Source of the DNA: Holothuria scabra
Lineage: Eukaryota > Echinodermata > Holothuroidea > Aspidochirotida > Holothuriidae
DNA length: 64,000 bases
NCBI GenBank assembly: GCA_037179385.1
Contig: CM074188.1
Coordinates: 24,197,318-24,261,317, forward strand
Reading direction: 5' to 3'
Part shown: positions 1 to 64,000 of the stretch, one piece after another
Position numbering within the stretch: position 1 is the first letter of the stretch
How the letters are laid out: the number at the start of each line of letters is the position of its first letter
The notes under the pieces: generated by a model
Told to the model about the DNA's origin: nothing
Databases searched by the model: none
What the model saw: only the letters and a program-made list of their open reading frames with translations
Translations under genes and position numbers: made by a program

Positions 1-1512
1 TGAAATTTTGCAGTGTGCAAGACTCCAACCATGGGAAATTGTGTAAATATGATATTGAGACTTTGACCCCTTGTGAACCAAAGTGACATTTGACCTCCAC
101 CAAAAACTGTAGGGATCATTTATTCACTATACATTATCTACATGCCAAGTATGAGGACCCTACAAGTTACCTGTCTTGTAATATTATGCAAACAAGCTTG
201 TCAGACTTTGACAGTGCTGACCCCAAATGACCTTTGACCTTCACAAAAATCAATTGGGATCATCATTTCAACACGGCCAACCCACACACTAAAGATAAGC
301 TTAGTCACATGTATTTTTGAGATTCTGTGTTTACAAGATTTTGACCTCTCATGACCCCACATAACCTTTGACCTCCACGAAAATCGATAGGGATCATCTA
401 CTCAATACAACCAACCCACACACATAATATGAGCACAGTCCATGTAACATTCTTGAGATATTGTGTTTACAAGGTTTTGACCTCCCATGAACCCAAATGA
501 CCTTTGACATCCACCAAAAACAATATGGATCATCTACTCAATATGGCCAACCTACACACCAAATATGAGATTAATCACACTTACCCATCTTGAGATACTG
601 TGTTAACAAGCAGTTTCTAAGGAATTTACCATCTGACCTCTCGTGACCCCAAATGACCTTTGACCTCCACGAAAAACAAAGGGATCTTTTACTCAATACA
701 TCCAAACTACACACCAAATATGAGCAACATCACATGTAGCCTTCCTGATATATCGTGTTTACAAGGTTTTGTCCTTTTGACCTCCTGTGACCCCAAATGA
801 CCTTTGACCTCCACCCAAAAACAATAAGGATTATTTACTCAGTATGGCCAACCCACACACAAAATATAAGATTAGTTACACGTACCCTTCTTGAATTACT
901 GTGTTTACAGGCAATTTCTGAGGAATTTACTATTTGACCTCTCGTGACCCCAAATGTCCTTAGACCTCCAAGAAAATCGATAGGGATCATCTACTCAACA
1001 TGACCAACCCAAACTCCTAATATGGGCATAGTCACATGTAATGTTCCTGAGATATCATGTTTACAATGTTTTGACCTCCTGTGACCCCACATGACCTTTG
1101 ACCTCCACCAAAAACAGTAGGGATCATCTACTCAGTATGACCAACCCACACACCAGATATGAGATTAGTCACACTTTCTCTTCTAGAGATACCGTGTTTA
1201 CAAACAGTTTTAAGGAATTTACCATTTGACCTCTCGTGACCCCAAGTGACCTTTGACCTCCTCGAAAATCGATAGGGATCATCTACTCAATACAACCAAC
1301 CCAAACCAAAAATGTGAGCATAGTCACATGTAAAGTTCTTGAGATATTATGTTTACATGGTTGTGACCTTTTGACCTCTCATGACCCCAAATGACCTTTG
1401 ACCCCCACCCAAAAACAAAAGGGATCATCTACTCAATATGGCCAACCTACACACCAAAATTGAGATAAAGTCACACTAACCCTTCTTGAGATGTCATGTT
1501 TACAAGCCAAAG
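1..1512 (-). repeat. Satellite array A with DR1-like motif (continues left of window)
   Basis: About ten degenerate tandem units fill this stretch from the first base. The recurring core TGACCTTTGACCTCCA appears near 228, 362 (variant), 498 (variant), 654, 798, 1092, 1247 and 1392. Spacing varies from about 134 to 157 bases, with long and short units tending to alternate, as if a dimer were the unit of duplication. Each unit also has GACCCCAAATGACC, a stretch like GGGATCATCTACTCAAT and a line like GATATYRTGTTTACAAG. The reverse complement reads AGGTCAAAGGTCATTTGGGGTCA, which is the core of array B at 6640-9770, so the two arrays share an ancestor and lie in opposite orientation. No coding sequence is seen. 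Confidence 0.9.
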
Positions 1513-2340
1513 TGTCACATACACACACACATACAAACAACATCATCATGGCATAGATTTCTTGCCTGCCTATGGCAAGGAATCAAGAAGTGCAGTGTAA
1601 TTTTTTTTTACAAGTTTCATTCTTTATACAGGGCATGCAAGATTACATAGGCTTTTTAATTGTTGCTGCAATGCAAACAAAACTTTTGAATACTTGATGT
1701 ACAGTATTAAAACTTTTGTTAAAGATTGAACTGAATTGAAGCTTGGAATGTCTTCACAAAACAATTTATTAACATGAAAAATTCTTCTTCAGAAAGAACA
1801 GACAGAAGTTCGTTTCTTACATCACACTTGGCCTTTAACCAGTGCTGCATTGATGTGAGAAGCAAAGTTCATAACGTGGAGGGAAATGTGCTGGATTCAA
1901 TAAAAAACAGTTTACCATTGTGTAGTCGGTGTTAAATTAAAGGTCTGATGGCAGAGAGTGACAGTTGGTTATTTGATATAAAAAGTATTAAAAACAGGAA
2001 ATTGCCGCAATTCCCATCAAAATCCGTCAAAATATGAGTTCTTTTCTTATTTGCATGTACCATGCACAAACATAGCCAAATTTGGAAATCTGATGATGTC
2101 ATGTGAGGAACAGGACATATATAGCTACTTTTGTTATCATTTGATTTGGCAACCTTTATTTCAACAAGAACTATGCCATAAGTGACGTCTGGAAGCTTTA
2201 TTTTGCAAGTATCAATGAATTGTGTCATTGAAAAGCATGCGTATCACCAAACTGCAAACTATCTGTAGAGTGATTAAGGGATAATTAGTAAAGGGTGTTG
2301 ATGGTCTTGCTCAAATCTTAAATATCGCAGTCAAGCGTAA
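1513..2340. other. Satellite boundary module and unremarkable spacer
   Basis: At 1505-1535 the array ends in AAGTGTCACA followed by a short CA-repeat. At about 1561-1580 lies the hairpin CTTGCCTGCCTATGGCAAG. The same order (hairpin or its relative, GT/CA repeat, TGTGACACTTTG, first satellite unit) is seen in mirror orientation at the start of array B, and a related hairpin sits near 11207-11225. The remainder to 2340 shows no gene that I can support. Confidence 0.5.
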
Positions 2341-2343
2341 TTA

Positions 2344-2998
2344 CGTATTATGGACTTTAGTAAAGCCTTTGACGTTGTTCCTCATCAACGCTTGCTCTTA
2401 AAATTGGACCAAATATGGATAAGAAATAACTTTAATAAATGGATTGAGAACTTTTTCACAAAAGGTTATAATCGATTGCGAATCCTCTACGAGTTCGGAT
2501 GTAATATCAGGTGTGCCCCAAGGTACTGTTCTGGGTCCTTTACTGTTTTTAGTCCACATTAATGACCTACCAGATTGTGTGTCCTCTAGTGTACGGTTAT
2601 TCGCTGACGATCTGATTCTGTACCGCCAGATTGATTCGATCGACGACTGCACCAGCCTACAGCAGGATATTTCAGCTCTCTGTGACTGGGAGTAACTATG
2701 GCAGATGAAATTTAACAAATCCAAGCGTTTCATCATGCACATGTCACACAAAAAGAAACCAATTTCCTACAATTATCTTATGGGCAATTTTAATCTCCAA
2801 GTAGTTAAACACCACCCTTATCTTGGTGTCGAACTGTTTCATAATCTCTCCTGGTCTATACATATTAATCAAACCGTGAATAGGGCAAACAAAGTTCTCG
2901 GTCTCTTAAAAAGGAATTTATGGAATTGTTCGCCTTCTACAAAAGAAATAGACTCTTGTCAGTTCTAAGTTGGAATATGCCAGTTCTATCGATGGGCG
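2344..2998 (+). pseudogene. Non-LTR retrotransposon (LINE) reverse transcriptase fragment, broken
   Basis: Three overlapping frames together give a typical LINE reverse transcriptase central domain. The first frame reads DFSKAFDVVPHQRLLLKL (from 2350). The second reads SGVPQGTVLGPLLFL followed by INDLP and the catalytic block RLFADDLILYR (to about 2690). The third reads MKFNKSKRFIM and HPYLGVELFHNLSW, then ANKVLGLLKRNLW (2705-2940). A last piece, LVSSKLEYASS, follows about 2950-2990 in another frame. The FADD box and SGVPQGTVLGPLLF are hallmarks of Jockey/CR1-like elements. At least two frameshifts and one in-frame stop (after CDWE) separate the parts, and no endonuclease domain lies upstream, so this is a dead, 5'-truncated copy. 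The exact clade cannot be set without a tree. Confidence 0.85.
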
Positions 2999-3331
2999 AT
3001 GTTGAAAAAATGAAGGAGAGCCAAAAAATAAAAATAAATGAAAAAAGAGGCAGGAGGAGGGAGGGAATCGGGGGAATTTTTGAGTTTTTCGGGGGGGGGG
3101 GGGGGCTCTTAGTCGTTACGATAAAGTATGCAGTCCCCGACGTCGACTAGTCTCCCCGATAGTTTACCTGTTTTTTCCTCTCAAGGGACAATTTCCCTAA
3201 TAAGAACCCAAAATTTTCGGCGGGCTGCGCGCGCTGTAGATTCTCTTCAGTTTTTTCAATGCTTCCATTCCACATATCTAGAGATTATAAGTCCTGTCAA
3301 CCTTACCAAGTAACAGGTCGGCAGTACACAG

Positions 3332-5142
3332 CAGTGGCGTAGCTAGGATTTTTTCCAGGGGGGCAAAGGTATGAAATTTCCCCAAAACTTTTCCCGGTCA
3401 ATGTGTATGTATTTCATATAAAATATGCAAATTTACAAGTATAACAACATTACCGTGTCATTTTGTAATATTACCTGCATTTTAATCTTAAAGTATAACA
3501 TAGAGCAATCGGAAATAACAAAGTATATTATTTTGGTAAACAATATCTGGTTTATTTGTATGTAGTAACGCAGTGGCGTACGCAGAATTTCTTTGAAGGG
3601 GGGGGGGTCATGCAGTATGGTCTAAGGGGAGGGGATGTCCGGAAATTTTTTGACGTTTTCAAGGAGCCTAGATGCAAAATGGTGCAAGATTTTCGACTTT
3701 GACAGGAACAGTGTTAAAAGTTAATCGTGGTGGTCCATGAGGATAAAACTGAAACTTTTGTGTCTTTACATGCATTCTTATGCCATTTATGCTACCTAAC
3801 GAAGTAAAACTTGTCATTAAATTTGCACACTTTTAGGAGTCAAAATGAAAGAGCATTGATCGGTACAGGATTGTGGGTTTTCTTGGCCACAAAACGTTAT
3901 TTTATCATAAGGGTTATCTAAGCGGAGCGCCACCATTGGTTGGCGCGGAGCGTAGAAAAAAATTCGAAAATTAGACCCCTCAGATGGCTGGAAATAGCGT
4001 ATTCATGTTTTTAAAGAGAATCTAAACATGTTGTCTTTTTTTATCGATGCCACCAGTGGGAAACAGAGTCTACCATTTTAGGTAAAAATTGGAATTTGAC
4101 AGAATTTGCCTAGGTCTATTTATAGGAATTAAAAAAGATGGCATCACTGAAGGACCTTGCAGAGACAATCCTTCCCCTTTGAAAATTCTTGAAAAGTTGG
4201 GTGTCCTTATAAGCAATCTGGTGCCACATATGCTATCTTTTCAATAAAATCTGTGTTACTAAAGTTAGACTACGTATTTTTAAGAACAAAGAAAAAATGG
4301 CATCTGTGAGGGGGGCATGGCCCAATGGTCTCCCCTTCGCACGCCACTAAGGAGGCCTAAGAGTGGCTCGATCACAGAGGATATCCTGTTAGAACAGCAG
4401 TCTGTTAAGTGTAGAAGGCTACAAGGTACTCATTGACCCGTTTATTGTTACACCCCAAGTGAGCAGAAAGCTATTTTCCCGAACTAGACTGTAAACCTCC
4501 AAGGATTAGGCTACTAAGTAACAAAATCTAAGTATGCCAATGGATCCCTTTCATTCTAATTTCTAGACTAACTTTAAGTTTATCGTTGGCCATGGATTGT
4601 TTCAGCCCCATCCATCGTTACGAACACAGAGTAAAATCGGCATAGCTACTAATAGCTTGTAGAACAACATAATAACCCCGGGGGTCTATGGTAGCGATTT
4701 GTCAGTTTTCACATCCTTTTACTGAATTCCCAAAGTGCACAACACAGAGACTGTGTACAAGGGGATTAGTTTGGGATTAGAGTCTTTCAGTGTTAGTTGC
4801 ACTGTATCAGCTGTTGTTAAATACCTGAATGTGTGCACTGAAATGCACTGATCATAACCCCAGTGCGTATACAGGAGAACATTCAATCTGCTACGCGGCG
4901 AGGACATTTCTGTGGAACACGAGTAGGGCCGGTTCATGCGACACTGACGAAATCTGAGTTAATTTGTTGCATGAAAATACGAATTATGTATGAAAAATGT
5001 CTCACAATTTCTTATTCTACCAAAGATTTTGAGAAATTTTTGTAAGAATAAGAAAATTCATCAAATTTCCCCAAAAATTTTTCCAGGGGGGGGGGGAATT
5101 TGCCCCCCCTGCCCCCCCCCCCCCCCAGTAGCTACGCCACTG
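3332..5142. mobile_element. Non-autonomous hAT-like element, 1.8 kb, 8-bp target duplication
   Basis: The element starts CAGTGGCGTAGCTA and ends TAGCTACGCCACTG, which are exact inverted repeats. It is flanked on both sides by GTACACAG (3324-3331 and 5143-5150), an 8-bp target-site duplication, the size made by hAT transposases. Poly-G and poly-C tracts lie just inside the termini. No transposase ORF is present. An older related repeat is nested inside (3571-4349). Confidence 0.85.
3571..4349. repeat. Nested dispersed repeat with CAGTGGCGT-type ends
   Basis: The left edge reads CAGTGGCGTACGC and the right edge CGCACGCCACTA, an imperfect inverted pair. No matching target duplication is seen. 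Much of the interior (from about 3655) matches 61790-62850, including AAGGAGCCTAGATGCAAA and GATTTTCGACTTTGACAGGAA. The piece around 3920-4000, with TTGGCGCGGAGCGTAG and CCCCTCAGATGGC, recurs near 62080-62180 and 62300-62400. It recurs inverted near 10430-10515, 11060-11140, 52815-52915 and 54390-54480. Confidence 0.6.
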
Positions 5143-5150
5143 GTACACAG

Positions 5151-6570
5151 GTTATGTAGAGGTCGTAAATTTCATCCCATATCACAAAGCCTAGTTGCTG
5201 TTCTCATGTGTGTGTCATGCGATAGGTCAGTTGGTGAGCGACTCACGGAGCATGGTTTGGCTATTTTATCGGGTATTCCAAGTGTATATTATCCACGATA
5301 TGGTCTACCACCCCTACAGTTTCTACTTTTTTTTCTTTTTGTTCTTAATGATTACATAGGCTATGTTATTTTTGTAAGCCTACCAAAAGTTTTCGCCTGC
5401 TTTGCAATTTCACGACTCAGACTCAAAAGAATATTATCAGTGCGCAACTCGGCTTTTAAAATATTAAGTGATATTGTGCAAAATGTGCCCCAGGCTGCAA
5501 TGGTATGGGATAGTTAGGCTCCTTCATACCCCCTTCTCACCACCCCCTCGACATAGGGGCTGTCGGAACTTGTGGTCGCTGGGATAACCCACAACCGTGT
5601 CGGGAATAATCCGTCGCCTTCCCATGGTCGGTTTAGTTATTTTGGCTTTCAAAAGAGTTGTTTCTGCGATAGAACCCAAAATGTTCGGTCGCATTGCCCA
5701 CTCTTCCTCAGTTCCGTTACCTAGAGCGAATAAAGTACAACCCCTTCTCATCTTAAGTAAATTAATAAGTAGAATAAATGAATTAATGTACATGTTGGGA
5801 ATGTCATCTCATTTCGCTAAAGCTAGTTAATAATCTCTTGTGTCAGTCGTGCGGTACGGACGCGAAGAGGGAAGCACAACATAAGTTGTGCCCGATAGGC
5901 CCCAAATGCCGGGACAATTGACCTATATAAGCTTTAAATTAGTACATATTCTTTTTAGTGTAGGCTAACCCAAAAAATTTTCGCCCGCTTTTCCACGGTT
6001 AAATCAGTGCGGAAATATCTTCCCTAGCATATACAAATTTTATGTCGTATAATGACTCGCAATGGCAGGTATAGTACACAGGTTTTCTTCAAATCTCCCT
6101 CACCAACGCATCGACGGCATCCTGGCTGTCGGGGCTTGGGGTAGCTACCCACCCTACCCCTCCCCCGTTCGGAGAGTGGCTCTTCGTCGGGCAAATTCTG
6201 GCGCCAAGCCTGGAGGGAAGAGAACTTTTTCCTTCATACTTTATGACTTGTATATGTGTAATGAAGCAATGAACTTAAAATGGAAGTTGCATTTTTGGAG
6301 GGCGGCAACTATTTTGGAGGAACGGCCAATTTCACTGGGAGGGTGTGTCGCCCCTCTAAAGCGCTCTGTGGAAAACAGTGGAATCTAGTATAAAAAGAAC
6401 AAAACATAGCACCATATTGCATGTAACTCTTCAAGAAAGCAAAAAATTCCAAAAGGGGAGGGGAACAACCCGGAAGACAGGCCCGTAGCTAAGGGGTTCA
6501 GGGAATTCGCACTACCTCCGGCCCAGATTTAAATTTTTGGTTTCGATGAAAAGAGAAGCCTATGCATTCA
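5151..6570. other. Non-coding stretch, nothing recognised
   Basis: Short open frames exist (for example 5597-5830 and 6062-6388) but none shows a protein family signature or splice-bounded structure. Some text resembles dispersed-repeat margins. No gene is called. Confidence 0.4.
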
Positions 6571-6572
6571 TG

Positions 6573-9500
6573 ATGGCGTGTGTGTGTGTGTGTGTGTGCG
6601 TATGTGTTTGTGACACTTTGCTTGTTTACACGATATCTTGAGAAGGGAAGATCTGACAGTTCTCAAACTTGGTACACGGATACCCCATACTAAGAGGAAG
6701 AACCGTATTTTATTTTGGTTGAGGTCAAAGGTCATATGGGGTCACAGGGGGTCAAAAACCGAAATCCTTGTTTACACAATATCTCAAGATAGAAAACTTG
6801 GATTAATTTCAAACTTGATATGTAGATGCGTTATGATGGAAGGAAGAACCCTATTGATTTTGGTAGAGGTCAAAGGTCATTTGGGGTCACGTGGGGTCAA
6901 ACCCCGAAATCCTTGTTTACACGATATCTCATGGTAGGAAACTTGGATTAATTTCAAACTTGATATGTTGATGCGTTATGATGTAGGGAAGAACCCTATT
7001 GATTTTGGTGGAGGTCAAAGGCCATTTGAGGTCACAGGGGTCAAACCCCAAAATCATTATTTTCACTATATCTCATGGTAGGAAACTTGGATTAATTTCA
7101 AACTTGATATGTTGATGCCTTTTGATGTAAGAAAGAACCCAATATATTTTCGTGGAGGTCAAAGGTCATTTGGGGTCTCATGGGGTCAAATCCTGAAATC
7201 CTTGTTTACACCATATCTCAAGGTAGGAAACTTTGATTCATTTAAAACTTGATATGTTGATGCGTTATGATGTGAAGAAGAACCCAATTTATTTTGGTGG
7301 AGGTCAAAGGTCATTTGGGGTCACATGGGGTCAAGTCCTGAAATCCTTGTTTACACTATATCTCAAGGTACAAAACTTGGATTCATTTCAAACTTGATAT
7401 GTTGATGCGTTATGATGTCAAGAAGAATCCTATTTATTTTGGTAGAGGTCAAGGGTCATTTGGGGTCACGTGGGGTCAAACCCCAAAATCCTTGTTTACA
7501 CGATATCTCATGGTAGGAAACTTGAATTAATTTCAAACTTGATATGTTGATGCGTTAAGATGTAAAGAAGAATCCTATTTATTTTGGTAGAGGTCAAGGG
7601 TCATTTGGGGTCACGTGGGGTCAAAACCCCAAAATCCTTGTTTTCACGATATCTCATGGTAGGAAACTTGGATTAATTTCAAACTTGATATGTTGATGCG
7701 TTATGATGTAAGGTAGAACTCTTTTGATTTTGGTGGAGGTAAAAGGTCATTTGCGGTCACGTGGGGTCAAAAACCGAAATCCTTGTTTTCACTATATCTC
7801 ATGTTAGGAAACTTGGATTAATTTCAAACTTGATATGTTGATGCGTTATTATGTAAGAAAGAACCCAATATATTTTCGTGGAGGTCAAAGGTCATTTTGG
7901 GTCACATGGGGTTAAACCCTGAAATCCTTGTTTACACTATATCTCAAGGTACAAAACTTGGATTCATTTCAAACTTGATATGTTGATGCGTTATGATAGA
8001 AAGAAGAATCCTATTTATTTTGGTGGAGGTCAAGGGTCATATGGGGTCACGTGGGGTGAAACCCCCAAATCCTTGTTTATACGATATTTCATGGTAGGAA
8101 GCTTGGATTAATTTCAAACTTGATATGTTGATGTGTTATGATGTAAGAAAAAAACAGATATATTTTTGTGGAGGTCAAAGGTCATTTGGGGTCACATGGG
8201 GTCAAACCCAGAAATCCTTGTTTACATGATACATGATAGTAGGAAAGTTGGATTCATTTCAATCTTGATAGGTTGATGCGTTATGATGTAAGAAAGAATC
8301 CGATTAATTTTGGTGGAGGTCAAAGGTCATTTGGGGTCACATGGGGTCAAGTCCTGAAATCCTTGTTTACACTATATCTCAAGGTACAAAACTTGGATTC
8401 ATTTCAAACTTGATATGTTGATGCGTTATGATGTCAAGAAGAATCCTATTTATTTTGGTAGAGGTCAAGGGTCATTTGGGGTCACGTGGGGTCAAACCCC
8501 AAAATCCTTGTTTACACGATATCTCATGGTAGGAAACTTGAATTAATTTCAAACTTGATATGTTGATGCGTTAAGATGTAAAGAAGAATCCTATTTATTT
8601 TGGTAGAGGTCAAGGGTCATTTGGGGTCACGTGGGGTCAAAACCCCAAAATCCTTGTTTTCACGATATCTCATGGTAGGAAACTTGGATTAATTTCAAAC
8701 TTGATATGTTGATGCGTTATGATGTAAGGTAGAACTCTTTTGATTTTGGTGGAGGTAAAAGGTCATTTGCGGTCACGTGGGGTCAAAAACCGAAATCCTT
8801 GTTTTCACTATATCTCATGTTAGGAAACTTGGATTAATTTCAAACTTGATATGTTGATGCGTTATTATGTAAGAAAGAACCCAATATATTTTCGTGGAGG
8901 TCAAAGGTCATTTTGGGTCACATGGGGTTAAACCCTGAAATCCTTGTTTACACTATATCTCAAGGTACAAAACTTGGATTCATTTCAAACTTGATATGTT
9001 GATGCGTTATGATAGAAAGAAGAATCCTATTTATTTTGGTGGAGGTCAAGGGTCATATGGGGTCACGTGGGGTGAAACCCCCAAATCCTTGTTTATACGA
9101 TATTTCATGGTAGGAAGCTTGGATTAATTTCAAACTTGATATGTTGATGTGTTATGATGTAAGAAAAAAACAGATATATTTTTGTGGAGGTCAAAGGTCA
9201 TTTGGGGTCACATGGGGTCAAACCCAGAAATCCTTGTTTACATGATACATCATAGTAGGAAAGTTGGATTCATTTCAATCTTGATAGGTTGATGCGTTAT
9301 GATGTAAGAAAGAATCCGATTAATTTTGGTGGAGGTCAAAGGTCATTTGGGGTCATGGGGTCCAACCCTGAAATCCTTGTTTACATGATACATCATGGTA
9401 GGAAATTTGGATTCATTTCAGACTTGATATGTTGATGCATTATGATGTAAAGAAGAATCCTATATATTTTGGTGGAGATCAAAGGTCATTTGGGGTCAGA

Positions 9501-9770
9501 AGGGGGACAAATCCTGAAAAACTTTTTAACACAATATCTCAAGGTAGGAAGCTTGTTTTGATTTCAAACTTGATATGTTGATGCCTTATGATGTAAGGAA
9601 GAACCCTTTTGATTTTGGTAGAGGTCAAAGGTCATTTGGGGTCATAGGGGGGTCAAACTCAGAAAACCTTGTTTACACTATATCTCTAGGTAGGAAACTT
9701 GGATTCATTTCAAACTTGATATGTTGATGCGTTATGATGTATGCAGCTTGTTTGCAGAATATCTTAAGGC
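6573..9770 (+). repeat. Satellite array B, 145-bp unit with perfect DR1 motifs
   Basis: About 21 tandem units of 144-146 bases follow a GT microsatellite (6578-6600) and the lead-in TGTGACACTTTGCTTG. The phrase TTGATATGTTGATGCG recurs at about 6960, 7104, 7249, 7394, 7539, 7685, 7830, 7975, 8120 and onward. Many units contain AGGTCAAAGGTCA, followed by TTTGGGGTCAC and GGGGTCAA, and then CCTTGTTTACACTATATCTCA. A seven-unit block of 1,016 bases is duplicated almost exactly (about 7313-8328 and 8329-9345). Open frames here are repeat artefacts. Confidence 0.95.
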
Positions 9771-11460
9771 ATAGTATGAAATTTGGTTTTTTGAATGTAG
9801 GAATGTTTTGGTTAAAGAAAAACCAGTTACTAAGAGGTGGGGTCAATGGTCACTTTGAGTCACCAGTTGTTACAAGAAATGTAGCATTTCATTGAAAAGA
9901 GCATGTATGTATCATCGAAACCTCAATGCATTTTTGCATTCTGGTTTATTTTTTTTATTAAAATGGAGTTTTGGTGTTTTTCACGGCAAAATGTCAATCC
10001 CGCTGGTTTAGTCATTGTAAGCCTTATGAGCTGTTTTGTTTCAGTGCAACACAATTCCATAGGGCCCCATTGACTCGTACAGTAACCTTCATACAGCCAC
10101 ACAATACCTCTCGAGGGAATAGGGAAAACATTGATACAAGATTGAAAATGTCCAAAAATTCCAGTTTAGGTGTTCACCAGATTGCTCAATTTTGATGTAA
10201 AATTGAAAAAAAAAACTCCTTGGGTTAGGAGGAGGAGGAGAACAACACCCTCTCCCCGTTTGGTCACTCGGCTCCTCGCTTGTGCGCTTCGCGCCCTCAA
10301 GAAAATTTCGAACCCCAGTGGCGACGATGAAAAATGAAAAAGTGGGGGCTAGAGGTATGTTCAGCTCATTAAGAAGTGGGGAGACTTTCAAAGTGGGGCC
10401 GGACATATTCTTGTTTAGAACACTCGGGAAGTGCTGTTTCCGGCCATCTGAGGGGTTTGTTAAGCCAAAAATTTCCTGGTACGCTTCGCGCCAATCGATG
10501 GTGGAGCTCCACTTAGAAACATATATTAACATTTTTCATTGACTAATTTTTTTTTTTTTTTTTTTTGTGGGAGCTTTTTGAAAGTCACCGAGAAGCCTCA
10601 ATCCGCACTTCTTAGATAACATTATGTAACAACAACGATTTTCAGTCGTCCTGCCCTCTCAGATATATGCTAATAAGAAACGCAAACTCTTGGATAGTCC
10701 CCCAAATATTCGAATTTCCTTACAGGAAACCCTGAATATAATCTATTTTCTGCAATACAAGATGCATACTTACAAATGTTTAAAAGGACCCGAATTTTCG
10801 GCGCGCTCGGCGCTCCACAAATTGCCTAATACAGTAGTGTTCAGTGAACCCTTAAGAAAAATCGTATTTTTTATTTAAAAAAAATGTTCTTGCCCGTAGA
10901 AAAAAAACGAAAAATTTAACATAAAAAATGTGCCTTTTGGTAAATAGCGTAGGGTGAGGTGCATATATAGTCTGAAATTGTTTCGCCCCCCCCCCCCCTT
11001 CCATATTCATATTGTTTCCTTCGCCACTGACTTTGTTCCTAGTTACAAGTCAGGTAAATGCCTTTTCCGGTTGTCTGAATTTTTAAAATTTTCTGTTAAC
11101 TCCTCTCCAACCAAAAGTGGCGCTCCGCTTGGATAGTGTTTCAACAGAAAAAGTAATCTTAACAGAACATTGCAGGCTTGCACCGTGTTTCGTTTTAATT
11201 GATTTCTTGCCGAAGGCAGGCAAGGAATGTATGCGGTGGTGATGTCGTGTGTTACTTACTTGATAGAGTTTTACGGCCCAGTGGGATAGTACACACAGTA
11301 TTTAAATTCACATTGATCAGAGTCCGTTGAAGTAATTACCCACAGTTTCAAGACCATGTCATGAAAACTTTGGAATTTTCCTAGCGACTCAAAATATTGA
11401 AACATTTAGCACCCTTTTGCATCTGGGCTCCTTCTCTTTGGCCATATGTGACACCATCTT
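9771..11460. other. Non-coding, dispersed-repeat debris
   Basis: Contains a poly-T run (about 10548-10566), an inverted copy of the GGCGCGGAGCG repeat motif (10430-10515), a fragment of the family that carries CAATACAAGATGC and GAAACCCTGAATA (about 10610-10800), poly-C near 10987, and a hairpin CTTGCCGAAGGCAGGCAAG at 11207-11225 related to the satellite boundary hairpin. The frame at 10089-10532 (minus) has no family features and overlaps repeats, so no gene is called. Confidence 0.4.
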
Positions 11461-12120
11461 ATCAAGTAACACCGGCAACTGCAGTGCTATTTTCATAAAT
11501 TTTCTTTCATAAAATTCCAAATTGTCCCCAATATACCGTAAGCTCTTGACTCGTAGGCGTTGGAAAACATAATGTAACTAAACGATCTTTGGTCGCCGTT
11601 CGATCTCAGATTTGCCAATAGGAAATGCAAATTCTTCAGTAATCCCCCAACTTTACAAATTTCTTTACAGAAAACCCATGTTTGGAGTTTGAGTCGTGGC
11701 CAAGTTATATCGAACACTTTAAAAACGAACCCCACCGCCATTGTGCGTGGTACTCAGCATAATCAATGGAGAAGGGAAAACCGAGCCAGTGAGCCACAGC
11801 TGGAAAAGGGCCGTTGCCGGCTGGACTAAATTGAACCAATTGGTTGGAAACTGGGTCGTAAAGCTCTATCTGTCGAGCTAACTGACTGACTGAGGAAACC
11901 CAGAATCCAAAATTTCCTGCAATACAAGCTCCATAGTTTCAAATGTTTGTTCAAAACGCGCAAAAATTTCAGGGCAAATTACGTCCCCGATACAGTGGTG
12001 TTCAAAATTAAAAAAAACCCGTAGAATTTCGATGTTACCCACCCCCTGCAAAAACGTCTACCTACGCCACTATAGACACCTTTCCAGAGAAAAAATTTAG
12101 GCCAGATGCCCCCTCCCCCT
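11460..12120. repeat. Dispersed repeat containing the CGATCTTTGGTCGCCG block
   Basis: A block around 11500-11700 (CGATCTTTGGTCGCCG, then ATAGGAAATGCAAATTCTTC and TTACAGAAAACCC) recurs at 61190-61570, at 51930-52216 (diverged) and inverted at 43500-43700. Inside it, 11735-11866 is a copy of another short family (GCCATTGTGCGTGGTACTC... GTGAGCCACAGCTGG) that recurs at 24665-24812 and inverted at 49083-49180. The right edge near 12058 (CTACGCCACTA) looks like a CAGTGGCGTAG-type terminus. Confidence 0.6.
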
Positions 12121-12124
12121 TGAA

Positions 12125-12700
12125 AATCAAATCGACACCCCTGTTTGTAATAAAATGGTAAAATGAATCCATGAATTGCTCAAAATTAGGCACACTTCAG
12201 TCTATTCCGGGAAAATCACAGACCGAGGGGTGGGAGTGGCACCCACTGGTGCTACCATGGAAGTACTAACTCGGAGGTAGTACTTCCAATCCTCCATGGT
12301 GCTACTGAGACGCCGTTACGTAGGTCCACCGATGTATAACTTAATTCACTGACTGATACGAAAAAATGTCCTTTCGAACGAATACCTCATAATACACTAT
12401 CTGCAAACAGAGGATGGAAAAGTACGGTACCTCTAATTCCAGATTGTCTCTTCTAGCAAACGTCAGTGTGATGTTACTTAATTCTCTGGTTATGTCTATA
12501 AATACGAAATGGTCGAGTCGTTATACGAACGTGTGATGTGCGCGTGTAGAAATTTTGCATTAGAAACATTTATTTTTCTGAAAAAGTTACCCGCAGACTG
12601 TGCACCGAGACATTTGCAGTTTCCTTATGTGAGAGTTTTTGCCAATTTCAGCCTGCCAGACTAGTGGTCATTCACTACAGATTACAGATTTCATTAAAGC
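12125..12700. repeat. Duplicated segment shared with 44370-44950, holding a transposon empty site
   Basis: Blocks such as AAAATCACAGACCGAGGGG, AATACGAAATGGTCGAGTCG and GCAGACTGTGCACCGAGACA match 44400-44940 in order. This copy has a single GTGTGATG at 12531-12538, whereas the other copy has two, flanking a 186-bp insert. It also contains a 45-base insert at 12258-12302 between two GGTGCTAC copies. Confidence 0.75.
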
Positions 12701-13150
12701 ATAGTACTGAGGGATCTTCTTCTTCAGACTCCTAAATGTTTTGCTCCTTCATAACCCCACCTGCTGGCTCTGCACTCGAAAAATCGACACTCATAGAGAC
12801 CGATGACTAATGTAGTATATTTGATATGCAATTGAAAAAGGAACATCAAAGAATAAGATTGCAAGCGCGTGGAGCACCCGAAAGTGTTGGGGATTTGCAA
12901 AGTTAACATAATACAGAAAATCGATCGTAATCGGTAGAAGACACATTTCATCACCTAGCCTACACGTATAGTAGTTTTTGGTATTACCTATAGCTTTTAA
13001 ATTTCAGATCACAAAAAGAGGTGTGTGTGTGGGGGGGGGGGGGGGCTTTTACGTTCGTGTTCCCTCTACTGAAAAAGTGGGGGACATGTCCCCTGCCAGT
13101 GCCCGCCTCCCTCCCCCTCACACCCCGGCCAAATCGACGTCCATGCTTTA

Positions 13151-13447
13151 GGACCAAACCTCTCACCCCAAACTACAATTTTGGTAGCCTACCCGGTTAC
13201 CGAAATTCTCAATTGGCTCAGCTCTTTGACTGACAGCTAATTCAAACACAGTGCAGAGTGCCAAAGCTTATAGTACACAGCATGAACAGTAGGTGGTCTG
13301 ATTATATAAATTGAGTTTTTCTATACTCACCCTGAAGCAATAAACTGAGATTGTGTCTGGATGAGGATGAATTTCAGACAATTGTGGAAGGGGCTTCAGT
13401 AAGAAGGTAAGGAGAATTGGCACTGTTTGGGGTGAGAGAACTGGGCC
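13151..13447. mobile_element. MITE, about 297 bp, TIR ending in CTCTCACCCCAAAC
   Basis: The left end GGACCAAACCTCTCACCCCA and the right end (reverse complement GGCCCAGTTCTCTCACCCCA) are inverted repeats. TTTA flanks both sides (13147-13150 and 13448-13451), a possible 4-bp (or TTA 3-bp) target duplication. Related copies lie at 17738-18075, 23174-23467 and inverted at 23624-24018. No coding capacity. Confidence 0.7.
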
Positions 13448-14281
13448 TTTATGTAGGTTCTGAATTTCAAATATATTTATAGAGGAAGCCAAACTTTTTC
13501 GGACATTTTATCGTCCGAGGCTCCGAGCGTCTTAATGATAATATTCAATAACCCTATTAAACTGCAAGTTACCCGGCGACCTTCTTGATCAAGTTGCTGA
13601 TAAGAAGAGCAGATTCTTTAATATAAAAATCTATGATAAAATTGCAGTCAGTTGTTTCTCAGTTTTTCAGTTGTAGCATTACGATACCATGAGTTCGATT
13701 ACTTGTGTTTTCAAGCGGGTCATTGAGTTGGTTCATAAAATTCAACAAATTTCCCCAAAGGTGTTAAGTTTTCTTCACATATTAATGACAAATGGTCAAA
13801 CTTAGATAAACCCTACATCTTACATACAAAGAAATGTTTTATGAGTGAGTACTAAACCGTTCAATTCGGCCCGGGTTTTCAGAAATTCGTGCGAAACTAG
13901 ACACTTTTTCAAATTACGCACAAAACCGTTACCAGTCAGGACACCACAAAATTCGAAATTTTGACTTTTTCGTAACTATTTGATGTAAAACTTGACTAAT
14001 CATTTCAATTATAAGCGTTTTCAAATGGTAGTACACTTAAACACTTTCATCAAATTATCGATATCAACTCAATGAGCCCCTTTACTTGAATTCATCTGTT
14101 TTGTGCTGTCACGGTGAAAGAGGGGCAGTGTACGTCGCTCATTCTGTACGCAATGAACTGATCACTCAAGAGCTAGACATGCACACTCATTCATCATATA
14201 TGCATAGCAGACGATTGTGATAGACACCAGACTTCGACTTCGAAGTTCGAGAATCAGTTAGCCTATCACAACTTGAAAGTC
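13448..14281. promoter_or_regulatory. Upstream region of POLR2M (no motif assigned)
   Basis: No gene is seen here. It should contain the promoter and 5' UTR of the POLR2M gene that starts at 14282. There is an in-frame TAG upstream of the start codon (within 14180-14190) and no earlier in-frame ATG, which supports the chosen start. I see no clear TATA box. Confidence 0.35.
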
Positions 14282-17200
14282 ATGTTGCACGAGAAGCAGG
14301 GTGAGGTTGGAAATATTGACAGCAAGAGTAACAAAGAATTGAAAGATCTTCTCATCAGACAAGAGAAGCTTTTAGCAAATAGGTAAGCTGAATGTGTTTG
14401 TTTAAAGAGAGAACGAAACATTTCGCTAAATTGGGCCCTATGAATTGTGCATGTGTGATGATCCTATACTTTGTGTGGCAAACACTGTGCTACATATGCA
14501 AAGTCAGCCCATATTGCATGCAACTACAGCTTCTCTTTGGAATTCCCCCAATAAAAAAATTGGTTCAGAAGTCACTTCCGTGTCAGCTTACTGGAGGTAT
14601 TGCAAAATGATTGTGAATTTGTTTTAATTACTAATTTCTGGCAAGGCTTTGGGTGTTCTTAGACAGTGGTATATAAATCTAGACAAAATTTAAAATTTAA
14701 AGTTATTTTTAACACAAGTAAGGTTAGGTTAAAACGTTACTTTCCACCCCAAGATTTTCAGGGGCGAAAAGTTACAGGCGGAGGCTACCAAGGGCCGAAA
14801 CTAACAGACCCCAGTCTAGACACTGACTAATGTTAGGCCTAGGACTAACATAGTTTGCTCGATTTTACATACCAGACAGTTGTTTCATTTTATGAAGTCC
14901 ACACAGTTGCATTTGTAGTACATGAAGCCTTCTCATTGTCAAGAAAATGTTACCTAATCCCAGCAATAAATTTCAGTTTGAAAATTCCTTGGCACATTTC
15001 CAAGTATGGTTAGAATTTCCAAGTCAGGGGGTTGACACCCAGCCCTCACCCATTTCACCCAGTACTCATCCCAAAATGACGCAAAATGCCTGGCACTCTT
15101 TTCAGTTGATCTTAAACCATCATAAAAATCCTACAATTATCAAAATCATTAGTACCATCCACAGTTGTGTTGAGCTGATAACAGTGAACATCAAAAATTT
15201 TCCAAAGGGGGAGAGGACCCCTCTCCTAAGTAGGCCTAGACCTTTCCCCAATGATGCATTCAGATTAAGAATACCCAGCACACAGAATCAAGTAGCTAGC
15301 ACATCACTGATCAGTAATGGCAGTTTCATTTGCGTTCTCTAAACACTTCTCTTGCACCGATTACATTTTTTCTATTCAGGGAATAATTTGTGTCCATTTT
15401 GTGTAGCAAATTGCAGTGTTACTAGAGAAATTTATTCCCTGCATGCTGTTGTTAAAATGTGTGGGGAACTTTTATCCCTAAACATAAGAATATATTCTCA
15501 CCAAACTGTGTCCATCAGACATCATCAACCTACTTTTACGTACCGTCGATTACCCTTGGCCAAGACCATTGCAAAGTTTTTCCAAAAAGTTTTATTTGAA
15601 GCCAAAATTCAGTTTAGGTACTGCTGTCAATGGTGAAACATGTTCACATATCCACGTTGGGATACCGAATATTGTGTGGATGACTCATACAGTACTTGTG
15701 TATTTTAAGTTGCTCTCTAGTTTTCAAGTTTAAAGTGACATCTGAAGTGAAGTAGCCTACAGTACATACTGTATTGTTGCAGGAGAACTTGAACTTTGTA
15801 TGCAGACTGTGTAGTACTGTACATGCTGTACATTTTTAGCTCAACCCACAAAGTGTGGGTAGAGCATATGTTATACTATAGACAGAAAAACTGTCTCTCA
15901 CAAAAAATGTCTGTCTCACCTTTTAAAAGGTTTCAGCCACTGTAATTATATTGCCAGTGGATTTTTCTAAAATTTGCTGTACAGGTGTCATATTCTGTAT
16001 TCATGGGGCAACAGATTTCCTTTCTAGCTACAAGATAAACCAAAGGAAAGTGTTAATTTTTAGCCATTTTCATCAACTTTTAATGAAACACAATCCCAGT
16101 GGAGGCATTGTAAGCATATACTGTAGGCCTAAAGTATTTTTTATTTCCAGTCAGCTAATTACTTATCCTTCAGTAATTTTAGTATCTATTACCAGCCAGG
16201 TGCCCTTACACAGATCTCTCCTTGCTGTGTGGGGACACTTCCAATCACTGTAGTGTAGTGCTGTTTGGCTCATCACCAAGTTTGTTTACCTGGTCAAGCT
16301 GGAGTGGTGGATATAATTATGATCTTTGTTACATGTTACAATTTGGAATAATGTCAATTTGAATAGACACAAATCCGCATTTCCTATGTATCAGCCTTCA
16401 GTGGATGGTGCAAGCTAAAGTTTCTTCCAGTACTTCACTTTTTGTTTACAAATTTCACAGAGGAGTGAGCTGGGGAGGGAGGGAGAACAAAACAGATGGA
16501 AATGATGGGAAGGGAGAGAGGGATTGAGGGAAGGGGCAGGAAAGACATTTGGGTATCTTCCCTTCCCTTATTGCTTATGCCACTGTCCTACATAAACTGG
16601 TCATTTGTACTATGAGTTAAATTTCTAGTTCCTGCCCTCATAGGCAGCATTATCTTAAAGTGTACCTCAAGATGAAAAAATCAAAAATATATGTTAAAAA
16701 GCATGAAAACCAAGTGCTAACAGTCCAACTCCCATCATCATAGGACATTCCTGAGCTGAGATATAAAATGTTGAAGTTTTTTCACTTAATTTTAAATGGT
16801 ACAAAGCACAATAATTTGTGATGTCATTGTTGAACTTTAAGTCCAATTACTATATTTGTCTTTGTTTGTTTTTCTGAAAGTTACTGCACCTTGTACCAAG
16901 GTTTGATAGCACTCTTACTCAATATGGGGTGATGTAATTAAACCCTCTCTGTGCAATATGCTATGGAATCAAACACGAGTGTTCAAGATCATAAAAACAT
17001 TTGTAACTTTAAAAGGAAACCAAACATCTTACAGGTATGTGGCAAACTTCCTCAAGTTTAACTTAATGATAACCCACTGTTATTCTTTTAGAACTTTTCT
17101 GAAAAAGTTGCCTGATGGAGGTGCAAAAGTTCAAGCATTTGCAGACAAATTGAAGTCCATCTTAGAGGCAAGGGGAGATGCTGATGGAGCTGCAAGGATT

Positions 17201-20200
17201 TTCAATAACTTGAGGTTGACTGATACCAATACAGGTGCCAACTCTACAGAAACTGAGAAGGATCCACTTGAAGCAAGCAAAGAGCCTTCTTCAACTTCTG
17301 GCATTGAAGCATTTCAAAGTTTGCATTCCAATGTGTTTGCAAAAATGTTAGAGAATGATTCGACTAAATTCATGCCTAATAGAACATTAAAGTCCACATG
17401 TATTCCCGATGACTTGACAAGACCAGAAAGACCTACTGTAAAGGAAAAAGTAAGGAGAGAAAAAGATATAACATCAGCATATGCTCCACCATTGAAAAAG
17501 GAGTCGGTGAAACCAGTGGACTTGTCTGAATCTGTTAGACTCCAACTTGATCAACAGAAGAAATTAGAAGTGAGTAGAAAAGTTTTTATACTTTAAGGAG
17601 TAACACATTTTAATTTAGTATCAATGGACTAGGTTTAAAACAAATGTGAACATAGAGAAGGGGGCCAGTTAGGCTACCTCCACTTTGATGCCTCTTTTAA
17701 AAAAAATCTCATATCCTACTGAAGGAGCCTTTGTTACATTGAAAGTCCTCTTCGACCCACCACAACTATAATTTTGGTAGTGGTCCAGAAAATTCTCAAT
17801 TGGCATAGCTCTTTGATTGACAAGCTGTTTATAAAAAAAAAATGCCGAGTACACATTTTTAATACCAAAGCTTATATTTTACACAACTTGTAGGATACTG
17901 CACTGAGGGTGTTTTGATTACAACTTGGGGTGTTGTTTTGTATACTCACCCTTAAGTAATAAACTGAGATTGTGTCTCAATAAGGATAAAGTTTACAGTA
18001 GACAGTTGTGGGAGGAACTTAAGAAAGTAGGTTGGAAGAATTCGAACTGTTTGGGGTGAGAGGATTAGACCTTCAGTACCTTTGTGCTAGGTACATGTAA
18101 GTTTTGAAATTTTAGCCTTGTTTTACAGTACTATCCCTCTTTATTTTTGAGCCCTTTTGGATTTCTGTCCTCCAAAAGTTACTGTATGTCATGCTGTATT
18201 TCTCAAATTTTAGTTTCTCCTCCATTGCATGAATATTTCTATTTTGTGTCCAGGTAAGTTTAAGCACTGTAAGTTTTGCATTAATTCCATTCAAATGTTT
18301 CATACTGTGTATTGTTCACATGTTTATAAACAAAAGTAACAAGATAAAACAAACATACTGTATATACTGTACTGTATAAAAAGCAAAACCATATGAGAGA
18401 CACCATAAAACAGAAAAAAGTCCATTATCTCAGCTAGTGACCCAATAAACACAGAAAAAAAGTAACATCATACAGAACACAAAAAACCATATAAATAGAA
18501 CAAATGTGAACAAACTAAGCAGAGTGGTGTGTGCAGGATTTGTAAAGTTCCGTAGGACTAAATGGTGATTTCCCCTATTGATATGGGTTAGAGCAGACTT
18601 CCTCAATGAAATTTTCTGAAGCACCACGTTGTTAAAAGTTACTGATGTAATGCGCCACTGATCGTCATCCTGGGGGAGGGGTACTGTATAAGGGGAGGCT
18701 GTGTCCCCGTCCCCTTTTGAAAATTTTTACATTTCAGAAGGGGCTTACATGCAAAATGGTGCAATATTCCTGGCCAAAATTTTTCACAAACTTAATACCA
18801 TTTTTGCACTGACTCTAATGAATGTGAGAACAAATAGGACCTTATTATATCCTAGCCTGCGGAGCAGACTCTGTAGTAGCCTAAAGATGGCGCTCTCTCA
18901 AAATCATAATACATCTCTCTAAACAGTATTATATACAGAGTCTGCAAACCTTCGTCCAGTTTTCATTTACAGGAATCCCGCATTTTGAGGGAAGAATTAG
19001 TAAACATGAGATGGTCACTTGGTGCATGAAACAAGTATGAATAGTATATTTTGGTACATACAACTTATACAACAAATGGCGAACAACCTAATTAGCTTTT
19101 GTAGGTGGGAAATGTGTACCAAGCCATACGTTCGATGCATTAATATTACCTATTACGCGAGATAAAATTTAGTATTTTAAATTTTGTCGTGACGTCATAT
19201 TTGGTGGTCATAAATGAGATTCGCTAGAAAGTTGGCAGGCTATTGTATACCGTAGGTATGCCATGTAACTTAGTCGGAAACGTCGACTGTTCAACAGTGA
19301 AATCGTTGAAAGACTGATAGTATTATTAATAGTAGCGAAAGTAAGATTCTTGATATTTGAATGCACTTGAAATGCAAACACAGTAGCCTGCTTACAGCAG
19401 GCTAATTATATCCTTGTCTGTTTGTGACGTCAGTCTGTGGGAAGTATTAGATTTATTTACAGCACCTATTTTTAAGACAGAACAATATTCTTGCCAGAAA
19501 AGTTATGAAGAGTTAAATTTTCCAATACAGTATTTTCCCAGCAATTTTTTGCACCACTCCAAACTACGTCGCTATTTGAGGAAGCCTGAGTTAGAGTCTT
19601 GGAGGCACTTCAAAGTTTTTGGGATTGAAACAGTTTTGCAAAATGGTGCTGGCTCTAGACAGTGCCCTGGGGCTGTCAGGAGCTGTGGTTCATTAATTAG
19701 TGTTACCTTTTGAAAAGAAAGTATCTTTAAAGGGCAGGAGCAGTCATCCCAAATTGAAGAAGTGTAGTAGACTGTCCAGTTTCATGATTGGCTGTTGGGA
19801 GTCATGTGACAATGTTTTTTCTCTTCAAATGTGAAATTTACCAGAAATAACTGCTTGGTTTACCTTGAATATGCAGCAGTAAAGTCATAAAATGTAATGA
19901 AAGATACTTTAAAGAGAAATAAGATGAAAATTGTGTTGTTTAGCTTTTTCTTCAAAGTAAGTTTGGGGGGACTGCTCTTTACCTTTAAGATGATTTGAGA
20001 AGGGGTTTGCAAGACGTGACTGGCTATTCCCCTTGGCTTTTTAAGGTGATTGAGATGCAAAATGGTGCTATTTTTGAAACATTTTGAAGCATATTTAAAT
20101 ATGCTGGTCAGCCAATAGAGGCTTTGCAATTGCGGCACGGAAATGCCATGCTGGAGGACATTCATGCCAAATACAGGTGGCTTTGTGCCGAACGCACTGC

Positions 20201-21817
20201 ACAGTGTGCACTGTGGTATGCATGGTGGTATACAAATTCAACGAGCAAGCGCGTCCCGTATGGTTTACTACGTAGTTACATGTACTCCAACATGGCCGCC
20301 GGAGAGTATTATGATGTCATGTGAAAAGCCTCTATTGCTACAGACTATTTCGGAGTGATTTCCCCACCTACTTCCAGAGATGGGACCATGCTTCCACATT
20401 CTGCACACACTGAGAAGCATAGCAGATGGAGTGGGGGATAGAATAGGGAAAAAGCAAGAAAGAAAACAAAGAGAGGTACAGCTAGGTACTTTGTACTGTA
20501 GGTACTTTAAAGAGAGCGGATTCATGAAATGCACAAAAATTTTATATTATACACTTTTGTGTACAGTATGTTCCATCTCATGGATACTGCTTCCTTCTAC
20601 ATCAGGGTTGTCCAACCTTTTGCAGTGGTGGGCCACATGTAATGGTTATGATGGATGAGGGGCCGCATTCTATACTCCTTTTTTTTTTCAATTTTCCCGA
20701 CGTCCAAGGCAACAAAATGCAATCATTGCGCTTAGGGAACACTGATTCATTTTCGTTTTTGATTGAACAAATAAATAAATTTTAGCAAAAATTGATGGTG
20801 TTGGGCAGAATATTCGGACGAAGTTTTTTTTCATTTTCCTGCTGAATCATTCTCAACCCGCCCATGTGGACAACACTCCAATGTAGCTAAATGTAGCAGA
20901 CATTTGAAATGAATTATTTCATTCAAAAGTAAGCATGCCATAGCGGACGGCGAAGCCTAAAGTTGTCATCAATTAATCTGCTTATTGAATAATTTTGCAA
21001 TATAGATTATTTCTGACGGGCCAGACTGTGGCCCGCAGGCCATAGGTTGGACAACCCTGTTCTACATGGTTCTGATTATCATACTGTACTTACTATTTTC
21101 TAGGTGTTGAGAGCAGAGCAGGCTAGTGAAAGACTGGCAGAAAAGCTTGGAATTCAGTTTGGAGAGTTTACCCTAGATGTAGAAGTTGTTGGAAGGTAAG
21201 TTGTACAGTAGCCTTACTGCCAAAAATTCAAAATGTCACATAACCAATGCAGTTTCCTTATTTGTGTTGATGTATAGGTGCCAGGTTAGAAAATAAAATC
21301 AGTGGTAGGGTGAGGTTGGGGGAGAGTGTTGGCAGGTATTACCTAGTTTTGTATTGAATCCTTGTGGTAGTTGGATACATGTTTTTTTATCTTATACACG
21401 TATACAGTACTGCTACTCTGCAACTAGCTTGGCATGGGGAGGTAGTGCTGCTGACTTAAGCAAAGATGGTTTATTTCATATTAAGTGTTTCATATGCAAT
21501 TCCATGTAGTGTCAGGAATAAAACCTACAAAAATTGACCTAAGCAACTGAAGTGTGCCTCAGTTGAAGTTGCAATACAGTATTTGTTTCTGCTGAAAATA
21601 CAGTTTGGAAAAAAGAGAAAGTGAAGCAGCCATGTATTATGGGTACCAGCTGATGACAGCTTCTATGTCTGTGATGCTATTGTTACAAACTTCTCTGTTT
21701 CTTCACAGCTACAGGGAACCAGCCCAACAGGACAGTGATGATGATGATGAAGGTGGGAATGACCTCCTTGAGGCAGATGAAAAAGAGGAAACTGCCACCA
21801 GTGGACAGAGATTTTGA
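14282..21817 (+). CDS. POLR2M: RNA polymerase II-associated Gdown1 (POLR2M / GRINL1A) orthologue
   Basis: Four exons splice in frame at GT-AG sites: 14282-14382, 17092-17569, 21104-21195 and 21709-21817, giving 780 bases and 259 residues. Exon 1 ends KELKDLLIRQEKLLANR and exon 2 begins TFLKKLPDGGAKVQAF. This matches the conserved N-terminal RQE-LL-K-LPD-G block of Gdown1. Exon 3 carries QASERLAEKLGIQF, matching the C-terminal KLAERL block, and exon 4 encodes SYREP followed by an acidic tail (DSDDDDEGG), as in vertebrates. In the known family, Gdown1 binds RNA polymerase II, competes with TFIIF and makes transcription Mediator-dependent. The protein is shorter than human (368 residues), mostly in the poorly conserved middle. 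A hAT insertion ends 36 bases before exon 3. Orthology rests on motif order; I am confident of it. Confidence 0.9.
15838..16060. repeat. Dispersed repeat with AGCTCAACCCACAAAGTGTG hairpin, copy 1
   Basis: Lies in POLR2M intron 1. The start CAACCCACAAAGTGTGGGTAG is self-complementary, and the text continues through TGTCTGTCTCAC, AAAAGGTTTCAGCC and GTGGATTTTTCTAAAAT to GATAAACCAAAG. The same order of blocks recurs at 26185-26380. Confidence 0.7.
17738..18075. mobile_element. Diverged copy of the CTCTCACCCCAAAC MITE
   Basis: In POLR2M intron 2. Matches the 13151-13447 element over TCTCAATTGGC..TAGCTCTTTGATTGACA, AATAAACTGAGATTGTGTCT and GAACTGTTTGGGGTGAGAGG, with decayed left terminus. Confidence 0.6.
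18855..19390. repeat. Dispersed repeat with TAGCCTGCGGAGCAGACTCT edge, copy 1 (uninterrupted)
   Basis: In POLR2M intron 2. The first ~60 bases (GCCTGCGGAGCAGACTCTG, AAGATGGCGCTCTCTCAAAA) match 40453-40530. The later portion, ATTATTAATAGTAGCGAAAG, matches 41045-41070. The central piece TGTTCAACAGTGAAAT (about 19289-19304) is the empty counterpart of the 458-bp MITE insertion at 40569. Confidence 0.7.
20603..21059. mobile_element. hAT-superfamily MITE, 457 bp, 8-bp target duplication
   Basis: Starts CAGGGTTGTCCAACC and ends GGTTGGACAACCCTG, perfect 15-bp inverted repeats. It is flanked by TTCTACAT at 20595-20602 and 21060-21067. The termini resemble the CAGGGGTGTCCAAAC type ends of Charlie-like hAT elements and the interior has GGGCCACATG / GTGGCCCGCAGGCC. 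No ORF. It lies in POLR2M intron 2, close to the exon 3 acceptor. Confidence 0.92.
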
Positions 21818-22704
21818 AATAGTACCCATTTGTACATACTTGTATTTTACTCAGAGTCAAAATGATCATCAGCTCAAATTTAACTTACTGTACATTTCAC
21901 TTTGTGTAGAAAACCTTTCATATTTTAGTAGTATGCACACTTTGTGCCAAGATCAAGATCAGTGATTCTCCAAATGGGTAAGAATTAGCCAACAGGCTAA
22001 GTAATGGAAAAGGACTGAGGTATTGAAATGTTCATTTGTGAGAAAATTTTTGATACAAAATAGGTGCAAACATAGGTAGTGAGCTGAAAAGATAGGAATC
22101 CAAGTACAGGGCTACTGTAGATTCAAGATTTGGAAGAAAAGTCTTGATTTTTCTATGAGAGGACCAGGGGCCATTTGTTTAAGGGTTCAAAGTAGCATGA
22201 CTCGTAACTTGACCAATAGTCCTTCCCTTTGCCAACACAGCAAGGTCCGTGGGTTGCAAGTGAGGATGAATGTATGGGAGTAGTAAAGTGGCTTTGGAAC
22301 AATTAGGCCTACTCTACTGAAAATACGTCCCAGAAATGTTTTGAATTGAAACAGTTTCATTTCATTTCTCCTATTCTTGACGTCCTAATCCCCGGCCAGA
22401 ATGCCAATGTGAATGGAAGATTCCACCAGAAACTTTAAAAAGTGTGTTTGTGTGTGCTAGGGGAAGATAATTACTGCCAAACCCAAATTCCAAATTGATG
22501 GTGCCAAAACTTTCTTCAAGGCCCCTATAAGGTGCAATCTGACAGGTTTGAAATGTTTTTTTTACTAATGAAAGTTTCACATTGCAGCAAAGGTGTCCTC
22601 TTCTTGAATTAGAAGCCAAGACACTGACATTTTTCATCTTTGCTGAAAAAATGGGGGATTTTTCCCTCCTTCTGAGAGTGATGCCTTAAGACTAATGTGA
22701 GGGG
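21818..22704. other. POLR2M 3' flank / intergenic
   Basis: Presumed 3' UTR of POLR2M and spacer. No canonical AATAAA close to the stop was noticed and no further gene is supported. Confidence 0.35.
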
Positions 22705-22712
22705 GTCCAGAC

Positions 22713-22886
22713 TAGTGGCATGCGCAATAGGGGGGCCATGGCCCCCCACCTCTGTATGTAGTCAGGGGAAACAACCCAGTCTGGGGAATTTATATGGGAG
22801 CAATTCCCATTGATCTCCACCTCCATATCAGTCAGGGGGATGGACATACTAGCCCCCCACCTCAAATAAACCTGTGCACGCCACTG
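22713..22886. mobile_element. hAT-like MITE, 174 bp, 8-bp target duplication
   Basis: Begins TAGTGGCATGCGCAATAGGG and ends GTGCACGCCACTG, inverted repeats of the CAGTGGCGT class. GTCCAGAC is duplicated exactly at 22705-22712 and 22887-22894. The interior has two imperfect copies of CCCACCTC..AGTCAGGGG. Confidence 0.88.
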
Positions 22887-23173
22887 GTCCAGACTATTAA
22901 TCTTCCAAACCTGACTTTGAGTTAAAGCAACGGCATGAATTCCTCAACATATCATACCAGGGTGAAGCAATGATTCGACAACAAATGCAAAACACCTCTG
23001 TGGAAGAAGACAGCTCAAGAAGCCAAGTTTCCCACTCACCTCTCCATTTGTGCCTAAAAAGGGAAACAACAAAACTAGATAGTTTTGGATAAAATTCAGT
23101 GTGGAGGTCTGTACTTTTTCAAACATCTATGTTGTTGTTTTCCTCCCTTTGATTTTCTTTCAAAGACCAAAAA

Positions 23174-23467
23174 AGACCAAACCTCTCAACCCAAACTACA
23201 ATTTTGGTACGAGGGTACCAAAATTCTCAATTGGCTCAGCCATTTGATTGACAGCTAATTCACACAATGCAGAGTATCAAAGCTTTTATTACACAGCCTG
23301 AACAGTACTGAGAGTGTTTTGATTATATAAATTGAGTTTTTCTTTACTCACCTTGAAGCAATAAACTGAAATTGTATCTTAATGAGGATGAATTTCAGAC
23401 AGTTGTGGGAGGGGCTTAAGCAAGAAGGTTAGGAGAATTAGTACTGTTTGGGGTGAGAAGCCGGGCC
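23174..23467. mobile_element. CTCTCACCCCAAAC-family MITE, copy 3
   Basis: GACCAAACCTCTCAACCCAAAC at the left and TACTGTTTGGGGTGAGAAGCCGGGCC at the right form the inverted ends. The interior tracks the 13151-13447 copy closely (GCTCAGCCATTTGATTGACAG, AAGCAATAAACTGAAATTG). Confidence 0.7.
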
Positions 23468-23623
23468 TTTAATGTTAATTAGTTAAGTCCAGGCCCTAAG
23501 AGGACCCAAAGACTGGATGATATGTGTCACATAACTTGAGACTTATGGCTGTGAATGTTGCAAGCATTTTTCTACATTAGAGGTAAAAGTGACCTATTAC
23601 CTTCAGAAGGACTGGTGAAGCTT

Positions 23624-24018
23624 AAAGGCCCAATACTCTCACCCTGAACAGTACCAGTTCTCCTAATATGATGCTAGAAGTGAATTGCAAGTTTTAGCCA
23701 TCTCAAGCTGGCAACTAATAATACAGAATCTATCAGAGAACTTCCTGTTTATGTATCGTGAGATCAATAAAGTTAAAGGCCTATGCCCCCTTAAAAGACT
23801 ATTTGCACAATAGAGCAAAAGGTTGGTTTAAACGGGGATAACCGCCGCAATTACAGAGGCAAGCTTCACCCGAGTAAATGCATTTTTCTCAGGTAACATT
23901 GGCTTAAACATCTTATTCAATTCTAGCAGCATGAACCTTATTACTTAAGCCCCTCCCACAACTGTCTGAGATTCATCTTCATCGAGACACAATCTCAGTT
24001 TATTGCTTCAGGGTGCAT
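23624..24018. mobile_element. CTCTCACCCCAAAC-family MITE, inverted copy split by an insertion
   Basis: The left end AAAGGCCCAATACTCTCACC and GTACCAGTTCTCCTAA is the reverse complement of the right part of the copy at 23174. After about 270 foreign bases the same element resumes at about 23941 with AAGCCCCTCCCACAACTGTC and CAATCTCAGTTTATTGCTTC. With the 23174 copy it forms a widely spaced inverted pair. Confidence 0.6.
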
Positions 24019-24076
24019 ATCAGGGTTTCTGTCAGAGGGGGAATTTGTCCCCCCCTTTCCAGAAGGTGGGTAAAAT

Positions 24077-24556
24077 CCCCCCTTTTAATTTCCATAAAAA
24101 TTAGAAAATTGTCACTATCTTGGTTTCTAACTTAAAAAGACAACACTTTTGCAGCAATGTTTGAACTAACACAAATGAATGGCCTTTAAAACCTTCAAAT
24201 TGCATCTTACAGGGACCTTGAAGCAAGCTTTTGTCCCCCTGAACACACTCATAACTTTAGCCTAGGACAGCATCAGTTTGGACTTGGGGTTTAGCAGTAA
24301 TCAATCCTCCCCCCCCCCCCCCCCTTTTAATTTCCATAAAAATTAGAAAATTGTCACTATCTTGGTTTCTAACTTAAAAAGACAACACTTTTGCAGCAAT
24401 GTTTGAACTAACACAAATGAATGGCCTTTAAAACCTTCAAATTGCATCTTACAGGGACCTTGAAGCAAGCTTTTGTCCCCCTGAACACACTCATAACTTT
24501 AGCCTAGGACAGAATCAATTTGGACTTGGGGTTTAGCATTAATAAATCCCCCCCCC
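24077..24556. repeat. 242-bp tandem duplication
   Basis: Two almost identical units follow each other (CCTTTTAATTTCCATAAAAA at 24081 and again at 24323), each ending in GACTTGGGGTTTAGCA and a poly-C tract. The few differences (CAGCATCAG versus CAGAATCAA) show it is recent but not an exact artefact. Confidence 0.9.
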
Positions 24557-24664
24557 CTTTTTTGTGTTTCTGATGGACTCCCTGCATATAGAAATATAAT
24601 ATATTCAAATTTGGATGATAGTTTCCTTTATGTCCTGTTACTTCAATAGTACTGTATGATGGTA

Positions 24665-24812
24665 CTGCCATTGTGCATGGTGCTTGGCATAAGCAGTGGT
24701 GCTTGGCATAAGCAATGGAGTAGGGAAAACAAGCCAGTGAGCCACAACTGGAAAAAGGCAGTGGACGGCTTGATGTAAACCAATTGGTTAGAAACTGGGC
24801 CTTAATTACATC
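24665..24812. repeat. Short dispersed repeat (GCCATTGTGC...GAGCCACA), copy 2
   Basis: Matches 11735-11866 and, inverted, 49083-49180. It contains GAAAACAAGCCAGTGAGCC and AACCAATTGGTT. This copy has an internal direct duplication of GTGCTTGGCATAAGCA. May be a SINE or an old MITE; no B-box was found. Confidence 0.55.
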
Positions 24813-26184
24813 TAGCCTAACCTAACCTTACGATGGAACTGACAGTTGTCCATGCTGTTCTAATGTGAACATGTGCATTTTTTTTAAGGAAATGACCGAA
24901 ATAGCAAAGCTCCAGCTGTCTCAACTACATATTCATATGGGACTGTTTTTTTTCTGAGAGGGTGGTGACTTTTGTCTCAATTCAAGTAGAATTGAATTTA
25001 ACTGTCCAAGTTTCCAACCAACAGAGAAAAATCATTTACTGATTTAGACAGGATTTCAGCATTTGGGAGGGGGGTGAGACTCTGAATGCCTTCTCCCATA
25101 AGGCCATTCTCAGGAGACTGTCATTGCAGCCATTCCATAGGGCTAGAAATGTACAGCTGTAGGTTCCACATCACAGTAGCAAGGTTAATGATGTGCTGGT
25201 TTTTAAATGTTTATAGAGACAAATTAAAGCAATGCTGAATATTAGGTAGTAAATGAAGATAAGGTTATATTGTCTTCTCTATGCTATACCGGACTTGTGT
25301 ATTTTACATAGAAATGTTGAAGAAAACATGTTGCTCATGAAATGTTTTCTTCTTTTTTTTTTTTGATGTAGTGCAATTCTGCTACAGTGCATATATTTTA
25401 CTTTAAAAACTTCAATGAACTACAAATAATGGAACAGACAGTCTTTTCTCAGTGTTGTCTTTCTCTTTTGTATTAAACAGTGAATATATTAAACTAATGA
25501 TATGTACACAAAATAAGGTATTTACAAGTGATTAAACATCATGCACCTACTAGATATGCTGAGAATGCATTGTATTAATATGTAATGCATGCAGTATCGA
25601 GCAAGAAAAATAAATATATATATTCACTAGTACTATTATTTATAGAACCATCACATTGCAGCAAATTCCCAACTTGATCATGAATCCTGTTACTTATCAT
25701 CCTGAAATTTGTTAGCCATTTGTTGGCTCCAGCTCCTCATGTATTTTGTCTATCTGTACCATGAATTTTAATCAAAACCTGATCAGTTTATCATGGGTTT
25801 GGATTACTTGCAGCCATCTGTCATATTGTAAATCAAAACTGAACTCAAAATAAAATCAAAACTGAACAGCTCATTACATCAGAAGGGTTGAGTGACTTCA
25901 CCAATTGCTGCTCTAGTTTGTAGTTGTAGGACAACCAAAATAAAAGAATAGGTCCACCAATGGGCATCTGATGCAGTTACTACAATTTTATTTCACAGCA
26001 ATGCTAGTCCCATTTGAGTTGTTTTAGGTAAAGAAACTTAAAGTTAAACTCCATATTACCCTGTACCTTTAAAAAGAGATAAAAGGTTCATAGCAGAAAA
26101 AATTGTTCACATCTCAAGCCACAAACTTTGTCACATTTAATAATAACAATTTTCATGCTAGAGGGAAAAAATTCCCATTTCATT
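24813..26184. other. Intergenic spacer, nothing recognised
   Basis: AT-rich spacer with short homopolymers (poly-T about 25352-25365) and a small TA tract near 25613. No gene, RNA or clean element was found. Confidence 0.4.
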
Positions 26185-26380
26185 AGCTCAACCCACAAAG
26201 TGTGGGTAGAGCTTATGTTATACTGTAGAGGGGCAAAATGTCTGTCTCACTTTTCAAAAGGTTTCAGCCTCTGTAATTACCAGTGGATTTTTCTAAAATT
26301 GCTGTACAGTTGTCATATTAGGTGGGTAATACATTTACTTCTTAAGTAGCAACATGATAAACCAAAGAAAATTGGTCATC
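26185..26380. repeat. Dispersed repeat with AGCTCAACCCACAAAGTGTG hairpin, copy 2
   Basis: Same block order as 15838-16060: hairpin, TGTCTGTCTCAC, AAAAGGTTTCAGCC, GTGGATTTTTCTAAAAT, GATAAACCAAAG. Confidence 0.7.
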
Positions 26381-27750
26381 AAGAGTTTAAGAGTCCAACT
26401 GCTAGGTCAACCATGTTTACATGCTGGCCACACCAACTGGTGGGTATGTGTTAGATGTACACCATGATTTTGTTCAAGATAAAAGCTAAACTGGTAACAT
26501 CAGAACGGTTGAGGGATAGTAGCTATGCTACTCTAGCTACATGACACTAATAGAAAATGTCCCATATTAAAATGTAGCATCCCTAGTATAGTTACTCTAC
26601 ATTCAGCATACCCTGCAGAGCAAACTCTGTTTTCTCAGCTTCAAAATTTACTGTTTGTCAAAGTGAACAGGACTGCATCCAATTTTAGACGCAAACTCAG
26701 TATTCATGAACTCTCTCATGAATGATTGAATCATGCTATTGTTTTTAAGTGTGTGTACTCCTGTAGTTGCAAACAATAAGTCTAGACTGAAAACTGAGAT
26801 ATCCAATCATTATTTATTATAGTAAAGAATTTGTTCATTATTCACTTTGGCAGGCATTAAGGATATGACTGAACAAGGAATATGCCAAACGGCCTGCTAT
26901 GCAGGTAACATTCAGCACAGCCATTGTGCCAAATTAATAGATTACAACAGACAACAACTTTCATGGACAGAAGAGCTGCAGCAAATTGCATTAGCAGGGT
27001 TTTAAAAGCGAGAGAGTATGAGGTATAAAATAACATGGGAGGGATAGCATGATGGCTCCATAATTATTTGTGTTTGACAGAAAACTACAGGGAATGGTAA
27101 CAGAGATCTTACTGCAAATAAAACAATTATCCTGCTTCTCCATGGTTACCTGGGATGTAAGGTAGCACCCCAAGATTGACCAGTCACACCCAGTCAGCTA
27201 AATAAAGGAAACCATGATGTTACACAATTCATTCACAATTCATATTTCCCACAATTGCATTTTCTTATACAAAACTAGAAAAACTTTACAAATGTCTGTT
27301 ATAAGTTCCCTCCAATCACCAGATTTTCCCTGCATTCCTGACTTTTCCAACTCTAGTCAAATATCTAAATTTCTCCTCAATTTGTACCTCACCTCCAGGG
27401 TTATAGCTTGCAAATTGTGAATGGTGGTTATATTTTCTGAAGCAGTGACTGTTTAAGGAAAGTCACTGCAAAATCTGCAGCAAAATTTGCAATATTTGGT
27501 ATCACTTTCCATTTGTTTGAAGTAGAATGCTGGTTGCACAGGTGCACAAGTAATGGACAGTAATAATTATATATAAGTGTGTATGTGTTTCAAGTGGCGG
27601 ATAGCAGTTGAGAGTGCTGGCTGGAGGCGACCACTGCCAATCACCATAGCTACATTCCTGCTCGGCTCTCATTGCTAGCACCTTTATGAAAACATTTGTA
27701 TTAAAAACTCCTCCTAAACTTATAATTGCTTTAAGACAAGGTCAGGGTTT
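26381..27750. other. Intergenic spacer / presumed C1orf43 3' flank
   Basis: No coding sequence supported. It should include the 3' UTR of the minus-strand C1orf43 gene; I could not fix its polyadenylation site. Confidence 0.35.
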
Positions 27751-30700
27751 TCAACTTGCTAAAAGATGCTGAGTTTCAGCTGCCTTCCTCTCTAAACTTG
27801 TTCTTGATGATGTTGGAGCTAACGGTTTCAGAGGTTTCACGACAAATTCTGTACTGCTTTTCTCTCTGAGGGATGACCTTGGATGACCCCTACCAGAGGT
27901 GTGAGTTTGTCTACTCTCAACTGTTGATGTTGTAGATATTCTATCAAAACTTCCTCTATGAGATGATGGTGCCTGGGAGAACTGCTGAGCTATCTTCTTC
28001 TTCTTGTAACTTTTAGGCTTTAAACTATTAAGAATCAATAAAATAAGGAACACTTAAAATCTTAAAATTTTTAGGTAAATTATAATACATGGCCATGTTA
28101 AGCAAACAGCAATTTGTGTTAGATATAAGTGAGAAGCAGGTAATTACAACTAACTGACTGAGAGTCAATTTGAGGTACGTGAAGTATATGCACAGTGTCA
28201 ATTAGTTTTATGAAAAGAGGTTAACTATTTGATCTTATGCATTGATGTGAAGCACATACATCACTATCTTTGTCAATAAAGTCATAAAAAATTTTGCACT
28301 TAAAAAAAAAAGTTGGAAACAAATCAGCATTTTTGCCATCTCTAAGGGAAGCCCTTGATGAATATCAGGTAACTCTGAAAAAAATGAAACAAAATGTCTA
28401 AACCCATTCTGTATAGATAAGGCAGGGTACAGTACCTCAAAGTGGCTATTGCTTCATGTCTTGTTTCAAATGCAGGAACAAAATATGCCAAAATGTCTCA
28501 ATTTGGGGAGGGGGAATTAGTTGCAAGGAAATGTTTGGGGGCAAAAAATTATTTGTGTACAGAGTGAAACTGAATGTGAAGTGCATACTCCTGCAGGTGG
28601 GGTCCAGGAGCAAAACCCCCACAAGCTCTAAGGTTTGAGCATATCTCTAGGTGAAACAAGAGCCCAAGGGCACCATGGTTCCTTGCATTTAAGATGATTT
28701 TTTTTATTTAGGGAGTTGCAAGGTAAGGCATAATTGACACGTTTAGGCCCCAATGACTTTTGGCCTTCACCCCAAAACATATGGGCACATTAAATTTCAT
28801 CAACACTTGCAGTTTGAGAGGAATTGAACACTTGGATTTTTCAAGTTATCACACTGCATACCTCTCATTTCCATGTGACAAATACATACACACATCACCT
28901 TCACTAAATTGTCATTTACCTGAATTTGGGGCAGTATATGAGGGTAGTTTAATTGGCATTGTCCTTTTGGTACATCTCAATAATTCAAATCCAGACCTTA
29001 CAAATAAGTCACAAAGGTCAAATATAGTCAAAGTAGGTCAACACTGCATTTTGCAAACACAACTGTCCCTTGCGCAAGGAACACACACACACACATATGC
29101 CAACTTGACTACATAGGTTCCTTTGTTAATAAAAGGAACCAAAAATTAAGACTCAAGAGAGGTGTGTTATTTTTTTTCTTGTTTGCATTAACTCTTTACT
29201 GGCCTAACTCAGGCCCCCTGGAGCACTGCCCCCCAAAGTATTGCAAGGGCACCATCAACCCTTAACTCAATATTTGTGAGTCAATGTTCATCATATATAA
29301 TGACAAACAGAGGGGATTTCTCACTTTATTTTTTCTAAATCTCTAACACTTTTGCAAATGTGGGTGTAGCTGCTAAAATTGTCACTTAAGATCATAAAGG
29401 CAGCTAAATGTGCAGGCTTTTTCCAGGTAATATTTTCTTCAATGCGTATTGACTCAAGAGTTGTAATTTCACAAGTTCTTTTGCCTTTTTCTGCCATTCA
29501 TTTAAATATATAATACAAAACAATATGTTGGGACAAAGTGGTACAAGGGCACATTTCCTCATTAATTATTTATATTTTCCTAACTGCCCATAACTCTTAT
29601 AATTCATAGTTTATGAAGTCCAAGAATTTTGAATCTCTTAGTCTTTGCTCAAAGAGGCCCTAAAAGATTAAGCTGAAAGTGAGATTTCATTAAAATGAAA
29701 TAATTCACGACTGAGATACCTACCTGCTGAGAAGTTCATGGAGGAGAGCCATATAATTATTGTATTCAGCTTCTGCAAAAACCTGACAAGAGAATCAGCC
29801 AGACATAAAAACACCTACTGTACATCACCAACATATTAATAAATTCTTACATTTTTTATATCATTCACAATAACTGGAAGATCTGAGCAAACTTATAACT
29901 AATACCCCTAAAAATGTTAAACACAATGGCAGACTGGTGTGCTCAATTTTTGAATTTGTCATCCCCACTAATTCCCCTTCCCCAATTATGCACAACACAA
30001 TGTTGGCAGCCCAATAAAGACAGACAATATATATATATATTTCATGTCTTGTAACTGAATTCCATCATTGACATACAAACCCTTGTCAAATATGATCTTG
30101 GTATGCCCCCATCCCCTTCTCTACTGCACCGAGAGCAATGGCTATCATGCCCTAGATGATTGCCATGGTGACCTGAGAAAAGATGATTGCCATGGTGACC
30201 TGAGAAAATTAACCTTCACCGACTGCCAAAACTGCCATGGTGATGTGTCTGTTCCATACCACCATTTGATCATTCAATAAAGTTTATCATTTTCAGGGTC
30301 ATAACTCAGAATGACTAGTACTAATGCTTAAAAGAAACATGAGGGTTGAAGTTTTTATTGCCCTCCACATGCATACAGTGAAAAAAGGTCTTGGAGCTTT
30401 ATAAAGTTTGGACAGAAATTTTTTGATCTTTCTAGTGAAATAGACACAATTAATCCATAAGGTCTATTACAGTGACCAAACTTTTTTCTTTTTAATCACT
30501 CAACAACCACACTTGTGTTTATCTGTTACCAATGAGAATACAACTACAGTACATAAAGACTGATAATTTCCACATTTGTAGCTACAAGGCATAGCAAGGG
30601 CCAGAAACAACTCAAACTGGTTTTTCCTACAACCATACTTGGGCTAAAGTGAAGTTTTTCCAACCGTTACAAATTCCCACTGTTAACATAAATCAGCTTG

Positions 30701-33700
30701 GAATTTACCACCAAATGTCTTCCTGGAATTCTCACTTACCCATGAAAGATACTCTAGAATATTACCCCAGAAAATAACCCCAAAACAAAGTTTTCCCGCT
30801 TCAATAACAAACTGAGTAAAGAGACAACGGACTTCGGACTTCCCTTTTTCTGTAACATGGAAACTTGTTTTTGCCAAAATTTGTACATGTACACTTTGTG
30901 CCAACTGATTGTGGTGCTACACTTAAAAAGTTGACAATAAGATTTACATCCCTCACTCAGATTTCTATGGCTACAACCCTGATCATTTCCTACATATTTA
31001 AACTCACACATACCTTGTAACTATATCTGGCATGTTCATAAGCATCAATGAATGCTTTACAAAGGTTACTGCTGGCACCCTTCATTGGTGTGATTGGAGA
31101 TTCTCGAACCTGGATAATAAACTTCCTGACACTACAGTCTTGAGAACGTTCCAGCCTTGGTTCAACTTTTTTAACCATCTCATCTGAAAGACATGAAACA
31201 ATAAAGAACAAACTGATATTTGTTTTACATTTCTACAAGGTAAATGCCACCACCCTGGAATAGTACAAGCATTGCATTGCATCTAAACTGCAAATGAATC
31301 TTGAAATTAACAACACATCATACAGAATGTACTGTTAAACTGTCTTCTGTAACATGTTGACATCCTAGAACTGTTATCTATTTTATACTGCACTGGCATT
31401 CCAAAATGAGATAGGCCTAAACAAACAGATGTTTACAAACTCTCTGGCACTCAAAGATTCTATTCGGGAATAAAATTATGCACGTCATACACTTGCAACA
31501 ATTGAAATTTTCATAAAAATTGATATTCAGTTATATAGTACTGTAGGTTCATGCAAATTTCAGATATTACCATGCATTTTCAAACACACACCTTTCTTCA
31601 TAGTGATCTGAGGCATGATTCACTGGCATCTGCGAAAGACTTACACAAGTTAAGTAGTTACCAACTATGTAAGAATTTCCCTAGTGGTGTCCATGAAAAT
31701 AACTTACAGAGTTCCTCGAGATAGACTTCTACCTACAACAAATAAATGCACATTTGCCAATCTTGTACCTGGCTGCAGCATCACATTTTAATTCAGTCAA
31801 TGTTTAAAATGATGCCCACTGTGTTCAGTGGTACTGTAACATACACAAGCCAACATGGTCCACAGTTCCTTAGGACAGCTTGCCTTTGCATGTTACAGTA
31901 AGAACATTTTTTTTAGTAAGTGGTCTTTGTGAATCTGGCCCTAGGTCTGTATACATTATCTGTAACTGTATCCACAAAAGTCCATGTGTCCATATATTAA
32001 AACAAGACAATTTGTTGAACTGAAGTAGATAAGCAGTTTACCCTAAACATATTCAGTATAAAAATCAACTACAAATTAAATAATCCTCCTAAAATATTTT
32101 ACATAGTTCCTAGTATCTTTCAAGATGTTTTAGAACTTAAGTGTTGAATACTCTATATCTGAGGACACCAAGAAGCACAGACTCTTAATGAATTCCACTT
32201 TTAAGGAAAAGCTGACAGTGACAGGAATCGTAAGACCTACAGTATACTATTCATGAGTATGATACTGAGGTATACTGACCTGTAATGGGGTGATTTTGTT
32301 TCTCTTTAAAATGTGTAAGGAATTTAGACTTTTCTCAAGATTAGCTGCAAGAAATGCATTTTTTTTAACTAGTCTTGAAGCAGGTTAATGAGGCAGGGGT
32401 TTCTAGTCTTCCCTTCCTGGCTAACATGTGACCTACCTCCCTTACCCTGCAATTCAATGACTTCTTGAATCTGCCAACTTCCTGGGCACAATCTCAGTTT
32501 TAAAGTACTGTACTGTACCTGGAGATCTGAATCCATACTGCATCACAGCTGTGCTGGACCAGAAATTTACTGTAGTCACCAGAAAATTTTCAAGTGGGTT
32601 TAGCTGATCTAGGGACCTCTAAAAGGAAGCAGTCTAAACACCCAATAAAACACAACAGTTATTTTCATGAATTTAAGGCTGAAATGGTAATGCAGAACTG
32701 TAATGTTGCATGGCACTGATGAATTAATATTCCTGTTTACATGTGAAATTACAAAATGACTCTTGGATGCCACTTGCACCAAAATGTTGCAATCCCCACT
32801 TGAAGTGTGCATATTTCTTTTTCATTTTCCTCTACTGTGCAATTATTTTTACATACTATGGTCTCCATTACATTTGCTAAGGTCCCATCTCAAAAACCAC
32901 ATGCAGTATTTAATAACACTGTAAAATATATTTTTGTACAGTAGTTGCTTACAGTAATTTAAACTGATAAGATAAGGTTTGACATGAAGCCAAAACCAAA
33001 CTTACCGAACTGTTTGTAGGCATCCAAGGCTTTCAACCTGTAAATGTAGGCACATTTTTCTGAAGAAAAGAAAATTTTGAGGATAAACTTTAGAAAATAG
33101 GGGTACTATTGCTAATGTACTTAGCATTTGATTGTGTTCATTTTATGCCACTTCTTCTAAAAAACCCATCAACTGGAGAATGCATGAGTACTGTATCACT
33201 TGTTGATATTAAAAAATTGACCACCTGTACATTTGTTTCCAAAGAAAGGAGCTCTAAATCTGGCTGAAACTCAAGATGTACTGTACCTGTACAAGGTATG
33301 CTATGCATATTATATAATCCAACCAACACACCTACTAAATGTACAGGAGCTATCACCAGACAAGTCAGGACCACCCAGGAATATTCTTTGAACCCTGGAC
33401 AATTCCTAACACAGAAAATAACCCTCCTCTCCCCCATCATGCCCAGGCACATTTCAGCCTAATCAATTCCCAATCCCATATTGGTCAAATTCCCAACCAT
33501 GGGAAATGCAATCCTAAAACCACTAAGCACCACATAAATGGGGGCCTATGGCATGAAAGCACTACAATTGTGTTCACATTGAGAAACTGCTCCACATGAG
33601 AATTTTCCTGAGATGAGGAGCTTCAGAAGTTCAAGAAAGATGAATTGCAAAAGAATGAATTTCTCCATAAAGTATGTTACAATGCTTCTAGAACTTGTCA

Positions 33701-36700
33701 TTTTGTATTTGAGAGTATGGGGGTGAACATACATACTTATTTGAAAATGGAGGGTGGCTCAGGACAGTACCTACTGTACCTTTCTAGCTCTCAATTATGT
33801 ACAGGAATCTTGAGCAAGAATTTAGTTTTCATACAGGGGTGTATGTGAAAGAGAAAAGAATCAATTCTACACAGTGTGGTGTACACCTAGCTTCCATTCA
33901 AATCCAACCAGTATTTCTCAAAATATCTGAAACTGAATTCACTAGATTTCTTTTCCAAAGTGATCTTGAAGGCTGCAAAGGTTACATTACTTCCTCACAT
34001 TTAATAAGAAATGCTTTGTTTCCCTGTTTTTTCAGATGGTTGTGCTGACCTTGAAGTTAATAGGGATAGGACCTCGGACCAGAGGGGAATGTTTGTAAAG
34101 TTCTTATGGAAGGAAATTTCAGCAGATTGCCTAGAGTACCCCTCTAACATATCAAATCTTGATTTGAGCTTGCAGTAGAACCTTCCTTTGAAATTAATAA
34201 ATACCTCCACTTTTAAGTCTGTAGTCATCATCAGCAAGAAGTTTAGGTTCATACTTGATCTGCTCTGTATGTTCGAGCCTCCTATTTATTTCCCTCTGGA
34301 GACTGCGTGGAGCATTTTGACCAACAGGATAATGAGCACCTCTTCTTGAGCGAAGTGTGACTCTTGATATTTGCCTCTTGGCAAAAACTGAGAGGGAGAA
34401 CAATGTCTAAAAGTGCAAAGAAAAGAAAGAAACCAAGAATGAAAAGGAAACTTTTACCACACTATTTGTCTTTTCGCAACAGGATACATTAACCAAATGC
34501 AGCACCTCTGCAGCTCTCTCTACTGTACCTATCAACAGAGTTGTTATCTCAACATTAATCTTCAGTTATAAGCATACCAGCTAAAGATTAGTCCCCACTG
34601 ACCACAACTTCCTGACCAACAAGTTGCCAGAGTCAGTTACTATTATTGTTTGAGAGATTGGGTATGTACCACTGCACAACCTTTCAGAATAACCATTCCA
34701 ATTGTATTTAGCCAAAAAAACTCACTGAAACAGCTGAACAATAGGATTTTGAGTTTCTAGAAGGTGTAGCATTTCAGTAATGGACATCGTAGCAGCATTT
34801 TAATTTGACTAAATCTTTCAAGTGGGTAATATGGAACTGAAGGGCATTACCTTGTTGAACATCTGAGCAACCTCATCCATACCAGTTGACAATGACCACC
34901 ACAAAATGGATGATAAGGAGCAATGCTAAAACTGTATGCCTCCTAGTTGCCAAGTCCATAGTCAGGTAATTTACACTGGAAGGGCTACCATTTTGACCTC
35001 ACCGGAAATTAGGTTCCCAGACTAAACTTTTTTGTGCATGGGGAACGTGAACAAGAGATGGAAAATGTGCGGATCAGAAAACCCAGCAAACATGTATGCT
35101 GTGCCAATTCCCCTAGCCATCCTACGAAAAAAAACTTGCACAAAGCATTGGTGCAGCCTTTACCTCCAGCATACCACAGGCAATCTCAGCATATACATAC
35201 ACTATACAGTGTAAATGACATCACAGTGGTGTCATGAGCTTGTGTGCACTTTGCACATTGTTTTTAATTTTCTCTTGATGTTAATGACGTCACAATAATG
35301 TCGGTCATTGAGCTTGTGTGCTCATTGTGTGTTGTTTTGATTTTCTCTTTTATTTCAGCCCATGTACCGTATATTCTGTAATAAACGCCCCCCCTCTAAT
35401 AAACGCCCCCCCTTAAAATTTTTAAGAACCACGGAGCCCGAGGCCTCCTCCCGCTACAGGACCAAACCACAGATTAAGCCTAATGTTAACGCTACAACAG
35501 TAGCCTAATGTTAAAAACAGTTTACCTTTTCACATGAAGATCCATACACGGCACGCTGGTTTTAGAAACACAAAATTAACAATCGTCACAATTCGCAATG
35601 AAAGTTCCAAAATAAACACAGCTTGTATACAGTGTAGTTTGATCCGCACAGTACTTTCCAAAACACATAACAAAATGTCAATCACAGTTCAAGATACTTT
35701 CCAATAACATGCACTATCGTTTTCACACAGGGTGATTTACGCACACACGTACGTAACTTTTACTTCCATTGCTAGGGCTATTGTATTGACATGTTCCACG
35801 AGGTAGCTCATTGCTGGTGTCTTCAGACACGTGACTGATACTATGCTACATATTTGGTGGCCTGGGAATTGACGATTAGATCAGAATTGGCTGGATCAAT
35901 GCACTACTATCTAATGCAGCTGTCAAGTTTAGAACTGGTAGACTCTGAAAACTTTGGTAACTTCAAACTCTTCAACAACTTGTTATAAACATTAAAACTT
36001 TGACAACTTTGAAACTTGATGGAAACAAAATTGTACAAAATAAAGACCACTTTCAGTCTGGGCCTCTCACGGTGCTCTTTAGTGCCCTGGGCTGTCGTAC
36101 GCATCGTATTCATCACTTCCCGTTTCGCTATCATCGCTGTTATCCTCGCTACTGCTTTCTTCCAGGGTTACAGGGGCAGCTGAAGCGACAGATCGATAAA
36201 TCTCTTCCTCTGCCTCAATGTCATCGACGTCAAAGCCTTCGAATGGATCATCGTCGTCGTCACTCTGGTTGAACAATTCATCCTCTGTCCCATCTAGAGC
36301 ATTTGTGATGCCGCACTTTTTGAAGCTTTTGCGGATGATTTCGGGTGTGATAGCTGCCCATGACTCCTTTATCCACTCCAATATTAGTTTCTTACTGGGC
36401 GCTTTTCTGTTGCCATATGACGTCATTTCTATTGGTCCGCCAAACAACCACTCATCATACAGTTCAGACATTTTCGATTTGAAGGGCCTGTTCCATGAAA
36501 CGTCAGCAGGCTGAAGTTTAGAAGTGCAGCCACCTGGTATGACACACATATCGGTATTGTAGGTTGTTCGCACTTGCTCTTTTATTTCAGGTGTCAAGTG
36601 TCCTTTGAAGGAATCCCAAACAAGCATCCTCCTTTTGCTGTTATTTCGGCCCCACAATGCTCTGAGCCAATACTTCACACTGACTTCATCAGCCCAACTT

Positions 36701-39700
36701 TTCTTCCCAGAACCACACATATACACAACGATCCCAGTTGGTATTTCCTCTTTTTGCGGAGGTCTTACACCAGGCAAACGCACAAGTGGAGAAATTTTCG
36801 ACCCGTCTGCAAAAGCTCCCAAAGTGACGGTGATAAGCTTCTTTTCATGGCCTGTGCTGGACATTGTAACATCCTTTTCTCCACTATGGTGCAGGGTAGA
36901 CTTCCCTGGCATCTCAAGCCAGACGGGGGTTTCATCCATGTTCCCTATCTCTGCATCGTTGTAACCATGCATTTTTCTCAGTCTAATTGCATATTTGAGA
37001 AACTTATCTATTCTGTCATCGGTGACAGCTTTGTCATGCTGTGAAACATGGGTGGAACGTCGCATTGTGATGTTATGACGCTTTTTGAAGGATGCAAACC
37101 ATCCAGATGAGGCTTTAAAGCTTTGATTGCCCCCTTGTTTATGCAAGCAAAGAGCTTCATATCGAAGTGCCTTGCCTGTGACTCTCACACCAGCTTGCCT
37201 CTCTCATTGAACCATGTAATCAATTTTTCCTCAATGTCTTGGTGTCTTACTTTTCTTCCACCTCCTGCTAATCTTTTGGCTTTGTTGCTGATTTCCCTTA
37301 GTTGGTTTTTATTTTTACACCATTCCCGCACACGTTTCCTGTCAATGCCAAATATTTTTGCTGCACTATGTTTTCCATTCTTTTCCGCATGATCAACAAC
37401 TTTAAGTTTAAATCCTGCAGAATATGCCCTATGTTTAACCATTTTGAGTCTCAGAAAACATTAAAATGCCTAACCGAACTTACTGTTTTGTATGTTTAGA
37501 AGAAATAAAAATGAAATAAACTATGATACATTTAAATATGCCGCGCAAGTTACGTTAATCCCGGTACACACAGGCACGACTACCAAGGACTCTCCGACGT
37601 AGACAATTTGCATAAATCGTAGACACTTCTTTGGTAGTCATGGCCGTATGACCCGGAATTAAAATGCACCGATTGCATCCAACTAATTACAATTAACTAA
37701 AAACAATTACATGTTCAATCCGACCGACAGCTTACGTTACGATGGAACAAGGTGTTTCTTGATTGATTGTTGCCATTGTATTGTATCGATTGTATTCTTT
37801 TTTCGGGTTAGGGATTAGGTACTCGAGCTATCGTTAGCCAGTAAGGAAATTTTTTGTTTAACTCTAGTGGTGAAATTGGCCACACCGCCAGGACTACAGG
37901 TGACCCGACGTTTGTTGACATGGCAATGTGTACCGGCCTTACAAAGTTCTGCAACTCCCAGGTCAGCCTTTTATAATATGCAGCTATCGGGCCCGTTCCA
38001 TTTTACACAGGGCTAATAAACTGTATTGTAGCCGCGTGCTTTTATGAGGTAAAATTCAAAATCAATTATTCCGAAGTTCCTGCAAAAATAAGAACAAGAG
38101 ACTTTGTCATTTTTATAAGTACATAACTTTATTGCCCCATGCTTCTATTCAATGAAGGACTATGATTTTATCACCTAAAATGACTCAATCATTAACTGGA
38201 TCTGACCAGACCATTTTGTGAACGTAACTTAAAACATTTTGGCGCGCCCGGTCAAACACACGTAAGGCTCTCAAGCCCGGGCGGGAAAGCCACAGTAACA
38301 GCTACTGCAGCTGTATGTGCACAGTTCAGTTCATCACGCAGACCAGACTATTGCACCACAATGCACACAATTATGTAGTTTACAGTACGTAATAACGTAG
38401 CGTACATTGGTGCAGGCCTTAGTTGTACGTACACGAATTGTCAAAGTATGCATGTACGTAAATTAGGGTCTCATCTAAACCTAAAGATGGCGACAACATC
38501 GGAAATATTTACATTTGAGCTAAAGAGCGCAGTTCGCGGATATCATGTGTACAAAGACGTTTGGGAGCCATTCGAAGGAGAAAAGCTTGAGACTATACGA
38601 GAATTGGGAAATATGATGGACAAATTTGCAGTGGCAGTTGTAAAAGGCGAAACAGTGGTTGGTCATTTACCAAGGGAGAGGTCAAAAGTTTGTTGGTTTT
38701 TTATTCAAAACAAAGGGACTGTAACAGCCACAGTAGTTACGGGGAAACGTCAATACTGCAAGGAAGCCAGAGGATTTGAGGTCCCCTGCAGGTTAACTTT
38801 CACCAGTACATCTAAAAAACTCATAGACCGTTTGAAGACACTTGTGTAGGTTCTAGCGGTAAGTTACTTTTTTATTAAAATATACCCTCAAATAAACGCC
38901 CCCCTTTTCAGAAATGTAACGCCCCCGGGGGCGTTTATTACAGAATATACGGTAATTTGAAGTGATTTATTGTTTTTGACTTTTAATTGTTACCTGATTG
39001 TGAAGTTGATTAGACGTAAGACCACTAAAAAGATTCATGTGAGTATATTGCCCATGATTTTGCAAAGTAAAAGTAAGAATAATCAATTGCTGATTAAATA
39101 TAATGAAACAATTGTAATATTTTGTAATTGTTAAGTGATTTTTAATAAGTGTTTATTCTCTGTTATTCCTATTTTCATTAATTATATTGTTAATGTTTCT
39201 TCATTCAGTCACCAGACAGACATAACCTTAATGATTTGAGGATATTAGTTGTGGACACAGTGTCAGATATTAAAGATTTATTGGTTTGAAGTGGACCACC
39301 TATGTTATGGAAAAAATTTGATGAATAGAGAAATTATCTGTGAAGAATGTTTTTTTGACGGTTTTAAAATAAATTCCAGCATCCGAGGAATTTACATGCT
39401 GTACATACAGTATGTAGGTTAGAGGTTCAGTGACAGCACAATTGCACATGGAACAACTTAAAATCGGAAAAAGATGAGCGGGGATTTCATTAAATACTGC
39501 CGAAGTGCACAGATGGAAAACAAGGCCGTTTGGCTTTGGTTAGGTTCGACTGCCGAAGCTGCTTGGTTAATATAATAACCCTTCTACTTTATTGATCATT
39601 GAAGAGATTATGAAGTGACTAATAACAGCAAATGGTGTCATTCTCTGAAAGTAGTATCTAAAAATAACCTTTTTTTAAAAAAAAATAGGCAATACCCATT

Positions 39701-40310
39701 GAAAGAGAAATGCTCAAGAGAAATGGTTACCCTTCCAACACATTATTATATGCAAACTCTGTTGAGTTGAGTTCCTGTGATGATGATATTCTTGGATCAA
39801 TGCACTTTCACAATTTTAAGCTGTTCTGCTGGAAGGGGTTAGGCCTAGGCCTACTGCAGGTACCCTATTTTTAGATTTGGCAAAATGAGTAGGCCTAGCC
39901 TAAAGGGGACTTGTAACTTAAGTGATTTTTCTGTTATAACTTGTTATACTAAATGTCTAAGTTTTCGATGATAGGCCTGGGCTTACTCACAAAATGTGGT
40001 AGAATGCGCAAAACTGTCTTATTAACATAATCCTACTAACTTACTGTTAAGCTTACTTCACTTGTACAACTACAACTACAAGTTGTAACTTACAATGAGA
40101 GGCCTAACGTTAGCCTAGGTAATGCGAGTACTAACGTTACTAGTAGTAGTAGTAATAACATGCTAACGGTAGGCTGCTCTAATTGATCGGTATTACATGC
40201 ACAACAAGGGCAGCTGCGATACGCCGCTAGAAAACAAACCACCTTACCAGAACAGCAAAACCACAAATTAAAACCAGAGTTGTAGGCAATAGTGCAAGAC
40301 CACCAACCAT
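27751..40310 (-). CDS. C1orf43: C1orf43 / NICE-3 family membrane protein
   Basis: Six minus-strand exons join in frame with GT-AG borders: 40310-40248, 34406-34205, 33059-33006, 31183-31014, 29782-29724 and 28024-27751, giving 822 bases and 273 residues (human 253). Exon 1 encodes MVGGLALLPTTLVLICGFAV, a hydrophobic N-terminal anchor that continues into exon 2 (TLFSLSVFAKRQ). Exon 2 then has the family signature SRRGAHYPVGQNAPRSL followed by IKYEPKLLADDD. Exon 3 has YIYRLKALDAY, exon 4 FIIQVRES and FIDAYEHARY, exon 5 FAEAEYNNYMALLHELL, and exon 6 a low-complexity basic/Ser-rich tail. In the human protein the same blocks occur in the same order. It is a single-pass membrane protein linked to Golgi integrity and phagocytosis. 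Intron 1 (34407-40247) hosts a complete pogo-like transposon. Confidence 0.92.
28060..34200. other. C1orf43 introns 2-5, mostly unique sequence
   Basis: Between the exons the sequence is AT-rich with few recognisable repeats. Noted items are a 27-base direct duplication at 30155-30208 (GATGATTGCCATGGTGACC), a TA microsatellite at about 30028-30041 and a CA run near 29080-29095. No other gene is supported. Confidence 0.45.
35368..35393 (+). repeat. Left terminal inverted repeat of the pogo-like element
   Basis: Starts CCGTATATTCTGTAATAAAC and matches the reverse complement of 38927-38952 over all 26 bases; TA lies immediately outside. Confidence 0.93.
36079..37442 (-). pseudogene. Pogo/Tigger-like DDE transposase, single frameshift
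   Basis: The first part (37442-37185, 85 codons) is a psq/pogo-type helix-turn-helix: FKLKVVDHAEKNGKHSAAK, IFGIDRKRVREWCKNK, then RLAGGGRKVRH and an incoming CENP-B-type domain (IEEKLITWFNERGK). The frame then breaks at about 37188-37200 and continues in another frame (37188-36079, 369 codons) with RVTGKALRYEA, SSGWFASFKKRHNI and the DDE_1 catalytic core. The three acids, in this second frame's numbering, are D85 (GNMDETPVW), D192 (LVWDSFKGHL) and D229 (SKLQPADV), so the last two are 36 residues apart. The end is an acidic tail (DDDDDPFEGF, SSSEDNSDDSE). All catalytic residues survive and only one indel is needed, so the copy is young or the break is an assembly error. Confidence 0.9.
38487..38849 (+). 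CDS. HIRAN-like domain protein carried by the pogo-like transposon
   Basis: An intact single-exon ORF of 120 residues from MATTSEIFTFELKSA; an upstream in-frame ATG at 38448 would add 13 residues. The body reads VRGYHVYKDVWEPFEGEKL, then RELGNMMDKFAVAVV and TVVGHLPRERSKVCWFFIQ, and ends near GFEVPCRLTFTS. This follows the HIRAN pattern (G-Y then a REP-N-D-A-V block, then GHLP, then a final P-x-L-x-F strand). HIRAN domains in HLTF/Rad5 helicases bind DNA 3' ends. Short stand-alone relatives are, to my knowledge, multi-copy in invertebrate and fish genomes, which fits a transposon gene. It lies inside the terminal repeats, divergent to the transposase, about 100 bases from the right end. Its role in transposition is unknown; the domain call rests on motif reading alone. 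Confidence 0.78.
   Translation: MATTSEIFTFELKSAVRGYHVYKDVWEPFEGEKLETIRELGNMMDKFAVAVVKGETVVGHLPRERSKVCWFFIQNKGTVTATVVTGKRQYCKEARGFEVPCRLTFTSTSKKLIDRLKTLV
38927..38952 (-). repeat. Right terminal inverted repeat of the pogo-like element
   Basis: Ends TTTATTACAGAATATACGG and is followed by TA. Exact reverse complement of 35368-35393. Confidence 0.93.
38955..40247. other. Rest of C1orf43 intron 1
   Basis: Unique AT-rich intron sequence between the transposon and exon 1. A TAGTAGTAGTAGTAATAA run lies near 40140. No further feature is seen. Confidence 0.45.
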
Positions 40311-40450
40311 CTTGAAAATATCCCCTCGCCTGCCTCTAGCCGAGAACTATGACAAATCGAAGTACCAGTTGCCAGTTTGCCTTCCAGCCAGGAGTCAAGC
40401 TGTAGGATTGCTAATCAATGACATGATACCGTATAGCGCTGTAGGATAAT
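40311..40450 (-). promoter_or_regulatory. Presumed 5' UTR and promoter of C1orf43
   Basis: Immediately upstream of the start codon at 40310 (minus strand). No core promoter motif can be assigned. A repeat begins at about 40451, so conserved promoter sequence should be compressed into this short stretch if it exists. Confidence 0.3.
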
Positions 40451-40568
40451 GTATAGCCTGCGGAGCAGACTCTGTAGTAGCCGAAAGATGGCGCTCTCTC
40501 AAAATCAAAATACACCTCTCTTAACAGTTATTGAGATAACTTACTAGTTTGAAACGTCAAGTGTTCAA

Positions 40569-41026
40569 GGGAGCATATCCCAATTAGCAGGTGTATTACT
40601 GCGTCCGTTTGTTCGCCCTCAGATAGAGACCCTAAAAGGAGCACTTTTTTGATATGTTATGGAATGAGCTGGGGTTTTCTGTAAGTTTCTTCTGAAAGTA
40701 TATCAAATGAAGTACCATTGGTGAAAAAATGGGCTTAATTGAAGCAATTTTGTGGAAATTATGGGCCTTAGAAGCTGGCGGAGGCATACCGAGATTTTAG
40801 TGAAAAACAAGGCTTGGAAAAGGTGGTTTGAACTTTGAGGTGAAATAGCAAAAAATCTTCACGGTCATGATATGGTAAATTGAAAGTGCCATGAATGGCC
40901 AACTTGTCAGCTTTCATATGAGGGGTAGCTTGACCCTGGCAAAAACTTCGACAAGCTTTTAGAGGCCCGTTTACTTTTTGAATTTAGTGTGTAAGTCAAT
41001 GGAGGAATTAATGGGGGTATGCTCCC
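40569..41026 (+). mobile_element. 458-bp MITE with GGGAGCATA termini, copy 1
   Basis: Begins GGGAGCATATCCCAATTAGC and ends TAATGGGGGTATGCTCCC, giving about 13-bp imperfect inverted ends. TCAA flanks it at 40565-40568 and 41027-41030. The related sequence at 19285-19305 has one TCAA and no insert, which defines the element edges and the 4-bp target duplication. A second copy of identical length lies inverted at 52940-53397. No ORF. Confidence 0.93.
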
Positions 41027-41511
41027 TCAACAGTGAAGCCGTTTGAGTATTATTAATAGTAGCGAAAGTAAGATTTTTGATATTTGAATGTAGTAGTTGA
41101 AACACAAACACAATAGGCTAGATAATATATGAACTATGATACACACTGAAGTTACCACGGTATCTTGAGTCGGTTACTCAGTTTATGTCGGTGGACAAAA
41201 TAATATGCTAATGACCGCATCATAGTAACTTGTCAAAAGATGTAATGTACGCTAATATTTTTTCCTGAGTTGGGAATGGCCAAATCGGAATTTCTCTTGG
41301 TTTGAATCACTGATCTATATTACAGATCAGTGGTTTGGAGACATTTTAGATTAGTGAGGGGTTTTTGGCCTGCTCTTTTATAAACGATCATGTCACAAGT
41401 TCAGAACACATCGGATCTCAATCATTTCCAGCAACCTGAATTGTCAATTGGCCATTCGCATCATGAGAAAAAAATCTACTGGAAGTAGGGTAACTTGCAT
41501 ACTTATATGTA

Positions 41512-42899
41512 TGGCAAGCCATGTTGGACAAATACACTATATTTTATCCCGGTATTAATTCGAATATATACCAGTATTAATTCAATTTAATACCGATATA
41601 TATTCGGACCAGTCACAGGACAGGAAAACATATCGGTATTAATTCGAATTTATACCAGTATTAAATATAAAATATCCCGGTATAAATTCGAATTTATACC
41701 AGTATTTAATCGAATTTATACCAGTATTAATTCGATTTATACCAGTATTAAATCCAATTTATACATGTATTAAATCAACCAATCAGAAAACCAGAATATA
41801 TACCAGTATTAAATCGAAATTAATACCAGTAGCCTATTCAATCGAATTTATCCCAGTATTGATTCAAATTAATACCGGTATTAAATCAACCAATCAGAGA
41901 GCCAGAATATATCCCACCTGCAAAAGTTCGCACGTTTTGTGCGCTCGCTATGCGCTAGGCCAGAAGACTTGTTCGCCAATATTTTCCTCTGCCCTTAAAT
42001 AACGACCCAGGTATTAATTCGATTTAATACTGGCATATATTCTGGCTTTCTGATTGGTTGATTTAATACCGGTATTAAATCGAATTAATACTGGGATGAA
42101 TTCGAATTTATACTGTTATTAAATCGATTTAATACTGGTTTATAATCTGGCTTTCTGATTGGTTGATTTAATACCGGTATTAATTCGAATAAATACCAGT
42201 ATAAATTCGAATTCATCCCAGGTATTAATTCGATTTAATACTGGCATATATTCTGGCTTTCTTATTGGTTGATTTAATACCGGTATTAAATCGAATTAAT
42301 ACTGGGATGAATTCGAATTAATACTGGTATTAAATCGATTTAATACTGGCTTATAATCTGGCTTTCTGATTGGTTGATTTAATACCGGTGTTAATTCGAA
42401 TTAATACTGGGATATATTCGAATTTATACCGGTATATATTCTGGCTTTCTGATTGGTTGATTTAATACCGTTATTAATTCGAATTAATACTGGGATAAAT
42501 TCGAATTAATACTGGGATATATTCGAATTTATACCGGTATATATTCTGGCTTTCTGATTGGTTGATTTAATACCGGTATTAATTCGAATTAATACTGGTA
42601 TAAATTTGATTTAATACTGGTACAAATTCGATTTAATACTGGTATAAATTCTAATTTATACTGGTATAAATTCGATTTAATACTGGTATCTCTTCGAATT
42701 AATAATGGTATATATTCGAATTTATACCGGGATATTTTATATTCAATACTGGTCATAATTAGTTCGAATTAATACCGATACGGTTTCCTGTCCTGTGACT
42801 GGTCAGACTATACACCGGTATTTTAATAGAATTAATACTGGTATATATTCGCATTAATTCCGGGATAAAGTATGGTGTATATGTCCAACATGGCTCGCA
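41512..42899. mobile_element. Foldback element: 1.4-kb inverted-repeat palindrome of short AT-rich units
   Basis: The outer arms match in reverse complement: GCCATGTTGGACAAATACAC (left, 41518) against GTGTATATGTCCAACATGGC (right, about 42875). Further in, CAGTCACAGGACAGGAAA (about 41611) pairs with TTTCCTGTCCTGTGACTG (about 42786). CAACCAATCAGAAAACCAGA (left) pairs with CTGGCTTTCTGATTGGTTG, repeated at about 42042, 42148, 42252, 42358, 42441 and 42546. Between these lie dozens of short self-complementary units such as TTAATACCGGTATTAA and AATTCGAATT. A non-repetitive 90-base centre (about 41915-42005) separates the arms. No coding sequence. It resembles a foldback transposon built of amplified terminal units. 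Confidence 0.88.
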
Positions 42900-43386
42900 A
42901 TATACGTGCGTGGCAGACTTTGGGGTATATTCCTTGTTCTATCATGATCTAAGAAAACAGTCCGTTCCGCGAGGTACGTAGTATTATTGACCTGTTCTTT
43001 CCAGGGCGCCACTCATCAGTTTCAGCCTGCCAGTGAGGTTTGTCGGGGACCTTTATGGTTTGTATGCTAAAACAAAAACCCACTTTCACAAATCAACTGC
43101 GTGATACGTGTATTTCGGCTAGAAAATGTCATGGACTGAGAAAGGAAAACAAATCTCGAATTTGGGCCAGGGAAAGCAATCAGCGAATAACTTCAAAATG
43201 CCCAAACTTAGACTGTCGTTTATTGATCATGTTTAATATGCAGAATACCTGTCGAATCGGATAACGATTCGATTTTGTGAGTTTTTACTTTCCATCCATT
43301 GTCAGAAACAGCTAGGGGCGTCGGTTTAATTTTCAAAGTGGGGGGGGGGGGACATGCCGTTTTTTTCATGTCCTGGTAAGGTGTCT

Positions 43387-44094
43387 ACAGTGGCGCAGCT
43401 GCTATACATTTTTGCGGGCGGAAGGGGGTGGATAGCATCAAAATTTTATGATTTTTTAAGTGTGAACACCACTGTACGGGACGTAATTTTTGTCCTTTTT
43501 CGATTACTTGAAAATATGGAGCTTGTATTGCAGAAAAGTTCGGATTCTGAGTTTCCTGTAAGGAAATTTGAAAAGTTTGGGAATTACTGAAGAATTTGAA
43601 TAACCTGTTAACAAATGTGAGATTGAGCGGCGACCAAAGATCGTTGTTGCTACATAATGTTATCCAACACCTACGAAATGAGGCTCCCCCGGACGAAATT
43701 TTTTGAGTCAAGAGCATATATTGGAGAAAATTTGGAATTTTATGAAAGAAAATTTGAAAAAAAATAGCACTGTATTTACCGTTTTCTTTTGATGATCTGG
43801 TTTTACATGTAGCAAATTTCCGATTTTGTCACCTCCAGAGTTAACAAAAGTCTACCAAATTGAAGGTATAAACGAGCACCTCTGCCCGGAAATTGCAATT
43901 TGCGGCGCGCGAAGCGAACGGAAAATTTTGCTTTTTTTAAACAACTAATGACGAATATGGAGCTCTTATTGGAGAGAATTTGGAATTTCGGAATTTCATG
44001 AGTTGTCAAAACCACATTTTAGACTGGTTTCACAAAGGGCAAATTACCAAATTCTTCATTTCTTCAGAGTCGCTTTCCCCCTGTAGCTACACCA
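43387..44094. repeat. Probable hAT-like relic with CAGTGGCGCAGCTG / GTAGCTACACCACT ends
   Basis: The ends are imperfect inverted repeats of the CAGTGGCGTAGC class. The bases outside (GGTGTCTA and GGTGTAGG) share only five of eight positions, so any target duplication has decayed. The interior contains inverted pieces of the CGATCTTTGGTCGCCG repeat (about 43625-43650). Confidence 0.55.
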
Positions 44095-44654
44095 CTCGGT
44101 GTAGGAGAAAAGGGGCCAAGATTCAAAATAGGGCTAAATGTTTCAATATTTTGAGTTACTGGAAACTCCAAAGTTTTCAAAACATGGTCTTGAAAGTGTG
44201 GGTAATTATACTTCAACCTGTCAACGGCGTATACGGTCAAGTGAATTTAAATACAGGGTATACTCTTTAAGTAAATAGAATCACAACGAAAATTGTGATA
44301 GTTTGCGAAGGATTTGTACAAAAGTCCTGAAAGTAAGGAACAATTTTTACTGCAGAAGATAAAATCCCTAAACTGATCAAAGCACACTTCAATCTACTGC
44401 AGGAAAATCACAGGTCGAGGGGGGAGAGCCACTGGTTTTACTTAGACACCGTTGCATAGGCCTACCGGTGTAATACTTTTGATACAAAAACATTAAAATA
44501 TGTACTTTCGAAGTTTAGAACGACACCTCATCATACACTATCAGACAGAGGATGGAGGTGTACCTCTAATTCCAGATTAAAGTCTCAAATATCGCAAAAT
44601 TCAGTTTTACGTTCTGAATACGAAATGGTCGAATCGCTTCACGAATGTGTGATG

Positions 44655-44840
44655 CAATGGCGTAGCCACGGGTGGTTCTGGGAGTTAGACCCCCTCCCCC
44701 ATGACTCAACCTTACAAAGCAAAAAACACCTTAAATGGCGGCTTTGTCTCTCTATCCTTAGACTTTTCATTCATCTCATGCCCCAACCCCCGCCAAGAAA
44801 CCGAAACCCTCCCCATGACCCAATCCTGGCTACGCGCCTG
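44655..44840. mobile_element. hAT-like MITE, 186 bp, with empty site in window
   Basis: Starts CAATGGCGTAGCCACGGGTG and ends CTGGCTACGCGCCTG, inverted ends. GTGTGATG is duplicated exactly at 44647-44654 and 44841-44848. The matching segment at 12510-12560 has GTGTGATG once and no insert, showing insertion by a mechanism that makes an 8-bp duplication. No ORF. Confidence 0.92.
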
Positions 44841-44849
44841 GTGTGATGT

Positions 44850-47270
44850 GCTCGTGTCGAAATTTTTCATTTGAACTAATTTACTCGTTTTATGAAAAAG
44901 TTGCATGCAGACTGTGCACCGAGACATTTACCTTAAAATGGGTTAATTCCTGCCGGACTGGCCGGTCATTCACTAAAGATTACAAAGTTCATTAAAACAT
45001 AGTAGGGGACGATTCCAAAAACTCGCCAACATGTAGAAATATATTGTTTGTAGGCCTATAGGACTACGAAAATCAAAAGTATGCAAATTCTTCCATGACA
45101 TCACATCCACAGACAGCTTTTCTCGGATACACGTAGTCCGATTAAAGCTGTTTGTCAACATGACGTCACGAAATGTTTAGTTTACATTTTATTTTTATAG
45201 TTCTCTCATACAAATCATATACTTGCATAGGGTGGCAACTTTTTGTTTTTTCCGACAATCGATGGAGAAGATTTTAGTTAAAACTCCCAATAATCGGAAC
45301 GTAATCTGATCCGATATCGCTGCAGTGGGACCTGCGCTGAGACCTAACCGAACACAGTTCCCGCTTGTCTCAGCGGGTTCATCTGCAGCAATATGTCACC
45401 ATGGGCTTACAAAAAACAGTGCTCCGTACGATTGAGCTCGAAAACACACAGTCGCTTACGCTAGTCCTTCCAGCTAAAGCTTATGATTTCTCTGACAGTA
45501 CTTTCACTGGCGTCCCAAGACTCGCCCCTTTTGACAGGCAAAATCTGTGTACGCCTTCAGTGTACTCACGTGTAACTGTTGCAGCAAAACACGGTTGATT
45601 TTTATCCGACAGTCGGGTGTGACTTTCAAAGCACGTGAAAGCACTGTATAGACGTATAAGAGCTAGTGAATTCGGTCACTGGGGTCCGTCAGCCTTAATT
45701 GCATTCTCTTAAATTCATTTAAGAAATTCTAAAACCCCCATGTACAGTAAAATTGGGGGAAATCAAGGGATAGTTTAGTGTACAATCATCCATGGTACAG
45801 ATAGGGCCCAAGCAAAAAGAGTAAAACTGATGGACCCAAGTTGTGGACGAAAAAGTTAGACCGTCACTTGACTGTTCGAATTCGTCCTTACAGATAAAAT
45901 GTCTGCAAACGCTATCGTGCATTTTTTACGCGCACGTGTGCGCTCACTTTCGATCGGTTTTAATTGCCGGCTTTGCTTTGCTACAAACATAGAATTCTCA
46001 AGCATGAGCTAAGAGTTTCTCTGGTTAGGGATGTATTCACGTCAACGCACGCCACATAATATAATGCATGCCCCTCATGCTTACACGTGCAAGGAAAACA
46101 CTAAGGCTTGCGCTCATTTTTCACCCAATAATGAACATCAAATGAAACTTATGAAACGCAGACGATGCGAGCACTACTACACAAAAGAGCCGAGCCGGTT
46201 AAATTTTCAGATTGAAGTCTCGACGGCTTACCAACCAACAATACTCCTACTAAAAATTCAGTTCCTGTCTAAAATGTCAAGCTAATAAGAAGAAAAATAA
46301 GAAGAAACAAGTGGTAATAAGCAGTTCTTCCACCATTTTGACGGAATATTTTTCCATTTTCCGAGTTAAACTCACCTTGTCATGGGGTGAACGAAAGACC
46401 TCTTTCACTAGAAAAAGGTATGATCGAACTGCACGTTAAATAAAAACAGTAAACAGAAAAATATAAAGAAAGCGAAGATATTAGGATGTCAACTGATAAG
46501 GTACATGTGATTAACATATGATTAACAGCTAGAAGAAAGAGTCCATGTCGTCAAAATTTCGTTAAAAATATGGAGAAAGGAAAGTATCTCCAGCTAGAAC
46601 ATGGTCCTCTTAACATACATATACTGAGGACTATGCTTCCACCTACCATACACGCAACCCCCCGTCAGCACATTTCCCTTATGATGACCCCTTTTGCCAC
46701 ATATTTTCTTCAGTATTATACATGTATGTTCCCAGTATTTGCTCCAGCATGGTCCATTTTATGGAAATTTTGTTGTTCAATGTGGAAACCAAGTGGGACA
46801 GGGGTTAAGGGGTTCGAACCATTCCCAGGAGGGTTCTCCATGTATTTATCCCAATACATAAAAATATCATAGTGGTAGGTCACTATCTGCCATTTTGTGG
46901 CTGTGTATGATCCTTGTGTGGAAACAAGTACTTTGTTATAGAATGCTTTCACTGACGTCACAAGCCCCGCCCCTTCTGATGGGCAAACAAGTGTGAAACG
47001 CATTCAGTTTAGCTAGCTGAGAAGCAGCTGAAGACCCACTTGTGACTGTTTCACTAAAAAACCGTTGACTTTTGCCCGTCAGTGGGCGTGGCTTAGCAAT
47101 TGTGACGTTACGTGAAGGCGCTCTGTAGAAAATAAAAACGTGGTGCGCAAGCAGATTAGAGTTTAAAACTTGTTGACTTTCTTGGGATATTATATAACGG
47201 ACGGTAAATTTTCTTGCTTTCTCTCAAATTGATTGTGGAGCTCCGCTGCGATAATCCTGACAATTTTCAG
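44850..47270. other. Intergenic, two related GACGTCAC-containing repeats
   Basis: No gene is supported. The blocks at about 45495-45660 and 46945-47130 align (CTTTCACTG-CGTC, GCCCCTT-TGA, GGGCAAA/AGGCAAA, ACGTGAAGG/CACGTGAAAG) and are diverged copies of one family. A fragment like the GGTCCATCAGCC MITE end lies at about 45675-45700. Confidence 0.45.
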
Positions 47271-47277
47271 CCCTTAA

Positions 47278-47690
47278 GCCCCGTCCACATTATGCGACTT
47301 GATGCTACGCAACACATTGCAACGAGATTCTTCAGACGCGTTGCAAAGTGTGGAATGCTTTGCGACTAATTGCAAGCGGACACACAACTCAGTTTTAATC
47401 GACCTAACATGAAACTCAAACGTGCAACTGACAACAATAACGGACTTCTGGAATGAATCCCGCGAAGTTCAGTTAATCGAAATGAACAGAACACACTTGT
47501 CCCTTCAACTACCGGTAACAAATAAAGATTATGCTAAACATTAGAATTTTGCGTGAATCGCTTCATGAACAAGCGACTTGTTGCATAATGTGGACACTAT
47601 GCTCTTAAAACCAATTACTCGTCAGTCGCTCACCGCGACAATACAGCCTTGTTGCAGTAGGTCCCGTTGCAAAGTGTGGACGGGTCTTTA
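47278..47690. mobile_element. Probable non-autonomous DNA element with GCCCCGTCCACA ends
   Basis: GCCCCGTCCACATTATGCGAC at the left and GTTGCAAAGTGTGGACGGGTC at the right are imperfect inverted repeats. Internal segments repeat GTTGCAAAGTGTGGA and ATAATGTGGACA. The flanks (TTAA left, TTTA right) give no secure target duplication. No ORF. Confidence 0.6.
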
Positions 47691-48125
47691 GGCCGAATTC
47701 TGTTTGCCTCAGTAGGTAACTCGGGTGAAAATGCCCCTTATTTATGCAAACGAGGAAAGTACTACAAAACTACTTCCCTAAGTTAATAATAAAAATAAAT
47801 AACAGAATAAATTTACATTCAGGTCTACCTATGCATGGAAAGTCTCAATTCTAGCAATTTTAGCTGGATTTTCTCAAAAACGATACTTCAGTGAAATACG
47901 CGCCGACTTATGGTACTGCTGTTAAATGCTGCACCTCCAATTATTGTCCTGAATGCAGGCTCTGAAACCATGATAAAACGAAAACTGGTTGCATGCAACT
48001 ACGGGATTAGGTCCGGGGATTGTACCACAATTCTCTATCCTCGTTGCTATACACCACCGCGGCTCCGGGAACATATTTTCCACCGAATTTGTATTTCTTT
48101 GCATTGTGTAAAAAATGAAAACTTT
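47691..48125. other. 3' flank of the AADAC-like gene
   Basis: Spacer just downstream of the minus-strand hydrolase stop. Presumed 3' UTR and intergenic DNA; nothing else recognised. Confidence 0.35.
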
Positions 48126-51100
48126 TCATAAATAAGACTTTATAAAATCGATAGCATCGTTTCTCATTTTTGCACCTAAATCAAATTCTAACATACCACC
48201 TCCTAACCAAAATATGCCGTGGACGCCCGATTCGTAATTTATCCACTTAGTCTCCACACCAGCCGTTTTTAAAGCTGACCAATAGAATATACCGTCATCA
48301 CGCAATGAGTCGAAGCCACATGTTTGTATAAAAGTCGGAGGAAGACCTCTGAAGTCACTCCTTATAAATGGAAAAACCCGCGGATCCGTGATAACGTTTT
48401 TGATTTCTTGCCAAGCATCTTCATCTCCGTGATTTTGTGTGTCTGGTCCAGAGTAAAATAATGGGTCTCTTAAGGATTCTGGTATCAAGGAATGATTTAA
48501 AATATCCCAAACTTGAGAGTTCGTCTTAAATTCAATAGAAGTGTGGTTGTTTTCTTGATAGTTCCTTTCAAAAAACGGATTAGACTTTCCAAAAATAGCA
48601 CAACTCTGAAATCTCGCATTCTTTGCAATAGGTAAGATGCCATAATTGCCAAAGAAATGTTGATATTTTTGATACGACGGGGTTTTCAGATCAAGATGTT
48701 GAAGAATTGGATAGACTAATAATTGTACTATGGGATCTGGGATGCTTCGGTCATCGTGGATATGGTGGGTGACCACTGCAGACAGATGTCCACCTGCGCT
48801 ATCTCCCCCAATACCAATCCTTGTTGGGTGTACTCCATAGTCTCTGGCATGAGAGATGAACCATCTTGTTGACTTGAAAGCGTCTTCAAATTGACTGGGG
48901 ACAGTATACTCAGGACATAAGCGATACCTGTAAAACATATACCCAATGCAAAAATTATTTAGTAGTTTCAAAGCTCTACTCTTGATTATATTTGTAAGGA
49001 AATGAATATGGATATGATACGTCGAATAAAATCCGTGACTGACTTTGGGTGTGTTAGTAAAGACTGTAAATGAGATTTTATGGCTAATTGGTTTAATTCG
49101 GACAAGCCACGGTCTTTTTTCCAGTTGTGAATCATTGGCTTGTTTTTCCTACTCCATTGCTTATGCTGAGTACCAAGAACATTAATTGCAGTAGTACAGG
49201 TTCCATTTTGAATGTCCTCGGTATGACTTTGCTTGTGGATGCTACATTACCGCGTTGATTGTTACGCTGTGCACTGTGACAGAGCGAAATAGAAAATCAT
49301 CCAAAGCTCCAAAATGCGAACAGGAATGTTTTGAAAAACACGCTAGGGCTATTCAAACGCTTCAGGGTCCTGTGCCTAGTGAAATGTTACTTACATAAAC
49401 CTCAGGTATGACGTTACATCACGGGACTTCAAACGAGACAATGTGAGAAATGTTTACAAGCAATGCGTCTTGGGAATGAGTCAAAGGTGAAATGGAACCT
49501 ATAGGAATCCGAACAGATTGTGATGGTCTGATTTTAGTCGGCCATTACTGGGGTCCATCACCTTTAATCTTTAAATTTCCATCCTTACCTGTTCCATGGA
49601 TGTTTGTACACTGAAGTGTATCTTAACTTTCTCAACTTCACTGAATATGAGGATTTAAAATTCACGCAGACAATAAATGAAGACGACTAAAGGCTGATGG
49701 ACCCCACTAATGGCTGCCTACAGTCACTAAAACAAGCGCTTGTCGGATTCGTCTATATCTTATGGGCAGCCTCTACCTTGGTGACCAAAGATATTATAAA
49801 CGTAGATACCAAACTCCTATCCCTGCACTGTTAGACGTGTTGACTCCTCACGATACGAAGACTCAATAGGAGGGCGGAGGTATTCATTTGACATGCACAC
49901 AGTTCTATTCGGTTATCTGCGTGCAGAATTTCGCATGCGTAACAGAAAATTCCATTGTGACGAGATGTCAGCGTGCGTGCTTTATCAAAGCAAAGTTCTG
50001 TACGCGCACAATGCATTTTCCGTGTGCAGTCCGGAGTAATTGACGCGTACTTCCGCGTGCTTGGAAAAAGAACGCAGTAGTTGATTTTGTGTTGTGAGCG
50101 CGTAAGAATGTAAGCGCGTGCATAGATGTGCGCCACGGTGAAGAAAGCATAGAAACTGACCAATCAGTAAGTCAATGGACTTCAAACCAGTCGTTGTGCG
50201 TTAATGTTCAAATGTTCTTCAGTAGAAAGCCTCAGAGAAGCCTGAAACTGTTTCTTGCAAGTAAAATTTATTGAAGAAAGGTGTTTGCAAGAATTGCAAT
50301 GTTTTAAAATTAAACGTATTTATACTACCGAAAGATATCAATTAAGTACTAGCTTTCAAAACGACTGAACAGGTATCAGCACTTCCGCCCCTCCGTCGGC
50401 CTCCATGAGGAGTCACCGCGCCATTGTAAGTTTGGTATATGTTTGTAATATCTTTATTGGTGACAGTCTAGCCTGACATAGGTCTATTGACTTTGACAAG
50501 TTGCAATGCAGGTAATAACAGTGCAGGGACAATAGGCCTAGACTTCGCCGAGTATGCACACACAGGGGAAAAGATGGTCATAGTACATATGACCACTCAG
50601 CCACAAGTGACGACTTCCGCGTACGGCGCCAATATAGATTCCGAACGCGCGCCGTGGGTTTATCCGACCGCGGTGCACAAACCAGATGCCTGGTCGCACA
50701 AACCAGATGCCATCACCTAATCTGGCTACATCTGCTAACTTTTTGCATAGTCTTACCACAAAGTAAGAACAGAAAAGATTTTCGTAAGCCGTATTCTATC
50801 CATATCAGCTCTAGTCGTCTCATGCTGGGAACGCGTTTATTCATTTGAAACCCATTAATTCCAATCTGAAGTCAGAAACATAAGGTAAGAAAGCGGAAAG
50901 CGAATTCGTACGAATAAATAAGACATTCGACTCTTAATCCTCGAAAAAGAAGAAGAAAAAAAAAAACACGAGAGTCAACGTATATATTTTTAGTATGGCA
51001 CTAATGGGCTTTCGCAATATCATGTGAATGAATCGACGAAAGAAGTGAGACAAAAAGAGTGAGTACATACTCGACAGAGACAACTACAGCATGTAGTCCA

Positions 51101-54100
51101 TCGGCAAATTGTCTCGTCAGTCCGTCGTATGTTTCTGAAATAAAACGGAGTGAAATTGGTACCGTACTTTAGACAGCACAGCTGTGCCGATTATGGTATT
51201 ACCATGGGTTCTAGGGGGGCTTTCATGGGAAGTTCTACCTCCTCTGAAATATAAAACAAAATTTACTAGTCCCCTGCAACTTGTAAAGCCTTTTAGTGAT
51301 GAAGGCATACGTACATGCTCAGAAACAGTGCCGTTACTACCGAGGGTTAGGGGTGAAGGAGCCCTCATGAAATTGTACACCCCACAAGCCCCATGGCATC
51401 GGAGGTAAAAGATGGCACTCTAAAGTAAAAAAAAAATGTGAGTAGAATATAAAATAAAATGACATTTTGAACTAAATTTATATCGTACGGATTTTCTTAC
51501 TAATTTTCTGATTACTCTAGCCTAGACTTAAATAACATGATGACGAATTTCTCAGCAGTTCAGATTCGGACTTAGTCGTGAACGTGATATGATCTTTCAA
51601 AATTTTCTATCAATTGGTATAGCTGAAGCTTAATATAAGCAGAATTGATATGCCCATGTGCTCAAATTAGCTACTTTAAATTTAACAAATTTATTAATGT
51701 GGGTAGTGGCATAGTTATGCAGGATCCAGTTTCCAAATGGCTAGCTGCTACGGGTTCAATAAATATGAAAAGAAGTATGAAACGTGTAAATCGAAACTCG
51801 CAGCCCTCCTCTCTCTGCGGTACAATTCGCGTTAGCAGATGTGCGACAAGGCCGTTTTTAAATGTTTAAAAAGGCAACAAAGATTCGAAAACTTTTTCAA
51901 TATCGTCAGAGAGTCTCGATCCTCACTGGCTTATAGATAACATCATGCAACAACAATGATTTTCAACCGCCTTGCAACGAATCTCGGATTTGCGAATGGG
52001 CCGATTATAAATAATTCCCAGACTTTTCAAATTTCCTTACAGGAAACCCAGAATCCAAATCTTGATGCCCAATACCAGCTCCATATTTTCAACAAAGGTT
52101 TGGGAAAAGGCAACAATTTGAGGGCTTTTTGCCCGTCACGCATTGTGTGTTATAATATTCACACTGTCAAGAAAAAAACTTGGGTTCTCCCATACAACCC
52201 GGAAAAAAGTCTAGCTTCACCACTGTGACGAGCTTTGTGATATGCTTCATCAGTGCACGAAAGGTTTTGCCAAGTTTGTCAGAGTATTCTTACTTTTGAA
52301 AAGGAGAGGGACTCAAGTTTCAATACCAAAACTTTGTAAAAATAATGCAAATTCAAGGTTAGGGAAGTGGCTTGTCCTGTAATTTAGAGGTATATTGCTG
52401 CAAAAAGTTCTAGGCTTAGTAATATTTAATTAATTTATTATTTATGTATACGTAAGAAAAAATGTGTTCATAATAAAAACAAAAATTTACACAAATTCGC
52501 CACACATTCGAGAAGCCTATGTCTAATAATGTTTCTTCAGCTCTTTATAGCTTTGAGCAACACCTCGCCCGAAATGGTGGGATATTAAATTGGTACAAAA
52601 GTTGCAAATATTTCCTGGTTGTTTTCAATTGCCAGATAACATCACATAAGAGCAAACAAAAGGATGTATTCTATAGGAGAATAAAGTGCCCCAATTTTTT
52701 TCATGGTATCGATAATTGTTTTATCATTGGCAATTTGTTCATTTTTATTGAAGTGAACAATTATTTCATTGCAAACGAAATCTCAAAACAGCGACGACTT
52801 GTATTTTACTCACAGGCCTGAGAAATTCCCTTACCGGCTGTCTGAGGGGTTGTTATTTTCCAAAACTGTCTCTGGTACTCTCCGAGCCAACTGATGGCGG
52901 TGCTCCGCTTATGTAGGCACGGACCGATCGCGTCTAGAAGGGAGCATATCCCCATTAATTCCTCCATTGACTTACACACTAAATTCAAAAAGTAAACGGG
53001 CCTCTAAAAGCTTGTCGAAGTTTTCGCCAGGGTCAAGCTACCCCTCATATGAAAGCTGACAAGTTGGCCATTCATGGCACTTTCAATTTACCATATCATG
53101 ACCGTGAAGATTTTTTGCTATTTCACCTCAAAGTTCAAACCACCTTTTCCAAGCCTTGTTTTTCACTAAAATCTCGGTATGCCTCCGCCAGCTTCTAAGG
53201 CCCATAATTTCCACAAAATTGCTTCAATTAAGCCCATTTTTTCACAAATGGTACTTCATTTGATATACTTTCAGGAGAAACTTACAGAAAACCCCAGCTC
53301 ATTCCATAACATATCAAAAAAGTGCTCCTTTTAGGGACTCTATCTGAGGGCGAACAAATGGACGCAGTAATACACCTGCTAATTGGGATATGCTCCCAGA
53401 AATCCTACAATTGAAGTCAGTTATGGCTTCTATGAACTTAACTTATTATAACTACTCACTTGTGTTGCCCAAGGAGTAACCACCTCCATGAAAAAATACG
53501 AACCCGGGCAGAAGTTTATCTGGCCTTTCGATGGGTTCGTAAATGCGGACAGGTATCCCATCAAATTCTGTCTCTCTTGCCTTAAACTTGGATCCAGAGA
53601 CTATGGATGGTGGTGCGCTGTGTCCTAAGTTCATAATGTATCTGGTAGCTATCATGTCATAACCTTTATCAGGCCAAAGATTATTCAGAAAAGAAGTCTG
53701 AAACGAAAATCATAACAGGAAATGTAAGAGTAAATTTTCTGCCTAAACAATTAAGCTTTTAGCATCATCTGTTTCCGTTTTATTTTTATTTATTTATTTA
53801 TTTATTTTTTTTTTTTTTTGATACGCTATCATTTATTTATCTGTAATTCTTTTATTTAAATAAGTTTATGAATTTCAATTAGAAAAAAATAAACCAAACG
53901 AAACGAAATCTCCGCTTAAGGTTTCGAAAGTTAGATAAAACAATGCTTCGTTCGTAATGAAAACATCTTGATAGGTACCAACAACTATCTTTTTTGCTCC
54001 CCTTTTGTTCTTTTTGGAAAAGGGTTGTTTTAAAATCAAGGTTGTAATCACCTGAAGCGGCAAAAGAGTAATAAAGATACGAGCTCATCATCAAACTGTC

Positions 54101-56088
54101 TGTGAAGTTTTGTACACAGTATAACAAAGCCTCTTTTAAGAATGAAGGGTATAGTTAGCACTGTGACACTTGAATTAAAGAAGAGTTCACATGCAGAGTT
54201 CAGAGAGTCGGACGGCGGAACGAGGGGGTATGTCTCTTGGGGGCTAAGTCCCTCCAATAAAAAAAGTAGGGGGCTCAGTTCCTCCGAACAATTAACAAGT
54301 GCCCAAAGAAGCCGGGACGACGGGGAGAATTTCTATAGGTACCGGACACATCGTGAACGGACCATTGCACGAGAAGATTAAAACACTCGGGAAGTGCCCC
54401 TTTCGGCAATCAAGGGGACTTCTAAAGCCAAATTTTTCCTTGTAAGCTCGGCGCTTACCAATGGTGGCGCTTCGCTGAAATGTGCTTGTTGGCAGCAGGT
54501 CAATTTTTTTGTTCCCCCGCTCCTCCACTCGTGTATGATATGTGTTACATGACTACGAAAATAAAATTTTTGCAAATTACTTCGTGACGTTACACAGACA
54601 AACATCTTCGGACAACATGTGACCATCATTTGACTCTTCAGAGTCATCTATAGCTACATAATGTTAAACAAACCTGCCCAATAGACAGATAACATACCAA
54701 AGTAGGGTGATTTTTTTCCAGCGGCGGAATGTATTAAGTCAATGGCAAACTTGAAACTGCTCCAGAGGCTGGATTGGGACGAAAAGGAGATACCTATAGG
54801 CTATAGGCAAAAATACTAAGTGGGTGTATTTTGTTTACGCAGGCAAACGGCACCATCACCGCCATCACCATCATCACCTCCACCATTATCTCATCATCAT
54901 CACCACCACCATCATCACCGCCATCATCACCAAAGCACTAAGTTTGTGGGAAGTTCTGGTGGGCGATGGCCAGAGGATCGAAGGGGGAATTTGTTTTCAA
55001 TGTAAGTAATGACATTAATTACAGTTTCTTCTCACGAGGGTATGATTCGTTATGAAAAATATACGAGTCTAGGTCTACTTGCGTATATAGGCAAGAAAAC
55101 TACCGCACGGGAAAAAGACGGACACCCAGTGATGTTATGATTGTAGTCGGCCCTAAATGGGGTCTATAAACTTTTAATCTTTCGACATCCTTGCTTACCT
55201 GTGTCATGGATGGTTGCTCACTGAATTGCATCTTGATTTCTTTAATTGGAACTTTTTATGAAGGTTTGAAATTTATGTAGACAATAAATGGAGACGATTT
55301 AAGGCTGATGGACCCCACTAATGGCTGCTTACAGTCACTGAAAATACGCGCTGATCGGATTCGTATGTGTTAATCGAAAATTGGTTTCACACAGGAATGT
55401 ATGCTAACCCTTTACCACCTCCTCTGGTTATGAGCCGTGTGGATGTAAGTCCTTAATCTCTTTCCATTCTGTTCGATGGTGTTTGCTCCTCACTCTAGAA
55501 ACACTGACTGTTATCTGCCCGGTGTTCAACTCCTTGTGAAAATTCGCTGCGATTCCGCGGAAAATGCAGTCTTGGACAAAACAAGTTGGGACAACCCGTT
55601 CCTCTTCCAAAGTTGACCACAGTTCACTCACGGCACACAACCGCTCATTTGGTGCAAGATTTGTGACGGGGAAGCAGGGGTTTAATGTTAGCCTATACAA
55701 ACTGAGATTTACAAATATTATGACAAAGTGTCTCAACAGTTTTGGCAAAGATCATGCATTCATTTAGCTAAGCAATATGAGGTCTAGCTTCAACGGAACG
55801 AAAACGTGTATATGCTCCTTTCAAATCGAAATAAATATAGGAGGGATAAAAATTTACAAATGGGAGAAAGGGCTTGACAAAGGCTATGCGCATGTATAGT
55901 CACGTGAGATTTAAAGAGTTAGAAAGACGCACGTTATTACGACATACCTGCAATCCCAACAGATACGAGCCAGCTGCTAGCAAGCGGTATTTGTATTGTT
56001 CAGCTAGGCCTTCGGGTACCGGTGTGTTCACCCAACATGAAATAACCATGCCTGTCACCATGACAACGAAAAAGAAGTAACTTTTCAT
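48126..56088 (-). CDS. AADAC-like: Arylacetamide deacetylase-like (AADAC/NCEH1 family) serine hydrolase
   Basis: Four minus-strand exons join in frame: 56088-55948, 53697-53460, 51134-51071 and 48927-48126, giving 1,245 bases and 414 residues (human AADAC 399). Residues 4-21 form a hydrophobic signal anchor (YFFFVVMVTGMVISCWV), as in ER type II AADAC proteins. The oxyanion-hole motif HGGG is at 117-120, the nucleophile Ser191 lies in GGDSAGGH, Asp354 in CGFDSLRDDG, and His384 in SGVHGIFW. This is a complete triad at a constant offset from the human positions. Exon 3 encodes TYDGLTRQFADGLHAVVVSV. The family hydrolyses esters and amides of lipids and xenobiotics on the ER lumen side. The start ATG at 56088 was preferred because the upstream frame has no ATG. 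The product may be AADAC, AADACL or NCEH1-like; motifs alone cannot decide. Confidence 0.92.
49083..49180 (-). repeat. Short dispersed repeat (GCCATTGTGC family), copy 3, inverted
   Basis: In intron 3 of the hydrolase gene. TTCCAGTTGTGAATCATTGGC and CTTGTTTTTCCTACTCCATTGC match the reverse complement of 24665-24812. Confidence 0.55.
49541..49715. mobile_element. MITE with GGCCATTA-GGGGTCCATCA ends, copy 1
   Basis: In intron 3 of the hydrolase gene. GCCATTACTGGGGTCCATCA at the left is the inverted partner of GATGGACCCCACTAATGGC at the right. The interior (CCATGGATG-TTG, GACAATAAATG-AGACGA) matches 55149-55327. Confidence 0.7.
51930..52216. repeat. Diverged copy of the CGATCTTTGGTCGCCG dispersed repeat
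   Basis: In intron 2 of the hydrolase gene. Matches by GCAACAACAATGATTTTCAAC, ACTTTTCAAATTTCCTTACAGGAAACC and CAGCTCCATATTTTC. The right edge CTTCACCACTG resembles a CAGTGG-type terminus. Confidence 0.55.
52940..53397 (-). mobile_element. 458-bp MITE with GGGAGCATA termini, copy 2 (inverted)
   Basis: Nearly identical reverse complement of 40569-41026 and exactly the same length. Flanked by AGAA at 52936-52939 and 53398-53401, again a 4-bp duplication but of different sequence. Lies in intron 2 of the hydrolase gene, with its duplication ending 58 bases from the exon 2 donor. Confidence 0.93.
54848..54935. repeat. CAT/CAC trinucleotide microsatellite
   Basis: Imperfect run of CAC, CAT and CAG-free triplets in intron 1 of the hydrolase. 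It produces His-rich open frames that are not genes. Confidence 0.85.
55149..55327. mobile_element. MITE with GGCCATTA-GGGGTCCATCA ends, copy 2
   Basis: In intron 1 of the hydrolase gene. GGCCCTAAATGGGGTCTAT and GATGGACCCCACTAATGGCTG are the inverted ends; the interior follows copy 1. Confidence 0.65.
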
Positions 56089-57710
56089 TCTTTTAATACT
56101 TTGTTGTTGCAACTGAGATGTTATATGAACTGATTAATTAACTAATGCCTAATTGACTATTGAAATCAAAGCACTACAGTGCTGGTCTTGATATGTACCT
56201 TTCTGATGTGTTGTTATCTATCCAGAAGAGTGGTAAAGAGTAAAGGGCATCAGCTAAGTTTACCTTTTAAGCTTTGTCAGCTTGCCTAAAAAGATAGTTG
56301 ACTTTTCTGACATTCATCTTCACGTATACCTATGCCGAATAATGATATAGCGAGTTCTTCTCCCAGTGCGATATGTCTTTTCCGACCTCAACTTAAATAA
56401 ATCATGACGTGAACATGACGTCTTACACATTAAATAAAAAAGTTCAAGACTGTTCAAATTAAGCCGCGAGCTTGTCGACAAGTGTATTAATTTTGATCAA
56501 ATAGGTATATTTGGCATTATTTGTTTTACTTAAAATAACATTGCGATACAATGATGGCATGATCGTTAAATGTCACACAGGAAAGAGACACATAACACAA
56601 TGAAATCTGGAAAAACTTCTGCCTCCCTTAATTAAATCACCAAAATCTGCCACTTGCCACTTATATGGCAAAAATAAAAGCACAAAAGCACCTGAACACT
56701 GCAGAAATATTCTTTTCTTGATCAATAAAACAGTATAAAGCAATTCGTTATTAATTACCGTATAAGTAAAAATTGTATGAAACAAGGAGTCCTTATTTTA
56801 CTTAAGTTTTCTGACATTGTGGGCGTATGGTCAATTAAAATAACATGCCAAGTTTATTTCCTGAATTTTTTCGGCAAGAAAATATAAATGGCATTATCAA
56901 TGCCCAACGAGATCCCCTATGTTCTGTACTGTCAATAAGGATATATTAAGAAACCCTTCCCCCAAACGAAAAATTGCCACAAGTTTTCCCCAAAACCTAA
57001 TTCTTCACAGTAATTTTTCGACAAGCCATTCTTCTGGCAACCTTTGTCATTGCTGTGAAGTTTGGGGTTGCCTACTGGTCACCCAGCCTATAGCTTGTTG
57101 AACTGTTCTCAACTTCACCGTTTTTGGGTAACTGCCTATCGAACGTGCTCGTTTTTCGATATAACTTCTGTATATGAGGCAGCTTTGTGGAAACCACTTG
57201 CAACCACTGAATTGACCCAAAGCTACAATATGTTAGCCCGCGGGGCGGACGAATTTTTCGTCCAGCTCATCGCTATGAAAAAAAGCTGAGGGGCGGCAGC
57301 CTAAAAGGGGCTGCAGCCACAGAGGCGCTACGCAGACTAACAATACGTGGGCTATTTTGGAACCGTCGTGGACGTCGACGGGTAATTAAGCAGGAGAAAA
57401 ATCGACACGTCTTCATTCTTGCCCGCCGACCCATGCCAGTTAAAGGGGAAAGTTTATCTCTCTTTTTACTTTTTTCAACCAATACTTGAGAATATGGTGC
57501 AAAAATCTTGGAGGAAATGTAGGGTTGTTTTAAAGAAAGGGGTTCCCGGAAATGGTCGGAAAATTTGGGGTTTTAATTGAAATATATGCCTTTCAAGGGC
57601 AAAACACCGAGAATACCAAGGTGTCAGTACTGAAGTTCGTGTGGGTATATTTTATCGTTTATCTTACACAAATTAATTAGAAGATTGGAATTTTTATGGC
57701 CTATAAGTAT
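56089..57710. other. Intergenic upstream region of the AADAC-like gene
   Basis: No gene is supported. It should contain the hydrolase promoter (minus strand, just above 56088). The ORF-like stretches 57062-57289 and 57273-57482 lack family features. Confidence 0.35.
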
Positions 57711-57713
57711 ACA

Positions 57714-57742
57714 GGCACACACACACACATACACACACATAC

Positions 57743-57803
<61 letters not shown>

Positions 57804-57830
57804 AATATAAATATATATATATATATATAA
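57714..57830. repeat. CA then TA microsatellite
   Basis: An ACACAC run (57717-57740) passes into a long TATATA run, interrupted by TTATAAATATAAA near 57798. Open frames made of alternating Tyr/Ile are artefacts. Confidence 0.9.
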
Positions 57831-57917
57831 ATCAAATTGGTAAAGCTGGAAAATCTGGCTGAGGTGAAAAGACGATGTTGACTCCACCGGGATTCGAACT
57901 ATATATATATATATATA

Positions 57918-57938
57918 TGTTCGGAGGTTTGATTGGCT
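57918..57938 (+). repeat. 21-base repeat, inverted partner at 59264-59284
   Basis: GTTCGGAGGTTTGATTGGCT plus one base, between two TA runs. Its exact reverse complement lies on the other side of the Penelope-like element. Confidence 0.85.
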
Positions 57939-57959
57939 ATATATATATATATATATATA

Positions 57960-59258
<1,299 letters not shown>

Positions 59259-59263
59259 CCTAG

Positions 59264-59284
59264 AGCCAATCAAACCTCCGAACA
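59264..59284 (-). repeat. 21-base repeat, inverted partner of 57918-57938
   Basis: AGCCAATCAAACCTCCGAAC plus one base, exact reverse complement of the left copy. Confidence 0.85.
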
Positions 59285-60299
59285 TTTGTTCTGCATGTCC
59301 ATCTGCTTCGTGTTGGTTTTCAATATCATAAAAAGGCAAAGGCTATACATATGTGAAATCAATTTCTCAGTTTATCCTCTCCTGAGTCCCCATCCCACTC
59401 CGTTACATCAACTTCCGTCCCATCTCTCTTTCCGTCTTTTATTTTTAAATTTCTTATCTTCGTCTTCCAGCATCGTCCATCGCCTACCCAAGCCTCCTGT
59501 GTGTGTGTGTGTGTGGGGAGGGGGAATTCGCTATCTCTCATCTGCACCCCCTCCCGTTGACAGCACTGCCACTTGTAGTAATTTTAACGATGAAAAAAAC
59601 AATTCTAGTGTAATACAAATAAACCCACATGGTAAACGTTGATGTCGGCCCAGGAAAATCCCCATCTTAAACCCGTAACCTGGCAGATACCCTGAGCTGT
59701 GCTCAGGCAGTACCAGAAAGAGAGCTGCTGAGTTGTGGGCTAATGCCGCGCACCGTTTCGTAACAGGAAACTGTTTTAAAACCAGGTTATTCATTGGAAA
59801 ACATAGGATCATACATTTGAAGTATTTTCAAAGGATCTAGCTTTGTCCGATTATAAGGGAAACTGTTTGAACTTAGTTCAAGTCGGTCATGGTCTAGTAA
59901 CTTTTACGCACAGGGCATGGGAACCTGCAGTGACTCAGCATAGAACCCTAGTTGTCGTAAAGGAGTATACCTACAGAACAACCCTCTAGACTTATCATTA
60001 ATACACTTCTTGTGTATGTTATTCTCTTGTAGTTCCAACTACGGGGTGCATTGCGTAACTTGGATGCTATTTTTTACGAGCCAAATCAACTGTAGTTCAT
60101 TAGGTGATATTACTGATTGAAGTTTGCTCTACATGCGGTTGTAAAATCAAAGTTCACCACTGAATTTTTCAATACACTGCGTTGTGTGTATATGATACAG
60201 AGGGTGAACGTGGTACGTACTGAGCTGTCAGAAGATAATCGGATATTCCGGCAGTGTCAAGCCAAGGGCAGCAAAACAGAAGTGTCTGGTCGATGTAAA
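59285..60299. other. Spacer, candidate promoter of the next gene
   Basis: Contains a GT run at about 59499-59515. The 59531-59812 minus frame has no recognisable features. The last 180 bases are open in the same frame as the 60300 exon but begin with no convincing protein. Confidence 0.35.
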
Positions 60300-60367
60300 A
60301 TGGACTCTACAATAGACCGGATCATTAAACTGCTTGGCCAGACGTCAGGCCGAGATAAACTTTACCG
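60300..60367 (+). CDS. Candidate first coding exon of a PEX11-family peroxisomal membrane protein (partial)
   Basis: The exon reads MDSTIDRIIKLLGQTSGRDK followed by LYR, then a good donor (CG|GTAAGA). The start resembles PEX11 proteins, which open with Met-Asp and a short amphipathic stretch leading to Q-T-x-GRD-K/R-hydrophobic-R. PEX11 proteins remodel and divide peroxisomes. No second exon with the expected continuation (Q-Y/GY-type block) was found before 64000, so the gene would run out of the window. An upstream frame of 60 codons is in phase but looks like 5' UTR. Only 23 residues support this, so it is tentative. Confidence 0.45.
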
Positions 60368-61190
60368 GTAAGATCGTAATATAAGCCTTCGAAGACTTTA
60401 TCTCTTACTCCGCACTTTAGAAAACAAAATACATGTTCAGTACACTATTTCAGGGAGTGACGTAGGTAGCTAGGTTGTAGTTTGCGATCAGCCCCTATAA
60501 AAAGGATTATTTACGTCAAGGATGTAAAGAAGAACAAAAAATAAGAATACAATAGCACATCAGGATCCCTACGCGCCTGCTCTTGAATTCCTACGCCAGA
60601 TTGCTTGCTTTATATGTTAACCTATTAGCAGTTGGTTTGCTGTTTTGCCTTTGTTAGATTATTTTTAAACCTGCGAAGTAAGCATCTAGTTTCAGTTTAT
60701 TCCACGGGAGTAAGAGTTACAACCTATTACTAACTAGTGCAAGAACTTATTTTCCTCTCTTGGTTCAGAACGTGCCCCGGAGGTTGGAGTGGTTCACCTC
60801 GCAACACCCCAACCCCACGAACTGTTTTGTGGCTCAAGCAGGGCAAAACATTTTTATTTTACAGCAGGGAGGTCGATTCTCGGGCCAGAGGCAACCCCCC
60901 CCCCCATTGTAGATATTGGGGGCAAATATGCCATTTTCCCCAATAATTCGGGGAGATTTAAAAAACAACAGCAAACAACAGACGGAATAATCATTTGTGA
61001 CACCAGTCAAAATGGTTTTTCCTTCTGTTTCATAAAATTTCTAATCCTCTCCAATGAAAGCTTAACATTTGTAATTTTTCGTTTCCAAAAAGCAAAAATT
61101 TTCGCTCACTTCGCCCGCTGCATACTGCAGTTCCTTATGCAGTAGTGTTCATTCGTAATTAGTTTGGTAAACTTTTTGCTAAACTACAGT
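60368..61190. other. Non-coding, possibly intron of the 60300 gene
   Basis: No exon could be supported. A poly-C tract lies at about 60896-60904. Confidence 0.35.
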
Positions 61191-61580
61191 ACTATTTCCA
61201 TAAATTTCCTTTCAAAACTTTCCCAATTTTCTCCAATATAAGCTCTTGAGTTTTAAAGTGTCTTCGGAGAGCCTCAATTCGCGCAGGCCTCATGCATGCA
61301 ACAACGATCTTTGGTCGCCGTGCAATCTCTGATTTACCGATAGGAAATGCAGGTTCTTCAGCAATCCCCCAAGATATCCAATTTTCTTACAGGAAAACCA
61401 AGATCCAAAATTTTCTGCAAGCTCCATATTTTCAAATATTTGTCTAAAGAGGGCAACAAATTTCGGCGCGCTTCGCGGCAAATTACCTTCCTCGTTATGT
61501 GTTGTTGAAGATTTAAAAATCGGAAAATTTGGGTGCTTCCCCCTCCCCCTCCCAATGGAAAAATGTCTAGCTAAGCCACT
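61190..61580. repeat. CGATCTTTGGTCGCCG dispersed repeat, copy with CAGTGGCTTAGCTAG edge
   Basis: Contains ACGATCTTTGGTCGCCG, GATAGGAAATGCAGGTTCTTC and CCAAAATTTTCTGCAAGCTCC in the same order as at 11500-11950. The right edge CTAGCTAAGCCACTG is a hAT-like CAGTGG terminus. Confidence 0.65.
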
Positions 61581-61696
61581 GAGTGTACAGATGGGTTTAG
61601 GACTTCTGGAAAACGTTAGTTTGGGCCTATTTTAAAGCGATCATACTGAATTAAATGCGGCATCTACCTGTGCATATGCGTGTCACTGTGACTACG

Positions 61697-62880
61697 CAGT
61701 GGCGAACGCAAGATTTCTTTAAAGAGGTGGGAATGCAGTTTGTTGAGTGATCGCCGGCCTGGGGAAGGGGTACAAAATTTTGACCTTTTCAAGGAGCCTA
61801 GATGCAAAGTGGTGCAAGATTTTCGACTTTGACAGGAATAGTCTTGAGAGTTGAATTGTTGTTTTAATGGGGATAAAACTAAATATTTTGTGTCTTTACA
61901 CTGAATCTAATACCATGTACGCTACCTTTCGAAGTAAAATTTGTTTTTTTTTTTTAATTTGCGTACTTTTAGGAGTCAAAATAAATAAGCATCAGTGATT
62001 GGCATAAGCAAACAGGAGCATTTCAGTTTTGGGTTTTTCTTTCCCACAAAACGTAATTCTGCCAAAAAGACTATCTAAGCAGTTAAGTGGAGCGCTACCA
62101 TCAGTTGGCCCGGAGCGTGGAGAAAATTTCGAAAAATCAGACCCCTCAGATGGCCGGAAATAGCCCATACTTATACGAAGAATCTAAGCAGTCGCTTTCT
62201 TCTTTTTTCGTTTGCAATGAAATGCTCAAAATAAGTTCGCAAACTGCAAAGTGAACAGAGAGTTATTAAGAAATACTTTGACCCGAAAAATGGGATTACC
62301 TAAGATGAGCTCCACCATTGGTTGGCGCGGAGTGAAGAGAAAATTTTGAAAAATCTCGACCGCTCAGGTGGCCGAAAATTGCGTTTTCATGTTTGTAAAG
62401 AGAATCTAAACAGTCCTAATTTTTAGATTTTGCTTGCAATAATAAAAACATAATGGTATACCATTTTGTTAAGTGATCAGAAAAATTACCACATAAAATG
62501 TACCAGTACCATTCGATTTGATGATCTTTTTGGAAAAAACAAATACAACGGAATTGAAAATATGCTAATATTTCTCCATTGTAAATCTTGGCTAACTTCA
62601 AAATCCGTTGAATTCATGAAATTGTCTACATATGACTGTCCGAACTCTCAACTATAAATGATTTTACTCTAAACATCTTTTCATGCTAAACTATTGCTCA
62701 CACCACCTGAAACTTCCGCTTCCCTGCCCCCGTCACATATGTCTATGCCGGCCGAGGAAAGAGTCTAAGGAATGGGCCCGTTCCTTTTGAGAATTCTTGA
62801 AATGGTCGGTGTCGTTAAAGGCAATATGTGCCACAGGTGCTTCCTTTTGAAGCAAAATTTGGAACTTGACAAAAATTGCC
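61697..62880. repeat. Dispersed repeat, copy 2 of the 3571-4349 family
   Basis: Begins CAGTGGCGAACGCAAGATTTC. Shares GGAGCCTAGATGCAAA, AAGATTTTCGACTTTGACAGG and the GGCGCGGAG / CCCCTCAGATGGCCGG blocks. The latter piece is present twice (about 62085-62170 and 62290-62400). Right terminus not resolved. Confidence 0.6.
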
Positions 62881-64000
62881 ATTTTTAGGAATTAAAGGAA
62901 AAAAGCATAAAGAAATTTAGTTTAAGTTACTAGTTGTAAAATACTACATACGTAGACTGTGCTGTTTGCTTTTTGTATGACATGGCTGCCAACCAAGGAA
63001 AATATGAAACCATGTATTCAGTGGTACTGTGCATGCTTACCTTTCTTTTTACAACACGAAGTCATATATAGGCGCCGACTGATTTTCAGGGCAAAAAACA
63101 CTTCGTCGATCCTGGGGGAAGAGGGCAATCACCCACCAATGAAAATACTGGGGGCCGTGAGGTTTGCCCTAAATAATTTATGTAGATTAAAAAACAACAG
63201 CAACAATAAACAAAATATAGGCCTAACATTGTAGTATACAGATAACTTTAGGGCTACGGAAAACGTCAATTTTGGCATACTTTAAAGAATAGATAATACT
63301 GCATTTATAATATGAAATATGTCTTTTTTTGTGAGGTTCTGGTAGTTGGAAATTTTTGCCTAAATCCGCAAACTAGATCTACGCCCCTGTTTACCAGTCC
63401 ACTGTGGATAACATAACATAAAATCAACCTCTTCATCAAGAAGGAATCGGGCAATTGGTAGAACATTCACTGCAGAAATGTGGTTAAACCTTTTGACTGA
63501 AATTTACTACTTTTCGGACAGCATGTCACTGTGATTTTCACCAAGTGACACTCTACCCAGCCCCAACCGTCCAACCGTTAGGATACAATAGTTTTCTTGC
63601 TTCATACATACAAGTCAGAAGGCTAGAACATAAAAGGGGAAGGGATGTATGTATATCCAGGTAGAAAACCTATATGGGTTCTATTTGGGTTAACTCATAT
63701 GCAGAGGCGTTGATCTCGTTTGTGGATTATGGGGCACAACTTTTCCAATAGCCAGAATCCTGGATTGTTTCACGGACCAGACTTTTCTATAAGCAATCCA
63801 CCCACGCGAAAACAAGCGCACATACGTAAAATATAGATGGCGCATTGTATTATTTTGTTGTTAACAATCATGGGCTAAAATTGACGAGTCTTAAAATCAT
63901 CTGTATATATACCACAATATCATACATGAGATCGATTCTAGGTCGTGAGGTTGGTCAAGTGTTGTCCTTCAGTGGAAGTAATCGCTTCCTCGGGAAGCAG
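62881..64000. other. Non-coding end of window
   Basis: No supported gene, RNA or clean mobile element. A CTACGCCCCTG motif near 63381 resembles a hAT-type right terminus without a seen partner. Confidence 0.35.

Follow-up and report, generated by a model that had tools for sequence, protein, structure and literature searches.

A pogo-superfamily transposon of Holothuria scabra with head-to-head transposase and stand-alone HIRAN genes

The window, which is the whole 64,000-nucleotide stretch of Holothuria scabra DNA analyzed here, contains one copy of a young cut-and-paste transposon of the pogo superfamily, in which a DDxD transposase gene and a stand-alone HIRAN gene are arranged head to head. 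For pogo elements and the other Tc1/mariner types, a transposase alone is usually regarded as sufficient. The HIRAN gene of this element is an inherited and selectively kept part of it and not the passenger of one copy, since it is present in all close transposase loci of the genome and is conserved between families A and B of the element, which separated long ago. That the element is an inherited two-gene unit is, in our judgement, nearly certain; the explanation that we consider best overall, in which the HIRAN protein of this inherited unit works on 3' ends cut by the transposase, has about an even chance of being correct.

Borders, layout and pogo assignment

The element proper is pogo-type and extends over 3,586 bp (35367-38952), with perfect 26-bp terminal inverted repeats (TIRs) and a TA duplication. 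The sequence TACCGTATATTCTGTAATAAACGCCCCC lies at 35365-35392 and its perfect reverse complement at 38927-38954, each representing the TA duplication plus the 26-bp TIR. With up to 3 mismatches allowed, this 28-mer was found twice in the window and never in 100 shuffles. Repeat comparison and shuffles thereby recovered the TA duplication and perfect TIRs reported in the first-pass annotation of this DNA, whose span of 35368..38952 was correct at the right end and started one base late at the left. The TIR motif recurs just inside both element ends. The features are listed below, with the basis of each in parentheses.

35365..35366, no strand: left TA target-site duplication (sequence inspection, inverted-repeat pair)
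35367..35392, plus strand: left 26-bp TIR (perfect complement of the right TIR)
35394..35410, plus strand: subterminal TIR-motif repeat, AATAAACGCCCCC, a putative transposase binding site (repeat pair)
36079..37203, minus strand: C-terminal transposase frame, 374 codons, with HTH_Tnp_Tc5 and DDE_1 (ORF and Pfam; 98% amino acid identity to the one-frame L013 copy)
37185..37442, minus strand: N-terminal transposase frame, 85 codons, with BrkDBD-like HTH (ORF and Pfam)
37443..38486, no strand: intergenic region, 1,044 bp, with an imperfect inverted repeat at 37555-37589 / 37628-37662, a putative two-way promoter (sequence)
38487..38849, plus strand: HIRAN gene, 120 aa plus stop (ORF, Pfam, fold comparison)
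38890..38904, plus strand: subterminal TIR-motif repeat near the right end (repeat pair)
38927..38952, minus strand: right 26-bp TIR (inverted-repeat match, shuffle test)
38953..38954, no strand: right TA target-site duplication (sequence inspection)

As had been annotated, the transposase and HIRAN frames lie on opposite strands inside the termini, and the HIRAN frame is open in the window copy. The transposase, however, is broken here into two overlapping frames (37442-37185 and 37203-36079, minus strand), with the break near 37185-37203; it was found in a single 454-codon frame only in the copies L013 and L050. Imperfect inverted repeats just upstream of the transposase start were observed in both families (window 37555-37662; L058:2891-3139).

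Pfam domains identified in the window transposase were a BrkDBD-like HTH, HTH_Tnp_Tc5 and DDE_1, and the one-frame L013 transposase scored 62 bits against PF03221 (cut-off 22.2), 37.7 against PF09607 (cut-off 23.4) and 61.4 against PF03184 (cut-off 22). Residues D170, D277 and D314, which we take from motif knowledge to be the DDxD catalytic triad of DDE_1, were invariant in all 25 alignment rows, with 36 residues separating the last two. The TA duplication was present at the window copy, L013 and L050, and likewise at the L049 and L051 right and left ends. By every feature tested the element is pogo-type, with an accessory gene that the literature searched does not describe for pogo.

P0010, another pogo transposase, at 60% identity, lies on a contig of 3,054 bases assigned to a Sedimenticola (bacterial) metagenome bin; its source is probably animal host DNA. 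Elsewhere in the window, an open frame at 58462-59259 (minus strand), which follows a long TA-rich repeat, presumably resembles the GIY-YIG endonuclease of Penelope-like elements, and another at 48126-49148 (minus strand), 340 aa long and containing a GDSAGG motif, presumably resembles an arylacetamide deacetylase/lipase exon.

Two-gene copies and their derivatives

The genome that was searched comprises 1.19 Gb in 31 contigs, with the window on C10. For the transposase all 54 candidates were scored, and 23 rows at E <= 1e-10 gave 14 loci; for HIRAN, 150 of 601 candidates were scored. Eleven of the 14 transposase loci are close relatives, seven belonging to family A (the window copy, L013, L049, L050, L051, L059 and the more decayed L061) and four to family B (L052, L053, L058 and L060). 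A HIRAN gene stands beside the transposase, head to head, in 10 of these 11. At the remaining locus, L059, one internal deletion removed the 5' part of the transposase, the intergenic region and most of HIRAN, leaving HIRAN codons 98-120 adjoining the right end. All 11 close loci thus derive from two-gene elements. The three other transposase loci, 24% identical, had no HIRAN row within 50 kb among the 150 candidates scored of 601. Transposase-like open frames of 391-713 aa were observed at three such distant (24%) places, G000:C1:52112862, C13:18190952 and C17:3975965, and may represent further pogo families or domesticated genes.

Five copies were 92-100% identical over all 120 HIRAN residues, with no stop, among the 150 candidates scored of 601: the window copy, L013 (C5), L049 (C15), L050 (C21) and L051 (C9). 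Family-A copies differ from one another by 0.67-2.40% of all bases, and by 3.45-4.07% from L061. HIRAN is open in all five of the least-decayed family-A copies and the transposase in two of the five, an excess that carries no signal and is not significant by length, because HIRAN is so much shorter; the notion that HIRAN frames outlast transposase frames was dropped for this reason. Among the four family-B copies, full-length open HIRAN frames were found in L052 and L053. The four family-B elements have the same gene order and orientation, so that HIRAN is not a separate insertion with its own borders; this possibility, like that of a chance ORF, is ruled out by the presence of both genes in other family-A and family-B copies.

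Many more TIR-bearing copies exist in the genome. The 28-mer was found, at up to 3 mismatches, at 396 + 389 places genome-wide, compared with 0 + 0 for a reversed-pattern control. Forty intervals with exact TIRs were sampled on contigs C1-C7, from 100 exact places listed of the 785 ends. Only one of them (L013) matched both proteins, and the other 39 matched neither at E <= 1, which led us to reject the expectation that most TIR copies carry HIRAN. The 39 gene-less intervals measure 0.35-2.9 kb, most of them about 1.6 kb, and share with the window element just about 90 and 115-125 terminal bases. Copies with the same termini and no HIRAN frame, which the first-pass annotation had named as evidence against a two-gene element, therefore do exist in the literal sense, but they also lack the transposase and are short, which fits non-autonomous derivatives and not transposase-only autonomous elements. 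The hundreds of TIR copies with neither gene imply that moving in trans requires no HIRAN in cis.

Most HIRAN rows in the genome are likewise not intact genes; by eye, about five sixths of the 150 scored of 601 match only residues ~9-67. Two such rows were inspected, L054:2272-3120 (C3) and L055:2448-3297 (C11), and proved to be TIR-bounded family-B deletion derivatives of about 850 bp, in which the intergenic region and codons 1-67 of HIRAN are retained and continue into the TIR. About five sixths of the 150 rows resemble this class by eye. Other family-B derivatives are L056, of 468 bp, with the second half of HIRAN, and L057:301-799 (C3), a TIR-bounded copy of 499 bp that lacks the transposase and has an almost complete HIRAN frame of 114 aa. 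The copy at L055:2430-3312 lies within a tandem array of ACCTA and is flanked by TA on each side, which makes its empty site visible by eye.

Conservation of the two genes and the HIRAN fold

The two families differ in their TIRs (TACCGTATATTCTGTAATAAACGCCCCC in A versus TACCGTATTTACTCTATTAAACGCCCC in B). Between them, transposase identity is 56-69% by stretch and HIRAN identity 47-50% for stretches covering most of the protein; in blastn comparisons of A with B, the transposase and the ends align, whereas the HIRAN gene does not.

Comparison of substitution rates in both genes gave a synonymous excess between families A and B, but no constraint visible within family A. For L013 and L052, Nei-Gojobori proportions were pS 0.912 and pN 0.312 in HIRAN (117 codons), and pS 0.872 and pN 0.248 in the transposase (266 codons before the L052 frame break), values that yield no proper dN/dS because synonymous sites are saturated. 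To judge from these sequences, both genes carry the kind of synonymous excess that purifying selection produces. Within family A, changes were mostly non-synonymous, 5 to 1 in HIRAN between the window copy and L013 and 8 to 3 in the transposase, so that on this short time scale the test gave no sign of HIRAN constraint, the changes being few and pointing against it. The differences within family A are small (0.67-2.40%), and most of these changes may therefore have arisen after insertion. Taken with the origin of all 11 close loci, the mark of purifying selection in both genes between A and B bears out the two-gene pogo lineage that had been proposed from the window copy.

A HIRAN tree of 117 rows placed families A and B and three 120-aa database proteins (P0205, P0236 and P0239) in one group (support 100/87), which indicates that the lineage is not confined to family A of the Holothuria scabra genome. 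A host HIRAN gene caught once by the TIRs was rejected as an explanation by the presence of the gene in both families.

The Pfam run proposed for the 120-residue protein returned a match to PF08797 at 23.3 bits (E 5.6e-5), just below the curated cut-off of 24.7. The L013 protein also scored below the cut-off (20.7) and the family-B protein of L052 above it (28.2), and all 16 members of alignment A3 matched PF08797 at E <= 0.001. A single-protein sequence search of the PDB gave no match at E <= 10. In fold comparison, the element protein has the HIRAN beta-barrel, and its closest solved folds are DNA-end-binding HIRANs, the solved HLTF and Rad5 chains among them. The frame encodes a HIRAN domain only, with no SNF2 ATPase, RING or other domain.

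Residues N42, D45 and H60 are invariant in the HIRAN alignment, and the equivalents of HLTF N90 and Y93 are not kept, being G41 and M44 in the element protein. Passages of PMC4666394 give N90 and Y93 as part of the DNA-contact set of HLTF and describe the pocket and a 90/91 mutation. Because these two equivalents are not kept, binding of a 3'-OH by the element HIRAN is not assured.

Possible roles and comparison with known systems

The first-pass annotation had proposed help with excision, strand protection or repair, or host targeting as putative roles of the HIRAN protein. Transposases of the Tc1/mariner type cleave both DNA strands, and the resulting 3'-OH ends attack the target. When the transposase cuts both ends of the element, the excised element and the gap at the donor site would both carry exposed 3'-OH strands. 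The HIRAN protein may bind these ends and protect the complex formed after cleavage against stripping or processing. By analogy with its solved relatives, an action of HIRAN on DNA ends during transposition seems to us about evenly balanced between right and wrong. The most plausible way would be for it to take up the site otherwise available to HIRAN translocases of the HLTF/Rad5 type from the host. Capping 3' ends in transposase-DNA complexes, the element protein would act as a decoy that shuts out these translocases and spares the cut ends from stripping, resection and repair until they are reinserted; this specific exclusion of host HLTF/Rad5 we consider more likely wrong than right. According to passages of PMC11237066, the HLTF HIRAN binds 3' ends of single-stranded DNA, its isolated fragment (1-180) inhibited both HLTF removal of Cas9 from cut DNA and resection of such breaks, and the N90A-N91A form of the fragment inhibited much more weakly.

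The main rival, which we consider rather unlikely, is an element-encoded regulator, likened to the accessory DNA-binding proteins of other DNA transposons: HIRAN would bind the termini or the 1-kb intergenic region and tune transposase expression or assembly, with no role at 3' ends. The two head-to-head genes have a common intergenic region containing an imperfect inverted repeat, an inverted repeat likewise lies just upstream of the transposase in family-B copy L058, and the HLTF pocket is only partly kept, all of which would suit a regulator, whereas the DNA-end-binding nature of the closest solved folds and the invariance of N42, D45 and H60 argue against one. Less probable still is a host-facing factor that has nothing to do with DNA ends and would, say, alter host chromatin or replication-fork handling for copy gain in S phase; HIRAN domains do occur in the fork-remodelling HLTF and Rad5, but the lack of an ATPase, RING or other domain in this 120-aa protein speaks against it. 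A single capture of a host HIRAN gene that has since been carried along without use is very improbable, as the gene keeps the same place and frame in A and B despite saturated synonymous sites and all 11 close loci come from two-gene elements, even though HIRAN differences within family A are mostly non-synonymous. An artefact, whether an unrelated ORF or a separate insertion in one copy, has nothing in its favor, is already refuted by the other two-gene copies and can practically be dismissed.

If the conserved second gene acts like its 3'-end-binding solved relatives, some pogo elements bring their own end-handling factor, which would open to direct experiment the way in which cut-and-paste elements cope with host repair once they have excised, and would supply a small natural HIRAN-only protein for comparison with HLTF and Rad5.

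Relatives of the HIRAN protein are numerous (1,197 at E <= 0.01 in the protein search). Among the 120 of these matches that were listed, two are named Amphimedon queenslandica, and the sources of this very large family of short HIRAN proteins, with the motif VRGYHVYK.VW, appear eukaryote-like. The HIRAN protein P0212 and the related pogo transposase P0062 come from the same kind of source, with a longest contig of 1,018,747 bases in both, so the pair is probably present in another genome. The viral_contigs and genome_contigs collections, neither of which consists of animal genomes, contained no relatives of the element.

The first-pass annotation knew of no described element with this pair of genes, and a literature search, at the level of titles and a few passages, found no transposon with a HIRAN gene either; an uncurated entry in Repbase-like libraries may exist. 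By term look-up, the word HIRAN is absent from two 2020 pogo surveys (PMC7325037, PMC7386202), and neither was seen to assign pogo a second ORF. Compared with the pogo superfamily (Tigger/pogo), the element is alike in its TA duplication, short TIRs, HTH plus Tc5/CENP-B-type DNA-binding domain and DDE_1 with three invariant aspartates, and differs by its second, conserved HIRAN gene. It resembles the TBE and Tec elements of ciliates, which passages of PMC7325037 describe as Tc1/mariner-type with more than a transposase, in being such an element with genes beyond the transposase. Like the stand-alone HIRAN proteins of phages and animal genomes (a phage-like HIRAN is mentioned in a passage of PMC7785012), its protein is HIRAN alone or nearly so. 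Unlike the HIRAN of HLTF and Rad5, it stands alone without SNF2 or RING, does not keep N90 and Y93, and is encoded by a transposon.
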